From Megamerina dolium (taxonomy: Eukaryota; Arthropoda; Insecta; Diptera; Megamerinidae), in NCBI GenBank assembly GCA_963854835.1, contig OY978525.1, forward strand, positions 23,211,253-23,275,252: a stretch of 64,000 nt of DNA, given 5' to 3'. The position numbers and the translations under genes were made by a program. The notes under the pieces are model-generated. The model did not search any database, was not told the origin of the DNA, and saw nothing but the letters and a program-made list of their open reading frames with translations. Positions within the stretch are counted from its first letter, which is position 1. Every line of letters starts with the position of its first letter. Shown here in pieces: positions 1 to 64,000 of this stretch.

Positions 1-540
1 AACTTATATCACGAATTACGAGCAGAAGATATATTTCAAATTTGGTTGTAATAACCCGATAGTTAAGTAAATCAGTAAGTAATCGTTTCTGCTGAGAGCC
101 TAAATAACGAGTTGAACTAATATAGAGGAGAATCGGATGGTTTGAGACACCATTTGCCTTTTGTATTGTAGTTTTATACATAAGATCAGCTACACCGCTG
201 TCCTTATATTTTTTGAAAGCATCTAAATTGGGAAAAAGAAATTTTTTTTTTTGCTGTGTGAATTGAATACTCGTAGGTTTAAAAACGTTTTTAACATTTC
301 TTAAAAACCTATAGAAATATGTATAAAAATGTACCAGACTTTTCCTAACCTCAAAAAACTAACAAAAATAGCCGAATAAAAATGTTTTTGAGGTTAGAAA
401 GAATCCTGAAGTTTATAGGGGAAACCTGAACACGGATTCAGACTCAGTAACCTATATAATCTATATAATGTGACTACTCTGGTCCATCGGACATTCTAAT
501 TTTTTTTATCTGTTGCAACAACAGCAAAAATCTAAAAAGA
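1..540. repeat. AT-rich flank with an unclassified interspersed repeat
   Basis: No gene seen. Positions 345-359 and 384-397 form an inverted repeat (ctaacctcaaaaac against gtttttgaggttag). The stretch from about 380 to 510 resembles 15690-15860 in the same order: a gttttt(c)gaggtta block, an acggatt block, a taacct block, then a ctggtc...ggacat-c-taattt block. That suggests an old dispersed repeat of about 150 bp. No terminal repeats could be defined. Confidence 0.35.
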
Positions 541-1245
541 GTGTGTAACGCAATCGCGAAATATCGATTCGCCATCGATCTGTACAAAGGCGCTAGCCTC
601 TGAGAACTTTGCAGAAAGAACTGTTTGTTTGATTAGTTGCTTACAACGGCTTAGCATATTAAGGACACGCTATCGTTTCTGAGTTTAGGTCTTGCAGCAC
701 CTCGAATTGGAGGACGAGTTTGATTGAAAAACCGTATTTACGGACAAAGCACATTTTTATCTCGGCGGCTATGTTAATTTCCAGAAACTGACCATTTGCT
801 ACGTTTTCGCATCTCAATTTAGATCTTAAAACACCACGAATTGAATCTGGGGTGTGGTTGATATAATAATATTTTCCGATGAGCGAATTTTAATTTCGGT
901 AACTATATGGATATACAAAATTGCTGCATACGGGGATCAGAAAACACGTAGAGAAGAACAATTTGGTGCGGAAATTATAGAGGTGGAACCATTAACCCAT
1001 GTTTTTTTTTTTTCGAAAATGTTGGTGGAAATTTCAATTGATTAATCAAATTTTTGTAGACCGAAATTGAAGATAAGGACTTGAATGATCTTTGGTTCCA
1101 GCAAGATTACGTATCATACTACATAACTCATCAAACAATTGTTATTTTGCCCGCTAATTGCGGTAATCGTGTTATCACCCGACTGTGGTATGCTAATTGG
1201 CTGTTTTGGTGCTGCGATTTGACCACGATTTGATCACATATTTTA
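541..1245 (+). pseudogene. Degenerate rosa-like (DD41D) mariner transposase
   Basis: A decayed transposase relic related to the better copy at 8241-9552. Reading frame by frame, 743-781 gives TDKAHFYLGGYVN, matching SDEAHFSLGGYVN around the first catalytic Asp of the other copy. Positions 872-960 give a second, poorer version of the same region (IFSDE...IAAYGDQK). Positions 1090-1230 give LWFQQD followed, at exactly the spacing of the other copy, by RVIT, W and CCDLT, which match RVIS, W and SCDLT. The second catalytic Asp is at 1105-1107. Stops and frameshifts interrupt all parts, and no terminal repeats were found. It cannot encode an active enzyme. Confidence 0.75.
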
Positions 1246-2603
1246 TTTAATTTTATATACATTTTTTTTCTCAAAAATCTTCTACAAATATAATATGTAC
1301 TCGTGATATTGTGGAGATTTCAGATTTGATACATATACAATAAACAATAGGCATAAAATTATAATTCGTGGTAGCAAACTCATGCTCGTAATATAATGGA
1401 TTTACTACCTACAACGTACTCATCATCATATGCACACGCGGGAATAATTATAAATACATAAGTACACATATGAATACTACGTACCTTATCCTTATGCATT
1501 TATGTTGGATAAATTTCAATGAATATGTGGGTAATAAATGAACTGAAGCACAATGTGAATATTTTGTGATACTACATATTTCAACAATTACAGTCTGTTG
1601 GTTGTTAATAAAGAACAAATAATAAATATGTATCTACGATTTCAACGAAATAAAAAAAATTGTTCAATATGGTAGATTTGCCTGAGTGTCGCGCTATGGA
1701 TTGTATTGATGTGCGAAAAAAAGGAGAAACGCAAGTTAATATGAGCTTCTAAATATATTAAGATTTCTATTCAATATCGCTATCAATAAGTAACATTGTA
1801 ATGTAAAGGGTAAGAAAAAGTGTATAATTAAAAAAAAAAAATCTCACGAAATCATTAATCTTCTGCATTACACCTTAATATGAGCATGTCATTTTCAATT
1901 TTGCTATTCCATCTCTAAGCTCCTCCTATTCATTTAGCAGAGTATGTATTCTCTCACGTATATACATGTTTTGCATATTAAATAGTAACTCTATACACTC
2001 ACATAACACAATTCCATATTTGCTTGATTTTTTAAAATTTTAGCATAAACTTACTTACATTTTGTTAATTTGCGAATAAAAGAAATCGTATATGTATATT
2101 ACATGAGTATACTCGTTGAATAAAGTACGAGTACTCATGAGTGCACATAAATAATGATTTCAGCTTTATTTCTATCCTTTAGTTTTTTTTTTTTTTTTGT
2201 TTGTTCCTCTCAAGTTACACTTCCGGGAGAATGCAAATTAAATTTATGGTCTTCTGATAGGGGGCGTACATAAGTACTCGAAAACATACGTTCACATATA
2301 GTTTACACATGTTTGTGGGTAGGCGCCTAAGTAAATTGGTATGCTAAATATAGGTAAATGAGTGTAGATCGAGAGAGAGAGAGGAAAAAAATGCAATGTT
2401 TCCTGGACGACGACCAATGAGTACCGTACACATTTGAGAATATAGTCATAAATATATCAGGAAACCGCAACAATGGCGTATTGTAAAGCTTTAGTGGTGT
2501 ATTAATTTTACGTTACACCACGTCATACACCACCTCTTAAAAACTAGGAAGGTTTGAGATAAATGTGTGCTTGAGTCAATCGATGGAGATCCTGACTTCA
2601 CTT
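1246..2603. other. AT-rich intergenic DNA
   Basis: No gene or recognisable element. It contains poly(A)/(T) runs, a short (GA)n tract near 2370-2383, and an (AAAT)n tract that belongs to the adjoining SINE tail. Confidence 0.6.
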
Positions 2604-2930
2604 AAATAAATAAATAAATAAATATGTGGCACTTAAAGCCCCGAAAGGCTCTTTGGCCGAGCTTCTCTTCCATTACTGTTCTGTGTGTTAAATTTTGGAC
2701 AGTATTAGAAGAGACCTACTTATTTTAGTAGGTTCCGAACGGCAGAACTCTTGCAACATCACCTTTTCTGAGCTTTGTCACAGAATTCCTTTAGAAGCTT
2801 TTCCATGGTAAATTATTACTGCCGGAAGAATTGCCAATTGGTTGCCGACAGGTGGGCACTGTTCGAAAGAGAAATATTTTCGATATTAATTTTGTTATAC
2901 TTCAGCCGGGGATTGAACCCACGACCTTCA
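2604..2930 (-). repeat. tRNA-derived SINE, (ATTT)n-tail type, 5' truncated
   Basis: Read on the minus strand, it ends in the family's gcttt-aagtgccacat block and an (ATTT)n tail (aataaataaa on the plus strand at 2604-2621). The body has the usual landmarks: caacagtaatggaagagaagctc, ttcggaacc, a gacaaagctcag block and gccgacaggtgggcac. The head keeps box B (ggttcaatcccc, reverse complement near 2909-2920) but breaks off before box A. Confidence 0.8.
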
Positions 2931-3164
2931 CTTCACTTACTTTACTTACATTGGCTTAAATGACGTAGTACTTTGAAGTCCGGCGTATAACCTTTTATGG
3001 ACCTTGCATTGTGGAAGCTCAGTAGAAGCTCAGAAGTCGTAGCTCAGTATGGCTGAACATTTTTGGAGTCATATTGTAGAAAGTGTCAAGAGATTGTAGG
3101 ACCTCAATGAGTTTAAAGTTGGTGAGGAATTCTGAAGGTAAGTACAGATTTTTATCAACGATTT

Positions 3165-3702
3165 GTGCCCACACACAGTATTGCCGATTTTAGTGTATGG
3201 TATCACCTCTCCACGATATCATTAACCTGGGGGATACCGTATAATGCATACGTCGAAGAATTGCAGCAATTGTCAATAAAGGGTGATTTCAAATGGTCTA
3301 CCAAGATCCGATTTCTAGTGTTTGGTATTCTCAAACGCAAAAGCCTCTTGTTCAGCAAGTCGCTGTGTATACTTATATTAGACATTGGAAGAACATCAGA
3401 TCATCGGGCGATCTATAACTGAAAGTCAGTCGGCACTCCTTTTAGACAGTGCAAGTGCCCTATAATAATAATCTAAATATGTGCAAACCGTTGAATGAAG
3501 AACATCTCACGAAGTTGCAATGCGGATATGTTATGGCGCAATATATTTTGTTTTGCTTACACTGGACACTGGTTATGAGGAAAGTTTCCAATATTATTTT
3601 GAATCGTCACACCAGACGAAATATTCTGTCACAAGGCAGACCTTAGCGGTCGTCCTGGCTGTGAAATATTGTAAATTGAATGTGGGCGTTCGTTCGAGTT
3701 AA
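3165..3702 (+). pseudogene. Possible LTR-retrotransposon RNase H relic
   Basis: The 3520-3702 frame ends with KYSVTRQTLAVVLAVKYCK. This resembles the gypsy-group RNase H block in which N/K-Y-S/C-V-T-R-x-E-L-L-A-V-V precedes a short hydrophobic helix. The segment upstream (3165-3520) has open stretches but no motif I can assign. No LTRs, primer-binding site or integrase motif were seen nearby. This is a one-motif call and may be coincidental. Confidence 0.35.
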
Positions 3703-6700
3703 GTGGTCGTAGTAAATCGTACTCAAAGTGGATGGAAGAGAAAACTGTACGAGCTTATCAGAATGAAAATGTTAACAAATAGTAGTGATTGGGGGTTGCC
3801 GTCATTTTATTGGCCTTCAGCTAACTTGCTAATTTTTGATTGAAAGACTGTTATTAAATCATCAGCAATATTATTCTCCATCTGTGCATAGCGGATGTCC
3901 GTAAAGTTTTGAGTTACAAAGTCGAGCTGAGGAGTTAGAGAGGAAGTATATTTGAAGGAAATGTTGAGATGGAAGAACGAATGGGAACCAGTAATACAAT
4001 GCACAGCTCTTGATACGATTCCTGGAATTAATTGTTAATTTCAAATCCTCCATAAGTAGTGAAGATAGACAGTGAGTTGGTTCAGAAAAAATGTTAAGTA
4101 GTAAATATGAATTGGGATCGGTTATATATTTTAACCCTCAAGGAGAACTATAGAAGCAGTGGATATCAAATTTATAAAAACGCAAATTTTGTGCGGCAGC
4201 CTCTTAAGGCGTAGATATAGGGAGTAAGTACGTTCAGAAAAATTGCTGAGAAGCAATAATTATTCAGTGTCAGTTCTACATTTATCTTTCTAGGTATGAT
4301 TCAGTTGATTTTAATGAATGTTGGAATTTTCATAATAATTTTGTGGTTAAGTACGGAATGCGATCTGACAAAATCAAACAAATTCCGGGGGTTTATAGGC
4401 ATTTTCATCTTGTTTTTCTGGACAATATTTTTTTTTTCGTTTTTCGTGAAGTTGTGTTATTATTATACATTATTCTCACAACTGCACAAATTAAACTCGT
4501 GTAATTTGGCACATCAAGATCAATCGTGGATAACAACCAAAGTATTTGATTTGGTTTCTTATACCAGCTATGATTGATAATTTGAAACCAATATTGCGTA
4601 AGTTATTACACATTTGCACAACAAAGTGGGCGACCATCATTCCTTTTTGCTTCCTATCCGCTTTATGTGAGTTACAATGCATAGAAATTTGGAATCGTAA
4701 TGGTTCTTATGTTTGTCTAATTCATACAACTTTAGCTATTCGCTACATAGAAAAATATTTAAGGTTAACAGCTCCGTATTAAATTTGAATCTTATTAGGC
4801 GGACCTTAATGAAATTATCCGATTTACTATCGTAGATTCTAAATGTCATCACAACTTTGTTACAAAGCAATTTCAGAAGTTTTCATCGTTAAATTGACAA
4901 GTATTTGTCGACGAAAAAAAAAAAGGCGATAGAGTTGGTCTTCCGAGGTGAGTCGAGCGAACCTCATAATAATGAACTGTCTATAGAGTACTAAAGCCAC
5001 GTGAAAAATACGCCATGAAATATTGAAAATTAAAAAATCGTTTGCGTAATACTCATACCATACTACTTGTGGCTCACAATAAACACACACACACACACAC
5101 ACGCACACACTGGCGTACAAATATTTCACGGCAGATAAACTTACATTGTGAAAACAAAGGTAACCTTTTGTTGTATTTTTTTCTTCATTTCCTGAGTTGG
5201 CTTCTATACGCGGGTTAAGCGTTAATGCTTCGTTTGAATGAATTTTTGATTGGATTGTTTACGATTTGAGTTTGCTATATTTTTTTTTGTCTATCTGTAT
5301 GTGTGAATGGGATATACAATAAATTGTTTATACCGTGAATACATAAATTTAGCGGGCGTGCTCGTATATGTGCGTGTATGTGATATTAGTAACTTTGTGA
5401 CGTTCTTTTTGGCGTGCTGCTTGTGATGATGGTGGCACGCAAAAACAATTCTGTGCAATTTTCCTCCTCTATTCTATTTATGAACTCATAGCGATTTTAC
5501 TCCCCATCCCCACTAAAGAAGATTTCCCATTTGTGTTCGCTGGTATTTGTGTGCGTGGAAATTCACAAAATGTACCATTGTCATACATTATGTTCAACAT
5601 AGGATTTATCAGGATTTATCAAGATGGTTTAGATGATGATTGGTAGGGGTGTTTGCACAAATTCCTTTGTTGTTCCTGTAGACACACACTCAAGTTGACT
5701 CTATTATTATTGGAATACAATTTTTTGCTTGCTTGTCGATTTGGTCTTTTGTAAAATTCGCATCATTATTGTTAGAATGCGTGTTCTTAGTTGTTGTTTA
5801 ATGTTTATTTAAATTTTTATAAGTTCGGTCGTTGAGCTTTTGGTTCATTTTTCATCCAGCCATGCTGTACTCTCACACAATGCAAATGCATCCACATACA
5901 TAAATATAATGTCCCTTAAGACCTGTGCAAAATGTTATCATGGGTAACATGAGAGCGGTATGAAGATGATGATGATGATAAAAGTAAACAAAAAATTATA
6001 TAAAAAACAGTTACCTACCTATAAAATACAATAAACATTAATGTAGTTGCGATAAATGCTTAATGGTATATTTACATCGAATTTACATATGCCTAAAAGT
6101 ATGCTTTTTTATTAAACATGAGTTTATGCAAGAGACTGTGTATGTACAAATGTATGTGATTGAATTAGACATAATTTCTTAGGATTAATAAATAATAAAC
6201 CGCTGTTAGAGGGCGTGCATGTAGATGAGAGTGGGATTGGTTGGCCGCTTTTGTGGGAGAAATAGCAGCAATAGTGAGTAAATTAATTAGAAAAAAATAA
6301 CAATTTTTTTGAACTTTGAATTTCTTTGGAGCACAGGTAAAAATAAATGTTCTCGCCGTTTTCGTAATTAGCAGTGAAAAATTCTGTTTTTCTTCTTGAT
6401 TTTTTATAAAAAAACACTATTACATTATCACACTTAATTTCGTGGAGGTTTCTTTCTCTTGTCACCTTTATAAGCTGGTTCTCCCCTATATAGATATGTA
6501 TGCATTTGAGCATGTAAATTATGGTTCTTCATTTTATCTGAAATCATTTGAATCTTGTTTTTAATACTCGTAGATTAAAATCGAAGTAAATTTTAAAATG
6601 TGACAAGTAATTTTTTTAAACCATTCACGTTTAATATACCTAAATCATTTTTTATTACATTATCAAAATGCTTGTTCACTTAAAGATTAAAATACTTAAT

Positions 6701-6955
6701 TGATGGAATTTATGAATTTTTTAGCAATGTCAAAGAGCAGGGACCCACGCCAAGTTATTCTCAATATAAATGAGGGCAAGAAGATATATATTCTTTCAAT
6801 AACCAAAGTGTGCTTGTAGTCGACAAGCCATTGGTAATTATTCCAAAATCTTCGTGACAAAGCTCACACAAAATGATATTTTAAGACGATTGCCTTTTGG
6901 AATCGGCTAACATAAGTTGATATCTTCAAATTCGGTCCAAATTTAACACGCACTC
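3703..6955. other. AT-rich intergenic DNA with (CA)n
   Basis: No supported gene. Two overlapping frames at 4296-4782 encode hydrophobic or lysine-poor residues with no motif and no promoter context. A (CA)n microsatellite lies at about 5082-5110 and a (GAT)n tract near 5965-5980. Poly(T) runs are frequent. Confidence 0.5.
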
Positions 6956-6959
6956 TTTG

Positions 6960-7671
6960 GTGTATTTACACACCTGTCTTTTTACGCCATTTTTACAAGA
7001 AGTTATGCAAATCAGTGCCTTTTTGAATAAAAATAAAATGTTTTATCTCATCATTAGATCACCGAGACATTTTTTCAGATTTGGAAACAACAATGCTAGA
7101 TCTGGAGAATACACTGGATGGGATGGCCGTTTTGTAATATAATTCATGCAATTTTGCCATTGCTGCTGTAAACATCGATGCATTGTCATGGTGGAACAGC
7201 GCTTTTTCTTCGTCTTATGCGGTCGTTTTTGTGAATAATATTCGATGGTGATTATTTTACACTTTCAAGTAAATCGATATGAATGACACGGTATGTATTT
7301 TAAACAAACTGTCGTCGTAACCTCCACCTTTTATTTTTTTATGTCCATGCTTTTACATTCATATAAAATGCAGTGAACGCGCCCAGTTGAGGTGCGTGCA
7401 GCTTCAACTACGTCATGAACTTTTACTCTCCGATTGTCCAATATCATTCCACGAATTTTATCGACGATTTCTGACGTTTTGATCTCCTTTGTGCGATATG
7501 AACTTTCGGCATTAGTTGTGCAGGTACGATCACAACGAATCTTAGCAAACCACCCCTGAACCATTGAAGCTGATTGTGCAGAGTCCCCATAGTATTTATA
7601 AAGCCTTTCCTTGGTTTCGGTGATGTTTTTTTACACAATAAAGTATGCTTTTTGCAATTCACTTTTTCCAT
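6960..7671 (-). pseudogene. Mariner (DD34D) transposase relic with central deletion
   Basis: Minus strand. The start at 7671 reads MEKV, as in many mariners. The N-terminal helix-turn-helix region follows in shifted frames: IVDKIRGMILDNRRVKVHDV...GRVHCILYE, matching the family's IVDKIHDMILDDRRLKVREI...ERVHHILHE. The next recognisable block, IHID-LLE (7300-7260), belongs after the first catalytic Asp, so the segment with the first Asp is missing. The second catalytic Asp is visible as LFHHDNA (codon 7185-7187), followed by AMAKLHE. The third is in YSPDLA then LFPNLKKCL (about 7107-7060), with the family's PSDFF residues deleted. Stops and frameshifts occur throughout. Dead copy; ends not defined. 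Confidence 0.8.
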
Positions 7672-7874
7672 TTTAGTGAAAATTCAAAAGGTAGTTTGCT
7701 TTCAAACACAAACTAAATGACACAGCTTACTTAAAATGAGTAATTTTAAGTTGGTCCTTCCAGTAAGGTTTAAATTTAACATATAAGATAGTGTTGGAAG
7801 GATAAATTGACCAAGGATTTTTTGAGGAATCTAGTGACAACAATATTTTCATTCGCTACTTATATCCTTAAGTT

Positions 7875-8191
7875 GGTGCCATAGCTCAGTGGTTAATTTG
7901 TTGGCTTTTGATCTGTAGGTTGTGAGTTCAATCCGCGGCTGAAGCAAATAAAATTTAATATCGAAAATATCGGAACCCACCTGTCGGCAAGCAATTGACA
8001 ATCCAGTAACAATTTGCCATGAAAAAGCTTCTAAGGGAACTCTGTGACAAAACTCAGAAAAAGCCTATAATAAGTAGGTCTCTTCCCATACTGTTTAAAA
8101 TTTAACACGCACAACAGTAATGGAAGAAAAGCCCGGCTAAAGAGCCCTTCTGGGCTTATAAATTTCACATATTTATTTATTTTTTTTAATG
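7875..8191 (+). repeat. tRNA-derived SINE, full length, (ATTT)n-tail type
   Basis: One of the most complete copies. Box A-like tagctcagtggttaattt starts at about 7882 and box B-like gagttcaatcc at about 7923. The tRNA-unrelated body runs from aacaaaatttaatatcg to acacgcacaacagtaatgg, followed by agagcccttctgggcttata and an (ATTT)n tail at 8166-8190. The head resembles tRNA-Lys most closely in the part from anticodon loop to T arm (tgatctgtaggtcgtgggtt in better copies). It is transcribed by RNA polymerase III if active. No clear target duplication. Confidence 0.85.
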
Positions 8192-8221
8192 ATTTTTTTT
8201 TTTGGTACTATTATTGAAACT

Positions 8222-8240
8222 CGATTTAGGTCTTTCGTAG
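8222..8240 (-). repeat. RTE-like LINE 3' end, left of rosa
   Basis: The bases cgatttagg in the left flank of the rosa element match the conserved cgatttaggccgcata block of the RTE-like LINE 3' untranslated region, seen complete near 48842-48860. The continuation of the same LINE lies beyond the right end of rosa. Confidence 0.45.
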
Positions 8241-9552
8241 AGTAAAGGGTTATCCATTTTGCGGTTTCAAAAGTAAATGTAAATAAAACACATATAAAAT
8301 ATTTTTTATCATGATATTTCTTTTTTATTATAAAGTTTAAACGTTGACATTATGTGTGAAATACTACATCATTTAAATGACCACCGCGCGAATTGTTGCA
8401 AGCATCGATTCTTTTGAGGTAATTTTCGACCACTTTTTGACACATATTGGGCGGTATCTCAGCCATAACGTGACGAATGTTGGTTTTTAGGTGCTCAAGA
8501 GTTAAAGGTTTATCTGCATAAACACGGTCTTTCGCGTAGCCCCACAAAAAAAAGTCAAGCGGTGTCAAATCGCATGATTTTGGTGGCCACTTGATATCGC
8601 CACAATGAGAAATTACGCGGCCAGAAAATTTCTCTTGCAATAAAGCCATATTCGCTCGAGTTGTGTGGCATGTGGCACCGTCTTGTTGAAACCACATATT
8701 CTCTAAGTCGTATTCTTCAATAGCAGGCAAAAAAAAGTCGGTTATCATATGACCATAACGCTCCGAATTGACGGTGACAGTCGTTCCATCGTCATTTTCG
8801 AAGAAGTAAGGTCCAATCACACCTCCGGACCAAATAGCGCACCAAGCAGTGATTTTTGTGGATGTAGTGGCCTCTCTTCAATTACTTGAGGATTCTCAGA
8901 ACCCCAAATACGACAATTTTGTTTGTTAACATACCCACCGAGTGAGAAATGTGCTTCGTCGCTGAAGAAAATTTTGTTCGAAAAATCGCCGTCCACCGCC
9001 TGTTGTTCAAGCACCCATTCGACATATCTACGACGTTGTGAATGGTCAGCTGGCTTCAGTTGTTGTGTGAGCTGGATTTTATATGGATGTAGGTGTAGAT
9101 CCAAATGCAAAATACGCCATAATGTGCCGTAAGACAGTCCTAATTCCTGAGAACGACGAGGAATCGACACATTCTGGTCTTCGGCAACACTTTCACTTAC
9201 AGCAGCGATATTTTCGGTGGTACGAGCGAAACGATGATGCACAGGCCTTACAATATCTGTAACCGATCCAGTCTCTTCATATTTCTTCACAATTTTGCCA
9301 ATTGCTTGCGTAATTGGACGATTATGTAAACCATAATCTCCTCTTAAAGCACGATATGTGGCTGTGGCAGAATCCCCATTTTTGTAGCAGGTTTTTACAA
9401 TTTTAATGCGTTGTGCGATAGTTAAGCGATCCATTTTCGCAAATGTCAGACTTTGAACTGAAAAAGAAAGAAATTGTTTTAATAACTCAGTTTGACAGAT
9501 GTCGAATTCTAGCCCTATACTTTTGAAACCGCGAAATGGATAACCCTTTACT
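8241..9552 (-). mobile_element. rosa-type (DD41D) mariner-like element
   Basis: A nearly complete 1.3-kb DNA transposon. Its ends are 34-bp inverted repeats, 8241-8274 and 9519-9552, differing at one base and sharing agtaaagggttatccattt at their outer ends. The only ORF lies on the minus strand between them. A TA dinucleotide lies next to the left end (8238-8239), but the right one is 8 bp away (9561-9562), so the TA target duplication is unclear. The flanks on both sides match the 3' end of the RTE-like LINE found elsewhere in this window, so the element inserted into an older LINE. Confidence 0.9.
8350..9434 (-). pseudogene. rosa-type transposase, one frameshift
   Basis: Cut-and-paste transposase of the Tc1/mariner group. 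The start is placed at 9434 (MDRLTIAQRIKIV), the first Met of the conserved N-terminal helix-turn-helix domain; the frame is open further upstream, but that part crosses the terminal repeat. The first catalytic Asp is in FFSDEAHFSLGGYVNKQNCRIWG, the second in WFQQDGATCHT and the third in PLDFFLWG. Exactly 41 residues separate the second and third, the DD41D signature that defines the rosa type. One base is missing near 8851-8857, before the W-S-G-G-V-I-G-P block. This shifts the frame and leaves a stop at 8817-8819. With that base restored the length would be about 361 residues, normal for the family. No other disablement was seen, so the copy died recently or the shift is an assembly error. 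Confidence 0.9.
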
Positions 9553-9562
9553 TCACACTTTA

Positions 9563-9690
9563 TACCCACTGTTAGCTCAATGGTGTCACTTAGAAATTCC
9601 TAACGTCAAGAGGTTCTATAGTATTTGTTTATCCCAACGATGGTTGATTCTTCTACTCGGCGTTTACCAGTATACACCGAACATTGTTTT
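9563..9690 (-). pseudogene. RTE-like LINE 3' fragment, right of rosa
   Basis: Plus-strand tgttagctcaatggtgtcac, then ttagaaattcc, tcaagaggttct and tttatcccaacgatggttga, parallels 48888-48965 of the better LINE copy base for base over more than 90 bp. This region encodes the C-terminal GISNWR block on the minus strand. It is the part of the LINE displaced to the right by the rosa insertion. Confidence 0.65.
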
Positions 9691-12587
9691 CCGCGCAAAT
9701 AAAAAATTTGGCGGGAATACGTTGTTCACATGCTCCGCCCTATTGTTCGAAAAGTAATATTTATTTAAGAAGAACCTTTTAAATACTTAAGTCTTAAATT
9801 ATGGCATCATAGTAACGAATTGTTTTTCAATTATGTTAATTGTGACATGTCCTTAACAAGTACGTGTATATAATATTAGTTGAATATATCATAATAAAAA
9901 TAAATAAATGAATGATATAGCGTAAAATGGGATGTTAAGGGACACAAGAGAATATCTGGGTAAAATTATATGTAGTATATTCCGGAAATTTCCACCGAAA
10001 GGCGCTTAAATCTAAATGATTGTCTATATTTTTATAATTTACATTTAAATTTATGATTTTGAAAGTAAAAATATGATTTATTTTGGAGTAAAACGCGATT
10101 GTTTGGAAGAGTCATTATAAAGTGTTAGGGAGTTTGTTTAAAAAGTATTGTGGATTAATACTCGGAAATGATATCTTCTCATTGAAAATTTTTAATTTAA
10201 TATTTTTGGACAATTACAGTATGTTAGGTAATTCGCAGTAATTTCACTACATCATTGAAGGTCGATGAACAATATTGAATGGCCCAAGAATTATATTTTT
10301 CGGATAATTTCATGCACTGAATTCAAATGACATACCCACATAGTTTCATTTCTCCTTCGTTGTCATGTAGCACTATCTTTGATGGCAGCAACTGTGAATA
10401 CTTGTGCCACAATATCAATTTAAAGTCAACAAAGATGTTCAATTTCTTAGCACCCCATGTTACGGTACATAATACGTCAGGCATTCGTAAAATTCCAATG
10501 AAAAATTAATGTAAATAAAACCGGTCACACTATGTATGTACCTATTGGAAAGTAGGCTAATTTTTTTATTGGTTTAATCAAAAAAGTGAAACTAAATAAA
10601 AAAAGAATAAAAAGAAAGTCCAACTTGTTCGTTGGTTACGCATACGTGAACAACAAATGTCATACAACGATGACCTGTCAACAAAGCGAAGGTACATTTT
10701 ATATGCTCTACGTACATGTTGTAAGCAATTTGAACGGATTTTATTGGTTGGTTACGTACTGTTCAGGGAAAACGGGATTGAGGTTTATTACAAATTTATT
10801 TCTACTGTTATTTCCAATTTCTCTAATTGAATTGCATGAATGTGTGATATGTTTGCTTTGGTTATATTATATTTGACTGGACTTCAAAAGCAATTTCCAA
10901 TCATAACAACAACAATACGCTGACCTTTTGAAGCAATAAGGACATTGATATGTGTGCCTATGTACAACCGGTCACATTTACCCTTACCACAAGCCATTCA
11001 CTCACCTATTTATACACACACACACACACGCATAAATGCGTTTATATAGGTACTATATGAATAAGTCAAAAGCGTCATTTTATGGGTGATTGGTGTTTGG
11101 TAAACACCCAGAGGTACACACACGTTGCGTTATGGGTTGTGTTTTATAAAAGAATATAAAGAAGTTATGCACTTTATATTGGTCATTTCATAATACTTTT
11201 ACAAAAAAAAAAAATTACAACAAAGAAAATAAGGACCTAAAAAAAGGGTCAAATCGTTTTACAATATCATAAAAATGTAATCAAAGGTTTTCATAATTGG
11301 AATAGTTTTTAAATATGTACGAATGCTTTGTTCCATTTGGTTTGGTAGAGTACAATAAATGAAATCAAGTAAATAATTTATAAATAAACTCTTTTCTGTT
11401 TCTAATAACAAACAAATTAGCACACACGCGTACATCAATTGGTTACAGCGAACTTTTTTCAATTTCAATTCGAATTTGAATTGCTGAATTTCCCTGTTCT
11501 TAATTTTTTTGAGTGTTCCAACCGATGGAGGGCACTGTTACGAGTTTTATGACGTACCCCATGATAACCCTCAGTAAGGTATTAAGTAGGTTATGGAACT
11601 ATATACCGTTGCCACAATTTGCCTCTTTTGCCGTTATTTACAAGTACCTTGCTAGCCAGAAGTGTGTTAAATGATCACGTATTTCAACGTAGAGTGCATT
11701 AAGTACTCTATGTTCTTTCCGAAAATCAGTAAATTCAAGATATCAGTATGATGTGGTATGATCAGATGTGGTCACACATTTCTAAATCTAACTGAAATCG
11801 GATTAAGTGCTATAGATTTTCAAAGAATATAGCTCAAATTTCATTTAGATCTGATTTTCGGTTCATTCGTTGTTCGGTTTTTACACCAAATTGAATATAT
11901 GGTTAACCTAACTATTAAGTTTCGTCATGTTTCTCGCATAGGAATGACATAACACAGGCAGTTGTTCACCGAATTTCCTGCTGTGGATTCCTTGTTTGGG
12001 AAAACCAAGTGTGGTTGTTGATGACGTTATAATGGTTTTAATAGAAGCAAACAGAATTGTGCCAACTCATGACATCACAAAGACACACAAAGAAACTTTC
12101 ATCATTCGATCATCTCCGACCATCTGAAGAAGGACACATTATCAGGTTAAATATGACTATTCCTCATGAGCTCAAAGAAGTTCATCTCATCAACTGCAAT
12201 ACTCACATCAAATGCAGCAAAAAAAAAAAAAAGAGTGGGAAAAGTACTAATGGCACAGTGGTGAAAATTATGCTCCATCGATGTTCGAAGAAAAGTCTCA
12301 ACTAGCTATACTTATGGTAAGATTTTTTTAAGAGGGTGTTACGAGTGTTGTATTTTTCGACCTTCTATCATGAAGCCAATGATGGCTTTTAATTCTTTGC
12401 TAGAAAAGAACGGTTGTTCTACAAGCGCGAATTTATGCAATTTCCCGAAAAGTTCGAAAAGAGTCATACAACAAAATGATCACTGATCAATTCTTGCGCT
12501 TTGTTCTATATACTCAAAACTGAGCCTTGGCGCTCAACATACAAATGTGTCATAGGTCTTCCGACAACTTATATGATGAGTGATGTG
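9691..12587. other. AT-rich intergenic DNA
   Basis: No gene seen. A (CA)n run lies at about 11012-11030. A TATAAAAG near 11145 is followed only by an 8-codon ORF. The frame near 10586 begins at a GTG and has no motif. Confidence 0.5.
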
Positions 12588-12822
12588 TTTTTCTTTCGAA
12601 CAGTACTCACCTGTTGGCAAGCAACTGATCATTCTGGTGGCACTCAAAATGTGCTATGAAAAAGCAACTCAAAGAGCTCAGTAAAAGTGATTTCACAAGA
12701 GTTAGGAACCATTCGAAACTGGTTAATATAAGTAGGTCACTTCTGATACTGTCCACAATTTAAGACCGGACAATAGTACTAGAACAGAAAGCCACCTGTA
12801 AGTACCATATATGTATTTAATG
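12588..12822 (+). repeat. tRNA-derived SINE, head lost, diverged
   Basis: It starts at the body block tttttctttcgaacagt-ctcacctgttggcaagcaa. The family landmarks continue through ggttaatataagtaggtc and acaatagtact to the agtaccatatatgtattta 3' end. The tRNA head is absent and the body has many substitutions, so this is an old copy. Confidence 0.75.
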
Positions 12823-14499
12823 ATTTTACCGGTTATGTGTGGGAGAAATCTCTGAGAAAAGGTATATCTTTTTTGGAATTTTGAGGATTACAATTTCTTT
12901 TAGATCATACAATGAGCTTGTTTTCAAGAATTTCTCTGTTATGGCGTGTATAAAGTGAAAACTACGTCTGCGTTTCTTGGTCTAACTAGTAGTAGTTGGT
13001 GTTATTTTAGCTGTTTCAGCTACACAAGTAATTTTGAAAAGCGATAGTAGGAGCGAACTTAGGAGAAGTTTTAGGTAACTACGAACAAATGGAAAACTGA
13101 TCGCATAAGGTCCGAGCTATATGGCAAACACATCAAAATTTGTTTGCCAAACTTTTTCAATGCTTGGGTGGCTATCAAAGACATGATCAAAGGGCTCTTG
13201 GTATATTTTTATTAATAATCATAAAGTAATTTCGATCAAAATAACATTTTTTACTTATACTATTTGGCAAATATTAGTAGAAGTGTTTTTGAAATGAAAT
13301 GTTTTTCTTGGTTGTCTTTAATATGGTTTTATATTATTATGTAAATTGCGTTTTTTTAAGCGAACATGTATGTGCTATCGTCGTTTCTCCATTTTCCCTC
13401 TCTTTCAATGTCTTCCTGACGTGTCTTCGATTTTTGTTCTGGATTTTTTTTATTTTTCTTCATTTGACTTTCAATTGAAAATTCATAGCCGCAAACTTAT
13501 TCATAGCCATTGCAAGAATGAATTTTTTTTTACATTAATATTAAAACAGACTACCTTTCTCATAACGTCAAAGATATTTGCTTCTGCCCTCTAATCCAAT
13601 TCAACTGCAGCTCTCCTCGTATGTGTCCTTTATTTACTTCAGCTTCTCCTCTAGAACTAACTTTCTGGCTACCTTTAAATCGACGACATTTTACTGACTT
13701 TGCGAAATATCTAAAGTTATTGAGTCCGAAACGATATGAACTTTTTTTTTATTGCCTACTTCATGACGTTTTATATGAGGTGTGCTAACATTATTTTGTT
13801 ATTTTTTTACACCAAATATTGTCATTTCCGCCGTCATGCCTAATATTATTGCCTTTGACGTGTAAATATTGTAATACCGTCAAAGAGGGGCGAGAATGAA
13901 AACTGTATAAGAGACGGCATTAATTTTTAACCGTAATGGTTTTTGACTTTGCTGCCGTAATGCTCCATAGTTATCCCTCCCTCATAGAAAATTGCTGGTT
14001 TTGCTGGCATGTGCCTCTATTTGTATTCTCTAAAGACATTTTCGATTTGTGTACGTATCTTATAAGTATACTATAGATGAACATTCATACATATATGCTA
14101 TGAACATTAGATACTTTAGTATATAAAGGGTTAAATAAAATGCTCATATTTACAAATTGTCTTGTTGGTGTATGTAGTATTTGTCATTTCGTAGTATTAT
14201 ATTTTGTATAGCCAACCTTTGCAGACTTGTATTAATATATTATTAACAACATCCTAATATAGATTTATGTTTCTTTAACGTTACTACAGAATTCATTAAA
14301 ATATCTAACATTTGTCGCTACATTATATACCTAATGTCGAATGTTGAGTAAAATTTTATGCGACATTTGTGTCATGTTGTATTCATTAAAGATGCTCATA
14401 TTATAGTGCAGCTCGTTAAACTTTTATCGTTAACTTATGATTTCATTGACTTATTAAAATTTTTAAGTCGGGTTCTTTCAGATCACGCTTATAATAGGT
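12823..14499. other. AT-rich intergenic DNA
   Basis: Nothing recognised. A TATATAAAG near 14120 is only about 30 bp from the next ATG, which opens a 23-codon hydrophobic frame, so it was not called as a gene. Confidence 0.5.
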
Positions 14500-14786
14500 T
14501 TATTTGCTAACTGGCAACTTTCAACAATTGTTAACAATTGTTCGCGTACTCGATTTATGTGACAGAGAATCCAAAAATGAGAGCATAAAAATTGAAGAGA
14601 ACTGATAGTTCCATCACCTATAGAAATAGAAAATCCAGCTGTCAATTACGCACTCTGATTGTCAATTTGCAAGTTTTTGATATGTTTTCGTTCGCGTACT
14701 TTCTGCATATTTTCTCACATTGAGAGTGTTATTTGTTTTTACTCTCTTAATGACAGAAAGTGATGGTAATGTAAGCGAACAAACTT
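14500..14786 (-). mobile_element. MITE copy related to 20038-20485, interrupted by a LINE
   Basis: On the minus strand the order cttacattaccatcactttc, then aaacttgcaaattgacaatc, then aattgacagctggatttt, then aacaattgttgaaagtt matches the interior of the complete MITE at 20038-20485 (cttacattactatcact, aaacttgtaaattgacagtc, aaatgacagctggattta, aactattgttgaaagtt). Its outer inverted repeats are not recognisable. An R1-like LINE sits at its right edge, and a short diverged continuation may follow at 15509-15545. Confidence 0.65.
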
Positions 14787-15508
14787 TTTTTTTTGGCGTT
14801 GAGGTGGGGTAAAAAATACCCCAAGATAGGGCCGTTGTTCCTACGTGTGTGGTGTATCCACTAAATCCTCTCCTGGATTCTTCGCCTGCCCCGGGACTAC
14901 TATTGCATTACTTCGGGGCAAGAAATCCAAGATGGCGTCCTGAAGAGGACTCCAATTCTGTTGCTCTACCTGCCTCCAGGGTCGCCATTCTATTTTTGTT
15001 GCAGGGTTATGTCGTAGCAGTATTATGTTACGTCAGGATGATGTTCAGGAACTCTTTCCATTTCTCGCCGTTTCTTTTTAATCACGCCTTCGACCAAGTT
15101 TGCTACCGCATTCCAATTTTTTTCGTTTGCCATCATTTCCTCTATGATATTTCCAGTCGTGTATGCTTCTATTAACCGTTCTAGCGCATATCTTTCATTA
15201 CACCACCGTTCACATCTAAAAAACGTGTGTTCTGTTTAGTCAAATTCTGTGTCGCAATATATACATCGTGGTTGGTCTGATTTCCCCATACGATGCAAAT
15301 ATTTTTTAAAGTAGCCATGAGCGGATAGAAACTGCGTGAGGTAATAATTTACTTCACCGTATTTTCTTTGAGTTCATTTTTTAAGGTCGCTTGGTTCGCT
15401 GTTCCATCTTGCTTGCCACATATCTATGGTTTGTCGTCTCGCTTTTTGGGGACTTAGCCCCGGCGGCCTCATATTTTTGCTTTCCATTTTTGTCTGCGTT
15501 TTGTCTAC
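14787..15508 (-). mobile_element. 5'-truncated R1-like LINE insertion with poly(A)
   Basis: A LINE 3' end inserted on the minus strand. It is flanked by a 12-bp direct repeat, gcgaacaaactt, at 14775-14786 and 15509-15520, where the last two bases may belong to the poly(A). On the minus strand the element ends in a run of about ten A residues right before that repeat, as target-primed reverse transcription produces. It contains the C-terminus of ORF2 and a 3' UTR of about 230 bp. The 5' part of the LINE is absent, the usual result of incomplete reverse transcription. Confidence 0.85.
15023..15502 (-). pseudogene. R1-like LINE ORF2 C-terminus
   Basis: This is the C-terminal segment of a reverse transcriptase polyprotein. 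One minus-strand frame reads MWQARW, then YGEVNYYLTQFLSAHGYFKKYLHRMG, then a Cys-Cys-His-Cys motif (C-I-Y-C, T-E-H-T, F-F-R-C), and ends at a TAA at 15023-15025. In R1-clade elements this knuckle follows the RT domain and is thought to bind nucleic acid. Two in-frame stops (TGA in LKK*TQRK, TAA in EFD*TEHT) show that the copy is dead. There is no frameshift, so it is fairly young. Confidence 0.85.
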
Positions 15509-15520
15509 GCGAACAAACTT

Positions 15521-16880
15521 AACGTTTCAAGTGCTGTTCTTTTGGGTATGAGTTAGGTTCGAAGGAATTTCTTAGCCAGTCAAAGGCTGATTGTGATGTA
15601 AGTTCTAAGTTCAAGTTTCAAGTAATTTTCGAGGCTAGGGAAAAAAATAAGTTTCAAACGGAATATCACATCCCGGTTTATTCGTTGGTTCCAAAATAGA
15701 GTGTAGGATAATCTCAAAGAACCTGTAAAATACAATGTTTTTCGAGGTTAAAAAGAAACCAAAAGGCAGAAATATTACCACGGATTGAAATCCAATTTCC
15801 CAAAATCAACAGAATATAACCTAGGCTGGTCTGTTGGACATCCTATTTCAATTTCTTTCAAGCGCTGTGTAATTAAAGTTAATTATTTTCGGATTTTGCA
15901 AAATAGTATTGTATATGTATGTGTACTGCAGCATCCTTATTATATTGTGTGATTGTATGTGCACTGCCAAATTCGTATTGTACCAATATTGTATTGTTAT
16001 ACAATATTAATATACAATATTATTTGTATTAATATACAATATTATTATTTATAATACATTTAATACCTACCTATATAAACAAAAACAAATGCTCTGCTGT
16101 TCTTTATACGCTTCAATGATTCTAAAAATAGGTATGTACAATCTACCTTCATTTTTCCATTTATTATATATATTTTTTTGTTATTAAAATTAATCATTTG
16201 GCTAATTAACTCTGACAGCAAATGTACAAATAAAACTAAAAATATATTCGTGGTTTTTTGGTTGTTTAGCAAACATTAACGAGGGTGTATGCATATGCGG
16301 ATTGAGCAATAAGTACCCGTATTTGAAGAAAGCTTGCATTGTTGAAGGAAATTTTGTCAACACTTGCCGTTTGTATATACATTTTTATCAGGATCAGAAC
16401 AAGAAGTTTGAATGTTCCACACTGACGAAATTAATGTAAATAGCATACTCCATCGGACCTGTCTATTAAAGTATTTTATGAAAAGACAATCAATATTCTA
16501 CAGTATAACTTAGAAGTTAAAGAGTCCTCAGTCCACTAGATGTGGCGATTCCTTTTTGAATATTAGTTGGAGAATAAGATTCAAAACGATTTATCCATAA
16601 CCATATGACACACTAAGCACCTAGTAGTAGCAGTACCTTGGTTGATTATTTTATAGATAATGTAGGAAATAAGGTAATGATACCTTAATGATATGGTAGA
16701 AAATGTAATTAAAATCGGCGCCATGTGACTATTTTGTTTGAAACGTAGCTATAGATGATTCAGTACTCTAATAATTTTCATTTGGAAGTCCCTTACATCC
16801 GATAAATATATCGATAATGAGCACTTTTTATCCCACTTATTGAAACTTTTTCAAACCAAATCCAGTTTAGGTTAGCCTAG
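15521..16880. other. AT-rich intergenic DNA with old repeat
   Basis: Positions 15690-15860 resemble 380-510 (see that entry). A palindromic taatatacaatatta tract lies at about 15985-16050. The hydrophobic minus-strand frame at 16060-16272 has no motif and was not called. Confidence 0.4.
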
Positions 16881-16884
16881 GAGA

Positions 16885-17640
16885 TGTTCGTTCAGCGAAT
16901 ACCCTATCATTTTATCTACCCATCAAACCAACCTAAGTCCTTGACGAACATTAGCTACCGATATCATTCTCTGGCTCAGATGTTTGTAACGATTTGTATA
17001 TACAGCAGGACGAATATGCGGAAAAGTTTGAAGTTCCGCCTCATCTCCAAAGCTTTTGCAAAAGAGATGTGTGAGATGGTTTAGGCCCAGTCTTGGGGCG
17101 TGAGGACCAAAGAGGCAATGGTCCGTAATCACTACCACTTAAGTTGAAATAAGATATTTATTTGATTCAGTAAGCTGTCATGTTCATTTCATACTGAATG
17201 TAAGCCAGATCATTTCCACTGTTCTACAAATTGATGAGTTGGTCCACTTTTTATGGAAAACATTGCTTGTGATATAATTATTGTTTTATGGAAAACATTG
17301 CATGTGGTATTATCCAAGTTAAACTTTCACATGAATAGATATTTTTTGAAAGATAATTGTTTTCATTTGCGGCTTTATTAATGGTCTATTTTGCATGCTC
17401 ATCGGTTCCTCCGGGTTCCCGTATACCCGTGTGCGCGAATAAACGGCATCGGATAATATTGAACTGCTCCGTTGAAATATCTGCGACAGTAAAGGATGAC
17501 TTTGGATTTCACGAGTAATGACCCAGGGTTCTAATAACAGCTTCGGTGTTATTCAAGATGCAAATGCCTTTGTAAGACATTATTCTGTTTGATTTATGTA
17601 AGTGCAGTGCGTATAGCCTTGAACTGTGTTAGAATACACT
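16885..17640 (-). pseudogene. RNase H-bearing LINE ORF2 3' part
   Basis: Minus strand, in LINE order. At about 17640-17590 is a block like the RNase H helix F-Q-A-E-x-x-A-I (read here as QFKAIRTAL). At about 17460-17390 is HTGI-R-x-x-x-x-x-DEHAK, matching the RNase H H-T/S-G-I-x-G-N-E-x-A-D-x-x-A motif, with the Gly-Asn-Glu lost. At 17138-16923 is ITDHCLFGPHAPRLGL followed by F-C-K-S-F-G-D-E, matching the C-terminal TGHCLIGxHAxRLG...CRSCGDEEE region of I/Jockey-group LINEs. Stops and frame changes are frequent. The same family left pieces at 33.1-33.9, 36.7-37.2 and 41.0-41.4 kb. Confidence 0.7.
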
Positions 17641-19740
17641 TCAGCGATTAGGCAACCGGAATCAAATCGAGTTTAGAATAATTAAAATTAAAAAACGTAC
17701 CACTAATTTTTGCTTAGTCGGGGTTGTACTGTTTAGTAATCCAACTAATATTATCCAATCCTGAACAGAAGAGTTCCTTCGAAAGATGTTTCATGTCACT
17801 TTGGTTAAGTGGGCACTAATTGAAAGAACAAATTTGTAGTCTTTTTGAACAAAAATTTGAATTGACTGAATCCGGGAAGATATATTAGCTTGGTTTGCTG
17901 GCAAGAGAATCCTCCTTAAATAAAAAGAAAAAGAAAAGAACTTTGTTTTATAAGGATGGGTCAACCGCAAAGTGGATAGTACATTCGTTTTCTATACAAA
18001 ATGATTCTCAGATTTCAATTTCGATCTGATGACATCTCAATAATATATTTTTAGGAAGACAAGCATTTTCCTTATATACGACAAATTTTGGAAAATCCAT
18101 TCTTCTATTCGAAAATGATTAGCTACAGTCTAGTACTGACTGACGTTCATACGTTCATTAGAAAATTATGATTCTAAGTTCGTCGATGCAATTGATGTCA
18201 AGTACTCGCAACTTCAGAAACTTAGGTACTTATTAATCCACCCTCGTAGATAGGTATAAGTATAATCAATAGTAATCAAAATAATAATCATTCAATATGA
18301 ATTGAAAGTGTACTCTGCTTATGATGATATTGCTATTGATGGTTGATAGGTAGTGATGGTGGTTGGTAAAAGTTAACCGCAAATCATTCATTTTTATAAC
18401 TTTGCATGTGTGTGTGTATTATGAATACGTATGCACATACTCATATGTATATATGTTAAAATTCTAATTATACGAAAGTAATTTTTCCTTCAATTTTTTT
18501 TTTTTTGTTTTATTGTGCGCACTCACCCTTATAACCAAAATGAAATAAGACCACAATGAAAATAGCAAAAAAAAAAAAAATTAAGCAGCTACGACAAACA
18601 TCATAAAAATATAAATAAGAGTACATACACACATACATGTGCTTCTTCCATTCTTGTAATATCAGCTACATGAGCCACAACAAGCTACCAGTAAGATCTG
18701 ACACCTAAACACCCACAACCATTGCATCAATTGCTTATAAATACAATTTTCACGCTCATAATAATTATTTGTGTGGTTGTTATTCTGATGATGGTTTGTG
18801 CTCCTCTTGCATCTTCGTAAGATTTCTCTTGTTTCTCTTTCAAATCTTTTTTGGTTTTTGTTAATTTTTTTGTTTCTTTCTTATTGACTGCATCACAATG
18901 TGAGTTGTGAAGTAAAATTCGTATGAACTCATGCGACCACATAACGTATGTATGAATATGTATTCGTATGAAAAATTATTTGTATTTGCTTGGTGTTGTA
19001 ATTCTTTTGCACTTTACTGCTTGTTGCTCATTTCACTTCACTTCATTTGAGATTTCATTTGTTGTTCTTTTACATACGAACATGTATTCATTCGTCTTGT
19101 TGTTGTTACCGTTGATGTTCAGTTGGATTTTTCGCAATCAAGCAAATGACTTTTTTGATGCAAAAGTAATAATGAACTCAGAAGAAGTGATTTCATATAA
19201 GTTAATATATACATACTATATGGTGCATATGCGTATATACATGTACCTTCTGTATGTTGAGATGTTTATAAATATATGTATACAAACAAGTAAAGTACAA
19301 TGTACGTACATGTTTTTGTATATGAACATCCTTGTATGTAAATGTATATAGACACCATATACATATATCTAAGCATAGGTACATCTATTTCTATAGTTGA
19401 TTTTCTTTCGTATGAAAAATGAAAATGAAGTGTATGTAATGTATGAAATTTCCCAAAGGATTCCAACATGTAGAGCTAAAATATACTTATACATGTATGT
19501 ATCTACGTAGTACGTAACTGCATAAGTATGAGTAAATATGGCTAGATGGTTAACATTAGTATTTATTTTAAGGATATTTTTCATGAATAAGTTACAGCAA
19601 GTGTTACTATTGTAGATATTATGTCGAATAGTAGGTATGAACATTGATATCAAGAAAAGGAAAAGAAGAACTTAATTCGATTATACAAAAATTTTGGTAT
19701 TTAAAATGATATACAATATTTATTTAATCATGTCATTATA
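17641..19740. other. AT-rich intergenic DNA
   Basis: No supported gene. A 127-codon frame at 18968-19351 opens with a signal-like hydrophobic run but continues as repetitive Tyr/Met/Ile codons from (TATG)-like DNA. It looks compositional. Confidence 0.45.
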
Positions 19741-19998
19741 GGCTAGGTTATTGTGGTTGCCCTCTCCCTGAGAGGACACACTCAGGCCAAAAAAGGCCAA
19801 TTGTAATACCAGCAAGCTTCTCTTCCGATACTGTTGTGCATGTTAAATTTGGACAGAATTAGAAGGGACTTACTTATATTAACTTAGTTTTGTCACAGAG
19901 CTACTTTAAGAAGCATTTTTAGCAAATTGTTACTGCCGGAAAAATTGCCAATTACTTGCCGACAGGTGGCTATTGTTCGAAAAGAAAATCTTCAATGG
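19741..19998 (-). repeat. tRNA-derived SINE, (CCTAA)-tail type, head lost
   Basis: Read on the minus strand, the body (gaacaatagccacctgtcggcaagt, then caacagtatcggaagagaagctt) is followed by a different 3' end from the (ATTT)n copies: ggcctgagtgtgtcctctca, then gggagagggcaaccacaataacctagcc. The same end occurs at 26335-26417. This supports a second SINE subfamily. Confidence 0.75.
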
Positions 19999-20037
19999 TT
20001 TCAGTTTTTGAGCGAGAAGAATTTTATAGGGATGTAA

Positions 20038-20485
20038 TAGCCTAGACAGACGGCAGCCTAATTCAGGCTTACCGGCGCACTTAATCCGAATAAAATAATA
20101 ACCTGACAGACGGCAGTATTGCGGATTAACTAACGGCTGATTGCTGTTTTATTAGGTCTGTCCACTTACATTACTATCACTATCAATTTATGTCATCTAT
20201 CCCTCTCGATATGACAAATCTACAAGAAGTACGTGAACTGAAAACTATCAGAAACTTGTAAATTGACAGTCACCGTTCGTAAATGACAGCTGGATTTATT
20301 TGTTCGCCAACACTCTTCATGTTGAAAACTGTTAACTATTGTTGAAAGTTTTTTGTTTCGAACACGAATCCTCTTTTCTTTTGAGAATTAACTCATAGAA
20401 TTTATGCGGATTAGCTGCAGTTAATGACCGAGTTAATTCGAATTATCTCGGTAATCCGGAATTAGGCTGCCGTCTGTCTAGGCTA
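20038..20485. mobile_element. Complete MITE with 36-bp inverted repeats
   Basis: A 448-bp non-coding element. The left end (20038-20073) and right end (20450-20485) are inverted repeats matching at about 34 of 36 positions and beginning tagcctagacagacggcag. The outermost TA on each side fits a TA target duplication. A partial copy of the end sequence (cctgacagacggcag) recurs internally at about 20101-20116. There is no transposase frame. A related copy lies at 14500-14786. Confidence 0.85.
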
Positions 20486-20534
20486 TAAGACCAAATTCGT
20501 TCTTAAAATCTGCATGTTGTACTTACAGACAGTT

Positions 20535-20700
20535 CAAGTTGTTTGGACCGTCTTGAAATTGAGAAATTCTGGTATTCAGCAACACTTGAGTAAACGGCGG
20601 CAATAACTCTTTATTTCGACGAATTCGACAATTCGATGAATAGCAAGCACGAGCGGACGATTATTTCAACCATAAAAAGGGGAAGAGTACACGAAAAGTT
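20535..20700 (-). pseudogene. rosa-like transposase N-terminal fragment
   Basis: Plus-strand attctggtattcagcaacac and agcaagcacgagcggacgattat parallel 9173-9195 and 9303-9326 of the rosa element (attctggtcttcggcaacac; attgcttgcgtaattggacgattat) in the same order and spacing. This region encodes part of the N-terminal DNA-binding domain. It is a third, very decayed copy of the family, with no frame left. Confidence 0.6.
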
Positions 20701-23700
20701 TCAACCGGAGAACGATCATTTTGATAATAAAATTGAATGAATATCTTTCCATTATGAAATTGTCAACATCATTAAATACGTTGGAATTGATCTGTCAATG
20801 ACACATTAAATATGTCCGAAATGTCATGACAAAATCATATTATCCCTATTGGGATTTTCCATATTATAGAAGTGTAATTTTTCTTGGTTTATGTTAAATT
20901 CGTTAAAATCTCAAAAATTTCTCTTGCCTATTAGAAGTTATGTTATAGTCTTATTTTTTATTAACAAATCCTGAGAGCACATCAATTTTGTTCGGACTGT
21001 TGAGCTGCAAATTTGGATGAAGTCTCTGCTACAATGCATATCTAAGCTATACTCTCTTACAATACATAATCACAAAAAAAAAACACAAATAAATAAGATG
21101 CATCGGATTAGATTAGACCAATAAATATTCGAGTTTAAAGTTAGACGGTGTTGGGTTGGGAAGGGATGAAAGCTGCGAAATTAATTTTCTTTATAGTACC
21201 AATCAATATATTAAATATTGTTGTCCTAAACGAATAACTCCCAAAGTTATGGCTATTTACATTTCAAAAAAATTACGCGTATTTGTATGGGAGCTACAAT
21301 AAGAAGGAAATCTGGCTCCAGGGTATTATTGCCGATATAGACGTATATTTTTGAGAGTTTCACAAATAACATTTTTCGGAAAGGTTTAAGAAATGACAGA
21401 AATTTAGTTTTCCAACGTTTCTTCTTTTCATCGAAAGATCACGCTGCAAAAAAAAAACCTTGAAAATTTATTACTAGCCCGGGTACTTATTATTGGACAA
21501 AAGTGCCATATTTTCAAGACATATGATTCTACAGATTTTATATTAGTTAAATATTTCAATGGATGACTTGGGCTACATTTTTCTGGACATTCTCAACCGT
21601 TTTCCAAATGAAGGACGATAATGCTTCATTTTGACGACCCCAGTCTTTAACTTTCAATTAAAAGTTTAACGTTAATTTTAATAATATTCTAGAATACCGA
21701 GATAAGTCAAAGTGTTTAACAGAAATCGTTACTTTCTCGTGGTATTTTAGAAAGCTGTAATAAATGACAAATTATTAATTAAAACAAATTTAACATTGTG
21801 CACTACCATTAAATAAAGAAAGGAAAATTGTCTCTTTTGGCTAGAATAATGCTATTAATACAATAATAACTCCATCAGCAGTAAATTAAGTCGCCAATAA
21901 TAATTCCAATAGCAAAAAGAACAGCAGCTACCTACAGCCACAACCGCAACAATAATAAATTGTTCTTATTAAATTACAAGCATGAAGAATAAAATTCTAC
22001 CGCAACAGCAACAAAAATTAATCAACCACCAAAACAGCACATTTAATCAAGCATCAAACCCTTTTTGCTAGTCAGAGTTATATTCTGTTCGCGCGGAAGA
22101 AAAAATATATTTTGAACAAGTGTATACGGCAGTATGTAGACGAAATCGAAGCAAAGAGTGTGAAAATAACATCGAAAGAAGAGCGAAAAAAAAATTATGA
22201 AATTGAATTAAAACTTCGATGCTGACAACTTTATTATCCTTTATTTTTTATTTTCTTTTTTTGTTCGAGTATCGTATATGAATATATACGATATAAAGGA
22301 ATATAGGGGAAGGTGTACATAAATGTTCATTCTTGTAGTACGCTTGTTGACTTCTTGTTATCCTGTTGATGTCCTCATACCTCTTTATATGATATGCAAT
22401 GAAGAAAAAACTGGGTGTAAACCGAAGAAGAAAATAAATGAAATATGGAAAAGTTGTGAACAAGAAAATTTGCTCACGATTTTACTGATTAAATTAAATA
22501 CCCTCCAGTCACTATGCAGTAAGTAACGAAGGAAAAAAAATACGACAAGTAATAATAAAATAATAAATGAAAAAAAAAAGAAGATATTGAAGTAGAAGCA
22601 TGAGAAATTACATTACATGAGATGTTAAAAATATTATGAACACCACTTGACCAGTACGAGTATGAGTAAATGAAAATATAATAAGGTTATCCAACCGAAG
22701 AAGAGTAAATAAAATCGCGTATTTCGTGAAAGTTTTTATTTTTTAATTTTTTGCTTTATTTTGTGCTGTGTCTTTTATTATACGAGTACAACTTTTGCCA
22801 TATATGTATGTATATCTGATATTATAGTTATGTAGTTGTATGTTCCAATGGTGACTTTTTGCTATATATTGTAGTTGATAAAAAATTCAACTTTGTCGTT
22901 GTCGTTTTTCATGCCCGAATGTCCAATGGGAGCTTGTGTAGAACAATGGAATAATACAAATATTGTAGGTAATAATAAATAGAATGAATGATTATTTTTG
23001 AGAGTTTTTTTTTCATATATATTTTTGTATTTGTCTTTAAATAAAGGTTTGCATATGCATTAATATTCCTTAGCCCTGGCAGAACATACTTAGTCGAATT
23101 AGTCACAACTCTTTGTGATTTGTAAAACAAGCCTTAAATTTTTAAGAAAAAATAATTCGTATTTCGGTGGAAAATTAATTAAATACAATTAAAATTGTTG
23201 GGCTAATGTCATCTATATTTGAATAATGGCGTCCTCTACTCGATGAAGAATTATCATTACCAATAGGATTAAATAAAATACTGAAGTGAAAAGGAATGCC
23301 CTTTTTTTGTCTTGTAGATTCTTTTAAAGAAACAGCACAGGGGTATCTTAAGCACAAAATTTAAAAACATTTTTTTTACTAAAATTCTTTTAATTAAAGA
23401 TTTAAAGTAAATTTAATGGATCCTAAGCGCAGTATAATAGACGTACAGTGTCTGAGTGCTGTGCTTGCTTTGACGTCCGAAGAAAAAAAGTCAACTCACC
23501 TTTCGCAGCAATGCTCCCTTCTTTTAAACTTCTCCAAATACCACTTGGCGCATTTCTTTGCAAAAGAATTGTTTGCTAATGTGATGTTATCCGGTGGTAA
23601 ACATCTCTGTGCTCCGAGCGCAACTTTTAACTTAGGGAACAAAAATAATTCTGAGGTATGAACGTTGATTTTTTGAACTGATATATTGATTCAATTTGTG

Positions 23701-24095
23701 ATAAACTTGTTCTTTTGTTTTATCATAGCCTTTGTTATCTCTCATTTTAATTCGACGGTGGTTTAACACCATTTGGTGAACTTGAGCAGTGCTATCGTTA
23801 GTGGTGGCAGTTTTGGTGGCATGCTAGTGCGGCCACGTTGAAACTCCGCTGCCCAAAATTTAATGGTAGTTAATGATAATGCAGAGTTTTCATACACAGC
23901 GTCCAATCCGTGATTTGATTTGCCTAGATTCACATTAATTCACCCTAATGATTGTCAATCAAATGGCTGAAATCTTGATGAATACTCTCAAAGGATATCT
24001 TGCTAGCATTTCGATATATAATACATTTTTCCTCACTCGTATATATTGGTAGAAAGTCTATTATGATTTTTTTCCACTAAGTTGTGCTATTATTT
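20701..24095. other. AT-rich intergenic DNA
   Basis: No supported gene. An 81-codon frame at 23416-23661 (MDPKRSIIDVQ...) is richer in varied codons than its surroundings, but I recognise no domain, promoter or homologue. It may be an element remnant. Confidence 0.4.
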
Positions 24096-24362
24096 AATTT
24101 GTGGGACTTAAAGCCCCGAAGAGATCTTTAGCGGAACTTCTCTTCCATTACTGTTGTGCGTGTTAAATTTAGGACAGTATTAGAAGGGACCTATTTATTT
24201 TAGCCATTTCCGAACGACAGAACTCTTGCAACATCACTTTTTCTGAGCTTTGTCACAGAATTATTTTTTTTAGAAGCTTTTCCATGGTAAATTGTTACTG
24301 CCGGAAAATTGCCAATTGCTTGCCGACAGATAGGCACCGGTCGAAAGAAAAATCTTTCGTCG
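24096..24362 (-). repeat. tRNA-derived SINE, (ATTT)n-tail type, head lost
   Basis: On the minus strand it runs from cgaaagatttttctttcgac, through gccggcagtaacaatttacc (plus-strand reverse complement) and aacagtaatggaagagaagtt, to the ttcggggctttaagtcccaca end. The tail is short (attattta). The tRNA head is missing. Confidence 0.75.
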
Positions 24363-24854
24363 TGCTATACCTATGCAAATATTCAGTCGCCATACCACAG
24401 TTTGTAGGTTTATTTCAAGTATTTCACTAAATTGCTATGCCTATTGCCTTCAATTAGCGCTACTAATGCGCCATCATACTCCAGCTCGACCGCGGTTTAA
24501 ACATTATGTTTTCAGGAATGCGAAAATTCATGAAAAATACTTCCTTAGCGAAAATTCCTTTTTTATAGTAATTAAATTAGAAGCTTTTTTGAATCGATGT
24601 ACAACCTCCATGTTTTCTAGTGATGCTTTTGCAAGGCAATTACCTGACTGTGTTAACCTAACCAGGCAGTGCAATCATGTTGAACTCATGGCAATTTTAC
24701 TCAACATAGCGTGCACCAGGAAGGTGGACTAAGGAAGACTAAGGTAAGTGACGAAGATATCTAAACTATTCCCAATGAAAAATTGTAAAACTGTCACTAT
24801 CACTGTTAATTCAAATAAAAATGTTTATAATCCGTTCTCAAATCATATTATAAT
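24363..24854. other. Unassigned segment downstream of peptide gene 1
   Basis: A 119-codon plus-strand frame (24373-24732) is open but has no recognisable motif and starts at the edge of the SINE. Nothing else seen. Confidence 0.35.
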
Positions 24855-24860
24855 TTTATT
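24855..24860 (-). terminator. Polyadenylation signal of peptide gene 1
   Basis: AATAAA on the minus strand (tttatt on the plus strand), 43 bases after the stop codon of the 24904-24996 gene. It predicts a very short 3' UTR. Confidence 0.6.
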
Positions 24861-24903
24861 AATTTACTTGGAAATATTTTTAATAATTCTTCCATTAATA
24901 TAA

Positions 24904-24996
24904 TCATTTCCTTCCACAGTAAAAACATCCTGGAGGTTTTGCAGCAGCAGCTACAATCACGAGAGCCAAGATGAAACAGACCTTAAGAAAACGCAT
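24904..24996 (-). CDS. Secreted 30-aa prepropeptide, CFYC-GRK (gene 1)
   Basis: A complete tiny gene of 30 codons from ATG (24996) to TGA (24904-24906). Residues 1-19 form a signal peptide: basic MR, hydrophobic core LKVCFILALVIV, and small residues A-A-A before the predicted cut. The remainder is KPPGCFYCGRK. Gly-Arg-Lys at the end matches the amidation plus dibasic-cleavage signal of insect neuropeptides and some secreted peptides, predicting KPPGCFYC-amide with a Cys5-Cys8 disulfide. The paralogue at 27296-27388 has the same length without gaps: 21 of 30 residues match, and 9 of the 11 mature positions. Eight codons differ silently, consistent with selection on the protein. A TATA box sits 83-90 bp upstream and AATAAA downstream. 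I do not recognise the family. A hormone, male accessory-gland peptide or short immune peptide are all possible. Confidence 0.75.
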   Translation of the reverse strand: MRFLKVCFILALVIVAAAAKPPGCFYCGRK

Positions 24997-25078
24997 TTTG
25001 TTTTATTGTAGTAAACTTTTACGTATAGATTGGTACTTGTTAATAAAATGTACTACTTTGAAATGGTAAATGCTCCTT

Positions 25079-25086
25079 CTTTTATA
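25079..25086 (-). promoter_or_regulatory. TATA box of peptide gene 1
   Basis: TATAAAAG on the minus strand, 83-90 bases upstream of the ATG at 24996. Transcription starting about 30 bases downstream (near 25056, in a TTTCAAAG context) would give a 5' UTR of about 60 bases. The paralogue has its TATA at almost the same distance. Confidence 0.65.
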
Positions 25087-26047
25087 GAAGAATATATTGC
25101 AGTTTAAAATACATAATGTACGTAAGTACTTGTATAAATAAAAATTATTCTGACGCAAGACTAAGTAAATATGTCGCACATCAGCAGCGAGAGTTTCGCA
25201 ACACGTAAAAATTTAGTTTTTGTGATAATCATATTTTATTTTTTTCTATATGTTAAATTTACTGATATATGTTACATATATTTGGAAACGTAAGGATATA
25301 TTCAATTATTACTAAAGTTTAAGACTGCTGGTCTTTTGACTTTTTATGAATCTTTGGTAAGCTTTTGTACTTTTTGTACGATTTGTATCTATGTTAAAAT
25401 TATATGAGCCGTTGGTTAGGTATAAAACCCATTTTAAAAATTTAATATTGTATAATTTTTGAAACTAAAAGTGCTATAAAATTTCTAAAAATACCATCAA
25501 ATATTTTTGTGAAAAAATCTACTTATACTAATTTGAAAAATAACAATTCATATAACACATGAATACATATTTGCTTATTCCAGATAACAATGAAACATTT
25601 GAGTATACAGTTTGGCTTCTAACACACACTTTCTACGTCATACGGTGATCATGTGAGTGTAACATCTTTCTCAGAGAACACTTATATAAACTCTCGAGAA
25701 AGAAGATGAAGACATATTTGTTTAAAAGTTAAATTCAAATGTCATCATAGCGGATAAGAAATAATATATAAACTTAATCCACCTTGTTATTAGTACACTG
25801 CGGGTGAAGTGTATTTATATTATAAAACTTTTAAATTACGCTCGGCATATACCACACGAAAATACGAAAATAATATTCCGACAAATTCGAGCTCCTGAGG
25901 TGAAACGAATGCAAATGGATTGCTTTATCATATTTTACTGGAACGAATGAACGACTTGCCACAATTTGCTTTAAGACAGAATATTTGAACATCAGCTCAA
26001 AAAAGTCGAGCTGCTCTCGATATAAAAATCAAGAATATCAATTTTAA
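25087..26047. other. Region upstream of peptide gene 1
   Basis: No ORF. It should hold regulatory DNA for gene 1. Another TATA-like site (cttatataaactc, near 25681, plus strand) is followed only by a 9-codon frame. I saw no obvious NF-kappaB-type GGGRNYYYCC site. Confidence 0.4.
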
Positions 26048-26417
26048 TGCCATGGTGGATCATTTCTGTAGGTCGTGGGTTCAATCGCCTGCTGAAGCAT
26101 AACAAAATTTAATATCGAAAAGATTTCGAACGGTACCCACCTGCCGGAAAGAATTGGCACTTTTTCCGGCAGTAATATTTGCCAAAAATGCTTTTTAAAA
26201 GAGCTCTGTGACAAAACTAAGTTAAAGTGATGTCACAAGGGTTCTGCCGTTCGGAACCGGCTAATACATGTAGGTCCCTTCTGATACTGTCCAAATTTAA
26301 CACACACATCAGTATTGGAAGAGAAACTCGGTGGTATAACAATGGGTCTTTCTGGCCCAAGTGTGTTCTCTCAGAGAGAGGGAGAGAGCATCCACATAAC
26401 CTAACCTAACCTAATGC
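26048..26417 (+). repeat. tRNA-derived SINE, (CCTAA)-tail type
   Basis: The head is partly deleted (tgccatggtggatcatttctgtaggtcgtgggttc; box B intact, box A damaged). The body is well preserved from aacaaaatttaatatcg to acatcagtattggaagag. The 3' end is the alternative one: tggcccaagtgtgttctctc, then agagagagggagagagcatc, then cacataacctaacctaacct. Three CCTAA repeats close it at about 26396-26414. Confidence 0.85.
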
Positions 26418-26956
26418 CATGGTGTGCCATGGTGACCAAAGAAGAATATATTCCCACAATCGCATTGTAATTCATTTTATACAAAATAACATTCGGTAAT
26501 AAAATGGCGCCGATAAATTTTATTCCAATACGACAAATGGTTGTACCAAATTTCAACATTTCATAAGGTTGCGTGACAGTGACTCAAACAAAGAGGAATG
26601 GATTTAATAATCAAGTAGGTATGATTTCAATGTGAGGTTATGAATAATACATGGAGTCATCATCACTCAGAATCACTATCTTATGGCAGACAAGATGAAG
26701 AAATCTACATATAAATTATGGAAAACATTTAAGGTTCATATAAAGAAAGCTGATCGTCAGTAAGCAAGTTTTGATCACCAGATGTGGCAAATGCGTCCGC
26801 TAATTTATTCTACTCTCTGAGTAGTCATAGCACTGAAACGAAATTTCATTCCAAATCCTGTTTTAAATTAAAATAATATGATGTATGTACCGAATATGAT
26901 TTGAAGTCGTAATATATGTGTTAAATTTTTATTAATGACTAATCTTGTCTAATCAA

Positions 26957-27062
26957 GTGTCGCAGCTCAGTAGTGCCTTCTGATCTGTAGGTCTTCGATT
27001 CAATCGCCGGCTGAAGCATAACAAATTTAATATCGAAAAGATTTATTTATTCTTATTTATTT
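26957..27062 (+). repeat. SINE head fused directly to a tail
   Basis: Box A-like gcagctcagtag and box B-like gattcaatcgcc are followed by aacaaatttaatatcgaaaag and then immediately by tttatttattcttatttattt. The whole of the roughly 200-bp body is missing. It could be an internal deletion or a short retrotransposed transcript. Confidence 0.7.
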
Positions 27063-27179
27063 TTAATCATTAATTTTAATCACATTTAAGACGCAATTGA
27101 TGTTTTGAAATTACATTTGCTTGAAATTCTGTATGTGATATACCGTATAAATCCATTAAAACTACAATATTTTGTATTT

Positions 27180-27185
27180 TTTATT
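27180..27185 (-). terminator. Polyadenylation signal of peptide gene 2
   Basis: AATAAA on the minus strand, 110 bases after the stop codon at 27296-27298. Confidence 0.5.
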
Positions 27186-27295
27186 AAATAGTTTGCAGCA
27201 AAGGTAAACAAATTAAAAATCAACAATATGTTAAAAAAAATTTATAATTTAGTGTATGTATCCAAATACTTGTGCTTCATCATCTTCGAACACCA

Positions 27296-27388
27296 TTATT
27301 TCCTTCCACAGAAAAAGCACGTCGGTGGTTTTGCATTTGCAACTGCAACCACTATAGCTAATATAAAACATATTTTAAGAATACGCAT
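27296..27388 (-). CDS. Secreted 30-aa prepropeptide, CFFC-GRK (gene 2)
   Basis: Paralogue of the 24904-24996 gene, same strand, 2.3 kb away, also 30 codons (ATG at 27388, TAA at 27296-27298). The signal peptide opens MRILKICFILAIVV and ends V-A-N-A, a good A-x-A cleavage site. The rest is KPPTCFFCGRK. After removal of Arg-Lys and amidation at Gly the product would be KPPTCFFC-amide, 8 residues with one possible disulfide. The conserved core K-P-P-x-C-F-aromatic-C-G-R-K contrasts with a freely varying signal peptide. The TATA box lies 83-91 bases upstream. The pair probably arose by tandem duplication, and two SINE copies now lie between them. Function not known; precursor size and processing marks suggest a signalling or defence peptide. 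Confidence 0.75.
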   Translation of the reverse strand: MRILKICFILAIVVAVANAKPPTCFFCGRK

Positions 27389-27470
27389 TTTAATGCAAAC
27401 GATATAAATTGTACTGGATAAGTTGCTCGATAGATTAGTTTGACTAATTTGATATTATACAAATTATTTC

Positions 27471-27479
27471 GTTTATATA
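27471..27479 (-). promoter_or_regulatory. TATA box of peptide gene 2
   Basis: TATATAAAC on the minus strand, beginning 91 bases upstream of the ATG, against 90 bases for gene 1. The sequence between TATA and ATG has diverged far more than the coding part, so the shared spacing suggests an inherited promoter layout. Confidence 0.6.
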
Positions 27480-28329
27480 CGAGTATCTCACATATGCAAA
27501 ACATATTCTAACACAGTAATAAAGAAGCATTTGAATAAATAATTATTTTAATTAATGATAAATAAAATACGAGTGAAACAAATAAACATATACACACCAG
27601 TGATCCAATTTCTCAATTATTTCAAATATGTGTTTCAATATTTATACCAGGTGTCTGCAATCTTTTCAGCTCCTCGAGCCATGTGAAAACAAGAGATATT
27701 GTTTGGGACTACATAAAATATAACAGAGAAAAAAAAAAAAATCTTTGAAAAATAGTAAGGCTATTTCGCGAAAAAGGTGAACAAAATCTAAAAAAACTGA
27801 ACTTTTAAAAATGTCCGAATGTGTATTCTAACTTTGAATAATAACGCTTAAATCCAAGTGGACGAGTGAGTACTTTAGATATTCAAATATGGTCCAATAA
27901 AGTTTTTAGGTTCTTAGGTTTTAGGTTGTAGGCCTCAAATAACAGCCAGCCAACTAATTTTTGAAGTCAAGGTTGGCAAAATGTCATTTTTTTTAACGAA
28001 AGTTATATTGTATTTGTTTTGTCAGCAGGGACGGAGTCGAGTTAAAGGGGTCCGAATAACGTTTTCGTAATCTGCTCAATGATGTCGTATTATTATATTT
28101 TCGTTTAGGTTTTGATTCAGTTTGCATAATTTGTAGACTATATGAACCGTCGCGCCGATATCGAAGAAAATCCACGCAAACAACTACAACTTTTTTTTAT
28201 GCCAACTACAATACAATGCTAAATTTGCTTGCATATTATATCCAATGCAAGCGCTGATAGGCTTCCGTCCTGCATCAGTTTCTTCCTTTTGCATAATATG
28301 ACTGAAAAACCAGTGGAGTTTAATACGCT
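27480..28329. other. AT-rich intergenic DNA
   Basis: No gene recognised. Includes the upstream region of peptide gene 2. Confidence 0.4.
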
Positions 28330-28650
28330 TCACTTGACGTAGCTTCAGTAACAAATCTGTAAGCAGCTCATACAGCTCATGTTTATAATTTAATCAACAC
28401 CAACCTCACATTAGGGTAATTAGATTCAAAGATCTCACGTAAACCGGTCTTACGCATGTTGGTCAGGGTTCTGCAGAATATCTGAGGACAGACATTGTGA
28501 GAGATTGTAGCGTGATGTTTTAGTTTATTGAAAGTGGATTTGACTTTCAGTTGCTTATTAGTCCCAAAGTTGTATTCATTAACAAGAGTTATACTTTAAA
28601 TGATCTTTAAGTTGGCATCGTTTTTGTTGTCAACCGTATCAACTCCATAT
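28330..28650 (-). pseudogene. RTE-like LINE RT fragment, heavily decayed
   Basis: Plus-strand gtaagcagctcatacagctcatg and attagtcccaaagttgtattcattaacaagagttatact parallel 32215-32240 and 32370-32410 of the better LINE copy (cagcatacagctcatacacctcatag; acttagtccaaagtatcacctgttagcaagagtgatct). The order is the same, with similar spacing. The coding frame is destroyed. Confidence 0.55.
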
Positions 28651-28683
28651 TGAAAAAAAATATATGTCTGAGTAGTCACATTA

Positions 28684-28812
28684 TATGGATTTTGAGTTGC
28701 TGAATTCAAATTCTAACCTGAAAAATACCGTCTCTTCGACTTTTCTTTTTTAGTTTGAGGGTGTTGACGGTAATCCGACTACAAATTCGAATTCAGCAAC
28801 CCAAAATCCATA
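28684..28812. repeat. Inverted repeat (hairpin), about 130 bp
   Basis: The left arm, 28684-28714 (tatggattttgagttgctga...), and right arm, 28781-28812 (reverse complement starting tatggattttgggttgctga), match over about 30 bases with few differences, around a 66-base spacer. No ORF. It may be the core of a small foldback element. Confidence 0.7.
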
Positions 28813-29189
28813 GGAAGTGGGAGCTCTGATCAGCCGAAATTTTATTATTTTTTTTTTTTTGGATCCACAGCTAAAAATGTATGATGTCTGCTAAACCGGG
28901 TCAGTAAAATTCCGTTGATTCTGGATTATAATCTCAAAAAACTATATTTTGGTTTTTTTTTCTCAGATTTTTGCTATTTTTCCATAGGTATTTTTGGTTG
29001 CCAAGTCCACGGTTGATTTGAATAAGTCAAATCGTATTTCGCCTCTAGCAAAAAAATAAAAAAATTATGGAAGTCGAAACATTGAAATACCCAGAATCGC
29101 ACCCAGAAAAATAACACATATAAACGATAGACATTAAATGATTCTTCTATACATTTTTTCTAAGATCCTTACCCCCTATGTATTGAAAT

Positions 29190-29434
29190 GTTTTTCTCTC
29201 GAACGGTACCCACCTCTCGGCAAGCAATTGGCTATTTTTCCGGAAGTAATAATTTGCCAAATATGCTTTTTAAAAGAGCACTGTGACAAAGCTAAGTTAA
29301 AGTGATATCACAAGAGGTCTGCCGTTCGGTACCGTCTAATATAAGTAACTCCCTTCTAATGGCGTACAAATTTAACACGCACAACAGTATTGGAAGAGAA
29401 GCTCGGTGGTATCTCAATAACCTAAACCTAAAAC
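29190..29434 (+). repeat. tRNA-derived SINE, (CCTAA)-like tail, head lost
   Basis: The body runs from tctctcgaacggtacccacc to acacgcacaacagtattgg, then aagctcggtggtatctc. It ends aataacctaaacctaaaac, a degenerate CCTAA tail without the (ATTT)n end. Confidence 0.75.
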
Positions 29435-31977
29435 TAGCCTCTATGTCTACCTGCTCTGCTCCAATACAAAATTGACGTCTTTATAAATTTCACAATCAGA
29501 GTGCTCTCAGGGAAAAAAAAATTGCTGAGCATTCTGACCGCAATAAAATGATTATTATTGTCGAAGAATCGCCCCTATAGTGATGAAATATATGGCCGAC
29601 TCTAAATATTTGTTCACGGTTTTTTCTTATAACAATGTCAAAATGTTCAATTATTTCTCCAAATTTCGGGAGTGGTTCGCTTAAAATGGTTGTTAAAACT
29701 AAAGTTACTCCTCAATATGGCTCAAATTTTGAAGGGTAGCTCATGAAGAATTGTAGTTTCAGAAAACGTATCGCTTTTGAATTGAAGATGCTACCTTAAA
29801 CGTTCGCATATATCATTATTGACTTTCCTCAAATACCATATGCGCCATATAAGTATGTGTATTCGCAACTATTCAAACTCTTATTACCGAAATAGCGGTG
29901 TAGAAATTTATATATAAAAATGTTAAATTTTTCGTTTACTGCCATATATCGTATGTGCAAATACTTAAATATATACCGTCATATATATTTAAACCTGTAC
30001 GTAAATCACAGTGATCCTTACCACTAATACTTTATTTATTAGTCTACTTATGTGCGTTGACCAGAAAATGCAAAAAAAAAAAACAAAAACGAAAAAAATT
30101 ATATCAACAGACAGAGAAAGAAATACGGATGACTCCTTGCATAGTAGGGTCACTAACAACCTAACAACCACTCCCCAATAGAAACATAGACCAATGACCG
30201 ACCATTTGAAATAAAAATAAAAATACTAACATACCCATATATTTTGTATATGGAAATAGAAATAATATAAAAGGACATATGCCAGAAGGAAATAAAAACA
30301 AAAAGGATTGCCATTTAACTAGCAACATTATATTAGAAGAGTACTAAATAGCGACAGACTCGTTTGTATGTATTAAAGTATATTGTTTATGAGCTCATTT
30401 TAGTCGCATAAAATCATGGTGTGCTTGTATGTTACTTTATATTGCGTTATATACATAATATAAATTACGAAAAAATACAAGTAAAGTACCACCAAAAAAG
30501 GGTTTAAATGACAATATATTCTACTATATATGGCTTACAATAAAGGACCTTATTTGTGTTGCCATTAAAATACCCTTCTTCTACTTCTACGTATTCGAAG
30601 AGAACATATAACTTCTCATACTATCGTATAATAATTAAATTGGCATATGTACGTAAATAAACCAAATATATAACATACATACATAAGTGTGTGGCATACA
30701 GAGATTTCCAAATTACTGAATTCCTCAAAGAATATATGTGATATGCACATAATAGGAAGTATGTTGTATTTAACTTTAAAAAAGCTATACCAATTTTACT
30801 TACTTCCCCACATGCTCTCGTGATTTGGCGGAAAAGAAAATAGAAATATTACCAAAAATATATTTTGGCTTTATACAATAACTTATGACAAACAAAGGAA
30901 GACAAACACACACAAAAAAATTGGAAATATTCTACACAAAAAAGAAAAAAGGCTTAAAAGCTAAAACCTGTTGAGATACATTATTCAATTCCCTAAACAC
31001 TTTGTCAATATACATACCCAGATATTGTGGAGCTAAGTGTATGTATGCAAAAGCCAATGTAGTAAACAATGACAATCGAAGGCTGCAAAGACTTTCTCTG
31101 AAGGAACTCAACTCTCAACTCCAACACTCACTCAATCACTTTGCATAATACAATATTTTACAAGCCATTGGGTGTACGTATGACAATGACAATGATAATG
31201 ACGATGTCGCTAACGAGTATCTATAGCATAACGATGATATTTATCGAATTTGTCATTTACTTAAGAAATTCTCATACTTTTCTCTATACAAGCAATCTGC
31301 CTCCCACTTCGATTCAATCACTTTTAGTAGCTTCCATTGATAATATGAGAAACTCATGCTATTAGAAGACTACTTTAAACCTCAACTAAAATAGCTTTTT
31401 ACACTCATTGTAGTCAACCCATCCACCTATCCATCCATCCATGTATTCATTCATTCATCCATTCATACATTTCGTTTATTCACAACGTTCACTCATTCAT
31501 TTCAATTCGAATCGAAATCGAACACAAAGTAAACAATGCAATTTAAATGTCCTTCCGTCAAGTCTTATTTGCTTCTTCTTCTTCTTTTTCCTCGTCTGCT
31601 TCCATTGGCATGTTATTTGTTGTAATAGCATTAGTCAATTTATTGGTAGATATCACAGAGAAAGTAAAATACCATTGGTGACAATCATTTTAAGGATACT
31701 AATGATAATGATGATGATGATGATGATGATCGGAATGCGGTTGATAATATTTATGATAATGCTGATTGAATGGTAAGCAAATGGATTAACTGTGGGTTTA
31801 GCATTTGCTTCATCATAGAGAATTTAATCACATACCCATTATTCTTTCTTTTGATTTGTGTTCAGATTATAATTTTTAAATAATATTTCAAGAATCCATT
31901 TTAATTTTCATTGGTTAATTAAATAAATTAAACAATTAAAATTGTTAACTTGAACTAACTAACTTATTTGTTAACTA
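29435..31977. other. AT-rich intergenic DNA with microsatellites
   Basis: No gene. Simple-sequence tracts include (ATCC/ATTC)n at about 31425-31470 and (GAT)n at about 31708-31730. The ORFs here are made of these repeats. Confidence 0.55.
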
Positions 31978-32870
31978 GCATTCTTCGCCAGCCACTTCTT
32001 TCCTTCACTAACTGGCGCTAGTTAGAAATTCGAAGCCCTGTCAAGCTCTCCAGTACTTGGTCTTTCCATCGGAAGTTTACTCTGCCTCTTCTATGTCGTC
32101 CAGCAGCGGGTTCCGAAAATAACACATTCTTAGTTGGGGCGTATTCTTCCATTCGATCGACATCACCTAGCCTGCGCAGCCGCTGAATTTTTATGTGCTT
32201 TACTATGTCGGTGTCAGCATACAGCTCATACACCTCATAGTTGTACCTTACTCCATACTCTTCAACAACGAAAATAGGTCCAAAGATGTTGCGTGACACA
32301 TGTAAGGACAAACATGATGAGAGACTAGTTAGCGTTTCTCGAATGAGGGCTCGACTTCTCAATTTGTTACTTAGTCCAAAGTATCACCTGTTAGCAAGAG
32401 TGATCTTTCGCAATATCTCCAGGCTGACGTCATTATTGGTGTTAATGCTGATTCCCAGAATGACAACATCCTTCAAAAGCGTAGTTAAAATAGCGATGTG
32501 CTTTCGAAGACGCCGGGACTCTTTGTTTGTTGATACTAGGAACTTCCTCTTACCCCCGTTTATCATAAGACTCATTCAACGCGACTCTCTTTCCGACTCC
32601 GAGAATGCTGTATTGACCGCCGGCACACGCTAACAGAATGACACTTCTGTTGAAGATAGTGCTATTATGTCGTAGATCAGCAGCTTGTATTATTTTCTCC
32701 ATAATAAGATTGAAGAAGTCGTAATGAGTCATCTTGTCTAAAAACCCATTTGGTGTTAAACAGTGGGAAGTTCCTTCCGAATTTTCACTGCACAACGGCA
32801 GTTATACAATCCCGTAACGGAATGTCAAAAGAGGCTTTATAATCAGCAATTAGGTTAAGCCACACTGTTA
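31978..32870 (-). pseudogene. RTE-like LINE: RT to C-terminus
   Basis: Minus-strand order in the LINE: an IIQAADLRHNSTIFNRSVILLA block (32680-32620), then the place of the RT catalytic Y-A-D-D, which reads C-A-G-G here, so the active site is gone. Next comes NKESRRLRKHIAIL...VSLEILRKITLANR (32560-32384), then RNIFGPIFVVEEYGVRYNYEVYELYADTD and RLRRLGDVDRMEEYAPTKNVL...KDQVLESLTGLRISN (32362-32018). These are the conserved blocks of the endonuclease-reverse transcriptase LINEs common in insects. Frames shift several times. Dead copy, 5' truncated. Confidence 0.8.
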
Positions 32871-33124
32871 AGGCCCAATCAGGTTGTTGAGCATAGGATT
32901 CAATATTGCAAATAGTACGTGCGATAAGACGTTGTATGTGATGCAAAGAAGATTACTACAAGTAGACTGAATAGTGAACATCGAGTTTTGTGCTTCCAAT
33001 TGTGGTTTGAACATGGAGAATTCGTAAGAGGATATTCAACATATTTTGGTATATACCTTCGATAAAAGGGAAGTAAGTAACTGAATCAATGAAAAAGTTG
33101 TGTAAAGTTTATGACAGAAATGTC

Positions 33125-33860
33125 ATCAGGAAAGGCCAGTGCCAGCTCAGTCAGGTTGTGTATGAAATGACTGACTAGGTGAGTCGTTCTGCGGTGAGTG
33201 AAGACTAGAAACTGACTTGTCTATTTGCATGCCTCCCTATCTGGCAGTACTACGTAATAATTCCCTCCAACATACTAACCGCATGTCCGTTAAGCGCTGG
33301 TAGGTTTTTGTTCGTTTTAAATTTAGTACTGGCTAGATTGATCGGATAGTTGAACACGAGTGTTGCAACTCATATCTGACATTCGCTTCTTGTATTTCAT
33401 TTGAGACTAAGAGCAATTTACACGTCGTCATTTAAATTCCAATAATCCTTCATATCGGAATGAGTTTGTAACATTGGTCCCTTCTTTGTTAGCTCATCTG
33501 TGGTCACATTTTCTGTTGTACTGATGAATTAGGGTAAACTGATACTAGAGATTTTATTTCTGCTTGTTTGTCAGTGAAAGACTAGTATCCGGAGGAGATA
33601 TACCGTTACACTGAAGCCACTTCATTACTTTATGAATTGCCAACAGCTCTGCCTGAATAAAACGTTGCAGTAGTCCAGCAACCTGAAGGATTTCAACTCC
33701 AGCGGATATGCAAAATACCCGTACTCCCACTCATCCGTAAAGTTTGGAGCTTTCGATGAAGAAGTGGATTGCTTCATTGAAAGGAATATTCTCATATATG
33801 AGTGAAAATTATTGTCGAAGATTGACTTTGCAGTTTCTTAGTTAACTTCAGAAAAGTTGT
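33125..33860 (-). pseudogene. RNase H-bearing LINE ORF2 C-terminal part
   Basis: Minus strand from 33790: FFIESSKLYG-x-VGVRVF, equivalent to the RNase H TDGSK block (here ESSK, the catalytic Asp lost). It is followed by RFIQAELLAIHKVMKWLQCN, the Q-A-E-x-x-A-I helix with its catalytic Glu, and later by a GIIT-x-x-C-x-IGRHANR block like TGHCLIGxHAxR. Several in-frame stops. Same family as 16885-17640. Confidence 0.7.
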
Positions 33861-33937
33861 ATGTCCCGTACCATTGATGGACCAAAATGGGCAGTTGTTG
33901 ATACTTTTTTCTTTATTTTATTTATTCTAAAATTTAA

Positions 33938-34035
33938 TCTAAAATTTAACACGCACAACAGTACTGGAAGAGAAATTCGGACAAAGAGCCCTTCGGGGCT
34001 TATGTGAGTGCCATATATTTATTTATTTTTATTTT
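33938..34035 (+). repeat. SINE 3' end only, (ATTT)n-tail type
   Basis: It begins within aaaatttaacacgcacaaca and keeps gtactggaagagaaattcgg, cccttcggggcttatg, and the agtgccatatatttatttattt tail. A 5'-truncated copy. Confidence 0.8.
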
Positions 34036-34243
34036 TTTATGGAATATAATATTTATTTAATTTTAATTTTAGTACAATGATCTGAAAAATGACAGTAAAT
34101 AAAATTTTTTTTAATTTTTCCAATATAAGACAATAACGCAGTAGATATAAATACGTAAATAAATCAATATATAAATAAATAATGGAACAAATATGTACCT
34201 ACCTGTGCGCTGTACACTGCAATACCGCGTAAATAAATTTGGC

Positions 34244-34250
34244 TATAAAT
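34244..34250 (+). promoter_or_regulatory. TATA box of peptide gene 3
   Basis: TATAAAT, 62 bases upstream of the ATG at 34306. An initiator-like tgcagtc lies about 30 bases downstream (34274-34280), the spacing expected for a TATA-Inr promoter. Confidence 0.6.
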
Positions 34251-34305
34251 GAAGCAGTTTTTCACTAAAACATTGCAGTCAAATTGATATATTGAATATG
34301 TGGGA

Positions 34306-34428
34306 ATGCGTTTCATTACATTGGTTTTCGTATTGACTTTTGTATTGGCAATTTCGGATGCGCCGCCAAAGTTTAAGCGACTACGGCCATCAGTTGCGTT
34401 AATAAAGGAATATCGACTGCCACCATAA
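34306..34428 (+). CDS. Secreted 40-aa cationic peptide precursor (gene 3)
   Basis: A complete 40-codon gene from ATG at 34306 to TAA at 34426-34428. Residues 1-19 are a strong signal peptide (MR, core FITLVFVLTFVLAI, then S-D-A before the likely cut). The mature 21 residues begin PPKFKRLRP and end EYRLPP. They hold three Lys and three Arg against one Glu, about +5 net charge, with proline pairs at both ends and no cysteine. That composition resembles short proline-rich antimicrobial peptides such as drosocin, but no sequence family was recognised. The layout (TATA, initiator, 26-base 5' leader, 40 codons, AATAAA 76 bases past the stop) is that of a working intronless mini-gene. It shares the MR start, precursor layout and a PP at or near the new N-terminus with genes 1 and 2, but is not clearly homologous. 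Confidence 0.65.
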   Translation: MRFITLVFVLTFVLAISDAPPKFKRLRPSVALIKEYRLPP

Positions 34429-34504
34429 AGATAACTTAAAGTGGAACTTAATTAACAGGCGAAACACTGCCAGAACTACATATGCCAGCAAATTTATGAG
34501 ATCA

Positions 34505-34510
34505 AATAAA
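34505..34510 (+). terminator. Polyadenylation signal of peptide gene 3
   Basis: AATAAA 76 bases after the stop codon at 34428, the first such signal downstream. Confidence 0.55.
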
Positions 34511-36149
34511 ATAACAGTAAGCACATAAACTATTCAGTGTTTGATGAACCGCCGAAACACTGCCAGAATATCGGTACACATTTAGAATAGTGGAAAAATT
34601 ATTTAGAAAATAGTTTGTAATATTTTCTGAAGCTACTTTTTCGTAATGTTTAGCCAAGAAAGTGTGGGAAACGACAACCTACAACTACAACTACTAGCAA
34701 TATCCGCCATTCGTCTAAAATGACCTGAACGAGATAAGAATAACATTGTCTGGCTTATTCTGTATATGGTGCTAATTGCCGAATATATTGCTTTCCATTT
34801 CACTATTCATATTAATAATAATATGGTATAATATTAATATTAATAATAATATTAATAAATATTATAAATAATATTGTATTAAAAATATTATGCCAAGCAT
34901 CCGCAATCATATGTTTCAACTTAAAGTAAAGGACGTTTTTTCCAGCAAGTTATTTTTTTGTATAATAATAATATTTATTTAATACAAAATTTATACTGCG
35001 CATATACTTAAATAATAAAATAATGACTAAGGCACATTTTGAATTATAATATTTCACTTATGTACACATGAGTTTAAACGATTATATAAATAAACAAATA
35101 TATATGTATAAATATTTGAAATAAGGTTATTTGTTATTCTACTACATATGATATTATTGTTTACAAAATAATTCCGAACAGACGACATACCTTCTAAAAA
35201 TATAAAAGAAAGATTCTTTACCTGAAATTAATATTCATACAGTCATTAGATATGGCAGATAAATAAATTAGTCTTCTTAAAATTAATTCTTATAAAATAT
35301 ATACGAACGTCGCGACTGGATCGAATGAGGCGATCTCTGGATCGTCCATATGATGATCGTCGAATTACAAACTCTTTTAAATTATTAATTTCATCTGATT
35401 TCAGGATCATGTTATATGTTGATGTACCACTATATATGTATATATTGATGTGCCACTCGCTGTATGTCATGTAGCGTAATATAGGGTCGCACCTCGTCAA
35501 ATCGCTGGCATAATCACTGGCATGTAAAAAGGCCGAAAGGTGCATACTGTATATGGTAGATTCAACAACGGAGATATTATCGCCCCTGTGATCTGTTTAT
35601 CTCCCCTGTTGAGGATGGATTCAATTTATAATCCACTGAAATTGCCCATTCTGACGACCATGAACTAACGTTCAAAATGATTGTTTCGTTTCAACAACAG
35701 CAATTCGCAAGCGCTTTTACAATATCAAACTTTTTTATAATAACATAACAAAACTTGCGGAGTATAAGTGTGACTTAAGCTGTATATTCCATATCGAATG
35801 CATAAAATTTAAAAGATAAAATACTCGGAATAATGTGTGCGTATATTATTTCATATTTTATTTCAAAATGCTGCCTACCAATGAGGAAATACTCTGTGAT
35901 GATCGCTGCCAGACTGTCAGTGAAATACTGAAATTATTCTTATCAGGAATAGTTTCCAATGTTATACACCCCCTTCACAATTTGTCCATTATTTCGATCT
36001 CCGATATGCCCCTGCGTGCCTGCATCTATATAAGATGGATATAGAAATGTTTGCAAATTTCATTAAGATATGCTTTAGAGTTACGGTTTATTATTAAATT
36101 TCTGCCTGAAATATGTTGCAGTGGTCTGGAAACCTTAGAGCTAAATTTA
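34511..36149. other. AT-rich intergenic DNA
   Basis: The block ccgaaacactgccagaa at about 34551-34567 nearly repeats gcgaaacactgccagaa at about 34459-34475, perhaps a small duplication around peptide gene 3. An alternating ATTA-rich tract spans 34805-34880. The 99-codon minus frame at 35246-35545 has no recognisable motif. Confidence 0.4.
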
Positions 36150-36247
36150 TAAGTGTGATACTTATAGGCTCCAAAGGCCCTTTGGAGAGATTCTCTTTTA
36201 GTACTGTTTTGAATGTTAAAATTTTTAACAATATTAGAAGGAACCTA
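36150..36247 (-). repeat. SINE 3' part, first of three adjoining pieces
   Basis: On the minus strand: ggttccttctaatattgtta, an acagtac-aaaagagaatctc block, and a gcctataag 3' end. It stops abruptly where a plus-strand SINE head begins. Confidence 0.7.
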
Positions 36248-36476
36248 GTGGGTACCGTAGCTCAGTGGTTAGTGTGTTGGCCTTCTGATCTGTAGGTCGT
36301 GGTTCAATCCCCGGCTGATGCATAACAAATTTAATATCGGAAAGATTTTTCTTTCGAACGGCACCCACCTGTCGGCAACCAATTGGCAATTCTACCGACA
36401 GTAACAACTTGCCATGAAAAACGCTTTCAAAATAACTTTGTGACAAAGCTCACAAAAAGTGATATCACAAGGGTTA
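36248..36476 (+). repeat. SINE 5' part with intact tRNA-like head
   Basis: The best-preserved head in the window: box A tagctcagtgg at 36258-36268 and box B ggttcaatcc at 36301-36310, in a context similar to tRNA-Lys. The body continues to gtgatatcacaagggtt and then breaks off. Confidence 0.8.
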
Positions 36477-36499
36477 TACCTACTCATATTACAGATGTT

Positions 36500-36712
36500 T
36501 TGCGTCATAACTTTTCTTAAGCTTTATCACAGAGTTCTATTTAGAAGCGTTTTCATGGAAAATTGTTACAGCCGGAAGAATTGCCAATTGCTTTCCGACA
36601 TGGTCTACAGGGGGCTCGAAAGAAAAATTTTTTTGATATTAATGTTTCGCTTCAGCCAAGAATTGAATGCATGATTAACTGTTGAGCTATATCACGATTG
36701 GCGTTATCCGTA
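36500..36712 (-). repeat. SINE 5' part in inverted orientation
   Basis: Minus strand: a diverged head (gagctcaacagtt after correction for strand; reads ttgagctatatcac on the plus strand near 36683-36696) followed by the body up to gctttatcacagag. It faces the 36248-36476 copy, so the two make an imperfect palindrome. Confidence 0.7.
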
Positions 36713-37190
36713 GTCTTAAAGATTTTGTGATCCGCTTGATCGTACAGCTTTGAGCCATCAGTGTAGAAGTCGATCGTTTCCTAGAAAGAAATTAGTGTTC
36801 CTAATATTTTCGAGGCTTCAATAGTTGTCAGAATTTTTGCGTAGACCAATGGTTTCAAGTAATTCAAAATAAAAAATTGTACAGAGGCGTCAAATCTCAT
36901 GAAATTGCAGGCCAGTGTACAAGTCTATTTCTGGAAATAATCTTGTTACTAAACACTTCTTTCAATAAGTCGATGTTTTTGCGGGACATCCTGTTGACGC
37001 CCTAGTCCTTCCAGACATTGTCTACATACTTCTGGAACAAATGCTGTCGCCAATAACGATGGAAATTTGACTTTACTCGTTTTTGAAGAAGTACAACGCG
37101 ATCATGTATTTGGCCCATAAATTGCAGCAAACAGGCCATTTTTCGTAGTGCATCGGTAGTTTATGAGTCATCTAGGGCTACACTGACCCT
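36713..37190 (-). pseudogene. RNase H-bearing LINE fragment
   Basis: Minus strand at about 36780-36735 reads ETIDFYTDGSKLYDQAD, the first RNase H block with its catalytic Asp (TDGS). Upstream sequence to about 37190 is probably the end of the RT region but is too decayed to read. The SINE piece at 36500-36712 lies right at its downstream edge. Confidence 0.6.
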
Positions 37191-37263
37191 CTAAATGTGG
37201 CAATATCCATTAATTGCAAAGACTCTGAGCCTGAAGTAATTGATTTGACGATAATTCTTTATA

Positions 37264-37818
37264 TTAAGGGGGTCCAAAGTGACCCCTTAAAAATGAAATA
37301 CCGAAATTGTGGTCAAGATTCCGCTCGAACCAGTTATCTAAAACGCAAAAAGTAAAAAAAAATCTTATTTCTGTTTATATCGTTGAGGTACTGATGTAGG
37401 ATTTTTACGAAATTTTAAAAATTGAAGAAATGGCAGTTGTTTTTATAAAAATTATTCGTTTTCATGCTTTTTTTCGATATAAAAACTGCTGTAAAATTGA
37501 AAAAAAAAAATTTCAAAAAACCGCTACGTGGGTACCTTCAGTTATCTGTATTAATGAGTCTGTCAAAGTTTCAAGTCAATCGGTTAAGTAGATTTTTTTT
37601 TAATCCTGCCCACAAAATTCAAAAATATGGTTTCGAGAAAAACGCTTTCAAATTTTGGAAACACAACAAAACTTTGTATTATAGACTCACATTTAATCTG
37701 CAATACCAGAACCATAAACTTCCCCTTCCTCATCCTGTAGAAGCTCTCGTTAAAGATGCGAAAAATGTAAAAAAAAAAATAGATTTTACGAAAATTTTAC
37801 ACAGGTGGACCCCCTTAA
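37264..37818. mobile_element. MITE with TTAA ends (555 bp)
   Basis: It begins ttaagggggtcca (37264) and ends with the reverse complement tggacccccttaa (37818), 13 bases perfect, then diverging. TTAA at both outer ends fits the TTAA target duplication of piggyBac-type transposons. The interior is AT-rich; the 136-codon frame inside (37464-37874) runs out past the right end and is not a transposase. A relative with the same outer ttaagggggtc is at 58413-59141. Confidence 0.7.
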
Positions 37819-37929
37819 TGAACACTGAATTTGGAAATAAATTTACGCAATATGCAAACTCTGATGTCGGGTAAGTCTCTGCATGATTAAATAACAAACA
37901 ATACTATATCAGATCTTTCCATCTATTTG

Positions 37930-38275
37930 GTCTAGTTGGTGGCGAATATGGAATAAAGTGCAACCATGAGCTGTATGCCGACACAGACATTAAAGCGAAT
38001 TGAAATTCAACAGCTGCGCTGGCTAGGTCATGTCGAGCAAATGGAAGTACACGCTTCGGCTAAGAAGGTGTTATATTCGAAACCCGCTGATAGACGATGC
38101 AAAAGAGGCAGACCTAACCTCCAGCGGAAAGACCAAGTACTGAAGAAATTGGCAGCACTTGGAATCTCTAACTGGCGCTATCTAGAGAAGGGAAGAGGGG
38201 GCTTGCGAAGCATGCTGGATTCGGCCTAAACCAATTTCCAGTTTTAATGGCCACATAAGTAAGTAAGTAAGTAAA
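37930..38275 (+). pseudogene. RTE-like LINE 3' end with (TAAG)n tail
   Basis: The only plus-strand copy of this LINE. The frame 37966-38229 reads RWLGHVEQMEVHASAKKVLYSKPADRR, GRPNLQRKDQVLKKLAALGISNWR and ends at TAA, the natural ORF2 C-terminus. The 3' UTR ends ggccacataagtaagtaagt. Simple-repeat tails in place of poly(A) are typical of RTE-clade LINEs. Heavily 5' truncated. Confidence 0.85.
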
Positions 38276-40999
38276 GTCTTAATAAAATGGCGGCATGGTC
38301 CTACGGGAAAAATGCTCTTAAAACAACTCACTGTATAAACAATATTTAATACAAATTTCAAAGTAGCTAATTGGCATTCTTCTAGCTATACGTGAAACAT
38401 TTATGAGGCATAGATTTTTTAAATTTTCATCCATTTCTTCAAATTGCTCATGTGAACATTGGCTAAACTGAATTTAAGCCATTCTTCATTCAGTGTCGAA
38501 ATATATTATATTTTAAAATTGGATAAGTAGTAAATTGAATAAAGTAAGGTACATACCACTATTACAAAAATTACTAATCAGAGTAAAATGTATAGTAGCT
38601 ATGCATATGCTAGCTTGCTTGAGTTTTAATCTCAATTCTAATAACCAAATATCTATTATCATTTAACTTGTCTTCTTGGCGCAAGTGTGATTTAGGGAGC
38701 ACATTAGATCTACATATGCACATTCATTCTTACTAATGACACTTAGATGTACATCTATGTTATATTCGCAAGTATATTTTCAAAGACAAATAGGAGGATC
38801 CTATTTATACAAATATATATGTATATGTAGATTTTACGCTTAATAAATATATAGTATACATACATAGATACGCCTGCATAAATATAACTATTAAATTGCT
38901 ATTCTATTCGAACTAGCAGTAGCCATTAATTGAATAGGTAATACATAGTATATTTGAACAAACGAACAAATTTGTACAAGAGGAGGAGTTCCCTAAGAAT
39001 TAAAAATTATTGGCAACCATTAACTAACCACCTTTTGTATCATACGAACTCATGTGTGTTTGTATGGATATTGCATCAACTTGGGATAGATACGTTAAAT
39101 GCACACACATGTACTATACATACTTGTTTTAGGCTCCGCCTATATAATATGTGGAGTCATATACCTACAATATCAATCAGAATTACAAGACGACAAGAGA
39201 AGTGGAGGCGTCCTAATGGTACAAGTATAGACAAAAACAAAACTAAATCAATGAAAACTCCCAATAGATATAATCATAAGCAAAGTAATACTACGTATAA
39301 TCCCCCCCTTGTCCTATGCTCCAATGCGCATGTTCATCATCTTTGTTATTAAATGGAAGCTCTTTTATTGTTGCATGAAGATTGTGTATTGGAATTTACG
39401 TTCCACATAGTTATTCGTGGTCTTATCAAGTTGGAAGTTTTACTCGTGCTTGTATCACATGGTGTATTTGTTACTTACGTGGATTGTGGTGTTTCATTCC
39501 CAGTGAAACAGTGAAAGAAACGAGTTAGTCATATTCATTGGGTGTACTCACTTAGGAGTATATATGCTATGTGAAATACAGCGAGAGAAAAGTAGGTACC
39601 TACTATATAAATGTATAGTATTGGGTGTAGAAAAGAAATTGTTCTTCTGACAATATATTTAATTCATTTTGATTTTAGTGATAATTATTTTTTCTAAGCA
39701 AATATCGTGTTTGAAAAATTCAACAAATTTTTTAAATTTACATACTTACTTCAGAGGATCATTATTTTTATTCATGGATATGGATAATGTTGTATTGTGA
39801 AGTTTATTGTTTATAAATAAATTATTCAGACTGCCTACAGAATTGCAATATTGTATGAATTTAGAAAAAAAAAAGTGTTACGAATTTTGGAAGACCTTTC
39901 TTAGATGGAAACCAAAACCAATTTTATGGTTGGCATAATCAATTCCGGAAATTTTCGCCCAAAGTTCCAGTACTGTTACTAATATTCCAGTATTTGTGCG
40001 CATAATAAAAATAGAGTTTCCTATATTAGCCGATTCGAAATTGTAAAAATACCGTGAGATAATTTTTTTCAAGTCAATCAGTTGTCCGAAGAATTACCAT
40101 TTGCCTGCCGACGGGTGGGCAATAACTTTTTGGTTATGGTAGTATACACGAAGTGAGATTATAAACTGACATCTACGCTCAATGAATAAGCGAAATGTTA
40201 TTATACAATATTATATGTAAATTATCATCTACCTTTTCGACCTCTTATCATATAAAATTGATGGCGAAAAACTATATTTGTGGATTGTTGTCCTTAGATA
40301 GGAAGCAGTTTTTCCTGCCGTCTAACCACGGAGAGATTCTTCAGCTTTGTTTTGTGAACTGCTCCTAAATTGGTTGATTGGTTGATTAAAATAGTGGTTC
40401 TTCCCGCGAGCACAATTAATGCTTAAGTGCTATTTTAAGCTAATAAATCTGCTGTGTGTAGAAACACACATTCTACCAATTTTGTCTGGTTTAAGTGGTT
40501 TCGTGTGCCATTCATGCTTGTTCTAGATAACTTTTTGAGGTTGCTGGGCATTTGTTCGTTCATCAAATTCAACCTTGTCTTTTATAAGGATGGAGTTTTA
40601 TATTTACCGTGTAGGATATTGTGCAGGATGACTGCTATCATTCTTGATAGCTTACTGGTTCCTTCCAATCCAGTCTAAATGATATAAATAATATTTTAAC
40701 ACTTAAAAACATACACAGCGAAAATTATAATTTGAAAGACGTGCCTAAAAGATATGATCTCAGTTCTTTTTCTATTATATCCAATGCTCACAAATACAAA
40801 TTGCGAAGTTCGGGAAAATCATGCCATCAGCAATCTACTTTTGAAGAAAAAATCGTAAACCGGATTTCCGCTACCATACTCAGTTTTCTTTCTAGCATCT
40901 AGAATAAAAAATAAGCTAGAGAAAGAGAGATAAAAGAAAAAGGACTCGGATAAATAGGGGAGATATGATAAAAATTAAGAAAAAATAGGTTTAGTTTGT
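38276..40999. other. AT-rich intergenic DNA with a SINE scrap
   Basis: No gene recognised. Positions 40084-40130 (gttgtccgaagaattaccatttgcctgccgacgggtgggc) are a minus-strand SINE body fragment. Hydrophobic or lysine-rich ORFs here show no motif. Confidence 0.5.
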
Positions 41000-41370
41000 C
41001 AAATTTCTACAACCAGTAGATAAGACGGGCTTTGCAGAGTTGGTTGATAAATCCGTAGGGTCGTTGTAGAATTTCATATCCAGGATGAACTCCCTATGAC
41101 CCACGATACCTGCATTGTCCAACAGAAGTAAAGTGTCGATAATTCCAATATGGACACATGCCTACTCACTAGCCAATGTCCAGTGATGACACTGATACCA
41201 CTGTGGTTTAAAGTTATTAGCGGTCCTCCATCTTTTGGTTAATGTGTCGACCTTCTGGGTAGACATCCATCTCCATCTTATATTGCATTTGTTGAGAAAG
41301 TATTGTTTACCCGTGCTACATGGATTATGAATCAAGGTGCAAGGTACACCGGGATATCACTGTTCTTCGA
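41000..41370 (-). pseudogene. RNase H-bearing LINE ORF2 C-terminal fragment
   Basis: Minus strand: NCNIRWRWMSTQKVDTLTKRW (about 41300-41240), then in a shifted frame GISVITGHWLVSRH (about 41210-41170). This matches the family's VGVITGHCLIGxH block, here with Cys to Trp and Gly to Ser changes. The cysteine cluster after it is lost. Confidence 0.6.
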
Positions 41371-43345
41371 TACCTAATTATGTATTCTTTATGCTACCTT
41401 TTTAAGAAATATCATATATTAAAGAGCATATTTTGGGTTTATTGAAAATGGTAAGAATATTATGGTCATTTCATACTAATAACTCAGTTGTATGCTTTGT
41501 GAAACGGTACTATAGATGCAACTACTTGAATTTCGGAATTTAAAAGCCCATCCAACTCTTTCATATTTTGAGTATCCTTTTTAGAATAATTTGAAAGCAA
41601 TATACAATAGTTATTTATAAAATAATTTTAAAATTCAAAAATACCTACATATCGTACGTAAAGTAGGTGGTATATACCTCAAAAACGCAATATGTAACAT
41701 AACCAACAAAAATACTACGTTCATGAACTAATAAAAAATCCAACGTACATGTATTGTATGTACATTTGTGGATACGTACATATAAACCTAAATGTAAATG
41801 AGCTCTCTCTGGTGTATAAAAATGGGGATTAGAAATGTGTGTGCGTATGTGTGTAATTATTAGTAAAGCAAATTAACTTAAATTTCGCGCCTGTTGAACC
41901 CCTCCTATTTTAATGATATTAAAATGAATACATATGTACTTACATATATGCGAGTGGGTATAATAAAAATACGACTACATCCCAAAAGAGTTAAATACGC
42001 ACTCAAACGCATATTCTGTATAATGTTACTAAGCTAAAAACTATGGAAAAATTATACTAAAAACACGCAAAATTATAATGCAGATGACCTAATGGAGAAA
42101 TTATAAAAGCATATAGAGAACCCTTTTTCAAATGTGTTTTATTGTACGAATGAATGAACTCTACCCTCTATGATAAATACACAGGCGTACATACACTTTT
42201 TACTTAAAAGTGGCCTTGTTGGCTTTGTTAGTAAGTTGTTTGATTGCGAATGTACATATTTAGCCATTGCTTGCGGCAGTCATACATATCACAATGATAG
42301 CAATGATATCATATCATATGCATTTACATATGATATGAATGGTGAAATGATAATGTGCCACGGTAGTATTTACATATTATTTGAAATATTAAAAGAGAAA
42401 TGAACCCAAGAGGGACGCAGCAGGAAAGTAGGTAGGTGATAGGTTTTATAACCTTCTTTTGGATCATTAGCGTTATGGCACCATTGTAATAACCTCATAA
42501 TCAACAACTATCAAGCACATCCTACACAGGAGCAATGATAACATACTTGTATATACGTAAGGAAGTATTTTGCACTTTTCGAACTATTTGCTAAAGTATT
42601 AATCATGCTTTAAAGATGTAAATAGAATATTCGAAAAATAAATCATACAATATGCAAATAAATTATACAATACGCAAATACACATAAAAAGGAATAAGAA
42701 ACTATACTTGTATTACAACCAATAATCCTGAGCGAGGAGATCGCTTGCAAGTCCATGCGGGTTGCTTTTCCATAATATAAACCCCGGCCTCAATAACTTG
42801 ACGACTTTTTCTCAGAAACACTCAAATTTGATTTTCTAATATTGTCCACGGGGTCGCATCCCATAAACTCAAAACGCAGAATCCAGGAAAGACATAAACG
42901 AGACAAATATTTGAAATCCTGATAGTATCATGTGTTTAATTTACATAGCAACAAAATCATTACTCATCCCTTAGCTGATGTTGGAGCTAATGGATCAATT
43001 GATCCCCGAGTCGCACATATGTTCTTTCATGTAACTTCTATGCCCGACGGAAAGAGTACTGTGTGCATGATCGATATATAGTACAGTGTGCGCCATGCGT
43101 ATTTTCTTCCAACAATAAATGTGAAAGAACGTTGAATTTTTAAATCGCAATGTTCTGAAGACGCTTGATTTCGAAAATATTTGACAAACATCTTAGTTGT
43201 TCGTATACTAGTGCCAGTTTCTGCACCTTGTGACTTTTGGTTGGAATGCAATATGTTTCGACAGTTGCCTCTGTTTTTCGCTCACAGAAAATTCCGAGAT
43301 CTGGCTAGTTGTCTTGTACAGGCACCGAAGGTTGGGTCTTTCTCT
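41371..43345. other. AT-rich intergenic DNA
   Basis: No gene or element recognised. Confidence 0.45.
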
Positions 43346-44110
43346 TCATCCGCTCGATTTGACTGAGCCATCACAGCTGGGTACTCCGTTATAGGACGTA
43401 AAGTCTAAACTTTCGGACAGTTGGACCAAAGGAACCTTTTTTCCCCAACCTAGGCATTTAAGCCGAAATTCATAAGTTCTTTCGAGACTCTGAAATAAGT
43501 TATCTTTAGTCGCATCGTCATTCTCATCCGTCGGAACGTGGCACATATTAGGCTGATGTTAAAAAATGTTGTATTGAACTGTGAAACTAAATGTCACAGT
43601 CTCTTACTGAAAATACATCCATATAGTAGTTCTCCATATGCAACTACATGACGACCAGTGAGTTGACTTGCGATGAGTTCAGCCAGGATTACCTTAGGCT
43701 CACCAGGTTGACGCATTAAGACATATTTCCTTGCGAAAGCACCATCAAACCACCGATCAGTTCGTATTAGTTTCTTGCCGACATCAAATTTTCATTCTCA
43801 TTTCGAGCTATCCAGTCTCCACCATCGCGTTCCAGAAGGTCTCAGCCTTGTAGCTACCTATATTAATCAGCACATCTATATAAATGGATCGGATATTATA
43901 GGTATCCATAAATCATGTTAATCTTTATGATGGCGGGAGACGTATTCGATTGTTTTACAGTCTTAATAGGGGTATAGTTTTCATGTTGCGGCCCGCGCCC
44001 GATGCAAATCTCCATTAAAGGCATTTTCCCCACTCACATAAAGCTCTACCCGGCGGGTGTTAGACCGCTTTTGCCTGGTGATCGCCATTAGTATGATCTT
44101 CTGGCAGAGC
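43346..44110 (-). pseudogene. RTE-like LINE endonuclease fragment
   Basis: Minus strand. Frame 43546-43346 reads CHVPTDENDDATKDNLFQSLERTYE, matching CTHAPMDEKGNVTKEILLQRLEEAYD of the endonuclease at 50185-50478, then skips to GKKVPLVQLSESLD, a known frame-joined block of that copy, so the active-site G-D-F-N is deleted. Positions 43540-43620 match 50350-50480 in nucleotide order. Positions 43639-43760 match 51798-51905 (start aactacatgacg-cca-t-agt), a segment I cannot name. Positions 43900-44090 weakly match 51610-51745. Confidence 0.65.
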
Positions 44111-45235
44111 AAGCAAAACAATATATTTGATGACCGATTTCCACCCGGATGAGACAGTCAGGCCATTTGCTTTGCCATAAACGCAGCAAGCGTGTCATAT
44201 AGATAGATAAAAGGTATTCAGTTTTTCGTAGAAATTTATAAAAAGTATTTGGAAGAGACTTTAATTTGCTACAAATTTTTGATAAAGTTTACTTCGTTAG
44301 TATTTTCGAAAATTCGGTAATTTTACAAAAACAATATACACAAAACAACTACCAAGTGAAGTGGTGTGAAGTCACCTATGATTTTAGCTTTAATTCCAAA
44401 GCAAAATGGTATCCTTGCTATGATCCTTTTCTGTTATTATGGTATAAATTCGGTATATGTGTATTTAGAGTGTGTATTTGAATATGTTTATCTTACTGCT
44501 TTGTTTTTTGATTAGCAGTACCATTTTGTGACTTCCTCCATTTCGCTCTGTCTTACTTAAAAATATTAATGTAAGTACTCACATCACCATCATTTGTAGA
44601 ATACCTACTGTGTCTCATTATCGTGTCAAAACATTTAATGGACACAAAACGAGTTGAAAACGTAAAAGCATACACACTGAAAGGACATGCTCGTTAACAC
44701 GTTCAACTAATCAACTGGCCAAGTAACAATGCAATACATATAAACTTACACAGAGTTTTGTGACAGTAAAGGTGAAAACGTAAATTATGGCACTAATTAA
44801 GTCTTTAAATGTCTCGTGTCTTGTTACCAGTACCAGTATCCAAATAATGAAGTAGTGTAGGTGTTAGATATAGTAGTTTGATAGTTTTAAACACGCATAT
44901 GTACCTACAAATACGCACGTATTTACACATATACTCGTATAATTTAATTAGCCAAATGATGTTTGTAAGAAAGCCATATTATTCATTTCATTTGTTTATT
45001 TCTTTGTAACCCTTTTAGCTGTAACAAGGTGTGATTGATGTTAATTTCAAAAGTGGTTGTAATTTATTGTGACTGCATAATAGTAGGTATTGCAGACTAT
45101 TAAATGAATCTATTAAGTGGGAATTAATGGAACTATGTAATGAATTCTTATATGTAGAGACAATTGTATAGCTTTAGCATAAGAATGGATTTTACGAAGC
45201 TTTATTTTAAGTTATTCTATTCGTTCTATTTTTTT
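44111..45235. other. AT-rich intergenic DNA
   Basis: Nothing recognised. Confidence 0.45.
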
Positions 45236-46700
45236 GGTGAAATCCGCAAATTGTAATGGGGATGAAGTGGCGAACTCATCCAGGTTAAGCGAAAGAAAGC
45301 CGAGATGCTTGCTACTTAAACCAGGAAAACGGACAGACTAACTACCTGCACACAGGCTGCTATGTATGCTGGACACAGTAGGGAAGGTAATTTAATGTAT
45401 AATCTGTAAGTACCTCTTGAAGTATACCATACTTTTATCCTTCGAAAGTGTGAACATACCACACTATATTCTAGGTGCTATCCGAAATTATTTAAGCAAC
45501 AGTACGACACTGTGTAAGCCCCAAAAACTAGGAAGTTACCAGCGGTAATCCACAAATAACAGTTCTGGAGCCAAGGTAGTGGAGTGCCATATACCATGGA
45601 GTTCTGACCGTTGTGGGGTATGCCGATAACATTGCCCTGGTGGTAGTATATAAATACCATCTGAAGACCAAGTAAAATGATGCAGTAGCGAGAGTGCAGC
45701 GATGGCTTGACAATGCGGTAGAGTTAGCGTCACAGTTGACGGAGACTGCTCTCACAAGTGCACAAAAGCAGAAGAAGATGTTGAATCTTATAATCAGTGG
45801 GCACAATTTACTGTTGCCAGAAGCAATAAAATATTTGGAAATTTGGAAGTTGACACGAGACTATATTTTAAATAGCATCTTACAGTAGTAAGTGCTAAAG
45901 CGGCGGCTACGGCGCACTTACACGGATTCATGCTAACATAGGTGACCCTCAAGGCGAACGAAGCCGTTTACTTCCAGTAGTAATGGACTCTATTGTGCTT
46001 TATGCACCGCCAATATGGGCATAAGAAAACCAACATGCTTGAGGCTATTCAGACATACAGACGCTGCGCATTACGAACCAGTATGGTACTAGTCGATACT
46101 CTACAATAAGCAAGGAATGAAACCGACGTTAGAGACAAAAAACAAAACCAACGGAGATCGCGCTGTCATTGATAAGAGTGCCAAAAAAGATGGGAAGAGT
46201 TACTCAAAGACCGCTGAACGCACAAGCTCATCCCGGAGCTGAAGAAGGGGATGAGAAGGAAGTATGGCCATGCTGATTTCTATCTTACGCTGATACCCAG
46301 CGGTCTCGGATGTTTATTGAAATATCTTCATCGTTTCCGGTTAACAGACAGCCCTTACTATCCGAACTGCATCAACATGGTTGAAAGTACAGTTCACGTG
46401 GTCTTCCAATGCAGCGCTTTAACGAAGAAAGAAAATCACTCCAGCAAGTCTTAGGATTCTGGAAATCCCCTACCAATATGGTGCAGGAAATGTGCTCATC
46501 AGAAGCGAAATGGGAAGCTATGGGATATTTCCAGCCCAAATAATACTGCGCCTCCGATATATTGAATGGGAGCACAATAGCACCCACAGCATTAATATCA
46601 ATTCAGTAAATAGTAATTGTGCCAGCAACATACCGTATCCTTATCGACATTACCGAACAGTGGTGCGAACAATGAAGTAATGCCAAAGTAGAAAATTATA
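45236..46700 (+). pseudogene. R1-like LINE, RT and C-terminus
   Basis: In order on the plus strand: LLLKPGK...HRLLCMLDTVGKVI (45309-45402), matching the RT block LLPKPGK...YRPLCLLDTxGK. An internal deletion follows. Then VLEPR-stop-WSAIYHGVLTVVGYADNIALVVV (about 45565-45648), where the catalytic Y-A-D-D has become Y-A-D-N and an in-frame TAG replaces a residue before the Trp. Then RVQRWLDNAVELASQLTETALTS. The C-terminal RKYGHADFYLTLIPSGLGCLLKYLHRFRLTDS (46254-46350) leads into a CCHC knuckle whose first Cys is a Tyr (Y-P-N-C...H...C). Several further stops. A different, older copy than the one at 14787-15508. Confidence 0.8.
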
Positions 46701-48804
46701 ATAAGCCAAAAAAACGTGCCTCCACCCTGATGAAAGGCGAGAGCGGTTCCAGCGTGGGTGCAATCCAGACAGAAGGGAGAAATTTTTGTAATGACACATT
46801 TGATGATGTGTTAGGCATTAGTTACCTACTTATCCGCAAAAAAGGCTCAAGAAGCTCTTTGTAATAAGATAATAAAAGAAATAAATGCTGACACTAGGGA
46901 TGACACTTAAATGTCATATAACGAGTAACACCTCGTCAATCGTAAGTTGTAAATGAAGTTAAAGAATTGATACCACTTCTGGATTAGCTTTTGTAAAAAC
47001 TACAAAGTTACAAATACATATTCATAAATTACACTAAAAAATTAAATCATTTTTGCATTCAACCAGATGTATTCATCATTAAACAGATTTTTAAACACAA
47101 TTCTGGCTCATTTGAAAATCTATGTACAGTGAATGCTTGACCATGTTTTTTTTGGAAACAATATTAAATTTTTAGCAACAACATCTTCACTCACTCAATG
47201 TATATTTTACAAAACGATTTATTGTCCCGTAAAATTTTTTTTTAAATATTAACGGAATATAAAAATTAATAAAAAAAAGTTGAATTATTACATGAAAATA
47301 TTATTTTATTTGCATATTGTGTTATATTTTAACAAGGATAGGTAGTACACATAAATTCTCATAGGTACGAATGAATTTAATAAAACAAAAAAAATTTGAA
47401 AAAAGAGAATTAATATCATACACCCTCTTTTCCATCTCATTTAGCGAAAATACGTACTACCTATATTTTCTTAGGTCAGACAAAAAATAGAAAAAAAAAA
47501 GCTGGTAGATACTATTGGTTAGCAGTAGAGTATGAACATATTCACAAGGGTACAGTGAATTTTTAATTCAATATCATTCTGTTCGTATTCTTTATTCTGT
47601 ACCCCGCTCCATGTCCCACCACAATCAATGGTTGGATTCTGGGCATTTTCCTTTAGGTCGTCATCTCAACTAATAAATGAATTTATTTACTTCTGTTGTT
47701 GATGATGGTGATGTTGGTGGTAGTGCTCATTTTTATGGATAAGATTTACTTAGTGCCAATGGGTGAGTGTATGTGTGTGTACGTTCGTGCAAATAATATG
47801 AATTCTCTATGTATGAATGGCTATACTTTTAGTGAGGTCAACAATATTAAAAAAAAATTTGTTTTTACTTGTCCACCATATTTTGTCGATGTTATTGGTA
47901 TTGTTGTTGTTATATTTCAAATGTCATTGTTCAAGCTGTTGTTGTTGTTGTTGTTTCTCTCCCGCTCTCTTTATCTCTTGTCACACTTCTTTGGTGATAA
48001 GTTAGTGGTTTAGGATGGGGTATAGTGGTAAGTATTGTTGCCCATTTATATAAATATATACAATATTTTGTATATGGCAACTCTCTTTGTCATTTTACTC
48101 GATGCCTCTCTTTGCTCTCACTGCCTCTCTCTTGGGAAATCATAACGTTATCAAAAATATAAAAAATAAAAAAGTTCAGTTTATAAAAAAAAAAATCATA
48201 TGCGTGTTTTACATAATTTCTCTTTTTTTTTTCATTACACACCTACAAAATATTCTTCATATGTAAATGTATATAAGTTCGTATGATATAAATAAAATAT
48301 AAAATGTCTCCAACGGTGTGTTGTGTCGCCGCTTTAATTATTTTATTATTGCTCCCTGACACTTTACGAGAGACATGGTCTCTCTACAGCTACCATTTTC
48401 ATCACCAACAACACATCTTAATAATTGACACAATGTGCCCAAAGAAAAAAAAACAGTATTGCAGTTCAGTGGGTAAAGAATTTGTATACATACATAAATA
48501 TGTTTCACAGTGTTGGGAATGTTCAATGAAACTTGTATAAATGTATAAACGGATATATTAAATGTGGCAAACATTTTCTCTTATACGGACTCTTAGAGGT
48601 GTAAAATATATGACCGATCCCTATTAATTCTTTCATTATAAAGATTTATACAAGCATACTTACACCCTGTCTCCGTCCTTTAAGAGGTTTCCATACAAAA
48701 TTATATCAAGAATAGCTAAAAATCGCCGAATAACTTCATAGTTACCCAGTAATCGGTGTAATCGCAACCAGGATGTTGGGATCTAACTGCGATTCCCATT
48801 ATTT
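46701..48804. other. AT-rich intergenic DNA with (GTT)n
   Basis: The start may include the 3' UTR of the R1-like LINE. A (GTT)n tract lies at about 47937-47955. A 78-codon plus frame at 48304-48540 opens MSPTVCCVAALIILLLL, signal-like, and holds four later cysteines. But its middle is coded by a poly(A)-rich tract and no promoter is placed correctly, so it is only a weak candidate. Confidence 0.4.
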
Positions 48805-50665
48805 CTTACTTACTTACTTATGTGGCCATAACAACCGAATATCGATTTAGGCCGCATATAACATGCTTCGCCAGCCATCTCTGTTCTTCGCTAGCTGGCG
48901 CCAATTAGAAATTCCAAGTGCCGTCAGGTTCTCTAGTACTTGGTCTTTCCACCGGAGGTTAGGTCTTCCTCTTCAGCGTCGTCCTCCAGCGCTTTGCGAA
49001 TATAACACCTTCTTAGCTGGAGCGTGTTCTTCCATTCGTTGTGCGTTCACTGCACAACCGAACTCAGACATTGTTGCGTAGAGGTAATCCCTTACCGGAC
49101 TGTCGAAAGCGGCTTATTCCACGGTAGTTGGCACAAATTGTGGGGTCTCCTTTTTAATGTATGGGACAGAGAACACTGAGCCTCTAACCACCATATTCTG
49201 CTTATGAGGTGATGCATGCAGGCGAGCAGCTCGGCAGGTAGGCCATCAGCACCTGTAGCTTTGTTGTTCTTCAGCCTTAAAATGGCAGTTTCAACCTCGT
49301 CATAGTCGGGTGGTGGAACATCAACACCATCATCTGTAATTGGGGTTATCGGGCAATCTCCTCCACTGGCGGAATTGTTCTTAGCATCACCATTCAGTAA
49401 TGTGGAGAAGTGTTCCTCCATAGACTCAGTACACTCTGGACATCTGTAATCAGACTCCCATTTCCGTCACGACAAGAAGAGGCCCCTCAGGCGCTTCATC
49501 TTTTCGAAGAAGTTTCAAGTCTCATTCTTGCCGGTACACATCTCTATCGACTCACACTCGCGTCTTTCTTGTTCTCTTTTCTTGCACCTGAAAAGACGTC
49601 TCTCTGCACTCTTTTTCTCTCTGTACCGCTCCTTATCAGCTCACGTTGCACCTGCACTCAGGGTTTTTCTGTAGGTGGCGTCTTTCTCTGCGGTCGCGTC
49701 GCGACACTCCTGATCATACCACTCATTCCTCAGAGGGCGGTAGTAACCGATTACCTCCTCGTCAGCAGTAGTCATGGAGTGGGATATATGTGTCCACCGT
49801 GCGCATGTATCATCAAGTGGAGGAGTGTTCTGCATAAGCAGATCCGATAGTCGAGTGGCAAATGTATCTGCTGTCTCTGGTGATCGTAGCTTACTGACGT
49901 CGAGCTTTCTCTTTGTGGGACTTCTCTTGTTATTTGCGACACATAAACATGTGCGCACCTTAGCTGCAACAAGGTAGTGATCCGAGTAGATGTTGGCACC
50001 ACGGATCGACTTCACGTCCATCACACTAGAAGCATGCCTTCCGTCAATCACCACATGATCAATTTGGTTTCTTGTTCGTTGATCTGGAGACAGCCATGTC
50101 GCTTTGTGGATGTCGAGATGCTGGAATCTGGAACCATTAAATACCATCTTTCGTGCTGCGGCGAAGTCGATCAGCCTCATTCCGTTATCGGAGGTGTTTC
50201 CCGACAGTTGGACCAAAGGTACCTTCCTTGCCCACCCTGGCATTAAAGTCGCCAAGCACGATTTTGATATCGTGGCGTGGGCAGCGGTCGTAAGCTTCTT
50301 CGAGGCGCTGAAGTAAGATCTCCTTGGTCACATTGCCCTTCTCATCCATCGGAGCGTGGGTACATATAAGGCTGATGTTAAAGAATTTTGCCCTGATGAG
50401 GATTGTGCCAGCCGTTCGTTCACAGGCATGAAACGTGAGACAAGGTGTCGCAGTCTCTTGCTGACCAAAAATCCACATCCTAATTCGTGCCTTTCAGCAT
50501 AGCAACGGTAGTATATATCACAGGACGATATTTTGGAGCATTTCAGGTACATATCAGTAAATCATGGTCCTTATTTCGTTTGCGGGGGTCATCAACAAAG
50601 GGGGTAGTCCGTTTCCAAGGCATTTTTATATCATTCATTGGTCGCATTTTTAATGTGGCGGGTCC
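48805..50665 (-). pseudogene. RTE-like LINE, longest copy, RT deleted
   Basis: Minus strand. The endonuclease is readable in two frames (50478-50185 and 50255-49641). It has ICTHAPMDEKG, the active-site block IVLGDFNARVGKEG, NGMRLIDFAAARK, TRNQIDHVVIDGRH and the SDHYLVAAKV block with catalytic Ser-Asp-His, with one frameshift near 50200. After a linker comes the start of the RT (LKNNKATGADGLPAEL, 49280-49225). Most of the RT palm and the Y-A-D-D site are deleted. The element resumes near 49045 with the C-terminal region (KDQVLE, GISNW) and 3' UTR, ending in (TAAG)n at 48805-48820. Assigned to an RTE-like clade by endonuclease style and simple-repeat tail; the clade is an inference. Confidence 0.85.
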
Positions 50666-51338
50666 CAAGTAATCATTGTAATTATTAAATTAAAATGTCG
50701 ATTATTGAAAATTATTAGGGGTATACACACCTACTGGGTATCGTCGTATTTTCCGTGCAATTTGTTTTCTAAAGTTACCCAAGTATCAAACAATATCCGA
50801 TATACACGTTACCACGGTTGTACCTATGGTAACGTGGTATTGTATTATTAGAACAATGATGATTTATGAGTGTTGCATGTTCACAACCTGAAAACGGGAA
50901 GAACAATTTCAGAAAGAAATTTAATAAATTCGAAAGAAGTTGCACTTTTTTGGTCAAAAAGTCTAAAAATAAAAACGCATGAAAACACAATCACTATTGT
51001 GGGATTTGGGTCATCCTGATTATTTAGAAGAAAGAAGTTCAGGCTTGAGCGCCACAAGCCGTAACGCGTGAAAAACCTAGTATGGAGCTTCACCTTTAGA
51101 ATATAACAGAAAGCGCAAATGATGATTACATATTAAAATTCAGTGAAAAAACTATTTTCTAAATCTCAGATATCACAGCTGAGTACAGAGGATGTACTCA
51201 AAAGTACTAGAGAGTCGTAATGAAATTAGTAAACATGTTTATTTGATGAGTGTTATTTGATGTTAATTAATTACTTATAGTTTATTTTTACGATTTTTAA
51301 TAAATATTATTGTTCGATTATAATTCATTTTTATTAGT
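50666..51338. other. AT-rich spacer between two LINE copies
   Basis: No gene seen. A short inverted repeat (taccacggttg...taccatggtaacgtggta) lies near 50810-50840. Confidence 0.45.
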
Positions 51339-51600
51339 TTACTTACTTACTTACGTATGTGGCCATTACAACCGAAAATCGATTAAAACCGCATCTGGCA
51401 TGCTTCAGAGGCCAATTCTTTTCTTCGCTGAATGGCGCCAGTTAGAAACTCCAAGCGCTGTAAGGTTCTGCAGTACTTGGTTTTCCCAACCCGAAGCCTT
51501 TTCTGTGCCGTTCACCAGGAGTTCGAAGTATAACACCTCCTTTGCTGTTTCTTGCATTGACTCGATATCACCTAGCTAGCGTAGCCGAGTGCCTTACCCG
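51339..51600 (-). pseudogene. RTE-like LINE 3' end with (TAAG)n tail
   Basis: The (TAAG)n tail (acttacttacttac on the plus strand, 51341-51354) is followed by the ggccattacaaccg 3' UTR block and a degenerate C-terminal region (ggcgccagttagaaactcc; agtacttgg). Same orientation as the copy at 48805-50665, 0.7 kb away. The ORF is destroyed. Confidence 0.8.
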
Positions 51601-51910
51601 AGGCACATTTTGATTATTCACTGGTGGAAGTTTTTATGAGGTGGGTTCCAAGCCCAAAACACAACTTCTAACCGAAGAGGTTTTCGCCATGTACCTTAGC
51701 CGCCTTCCAGCGGGTGCCAGGATGACGTTATCCGGTGCTCGCCACATGGAGGACCTCCATTAAAAAATGAAGGTGCCATCACATAGCGCGCAGAACAAAC
51801 TACATGACGTCCAATAAGTAGAAATACGATGAGATCAACAAGGATTGCGCTAGCACTACCTGAGGCAGTTAGACACGTTAACTTGCGAAAACACCACCAG
51901 ACCACAGAAT
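51601..51910 (-). repeat. Repeat segment shared with 43.6-44.1 kb
   Basis: Positions 51798-51905 match 43639-43760; 51610-51745 more weakly matches 43900-44090 and the ggcgggtcccaagt block near 50655. It may be 5' sequence of the RTE-like LINE or a separate family. The order of the two blocks differs between the sites. The minus frame at 51696-51905 (LTASGSASAILVDLI...IGRHVV) is open but not recognised. Confidence 0.45.
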
Positions 51911-52559
51911 TCCACCAGAATACGGCAAATAAATGTTGGCGTATTTGCTTTCTTTGCGAATTAACTGTGCAGGCACGTCATTTCCGAACGCTTAAATTAA
52001 GCAGTGATGCCAACTGTTGCTTTTTTGAACGCAAAGCTTGAATGGTTGTAACAATACTTATGCAGTACTGATTTTCCGAACATATCATGTATTGGCATCA
52101 CCATATTTTATGGAAACGATGTTGGTCGCACACACAAACATACATACAAATTTTGCAATTCCATATCGTCAAATTAAGCATCAACTTTGTCAATGATGTG
52201 CGAAGTGCTTTTTTACGGCATTTATATTACAAGCGGTAAGCGTTTTGAGCCATAATATATTATAAATTGTTTATTTTTTACACATATAGAATTGTAAACC
52301 TTGTGCGAAGCTTTGCAATTGACATTTTCGAAGTCAGCGTTTTCTTTTTATTTTGGTTATGCATTAAGTCCTTGAAGCTTTGCCGAATTTTGCAAAACTC
52401 TCTAAACATTTTTTCGGTGATATAATATAAACAAGAGAAGAAAAAAAAAAGACCTTACCATAACTCTAAGTGCGAAATATTATTGTCCCAGATGGTATGT
52501 TAAGTGAGTATAGCAACTTAAAATTTTTAAAAATTAAGTGATTCGTCACTTTGAATGTT
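51911..52559. other. AT-rich intergenic DNA
   Basis: Nothing recognised. Confidence 0.45.
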
Positions 52560-52725
52560 TGGTGTGGCAGCTGACCGATCATGTCCATTATCAATCCCCT
52601 CCGTACCCTTGGATCATAGGATCATACCCTTGGAAAATAGCTTAATATTTCCACAATTTATCGTTCGGTTACAAACATATGACCGAAATGAATATTCCGT
52701 GCATATACTTTTTATAGCAGCTCCC
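52560..52725 (-). repeat. Inverted partial copy of the (GTCY)n repeat
   Basis: Positions 52571-52617 (gaccgatcatgtccattatcaatcccctccgtacccttgg, split here in two blocks) are the reverse complement of 52997-53041 of the next element. Positions 52671-52705 (acaaacatatgaccgaaatgaatattcc) are the reverse complement of its first 50 bases. The sequence between, including the microsatellite, is missing. It faces the full copy, forming an inverted pair. Confidence 0.75.
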
Positions 52726-52751
52726 ATATCGTACAAAGTGCCTGAACTTTT

Positions 52752-55370
52752 TATACCCTGCATAATGCAATATGCAAGGTATATTCATTTCGGTCAGATG
52801 TTTGTGTCCACTTGAAGGAATCTCCGGAGATATAGACATAGATATATATTCGTGATCAGCGTCGCTTAAATTTTCGATTTAACGATGTCCGTCCGTCCGT
52901 CCGTCCGTCCGTCCGTCTGTCTGTCACCTGGCTGGTTCGCACGATAACTTGAGTAAATATTGAGCTATTTCGATAAAATTTGGAATAAGTAATCTATGAT
53001 CCAAGGGTACGGAGGGGATTGATATTGGGCATGATCGGTCAATAACCACGCTCACACCAAGCATTCAAAGCGACTAACCTCGAAATTTTCAAAATCTTTA
53101 ACTTTAATATACCACTTGGGACAACAATATTTAGCACATAGACTTATATTATACTACTATATAACCTCGCCAAAAGTGGTTGAGCCACGCCTACTTTTTA
53201 GCGTAGCTCTCATACAAAGTGTCTGTACTTCTTTTAAATAGAAACAGCTATAACTTCTACAATCTTCTGTCCAGAATAACCATAATTGACACTTAGATTA
53301 ATATGGTAGTCGGAAATAATATGGCAGAAAATCAGTGTGCCACGCCCACTCCTTTTTGGGTCTCCCATACAAAGTTGCGGAAATTAAAAAAATTTTCCCG
53401 GTTATAACTTGCAAACTATTCAGCGTAGAATAACGAGATTTAAGGTGTGGATTAGTATTGTACGAGCAACTAGGCTCACAGAAAATGGGTGCACCACGCC
53501 CAGTTTTTATCGTAGCCCCCATACAAATTTTAAATTGAAACAGCTGTAACTTCGGCAATCTTCTGTCTAGAATAACCATAATTGACACTTAAATTAATAT
53601 CGTAGTCGGCAAAAATCTGGCAGAAAATCAGTGTGCCACGCCCACTCCTTCATGAGACTCCCATACAAAGTCAAGGGAATTAAACTAAAACTTTTAAGCT
53701 CCATAACTTACAAACCATTTAGCGTAGGACAACGAGATTTAAGGTATAGATTAGCATTGTACGAGCAACTAGGCTCACAGAAAATGGGCGCACCACGCCC
53801 ACTGTTTATCGTAGCCCCCATACAAATTTTACATTGAAACAGCTGTAACTTCGGCAATCTTCTGTCTAGAATAACTATAATTGACACTTAAATTAATATC
53901 GTAGTCGGCAAAAATCTGGCAGAAAATCAGTGTGCCACGCATACTCCTTCATGAGTCTCCCATACAAAGTCAAGGGAATTAAACTAAAATTTTAAGTCCC
54001 ATAACTTATACCTGAAATTCTTTTAAATTTAAACAGCTGTAACTTCGGCAATCTCCTGCCTAAAATAACCATAATTGACACTTAGATTAATATCGTAGTC
54101 GGAAATAATATGGCAGAAAATCAGTGTGCCACGCCTACTCCTTCATAGGTCTCCCATACAAAGTCGAGGGAATTAAACTAAAACTTTTAAGCTCCATAAC
54201 TTACAAACCATTTAGCATAGGACAACGAGATTTAAGGTGTGGATAAGTATTGTACGAGCAACTAGGCTCATAGGAAATGGGCGCGCCATGCCCACTGTTC
54301 ATTGCAGCCCCCATGCAAAATGACTGAAATTCTTTTAAATTTAAACAGCTGTAACTTCGGCAATCTTGTGTCTAGAATAACCATAATTGACACTTAAATT
54401 CACAGAAAATGGGTGCACCACGCCAATTGTTTATCGTAGCCCCCATACAAATTTTAAATTGAAACAGCTGTAACTTCGGCAATCTTCTGTCTAGAATAAC
54501 CATAATTGACACTTCAATTAATATCGTAGTCGGCAAAAATCTGGCAGAAAATCAGTGTGCCACGCACACTCCTTCATGAGTCTCCCATACAAAGTCAAGG
54601 GAATTAAACTAAAACTTTTAAGCTCCATAACTTACAAACCATTTAGCGTAGGACAACCAAATTTAAGGTGTGGATTGATATTGAAAAATTAATTAGATAT
54701 ACCGGAAAGATATACGTCACGCCCACTTTTTATATAGCTTCCGTACAAAGTCTCGGATTTATCTTAAACATTAAAACACCCATAACTTACTAATTAATAC
54801 GCCTAGGTCAACCCATTGCAACCTATGTAGTTTAGTATTATAGGCAGAAATTGATCCTCCAAAATTGGTGAGGTACGCCTGCTTCTTAATGTAGGTCCTA
54901 TACAAAGTAGTGGAAGAAAAGGATGGATATACGAGTAAACTTTTTATATATACCTCTACATATGCAGGGTATAATTTGGTCGGCCCCAACCGACTGTAAG
55001 GAGAGTTTTTTTAAAATAAACCGCAGCAGCTTAGACAAACTTCTGTCTTAGAGAACCGTATTTGACACTTAGATTAATATTATAGTCGGAAATCAGCTAG
55101 GCACGACCTCCTTATATAGGGACACCCATCCAAAGTTGCAAAAAAAAAAACTTAAACACCTATAACTTACACAAATACTTCACCTAGGTCAAATATATTT
55201 CTGATGTATATTAGCATTATAGGCAAAAATTATTCATCTTAATATAGCTGCTATACCAAGTAGTGGAAATACAAGAAAAAGATGGATAAGCGAGCAAACT
55301 TTTTATATATACATCTACATATGCAGGGTATAAATTGGTCGGCCCCAGCTGACTGTAAGGTAATTTTGCT
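52752..55370 (+). repeat. (GTCY)n repeat element with ~300-bp tandem units
   Basis: A non-coding interspersed element. It starts tataccctgcataatgcaat and carries (GTCC)7(GTCT)2 at 52887-52922. It then holds a tandem series of units marked by ataattgacactta-attaata, beginning near 53281, 53577, 53876, 54070, 54382, 54501 and 55057. The spacings are 296, 299, 194, 312, 119 and 556, so full units are about 300 bp and others are deleted. Recurrent blocks are ccacgcccact, tctcccatacaaagt and gaaacagctgtaacttcggc. Two 3' ends occur, at about 54950-55000 and 55299-55370, each reading catatgcagggtataa then ggtcggcccca. The (GTCY)n tract recalls dipteran mini-me/DINE-1 repeats. ORFs in it are chance frames. 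Confidence 0.8.
52887..52922 (+). repeat. (GTCC)7(GTCT)2 microsatellite
   Basis: Nine tetranucleotide units inside the 52752-55370 repeat. The matching tract in the second copy (63200-63271) has 16 GTCC plus 2 GTCT units, in nearly identical flanks. Confidence 0.9.
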
Positions 55371-58300
55371 TGTATAAGTTTTTTTCGTGACTGTACTTGA
55401 GATTTATCATCGCCTTTGGCATGCCATTTCTTGAGCCTTACCATTTACGATATGCTTAATAAATTTTCGGCCGAATAAATTCTGGGACATTCTAACCCCC
55501 TAGCAACCTCTAAAATGTCATTTTATACAGACTTTCTAAAAAGATATCAAAACGACCCTTTCGTATGAGAGAAAATGAGTTAAACTGTTCTACAAAATTA
55601 TTCCTTGTGAAATTTTATTATGTGTAGCCATATGAATATTGAACCCTTTTTTCCATTTACTGCAAAAAAAACCTCAGCCAAAAATTGCAAACTTAATATG
55701 GACAAAAAAAATGTTTCACCTAAGAATGAAGATTGAGTGGTTTTAACATATGGGTCGAGATCTTTTATCTTGAGCTGGAACCTTTCTGCGACTAGACAAT
55801 AACTCTGAAATTGTTTCGACTTCTTAATTACTCTACGTCCTTTGCCAGCATTTTAAACCCAATACATACCTATAATAGAGTATAAATCAGTCGGCCCGTG
55901 CCGACCGTGTGTACATTTGTGACACTTAAGGTTTAATTTAATTAGACGAATCTGTTTTACGAATGGATTTACATACCTATAAGTATGTGTATTTGTTGGC
56001 GTTATAAATTTAATCATTTAAAAACGATTCAGTAGCTCAGTGTATGTAAATGGGATGCACTCGGCTTGAACAATAATATGATAATATATGTAAGTATATG
56101 AGAATATGACCGTACATGACTGTATGACATGGTGTGAATGCATGCGTTGCGTTGAAAATGCAAAAGGTACAAAAGTAAAGTACACTTTACACATAAAGCA
56201 TAATTGATATAAATTATGTGCGCGTACATGTACGTCAGTGTGAGTGATTGTGTGTTGAAGCGATGCTGTGACCAGTTTTAATATAATTTTTATATGATGT
56301 ACGAGGTAGGTACATAGTATGGACCCAATCATAATCGTATCATTGTACAGGTGTATCGTTGATGGTCAGGCTGACCATATGGACACAATTTTAAGCCACA
56401 CATCCATGCACATGCAAATATACCTCGAATAAATTTAATTGCCTGTGTGTAAGTGAATCTTCATGGAAAGTGTTACCCATTTGGGGCGATACTACAAAAT
56501 ATATAGGTAAATAACCACATGAACTTTATTCAAAAGAATGTGTAATTTGGCATGCAACCACAATATGCAGATGACATCGACATACGTGTATGTACTATAT
56601 ACTTTCGAACTTGTTTATATTTATTGATAATTCTTTTTGTGGTTTCCATATGGCATGTGGGTGTTGTTCAATGTATGTACGTATGAGATGGGTGTTTTGC
56701 AATACATATTTGTACACTTGTTTGTATATATATTATATTGTTTATTATTATTTTTGTCTCTTTATGCACTTGTGTATTCAATATTCAATGTGCAAGTATG
56801 AGAAAGTAGTTGTTTCACGTATTTAATAATTATACCACAAAATAGACATTTTTTGGTGATAATTTTTTAAACAATAACAATAACATCATCGCAATACACA
56901 TGCAATAAAAATTATAAATATTGTAATAAATGTTATTATTGGACCAATACAAAATACGATATAATAACAATAAATAATTATAAGCAGACACACATATTTG
57001 TTTACGTATACGTATGTACATATAATAACTTATACGAGCATGATAATTGTATGATGATGAAATAATGCCTATGGCCGGATACCCTTTCGTATAAAAATAC
57101 AATGTATTATACATATGAATGTACATATGCATGTCCTTATAGTATCATTTAATTAATATTTTAATTGCTAAATTGTCTGTGTGCACACACTAGCGCCACT
57201 GAATATTCCCATATTGCCATAATTAATCCAAATGGATAATAAACGGAAAAACAATAAAATTTTTGTAATAAAATGGCTATTAAACATATATGTATATATA
57301 ATATTTTGAAAACAATAATAACAAAATTGAAAATTTATTAACGACGCAAAGTTTGTGAATTTGATATTTTTTGTTTTAAATAAAATTAAATTTACTTTGT
57401 TGAACACTTTTTTTTTCATTGCTTGATCCAACAACACAATTGCGAACAGAATATGTTCAAGTAGGTAAATTTGTATTTATTTTTGTATTTTTTGAATACA
57501 AATCATGATCCAAAATAACTCAAAAATTTTAATTATTGTCTCTACGAGTAAGTCCCTTCTACAATAGTACGTGATGGTCACAGAAGAGCTCTGTCCAATA
57601 CTTGGGTGGTTACTGTGTAATAAAAATTGTTAATTTTAAAAAGTTTAAATTTTCAGTTTCAAGAATAAGAAATTTCCTTATACGTCGAAATAAATTTATC
57701 CATTAAAAAAAAGGAAAATTTTGACATTATTGCAAAATATTTTGGACATTAATGCAGTTCACACTTGGTATCAGTGATTATGCAAACAAAAAAATTGGAC
57801 AAAAATAGGAAAAAATTGGTTCATTACGTTATACAAGAGTTTCAGCGCAATGTTCATAAAAGCCGCACTGCATTTAGTCTACAACGAGTATTTTTGAGTA
57901 AATTTTTGCAAACATTTCAAATAAAAAATGTGCCACGCTTATGCTGTCATCGAATTTATAAACGTTGAAAAAATTACTCATCTCTATGCGATAGAGTACC
58001 TTTATTAAAGGGGTTTCATCCAAAAAAATATAAAAGTCATAGTAGTTTTTGCTCTGGGGGAATCTGCTATATTTGCCATACAATGACAAGATATATTAGT
58101 GGACACCAAATGTTGCAACTTATTGGAGCTCAGAATTAAGTGTTGTTTCACTAGCTGAATGCATTAGAATGTTCTACCTTTCGACAGACTCGGTACAAAT
58201 GAATTATTTTCAATTAACTCGTATACTTCCCAACAACGAACATATGACAATTGCTTGATGTATGTATGTTACTACTTCAAAAAATTAAAAAATTGTTTTT

Positions 58301-58412
58301 ATCATGGTTGGTGTTTTCATTCTTAAAACGAACCTGGCCCAAGCATGCACAGCTGTATTCCAAATTTGAAAATCTTCTCTGTACGATTATATTTTTCCAT
58401 CCATCTCCGCAG
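55371..58412. other. AT-rich intergenic DNA with a repeat-end relic
   Basis: Positions 55873-55907 (gagtataaatcagtcggccc, then gtgccgaccg) resemble the 3' ends of the (GTCY)n repeat and keep a perfect short hairpin. The rest is AT-rich, with TATG-type simple sequence at 56000-57150. No gene recognised. Confidence 0.5.
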
Positions 58413-59141
58413 TTAAGGGGGTCTTCTACCTTGTTGGTTCAAAAAATTCGATTTTTTTTTTTGTTCAATTTTCCAACCCAGAAGGTGTTAGGAATATACC
58501 CTTAAAAGGATATAACTAAAATCTTATTATTTCGAGTTTTTCCGAGCCGTCGAAGACAGTTACGCGTGCTCTTATCGCAGCGCTCTTCGCGACCACCTAA
58601 AAGCTGGCCCATCGCGTTTTTCTAAAGTTATCTAACGTTCTATCGAATACCTGATGTATCTGTATCTATGTAATCTCTGTTATGCATGATAAATTTTTCG
58701 GTCCATTCAGTTTGAAAGAAAATTTAACGTCGGAAACATCCCGCTTGTTATATACATGAATATCTTTAAATGCGATTTCCCAAAAGTTGCGTTTTTGTAA
58801 CTGGTTGACATGATATCTCGAAAACTAATTGATTGATTGATTGAAATTTTATATCAAAATTTGTGAAAAACTTAAATCATTTTGGTTTTTTTGTTTCAGA
58901 CGATTTTCATGAGCTAAATAGTGTCAACCATTTGTGTATGCATTTTTTGCAAGGGACACTTCAAGGTCAAGTCACGGTCAAATCGAAGACAGTAAATTTT
59001 CAGTAAAATTAGTGTTAAATGTATTTAAATAAACAAGTTGAATGCAACAAACCGCACCTCGATTGCGTTTTTAGTTTTCCTATAACTAATATTCAAAAAA
59101 CAGTGTCAAAAATGAAACCACAAGGTAGAAGACCCCCTTAA
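58413..59141. mobile_element. MITE with TTAA ends (729 bp)
   Basis: Perfect inverted repeats of at least 22 bases: ttaagggggtcttctacctt at 58413 and its reverse complement ending at 59141. TTAA at each outer end fits a piggyBac-like target site. No transposase frame inside; the interior is moderately AT-rich with a gattgattgattga run near 58830. Shares its outer ttaagggggtc with the element at 37264-37818. Confidence 0.8.
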
Positions 59142-60071
59142 TATTCAATGGTAAATATGATCGTCGCGCGATGCTGGGTTGGAAGAGTACGTCTTTTGAT
59201 ACTTCTGCAGGTTAATTCAGGCAACATCTGGCAGAAAAATAACATTGGTTTATGACACTAAATAAACAAATACACATGGTAGAGGGTCATGAGGTCTATC
59301 AAATATGTCAAACTCCCGACTGATTCACAGGACGTTTAATTATCTACGACAATTGTTGGCAAGTACTTGAAAATATACGTAGTGCTTTTCGATAATCAGC
59401 GGATATGTATAATTTGAGAAGCAGGTATAAGCAATTTGTTGTAGGAGACACAATATATAGAAGAAATTTTGCAATCAGTAATGCAAAATGAAAATTCACT
59501 GCGAAATTTGGTCTAGTATAATTAAAAGCAGATGAAAAAAGGTACATACTTGCATGAATAAATTAAAAGCTGATAACAATAAAATTTTTTGGTATTAAGC
59601 ACAAGATTTAAAACCTTATATAAAATAGTATTCAGTTTTCAACATTTAAATTTTCTACTTGCTTTCTAATTTTCTACCTTGATTGAATTTACCAAAAAAA
59701 ATTTTTTTTTTTTTAAGTAGAAAACATTCTAGTATAGCTTTTGAAATAACTTCAAATAATTTTTTGCTATACACGTGAAAAGTTCTATTTAAATATTGAA
59801 CAGAAACATAGAATTAAAATAAAAAAATAAAAAAAGAATTAAAGAATAATTTGGGCCAGCAGATTCAAATCGGAATAGAAAGGAAAATGAATTTTAAGAG
59901 GATATCCAAAAAGAGATCATCTTGAACAGAATTCAAGCCATCATTTCAAGATTTTCAGAATTTTTGAGTGTTTTTTTTTTTTTTTGTTTGGGCATCCTAA
60001 TTTTTGGATATTCACACGCAGAGAAATTCATATTGTTGTTCAAATTTTGCTATTACATACAAAGTTATGTC
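59142..60071. other. AT-rich intergenic DNA
   Basis: Nothing recognised; long A and T runs. Confidence 0.5.
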
Positions 60072-60258
60072 GTCGAGTTCTTTTAGAAGCTTTTCCAAAT
60101 TGTTATTGCCGGAAGAATTGCCAATTGTTTGCCAACAGGTGGGTACCGTTCGAAAGAAAAATATTTGCAATATAAAATTTGTTATGCTTGAGCAGGTGAT
60201 TGAACCCAAGACCTACAGATCAGAACGCCAACACGCTAACTGCTGAGCCACGGCACAC
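60072..60258 (-). repeat. SINE 5' part with intact tRNA-like head
   Basis: Minus strand: box A (tagc-gttagcgtgttggcg region; plus-strand aacacgctaactgctgagcc at 60231-60250) and box B (plus-strand gattgaaccc at about 60199-60208). The body runs to gaagcttctaaaagaactcg, then breaks off. 3' truncated relative to the family. Confidence 0.8.
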
Positions 60259-60955
60259 TTTTGAAATTACTTTAACATAAATACAACCATTCACAAGGTG
60301 AATTACACAAGGCCTTCTACGAGTTCCTGTTTCATATGTAAGTTGTATTTTGATTTTCTGTGTGTAATTTACATATATTAGTTTAACATACTTGTATATA
60401 TACATATACATTATGTCATTCTCGTTTTTTTAACACTACTATCTATTTATCTAATATGTTTTTATGTTGAAAAATACCATGATGGAATAATTTAAGGTAC
60501 TGTACGTAGTGACACGCACATTTTGACACTACCCACGCTCAATGTTGCACTTTGGAAGTACGGGAAAATGGGGAATATTATAAGGCCTTTTATGAAAACG
60601 TAGGAAAACATATTTTTTAGGGTCAAATGAAATATGGATAATCGTGATTCTTGGTGTTAAAGATAATTTATTCATTTAGAAAAAGGAACTTCATTTACCT
60701 TTTTCAAATAATTTGGAATCCAAAATTACGAATTGTATTTCGTATTTAAATAAACAGGTATTAAAAATTTGATTGCTGAGTAAAATTAACAAAACTGAGG
60801 TTGTGTATCGTTATCATTAAAATGGGAATATATATTATTTGAAAAGAAAAAACCAAATGATATGCGGTTTTATTATTTTAATGATTTATTTAAATGTTTA
60901 ATACGAAAGTGCATCCGGCATTCCATATTTCGGGCTGTGATTACAATGTATATTA
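60259..60955. other. AT-rich intergenic DNA
   Basis: Nothing recognised. Confidence 0.45.
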
Positions 60956-62254
60956 TAATAAAACATAAGTATTGTCTTGAACATAAATAACACATTTACC
61001 TAACAGATATTTTCGTAATCTGTATTTAAACTGCATGGGACTAGGATTGTCATGAAGTCCAGCTCTTGCTCGCATTGCAGCAAAACAATTTACTAACAAC
61101 TAATACATCTTGGTTTAATCTATATGTGAGAATATAGTTGAAACCGTAGTTCTCGTTCAGATAAAAATAAAATTCCTTTAGGGAATTATTGCCCAATAAT
61201 ATTCCTTTTTGGAACGGTAGTAAAGATTGCATTTTGAATTTAGTTGTTTGAGCCTCTAATACAAATTATTTTGTAAGCAATATGTTTTTTCACATTTTTT
61301 ATTGAAAATAATGGATTTTGAATTTGATTTTTTCAGCCTTATCAAAACAAAAGCACGTGTATCAAACATACATAAGTTCATTTTCGAAATAATTTTTAAT
61401 TGATGTTCCAAATCCATGCCAAAGTGTTTTTTTGAGGAAATCGACTGGAATGATGTAAATTTTGTATTGAATACATCAAATCAATCATTAACTATGTCAA
61501 TGAAATTGACCGTTTCGCACGCGCTGTACATTGCTAACCCTAACGAATAGCAACGTCGTATCGCGCTCGCAGGGCTATGTGAAATCATTGGTGCTGCAAG
61601 TTTCACTTTCTGACGACCTGCATGATGTACCGTCAGATGGTTCTCACTAAGTTTGTGCACTGTCGATGCATCTGGAACAGACGTGTACGTCAACAACTGC
61701 GCACTTGTGCGCGTTGTCAATAACTTTTCTTGAAATAGATGGCCACTGTCAAGAAAGTGATTCCGTAAAAGCTTCAACAAATGCGGAACATCTGCAAACA
61801 TGAAAACTTTGCCATCTATTGCTAGATTTGGAAACCATCTCCGTTCTAACATAAAGAAGAAAGTACAAAAAATTACCTTACAGTCAGCCTGGACCGAATG
61901 AATTATACCCTGCACATAGATACATATATAAAAAGTTGCAAGCGGTTACTCATGCAGGGTATAAAAATCAATAGGTAACACTCACATACCGTTTGACACA
62001 TTTAATTCTTTCCAAAGGGCTTGATTGTCACCATCCATATCGGACACGATTCCCACGACAGGATAACATGCCACTTGAGCCACCGTAATTGCTATATCCA
62101 AAATAGCATTGGACATAGCAACATCGTACGCATAAAATATTGGCTGCTTCCACGAAGACTTTAAACCACGGGCAAAAACCATTTGGAAGTTTTTGCACGG
62201 CGTTCGGACGGTGTCTGACACAGGATCGTATTCATACATTGGTTCGACTTTCAT
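60956..62254 (-). pseudogene. P-element-like (THAP9-type) transposase relic
   Basis: Minus strand, in family order. The 62254-61982 part (EYDPVSDTVRTPCKNFQMVFARGL, WKQPIFYAYD, VVGIVSDMDGDNQALWKELNVSN) contains the Ser-Asp-Met block with a likely RNase H-fold catalytic Asp. It ends at a splice-donor-like GTATGTGAGT. After about 130 bp coding resumes: WFPNLAIDGKVFMFADVPHLLKLLRNHFLDSG, characteristic of P transposases, then RQKVKLAAPMISHSPASAIRRC and FIDIVND. A TGA at 61481-61483 breaks the frame, which then continues FDVFN. Further on are QSLLPFQKGIL, YGFNYILTYRLNQDVL (61232-61120) and, in a shifted frame, LHDNPSPMQFKYRLRKYLLGK (about 61060-61000). The N-terminal THAP DNA-binding domain was not found. 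It is not functional as it stands. Confidence 0.85.
61900..61968. repeat. Short (GTCY)-repeat end inserted in P-like intron
   Basis: Inside the gap between the two P-like coding blocks, the minus strand reads tataccctgcatgagtaacc ... gtgcagggtataattcattc, then ggtccaggctgactgtaagg. These are both ends of the repeat at 52752-55370 with almost all of its interior missing. Confidence 0.65.
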
Positions 62255-63063
62255 CTTACACTTAAAGAAAAGTCAATAGCTTCAGTTGTACATATAACTC
62301 CTCACACTTTTATAAAAGCAGCAGTATTTGTCTGTAAAATAAGAACGTAATTTGGTTTAAATTTTTTTAATCAGTTATAGAAATTGTTCATACTTACATT
62401 GTCAATAGTTTTAAAGTAATATTTCAGCAATGTTTATAACTTCTCACACCTTTGTAAAAGTAAAAGTAACGTCAATGAAATAAGAAATTAATTTGGATTA
62501 AATGTGTTTAATCAATTACCTAATTTTTTAATACTTACATTGAGTTTTAAATTGAAGAAATCTAATTTGAATATAAATTCTGAACGAAAAGCATAAAAGT
62601 AACGATGAAAAAACGACTGTAATGCACACACATATTTTTTCATTAAAGTAAATTGTAAACTATAGTTTATAAATTTTCTTCGAAAATGAAAAAGTATGTT
62701 TGGAAAGAAGCATTTCTGATTTGCTTGGGGAGTCAGAGTTGTCAAATTAGAAAGGGATAGAATCCTACTGTTAACGTTTATATATATTTTATTAAAACGC
62801 GTTAACATAAAAATTTGAATTTTTATTTTCGAGAAAATTTTATAATTGAATTGAAACATGAAAATTTTCAATATATAAAAATAAGATCATATTGATCTTG
62901 AATAAAAATATTTAACAAGTACAACTACAAGTTTATTGAATATCATAATAATAAAAACAATAATAATAATAACAATAATACCATAATAGTAATAATATAA
63001 CACTACAACTACTCTCCTCCTCCAAATTAATTCATTGTAAGTAAATTAAATGTAACTTTATTT
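62255..63063. other. AT-rich DNA with (AATAAT)n
   Basis: No exon for the missing N-terminus of the P-like transposase was found. A (AAT)n-like tract spans about 62945-63000. Confidence 0.4.
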
Positions 63064-63064
63064 T

Positions 63065-64000
63065 TATACCCTGCATAATGCAATATGCATGGTATATTCA
63101 TTTCGGTCAGATGTTTGTGTCCACTTGAAGGAATCTCCGGAGATATAGACATAGATATATATTCGTGATCAGCGTCGATTAAATTTTCGATTTAACGATG
63201 TCCGTCCGTCCGTCCGTCCGTCCGTCCGTCCGTCCGTCCGTCCGTCCGTCCGTCCGTCCGTCCGTCTGTCTGTCACCTGGCTGGTTCGCACGATAACTTG
63301 AGTAAATATTTAGCTATTTCGATGAAATTTGGCATAAGTAATCTATGATCCAAGGGTACGGAGGGGATTGATATTGGGCATGATCGGTCAATAACCACGC
63401 CCACACCAAGCATTCAAAGCGACTAACCTCGAAATTTTCAAAATCTTTAACTTGCTATAACTCACATAATATACCACTTGGGACAACAATATTTTGCACA
63501 TAGACTTATATTATACTACTATATAACCTCGCCAAAAGTGGTTGAGCCACGCCTACTTTTTAGCGTAGCTCTCATACAAAGTGTCTGTACTTCTTGTAAA
63601 TTGAAACAGCTGTAACTTCTACAATCTTCTGTCCAGAATAACCATTTTTGACACTGAGATTAACATGGTAGTCGGAAATAATATGGCAGAAAATCAGTGT
63701 GCCACGCCCACTCCTTTTTGGGTCTCCCATACAAAGTTGCGGAAATTAAAAAAAATGTTACCGGTTATAACTTACAAAATATTTAGCGTAGGACAACGAG
63801 ATTTGAGGTATGGATTAGTGTTGTACGAGCAACTAGGCTCACAAAAAATGGGCGCACCACGCCCACTGTTTATCGTAGCCCCCATACAAATTTTAAATTG
63901 AAACAGCTGTAACTTCGGCAATCTTCTGTCTAAAATAACCATAATTGACACTTAAATTAATATCGTAGTCGGCAAAAATCTGGCAGAAAATCAGTGTGCC
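63065..64000 (+). repeat. (GTCY)n repeat element, second copy, cut by window end
   Basis: It starts tataccctgcataatgcaat like the copy at 52752 and follows it closely, with (GTCC)16(GTCT)2 at 63200-63271. Unit markers lie at 63643 and 63940 (297 bp apart). It retains a ctataactcacata block near 63453-63467 that the first copy lacks. The near identity of the two copies, 10 kb apart in the same orientation, suggests recent spread or duplication. It continues beyond the window. Confidence 0.8.

What the first reader, a model, noticed from the sequence alone, without database searches (positions are those of the whole stretch)
24904..27388. Two paralogous 30-residue secreted peptide genes with CxxC and amidation signal
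Seen: two 30-codon frames on the minus strand, gapless, 21/30 identical. Each has a signal peptide and a mature K-P-P-x-C-F-[Y/F]-C-G-R-K, a TATA box about 90 bp upstream, and an AATAAA downstream. Eight codons differ only silently, while the mature core changes at 2 of 11 positions. Known: Gly followed by two basic residues is the classical signal for C-terminal amidation. Inferred: an 8-residue amidated peptide with a CFYC/CFFC ring. Such genes fall below normal annotation cut-offs, and I know of no named family with this core.
Basis: partly seen in the sequence, partly recalled or inferred. Interest (0 to 1): 0.88.

Follow-up and report, generated by a model that had tools for sequence, protein, structure and literature searches.

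The report
Twin genes for tiny secreted peptides
Two neighbouring genes, probably from an insect, each appear to encode a 30-residue precursor of a tiny ring-shaped secreted peptide; they look like real genes, but their function is only inferred and no relative could be searched for in other insects.

Summary
Two gapless 30-codon frames (24904-24996 and 27296-27388, minus strand) share 21 of 30 residues and 70 of 93 bases. They look like real, old paralogues: changes lean to silent sites (NG86 dN 0.18, dS 0.93), and 8 of 20,000 neutral simulations kept the frame with as few residue changes. Outside the frames the clearest conserved stretch is the TATA-to-start block, -110 to -58 (score reached by 17 of 10,000 GC-matched draws); the leader is not conserved. 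Best reading: signal peptide + KPPxCF[Y/F]C-Gly-Arg-Lys, trimmed to an amidated, disulfide-ringed octapeptide, probably an extracellular effector. Processing is inferred from motifs; function is a guess. The plan resembles fly Bomanins, but their 16-residue motif cannot fit. Pfam, NCBIfam and PDB gave no convincing match. New lead: a third TATA-driven secreted-peptide frame at 34306-34428 (+), its signal sequence perhaps related. Decisive searches of insect genomes, this one included, could not be run: the genome search did not complete 11 times and two tools reject 30-residue queries. The species, hence 'tephritid', is unverified.

The parts
24904..24996 (-). Gene A coding frame, MRFLKVCFILALVIVAAAA|KPPGCFYCGRK, stop included
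27296..27388 (-). Gene B coding frame, MRILKICFILAIVVAVANA|KPPTCFFCGRK, stop included
25081..25086 (-). Gene A TATA box (TATAAA), -90 from ATG
   Evidence: conserved block
27472..27479 (-). Gene B TATA box (TATATAAA), -91 from ATG
   Evidence: conserved block
25056..25061 (-). Gene A presumed start-site element (TCAAAG), -65; weak match to the recalled fly Inr consensus
   Evidence: conserved block
27447..27452 (-). Gene B presumed start-site element (TCAAAT), -64; weak match to the recalled fly Inr consensus
   Evidence: conserved block
24855..24860 (-). Gene A AATAAA
27180..27185 (-). Gene B first AATAAA
34306..34428 (+). Possible third member C: secreted-peptide-like frame MRFITLVFVLTFVLAISDA|PPKFKRLRPSVALIKEYRLPP; TATA at 34244-34249, CAGTCA at 34276-34281; different, cationic mature part without Cys
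   Evidence: relation to A and B only suggestive

Best explanation
Genes A and B are old neighbouring paralogues on one strand, each a minimal TATA-driven gene whose coding part is one short exon. Each makes a 30-residue prepropeptide. Steps: (1) the N-terminal 19 residues act as a signal peptide, cut after Ala19 (A-x-A site); (2) a carboxypeptidase removes Lys and Arg and the amidating enzymes turn Gly into a C-terminal amide; (3) the two Cys close a small C-x-x-C disulfide ring, giving KPPGCFYC-amide and KPPTCFFC-amide. Pro-Pro at the front and the amidated ring at the back would protect the peptide from exopeptidases, and Lys plus the free amino end make it cationic next to an aromatic ring. 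Most likely it is an abundant, inducible or gland-specific extracellular effector (immune or reproductive secretion), similar in plan to the short amidated CxxC Bomanin peptides, rather than a widely conserved neurohormone. The paired frames, their silent-site bias and the promoter similarity are shown; steps 1-3 follow from motifs and recalled enzymology; the role is inferred.
For: Paralogy with coding constraint: 8 silent against 9 replacement codons in 30, NG86 dN 0.178 and dS 0.928. Neutral simulation: frame kept with at most 9 residue changes in 8 of 20,000 runs; mature part with at most 2 changes in 484 of 20,000. Position-anchored TATA-to-start block conserved (17 of 10,000 GC-matched draws reach the score), leader not (1,414 of 10,000). 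No ATG in either leader. Signal-peptide-like N-terminus with a -3/-1 small-residue site in both. Signal-like frames with TATA plus a loosely defined start element: 4 of 9 in the window, against a mean of 0.25 and maximum of 1 over 40 Markov sequences. Short fly immune peptides with a CXXC bend and, in a number of them, C-terminal amidation exist (PMC4411088, passages).
Against: No transcript, peptide or orthologue evidence could be obtained. No NF-kappaB-type site stands out: in 1.5 kb upstream the three strict patterns match neither gene, and a loose one matches twice before B (1.3 expected) and never before A; in 600 bases, six consensus strings with one mismatch allowed match once before A and never before B or C. 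This weakens the immune version. The TCAAA start element is not the canonical fly one (recalled). The first flank test, unanchored local alignment, showed no promoter similarity (at least as good in 91 of 200 and 162 of 200 shuffles); the anchored tests that succeeded had limits set after the TATA box had been seen. A 30-residue precursor is extremely short for ER entry.
Confidence: 0.5

Rival explanations
1. Neurohormone or paracrine signal: the amidated ring peptide activates a G-protein-coupled receptor, and A and B are isoforms.
For: Gly followed by two basic residues at the end is the classical amidation signal (recalled); in the mature part CF[Y/F]CGRK varies only Tyr to Phe.
Against: Most insect neuropeptide precursors are longer and conserved across orders (recalled); no convincing Pfam match; no paper held holds the core strings searched.
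Confidence: 0.2
2. Uncut membrane micropeptide: the hydrophobic stretch stays in a membrane and the Cys pair is lipidated or binds a partner.
For: Total length is in the range of known membrane micropeptides such as sarcolamban (recalled); the hydrophobic stretch also carries a conserved Cys7.
Against: The hydrophobic stretch is about 14 residues, short for a membrane span, and ends in an A-x-A cleavage-like site in both; most changes inside it are hydrophobic swaps, as expected of a signal peptide.
Confidence: 0.12
3. Decaying or non-functional duplicates that happen to keep a short frame.
For: Short frames survive fairly easily: 1,730 of 20,000 neutral runs kept the frame intact.
Against: Silent bias, conserved mature core and a separately conserved core promoter.
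Confidence: 0.06

Closest known systems
Short-form Bomanins (Drosophila immune peptides)
   Same: Small secreted peptides, mostly clustered genes, CXXC bend, C-terminal amidation of a number of members (PMC4411088, passages)
   Different: Short-form Bomanin mature peptides are 16-17 residues and correspond to a 16-residue motif; here 8 residues with CxxC at the very end. Bomanins are reported only from Drosophila (PMC4411088) or Drosophila and close relatives (PMC6857651; passages of both). Toll induction is unknown here.
Daisho peptides
   Same: A pair of related adjacent genes for small secreted peptides; mature Daisho1 is amidated (PMC6989431, passages)
   Different: No CxxC in Daisho; heavier (1,722 and 2,694 m/z); found only in the Drosophila genus; divergently transcribed, whereas A and B lie on the same strand
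Ibin and Mibin
   Same: Short fly peptides with a signal sequence and a small mature part (PMC12882233, abstract and passages)
   Different: Neither the KNHEEWXG nor the C-terminal proline-rich motif is present in A or B, nor the full motif in C (by eye)
Amidated neuropeptides
   Same: C-terminal Gly-Arg-Lys processing signal (kind recalled)
   Different: Precursor of only 30 residues, no convincing match to a Pfam family

Membership tests
Bomanins | 16-residue Bomanin motif around CXXC | tested here: not met
   Predicted mature peptide is 8 residues (11 before trimming), so the motif cannot fit; definition, peptide
Bomanins | CXXC bend | tested here: met
   CFYC and CFFC
Bomanins | Secreted, C-terminal amidation | tested here: inconclusive
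   Sequence signals present; processing not observed
Bomanins | Induced by Toll signalling | not testable with these tools
   No expression data; no NF-kappaB-like site stands out upstream
Ibin / Mibin | KNHEEWXG (Ibin) or RPXTLPPN/QRPXXPN/DF (Mibin) motif | tested here: not met
   Motifs compared by eye with A, B and C
Amidated regulatory peptides | Signal peptide and Gly followed by basic residues at the end of the peptide | tested here: met
   Sequence signals only: both frames end Gly-Arg-Lys-stop; signal-like N-terminus by simple rules, no SignalP available
Amidated regulatory peptides | Cognate receptor | not testable with these tools
   none

The most novel reading that the evidence does not exclude
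A new insect secreted-peptide family with 30-codon precursors, among the smallest secretory precursors I can recall (no call tested this), whose members keep a related signal sequence while the mature part diversifies from an amidated CxxC ring (A, B) to a cationic proline-containing peptide (C).
Probability: 0.3. Interest if true: 0.72.

Novelty: new member of a known kind. Interest (0 to 1): 0.5.

Why it matters
Genes of 30 codons fall below usual annotation limits (recalled), so whole classes of insect peptides may be missed. If translated and secreted, these precursors would also test how ER entry works for chains that leave the ribosome before a signal sequence can be recognised. An amidated eight-residue ring peptide is easy to synthesise and assay.

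Tried and rejected
Chance similarity was rejected. Transposon copies were rejected as the source of the pair: the wider flanks do not align clearly, and the repeats around them are a different interspersed family. CYTL1 (B only, E 0.082) and AgrD (B only, E 0.028) were rejected as signal-sequence composition matches below the curated cut-offs. Searches that gave nothing: PDB at E up to 10, Rfam at gathering score, the back-translated pattern in viral and prokaryote contigs (neither an insect collection), the window's 141-codon frame at 37449 (14 candidates, none at E 0.001 or better), frame C in the protein database, and paper searches for the core strings. The 14 papers all matched only the string CNVHG, and by their titles and abstract starts are human cancer papers. 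A Pfam scan of 120 frames of the window (from 150 chosen out of 507 stop-to-stop frames of 45 residues or more) matched 6 families: four transposon-type and two weak nuclease models.

Full report
Observation. The two frames are present exactly as described. Codon by codon, 8 sense codons differ silently and 9 change the residue; 70 of 93 bases agree. The 22 differences in the 90 sense bases fall 6, 5 and 11 on codon positions 1, 2 and 3. Within the window, tblastn gives E = 2.8e-13 for the pair and nothing else convincing (best others 0.65 and 0.47; the listing was cut at 60 rows). A six-frame pattern scan finds C..CG[KR] three times; the third match has no Met between the preceding stop and the motif.

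Are they genes? NG86 gives dN 0.178 and dS 0.928 for the whole frame, 0.214 and 0.824 for the signal part, 0.124 and 1.207 for the mature part; with 30 codons these are rough, and a second method in the same script (YN00) failed. In a neutral simulation started from A with 23 differences, 1,730 of 20,000 runs kept the frame, 108 had at most 9 residue changes, 8 had both, and 484 had at most 2 changes in the mature part.

Promoter. Unanchored local alignment of the flanks found nothing beyond shuffles (upstream 150: 91 of 200 shuffles at least as good; upstream 400: 162 of 200; downstream 300: 29 of 200). Anchored at the ATG, the 110 upstream bases align with score 7, reached by 1 of 2,000 genomic draws and by 18 of 10,000 GC-matched draws. 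Split up, the block -110 to -58 (TATA to presumed start) is reached by 17 of 10,000 and the leader -57 to -1 by 1,414 of 10,000. Further out, -220 to -111 is reached by 489 of 5,000 and -330 to -221 by 1,019 of 5,000; the first 60 bases after the stop by 130 of 10,000 and the next 60 by 2,085 of 5,000. The limits were chosen after the TATA boxes were seen. The repeat finder extends the frame similarity to 128 bases at 70% (24872-24999 with 27264-27391), which agrees with weak similarity just after the stop. The picture is a conserved core promoter and a conserved frame separated by a diverged leader, as I would expect for a transcribed gene.

Architecture. By simple rules both proteins have Arg at position 2, a strongly hydrophobic core and small residues at -3 and -1 of Ala19; no SignalP-type predictor was available. 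Of 9 signal-like frames found in the window (Markov mean 4.6, maximum 9), 4 also have TATA plus a start element, against a mean of 0.25 and a maximum of 1 in 40 Markov sequences. Caveats: the rule was framed after A and B had been seen, its start element is loose (it accepts ATCA or TTCA), and A and B are not independent. A stricter rule before it kept 5 frames, of which only A and B had TATA plus start element. The other two passing frames are C (34306-34428) and a weak one at 19119-19196.

Frame C. It has TATA at -62 and CAGTCA at -30, and would give a cationic peptide PPKFKRLRPSVALIKEYRLPP without Cys. Its first 63 bases match A at 36 and B at 38 of 63 places (A with B: 47). No genomic draw of 1,000 reached either score, but signal sequences resemble each other anyway. 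Against a random signal-peptide model set up from memory, the DNA alignment scores were reached by 20 (A) and 4 (B) of 3,000 draws under one setting and by 10 and 2 under a looser one; ungapped identity by 7 and 7, and by 7 and 0; the protein scores by 113 and 20, and by 65 and 16. Its upstream 95 bases do not match A or B (409 and 391 of 1,000 draws as good). Kinship of C is therefore suggestive only. No homologue of C was found in the protein database.

Function. An amidation signal, a CxxC ring and a signal peptide point to an extracellular peptide. I favour an effector made in quantity (immune or reproductive secretion), because the genes are tiny, TATA-driven and duplicated next to each other, and because short amidated CXXC peptides are known as immune effectors in Drosophila (passages of PMC4411088). 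Against this, no NF-kappaB-like site stands out: strict patterns match neither gene in 1.5 kb, a loose one matches twice before B (1.3 expected) and not before A, and one-mismatch matches in 600 bases occur once before A and never before B or C. Short secretory proteins such as preprocecropin A can enter the ER after translation with help of Sec62 and Sec63 (passages of PMC3793985), so 30 residues is extreme but not excluded.

Known families. Bomanin membership fails on the 16-residue motif. [quoted passage not shown] Ibin and Mibin motifs are absent (PMC12882233, passages). Daisho has no CxxC (PMC6989431, passages). Of the paper searches made on this question, no listed paper describes this peptide by its title or the start of its abstract. 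The lists showed 20 of 172, 20 of 30 and 15 of 79 papers, and only open-licence full texts are held, so this is not proof of absence from print.

Limits. No insect genome, transcript or peptide collection could be consulted. The window's own genome was asked for 11 times without answer. Transposase matches (best 120 of 305 listed) carry names from butterflies, beetles, a bee, a planthopper and the horn fly, but also a spider and a rotifer, so they point to an insect only loosely.

Noticed in passing
34306-34428 (+): Third signal-peptide-like frame with TATA and a CAGTCA start element; cationic, proline-containing mature part, reminiscent of proline-rich antimicrobial peptides (recalled); signal sequence possibly related to A and B.
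   Followed up: partly
24131-24400, 26124-26325, and copies near 2656, 6854, 7981, 12588, 19817, 29185, 33942, 36191, 36340, 36491, 60078: An interspersed repeat family (SINE-like in look; not classified by any search) lies beside and between the two genes.
   Followed up: partly
8350-9599 (-): Transposase-like sequence split over two overlapping frames (mariner-like by recall); the upstream frame matches Pfam DUF4817 (E 7.7e-15), and its closest database protein is 93% identical over 75%. A Mos1-type HTH match belongs to a frame that the call does not name.
   Followed up: partly
61481-61945 (-): Transposase remnant with a TNP-like GTP-binding insertion domain match (E 6e-10; P-element-like by recall). 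A TNP-like RNase H match belongs to a frame that the call does not name.
   Followed up: no
52748-54749 and 63061-64000: Long repeated arrays, pieces 73-96% identical in the rows listed (40 rows shown), shared between two places.
   Followed up: no
36303-36667: Long imperfect inverted repeat (72% over 384 alignment columns), which overlaps copies of the interspersed repeat in both orientations.
   Followed up: no
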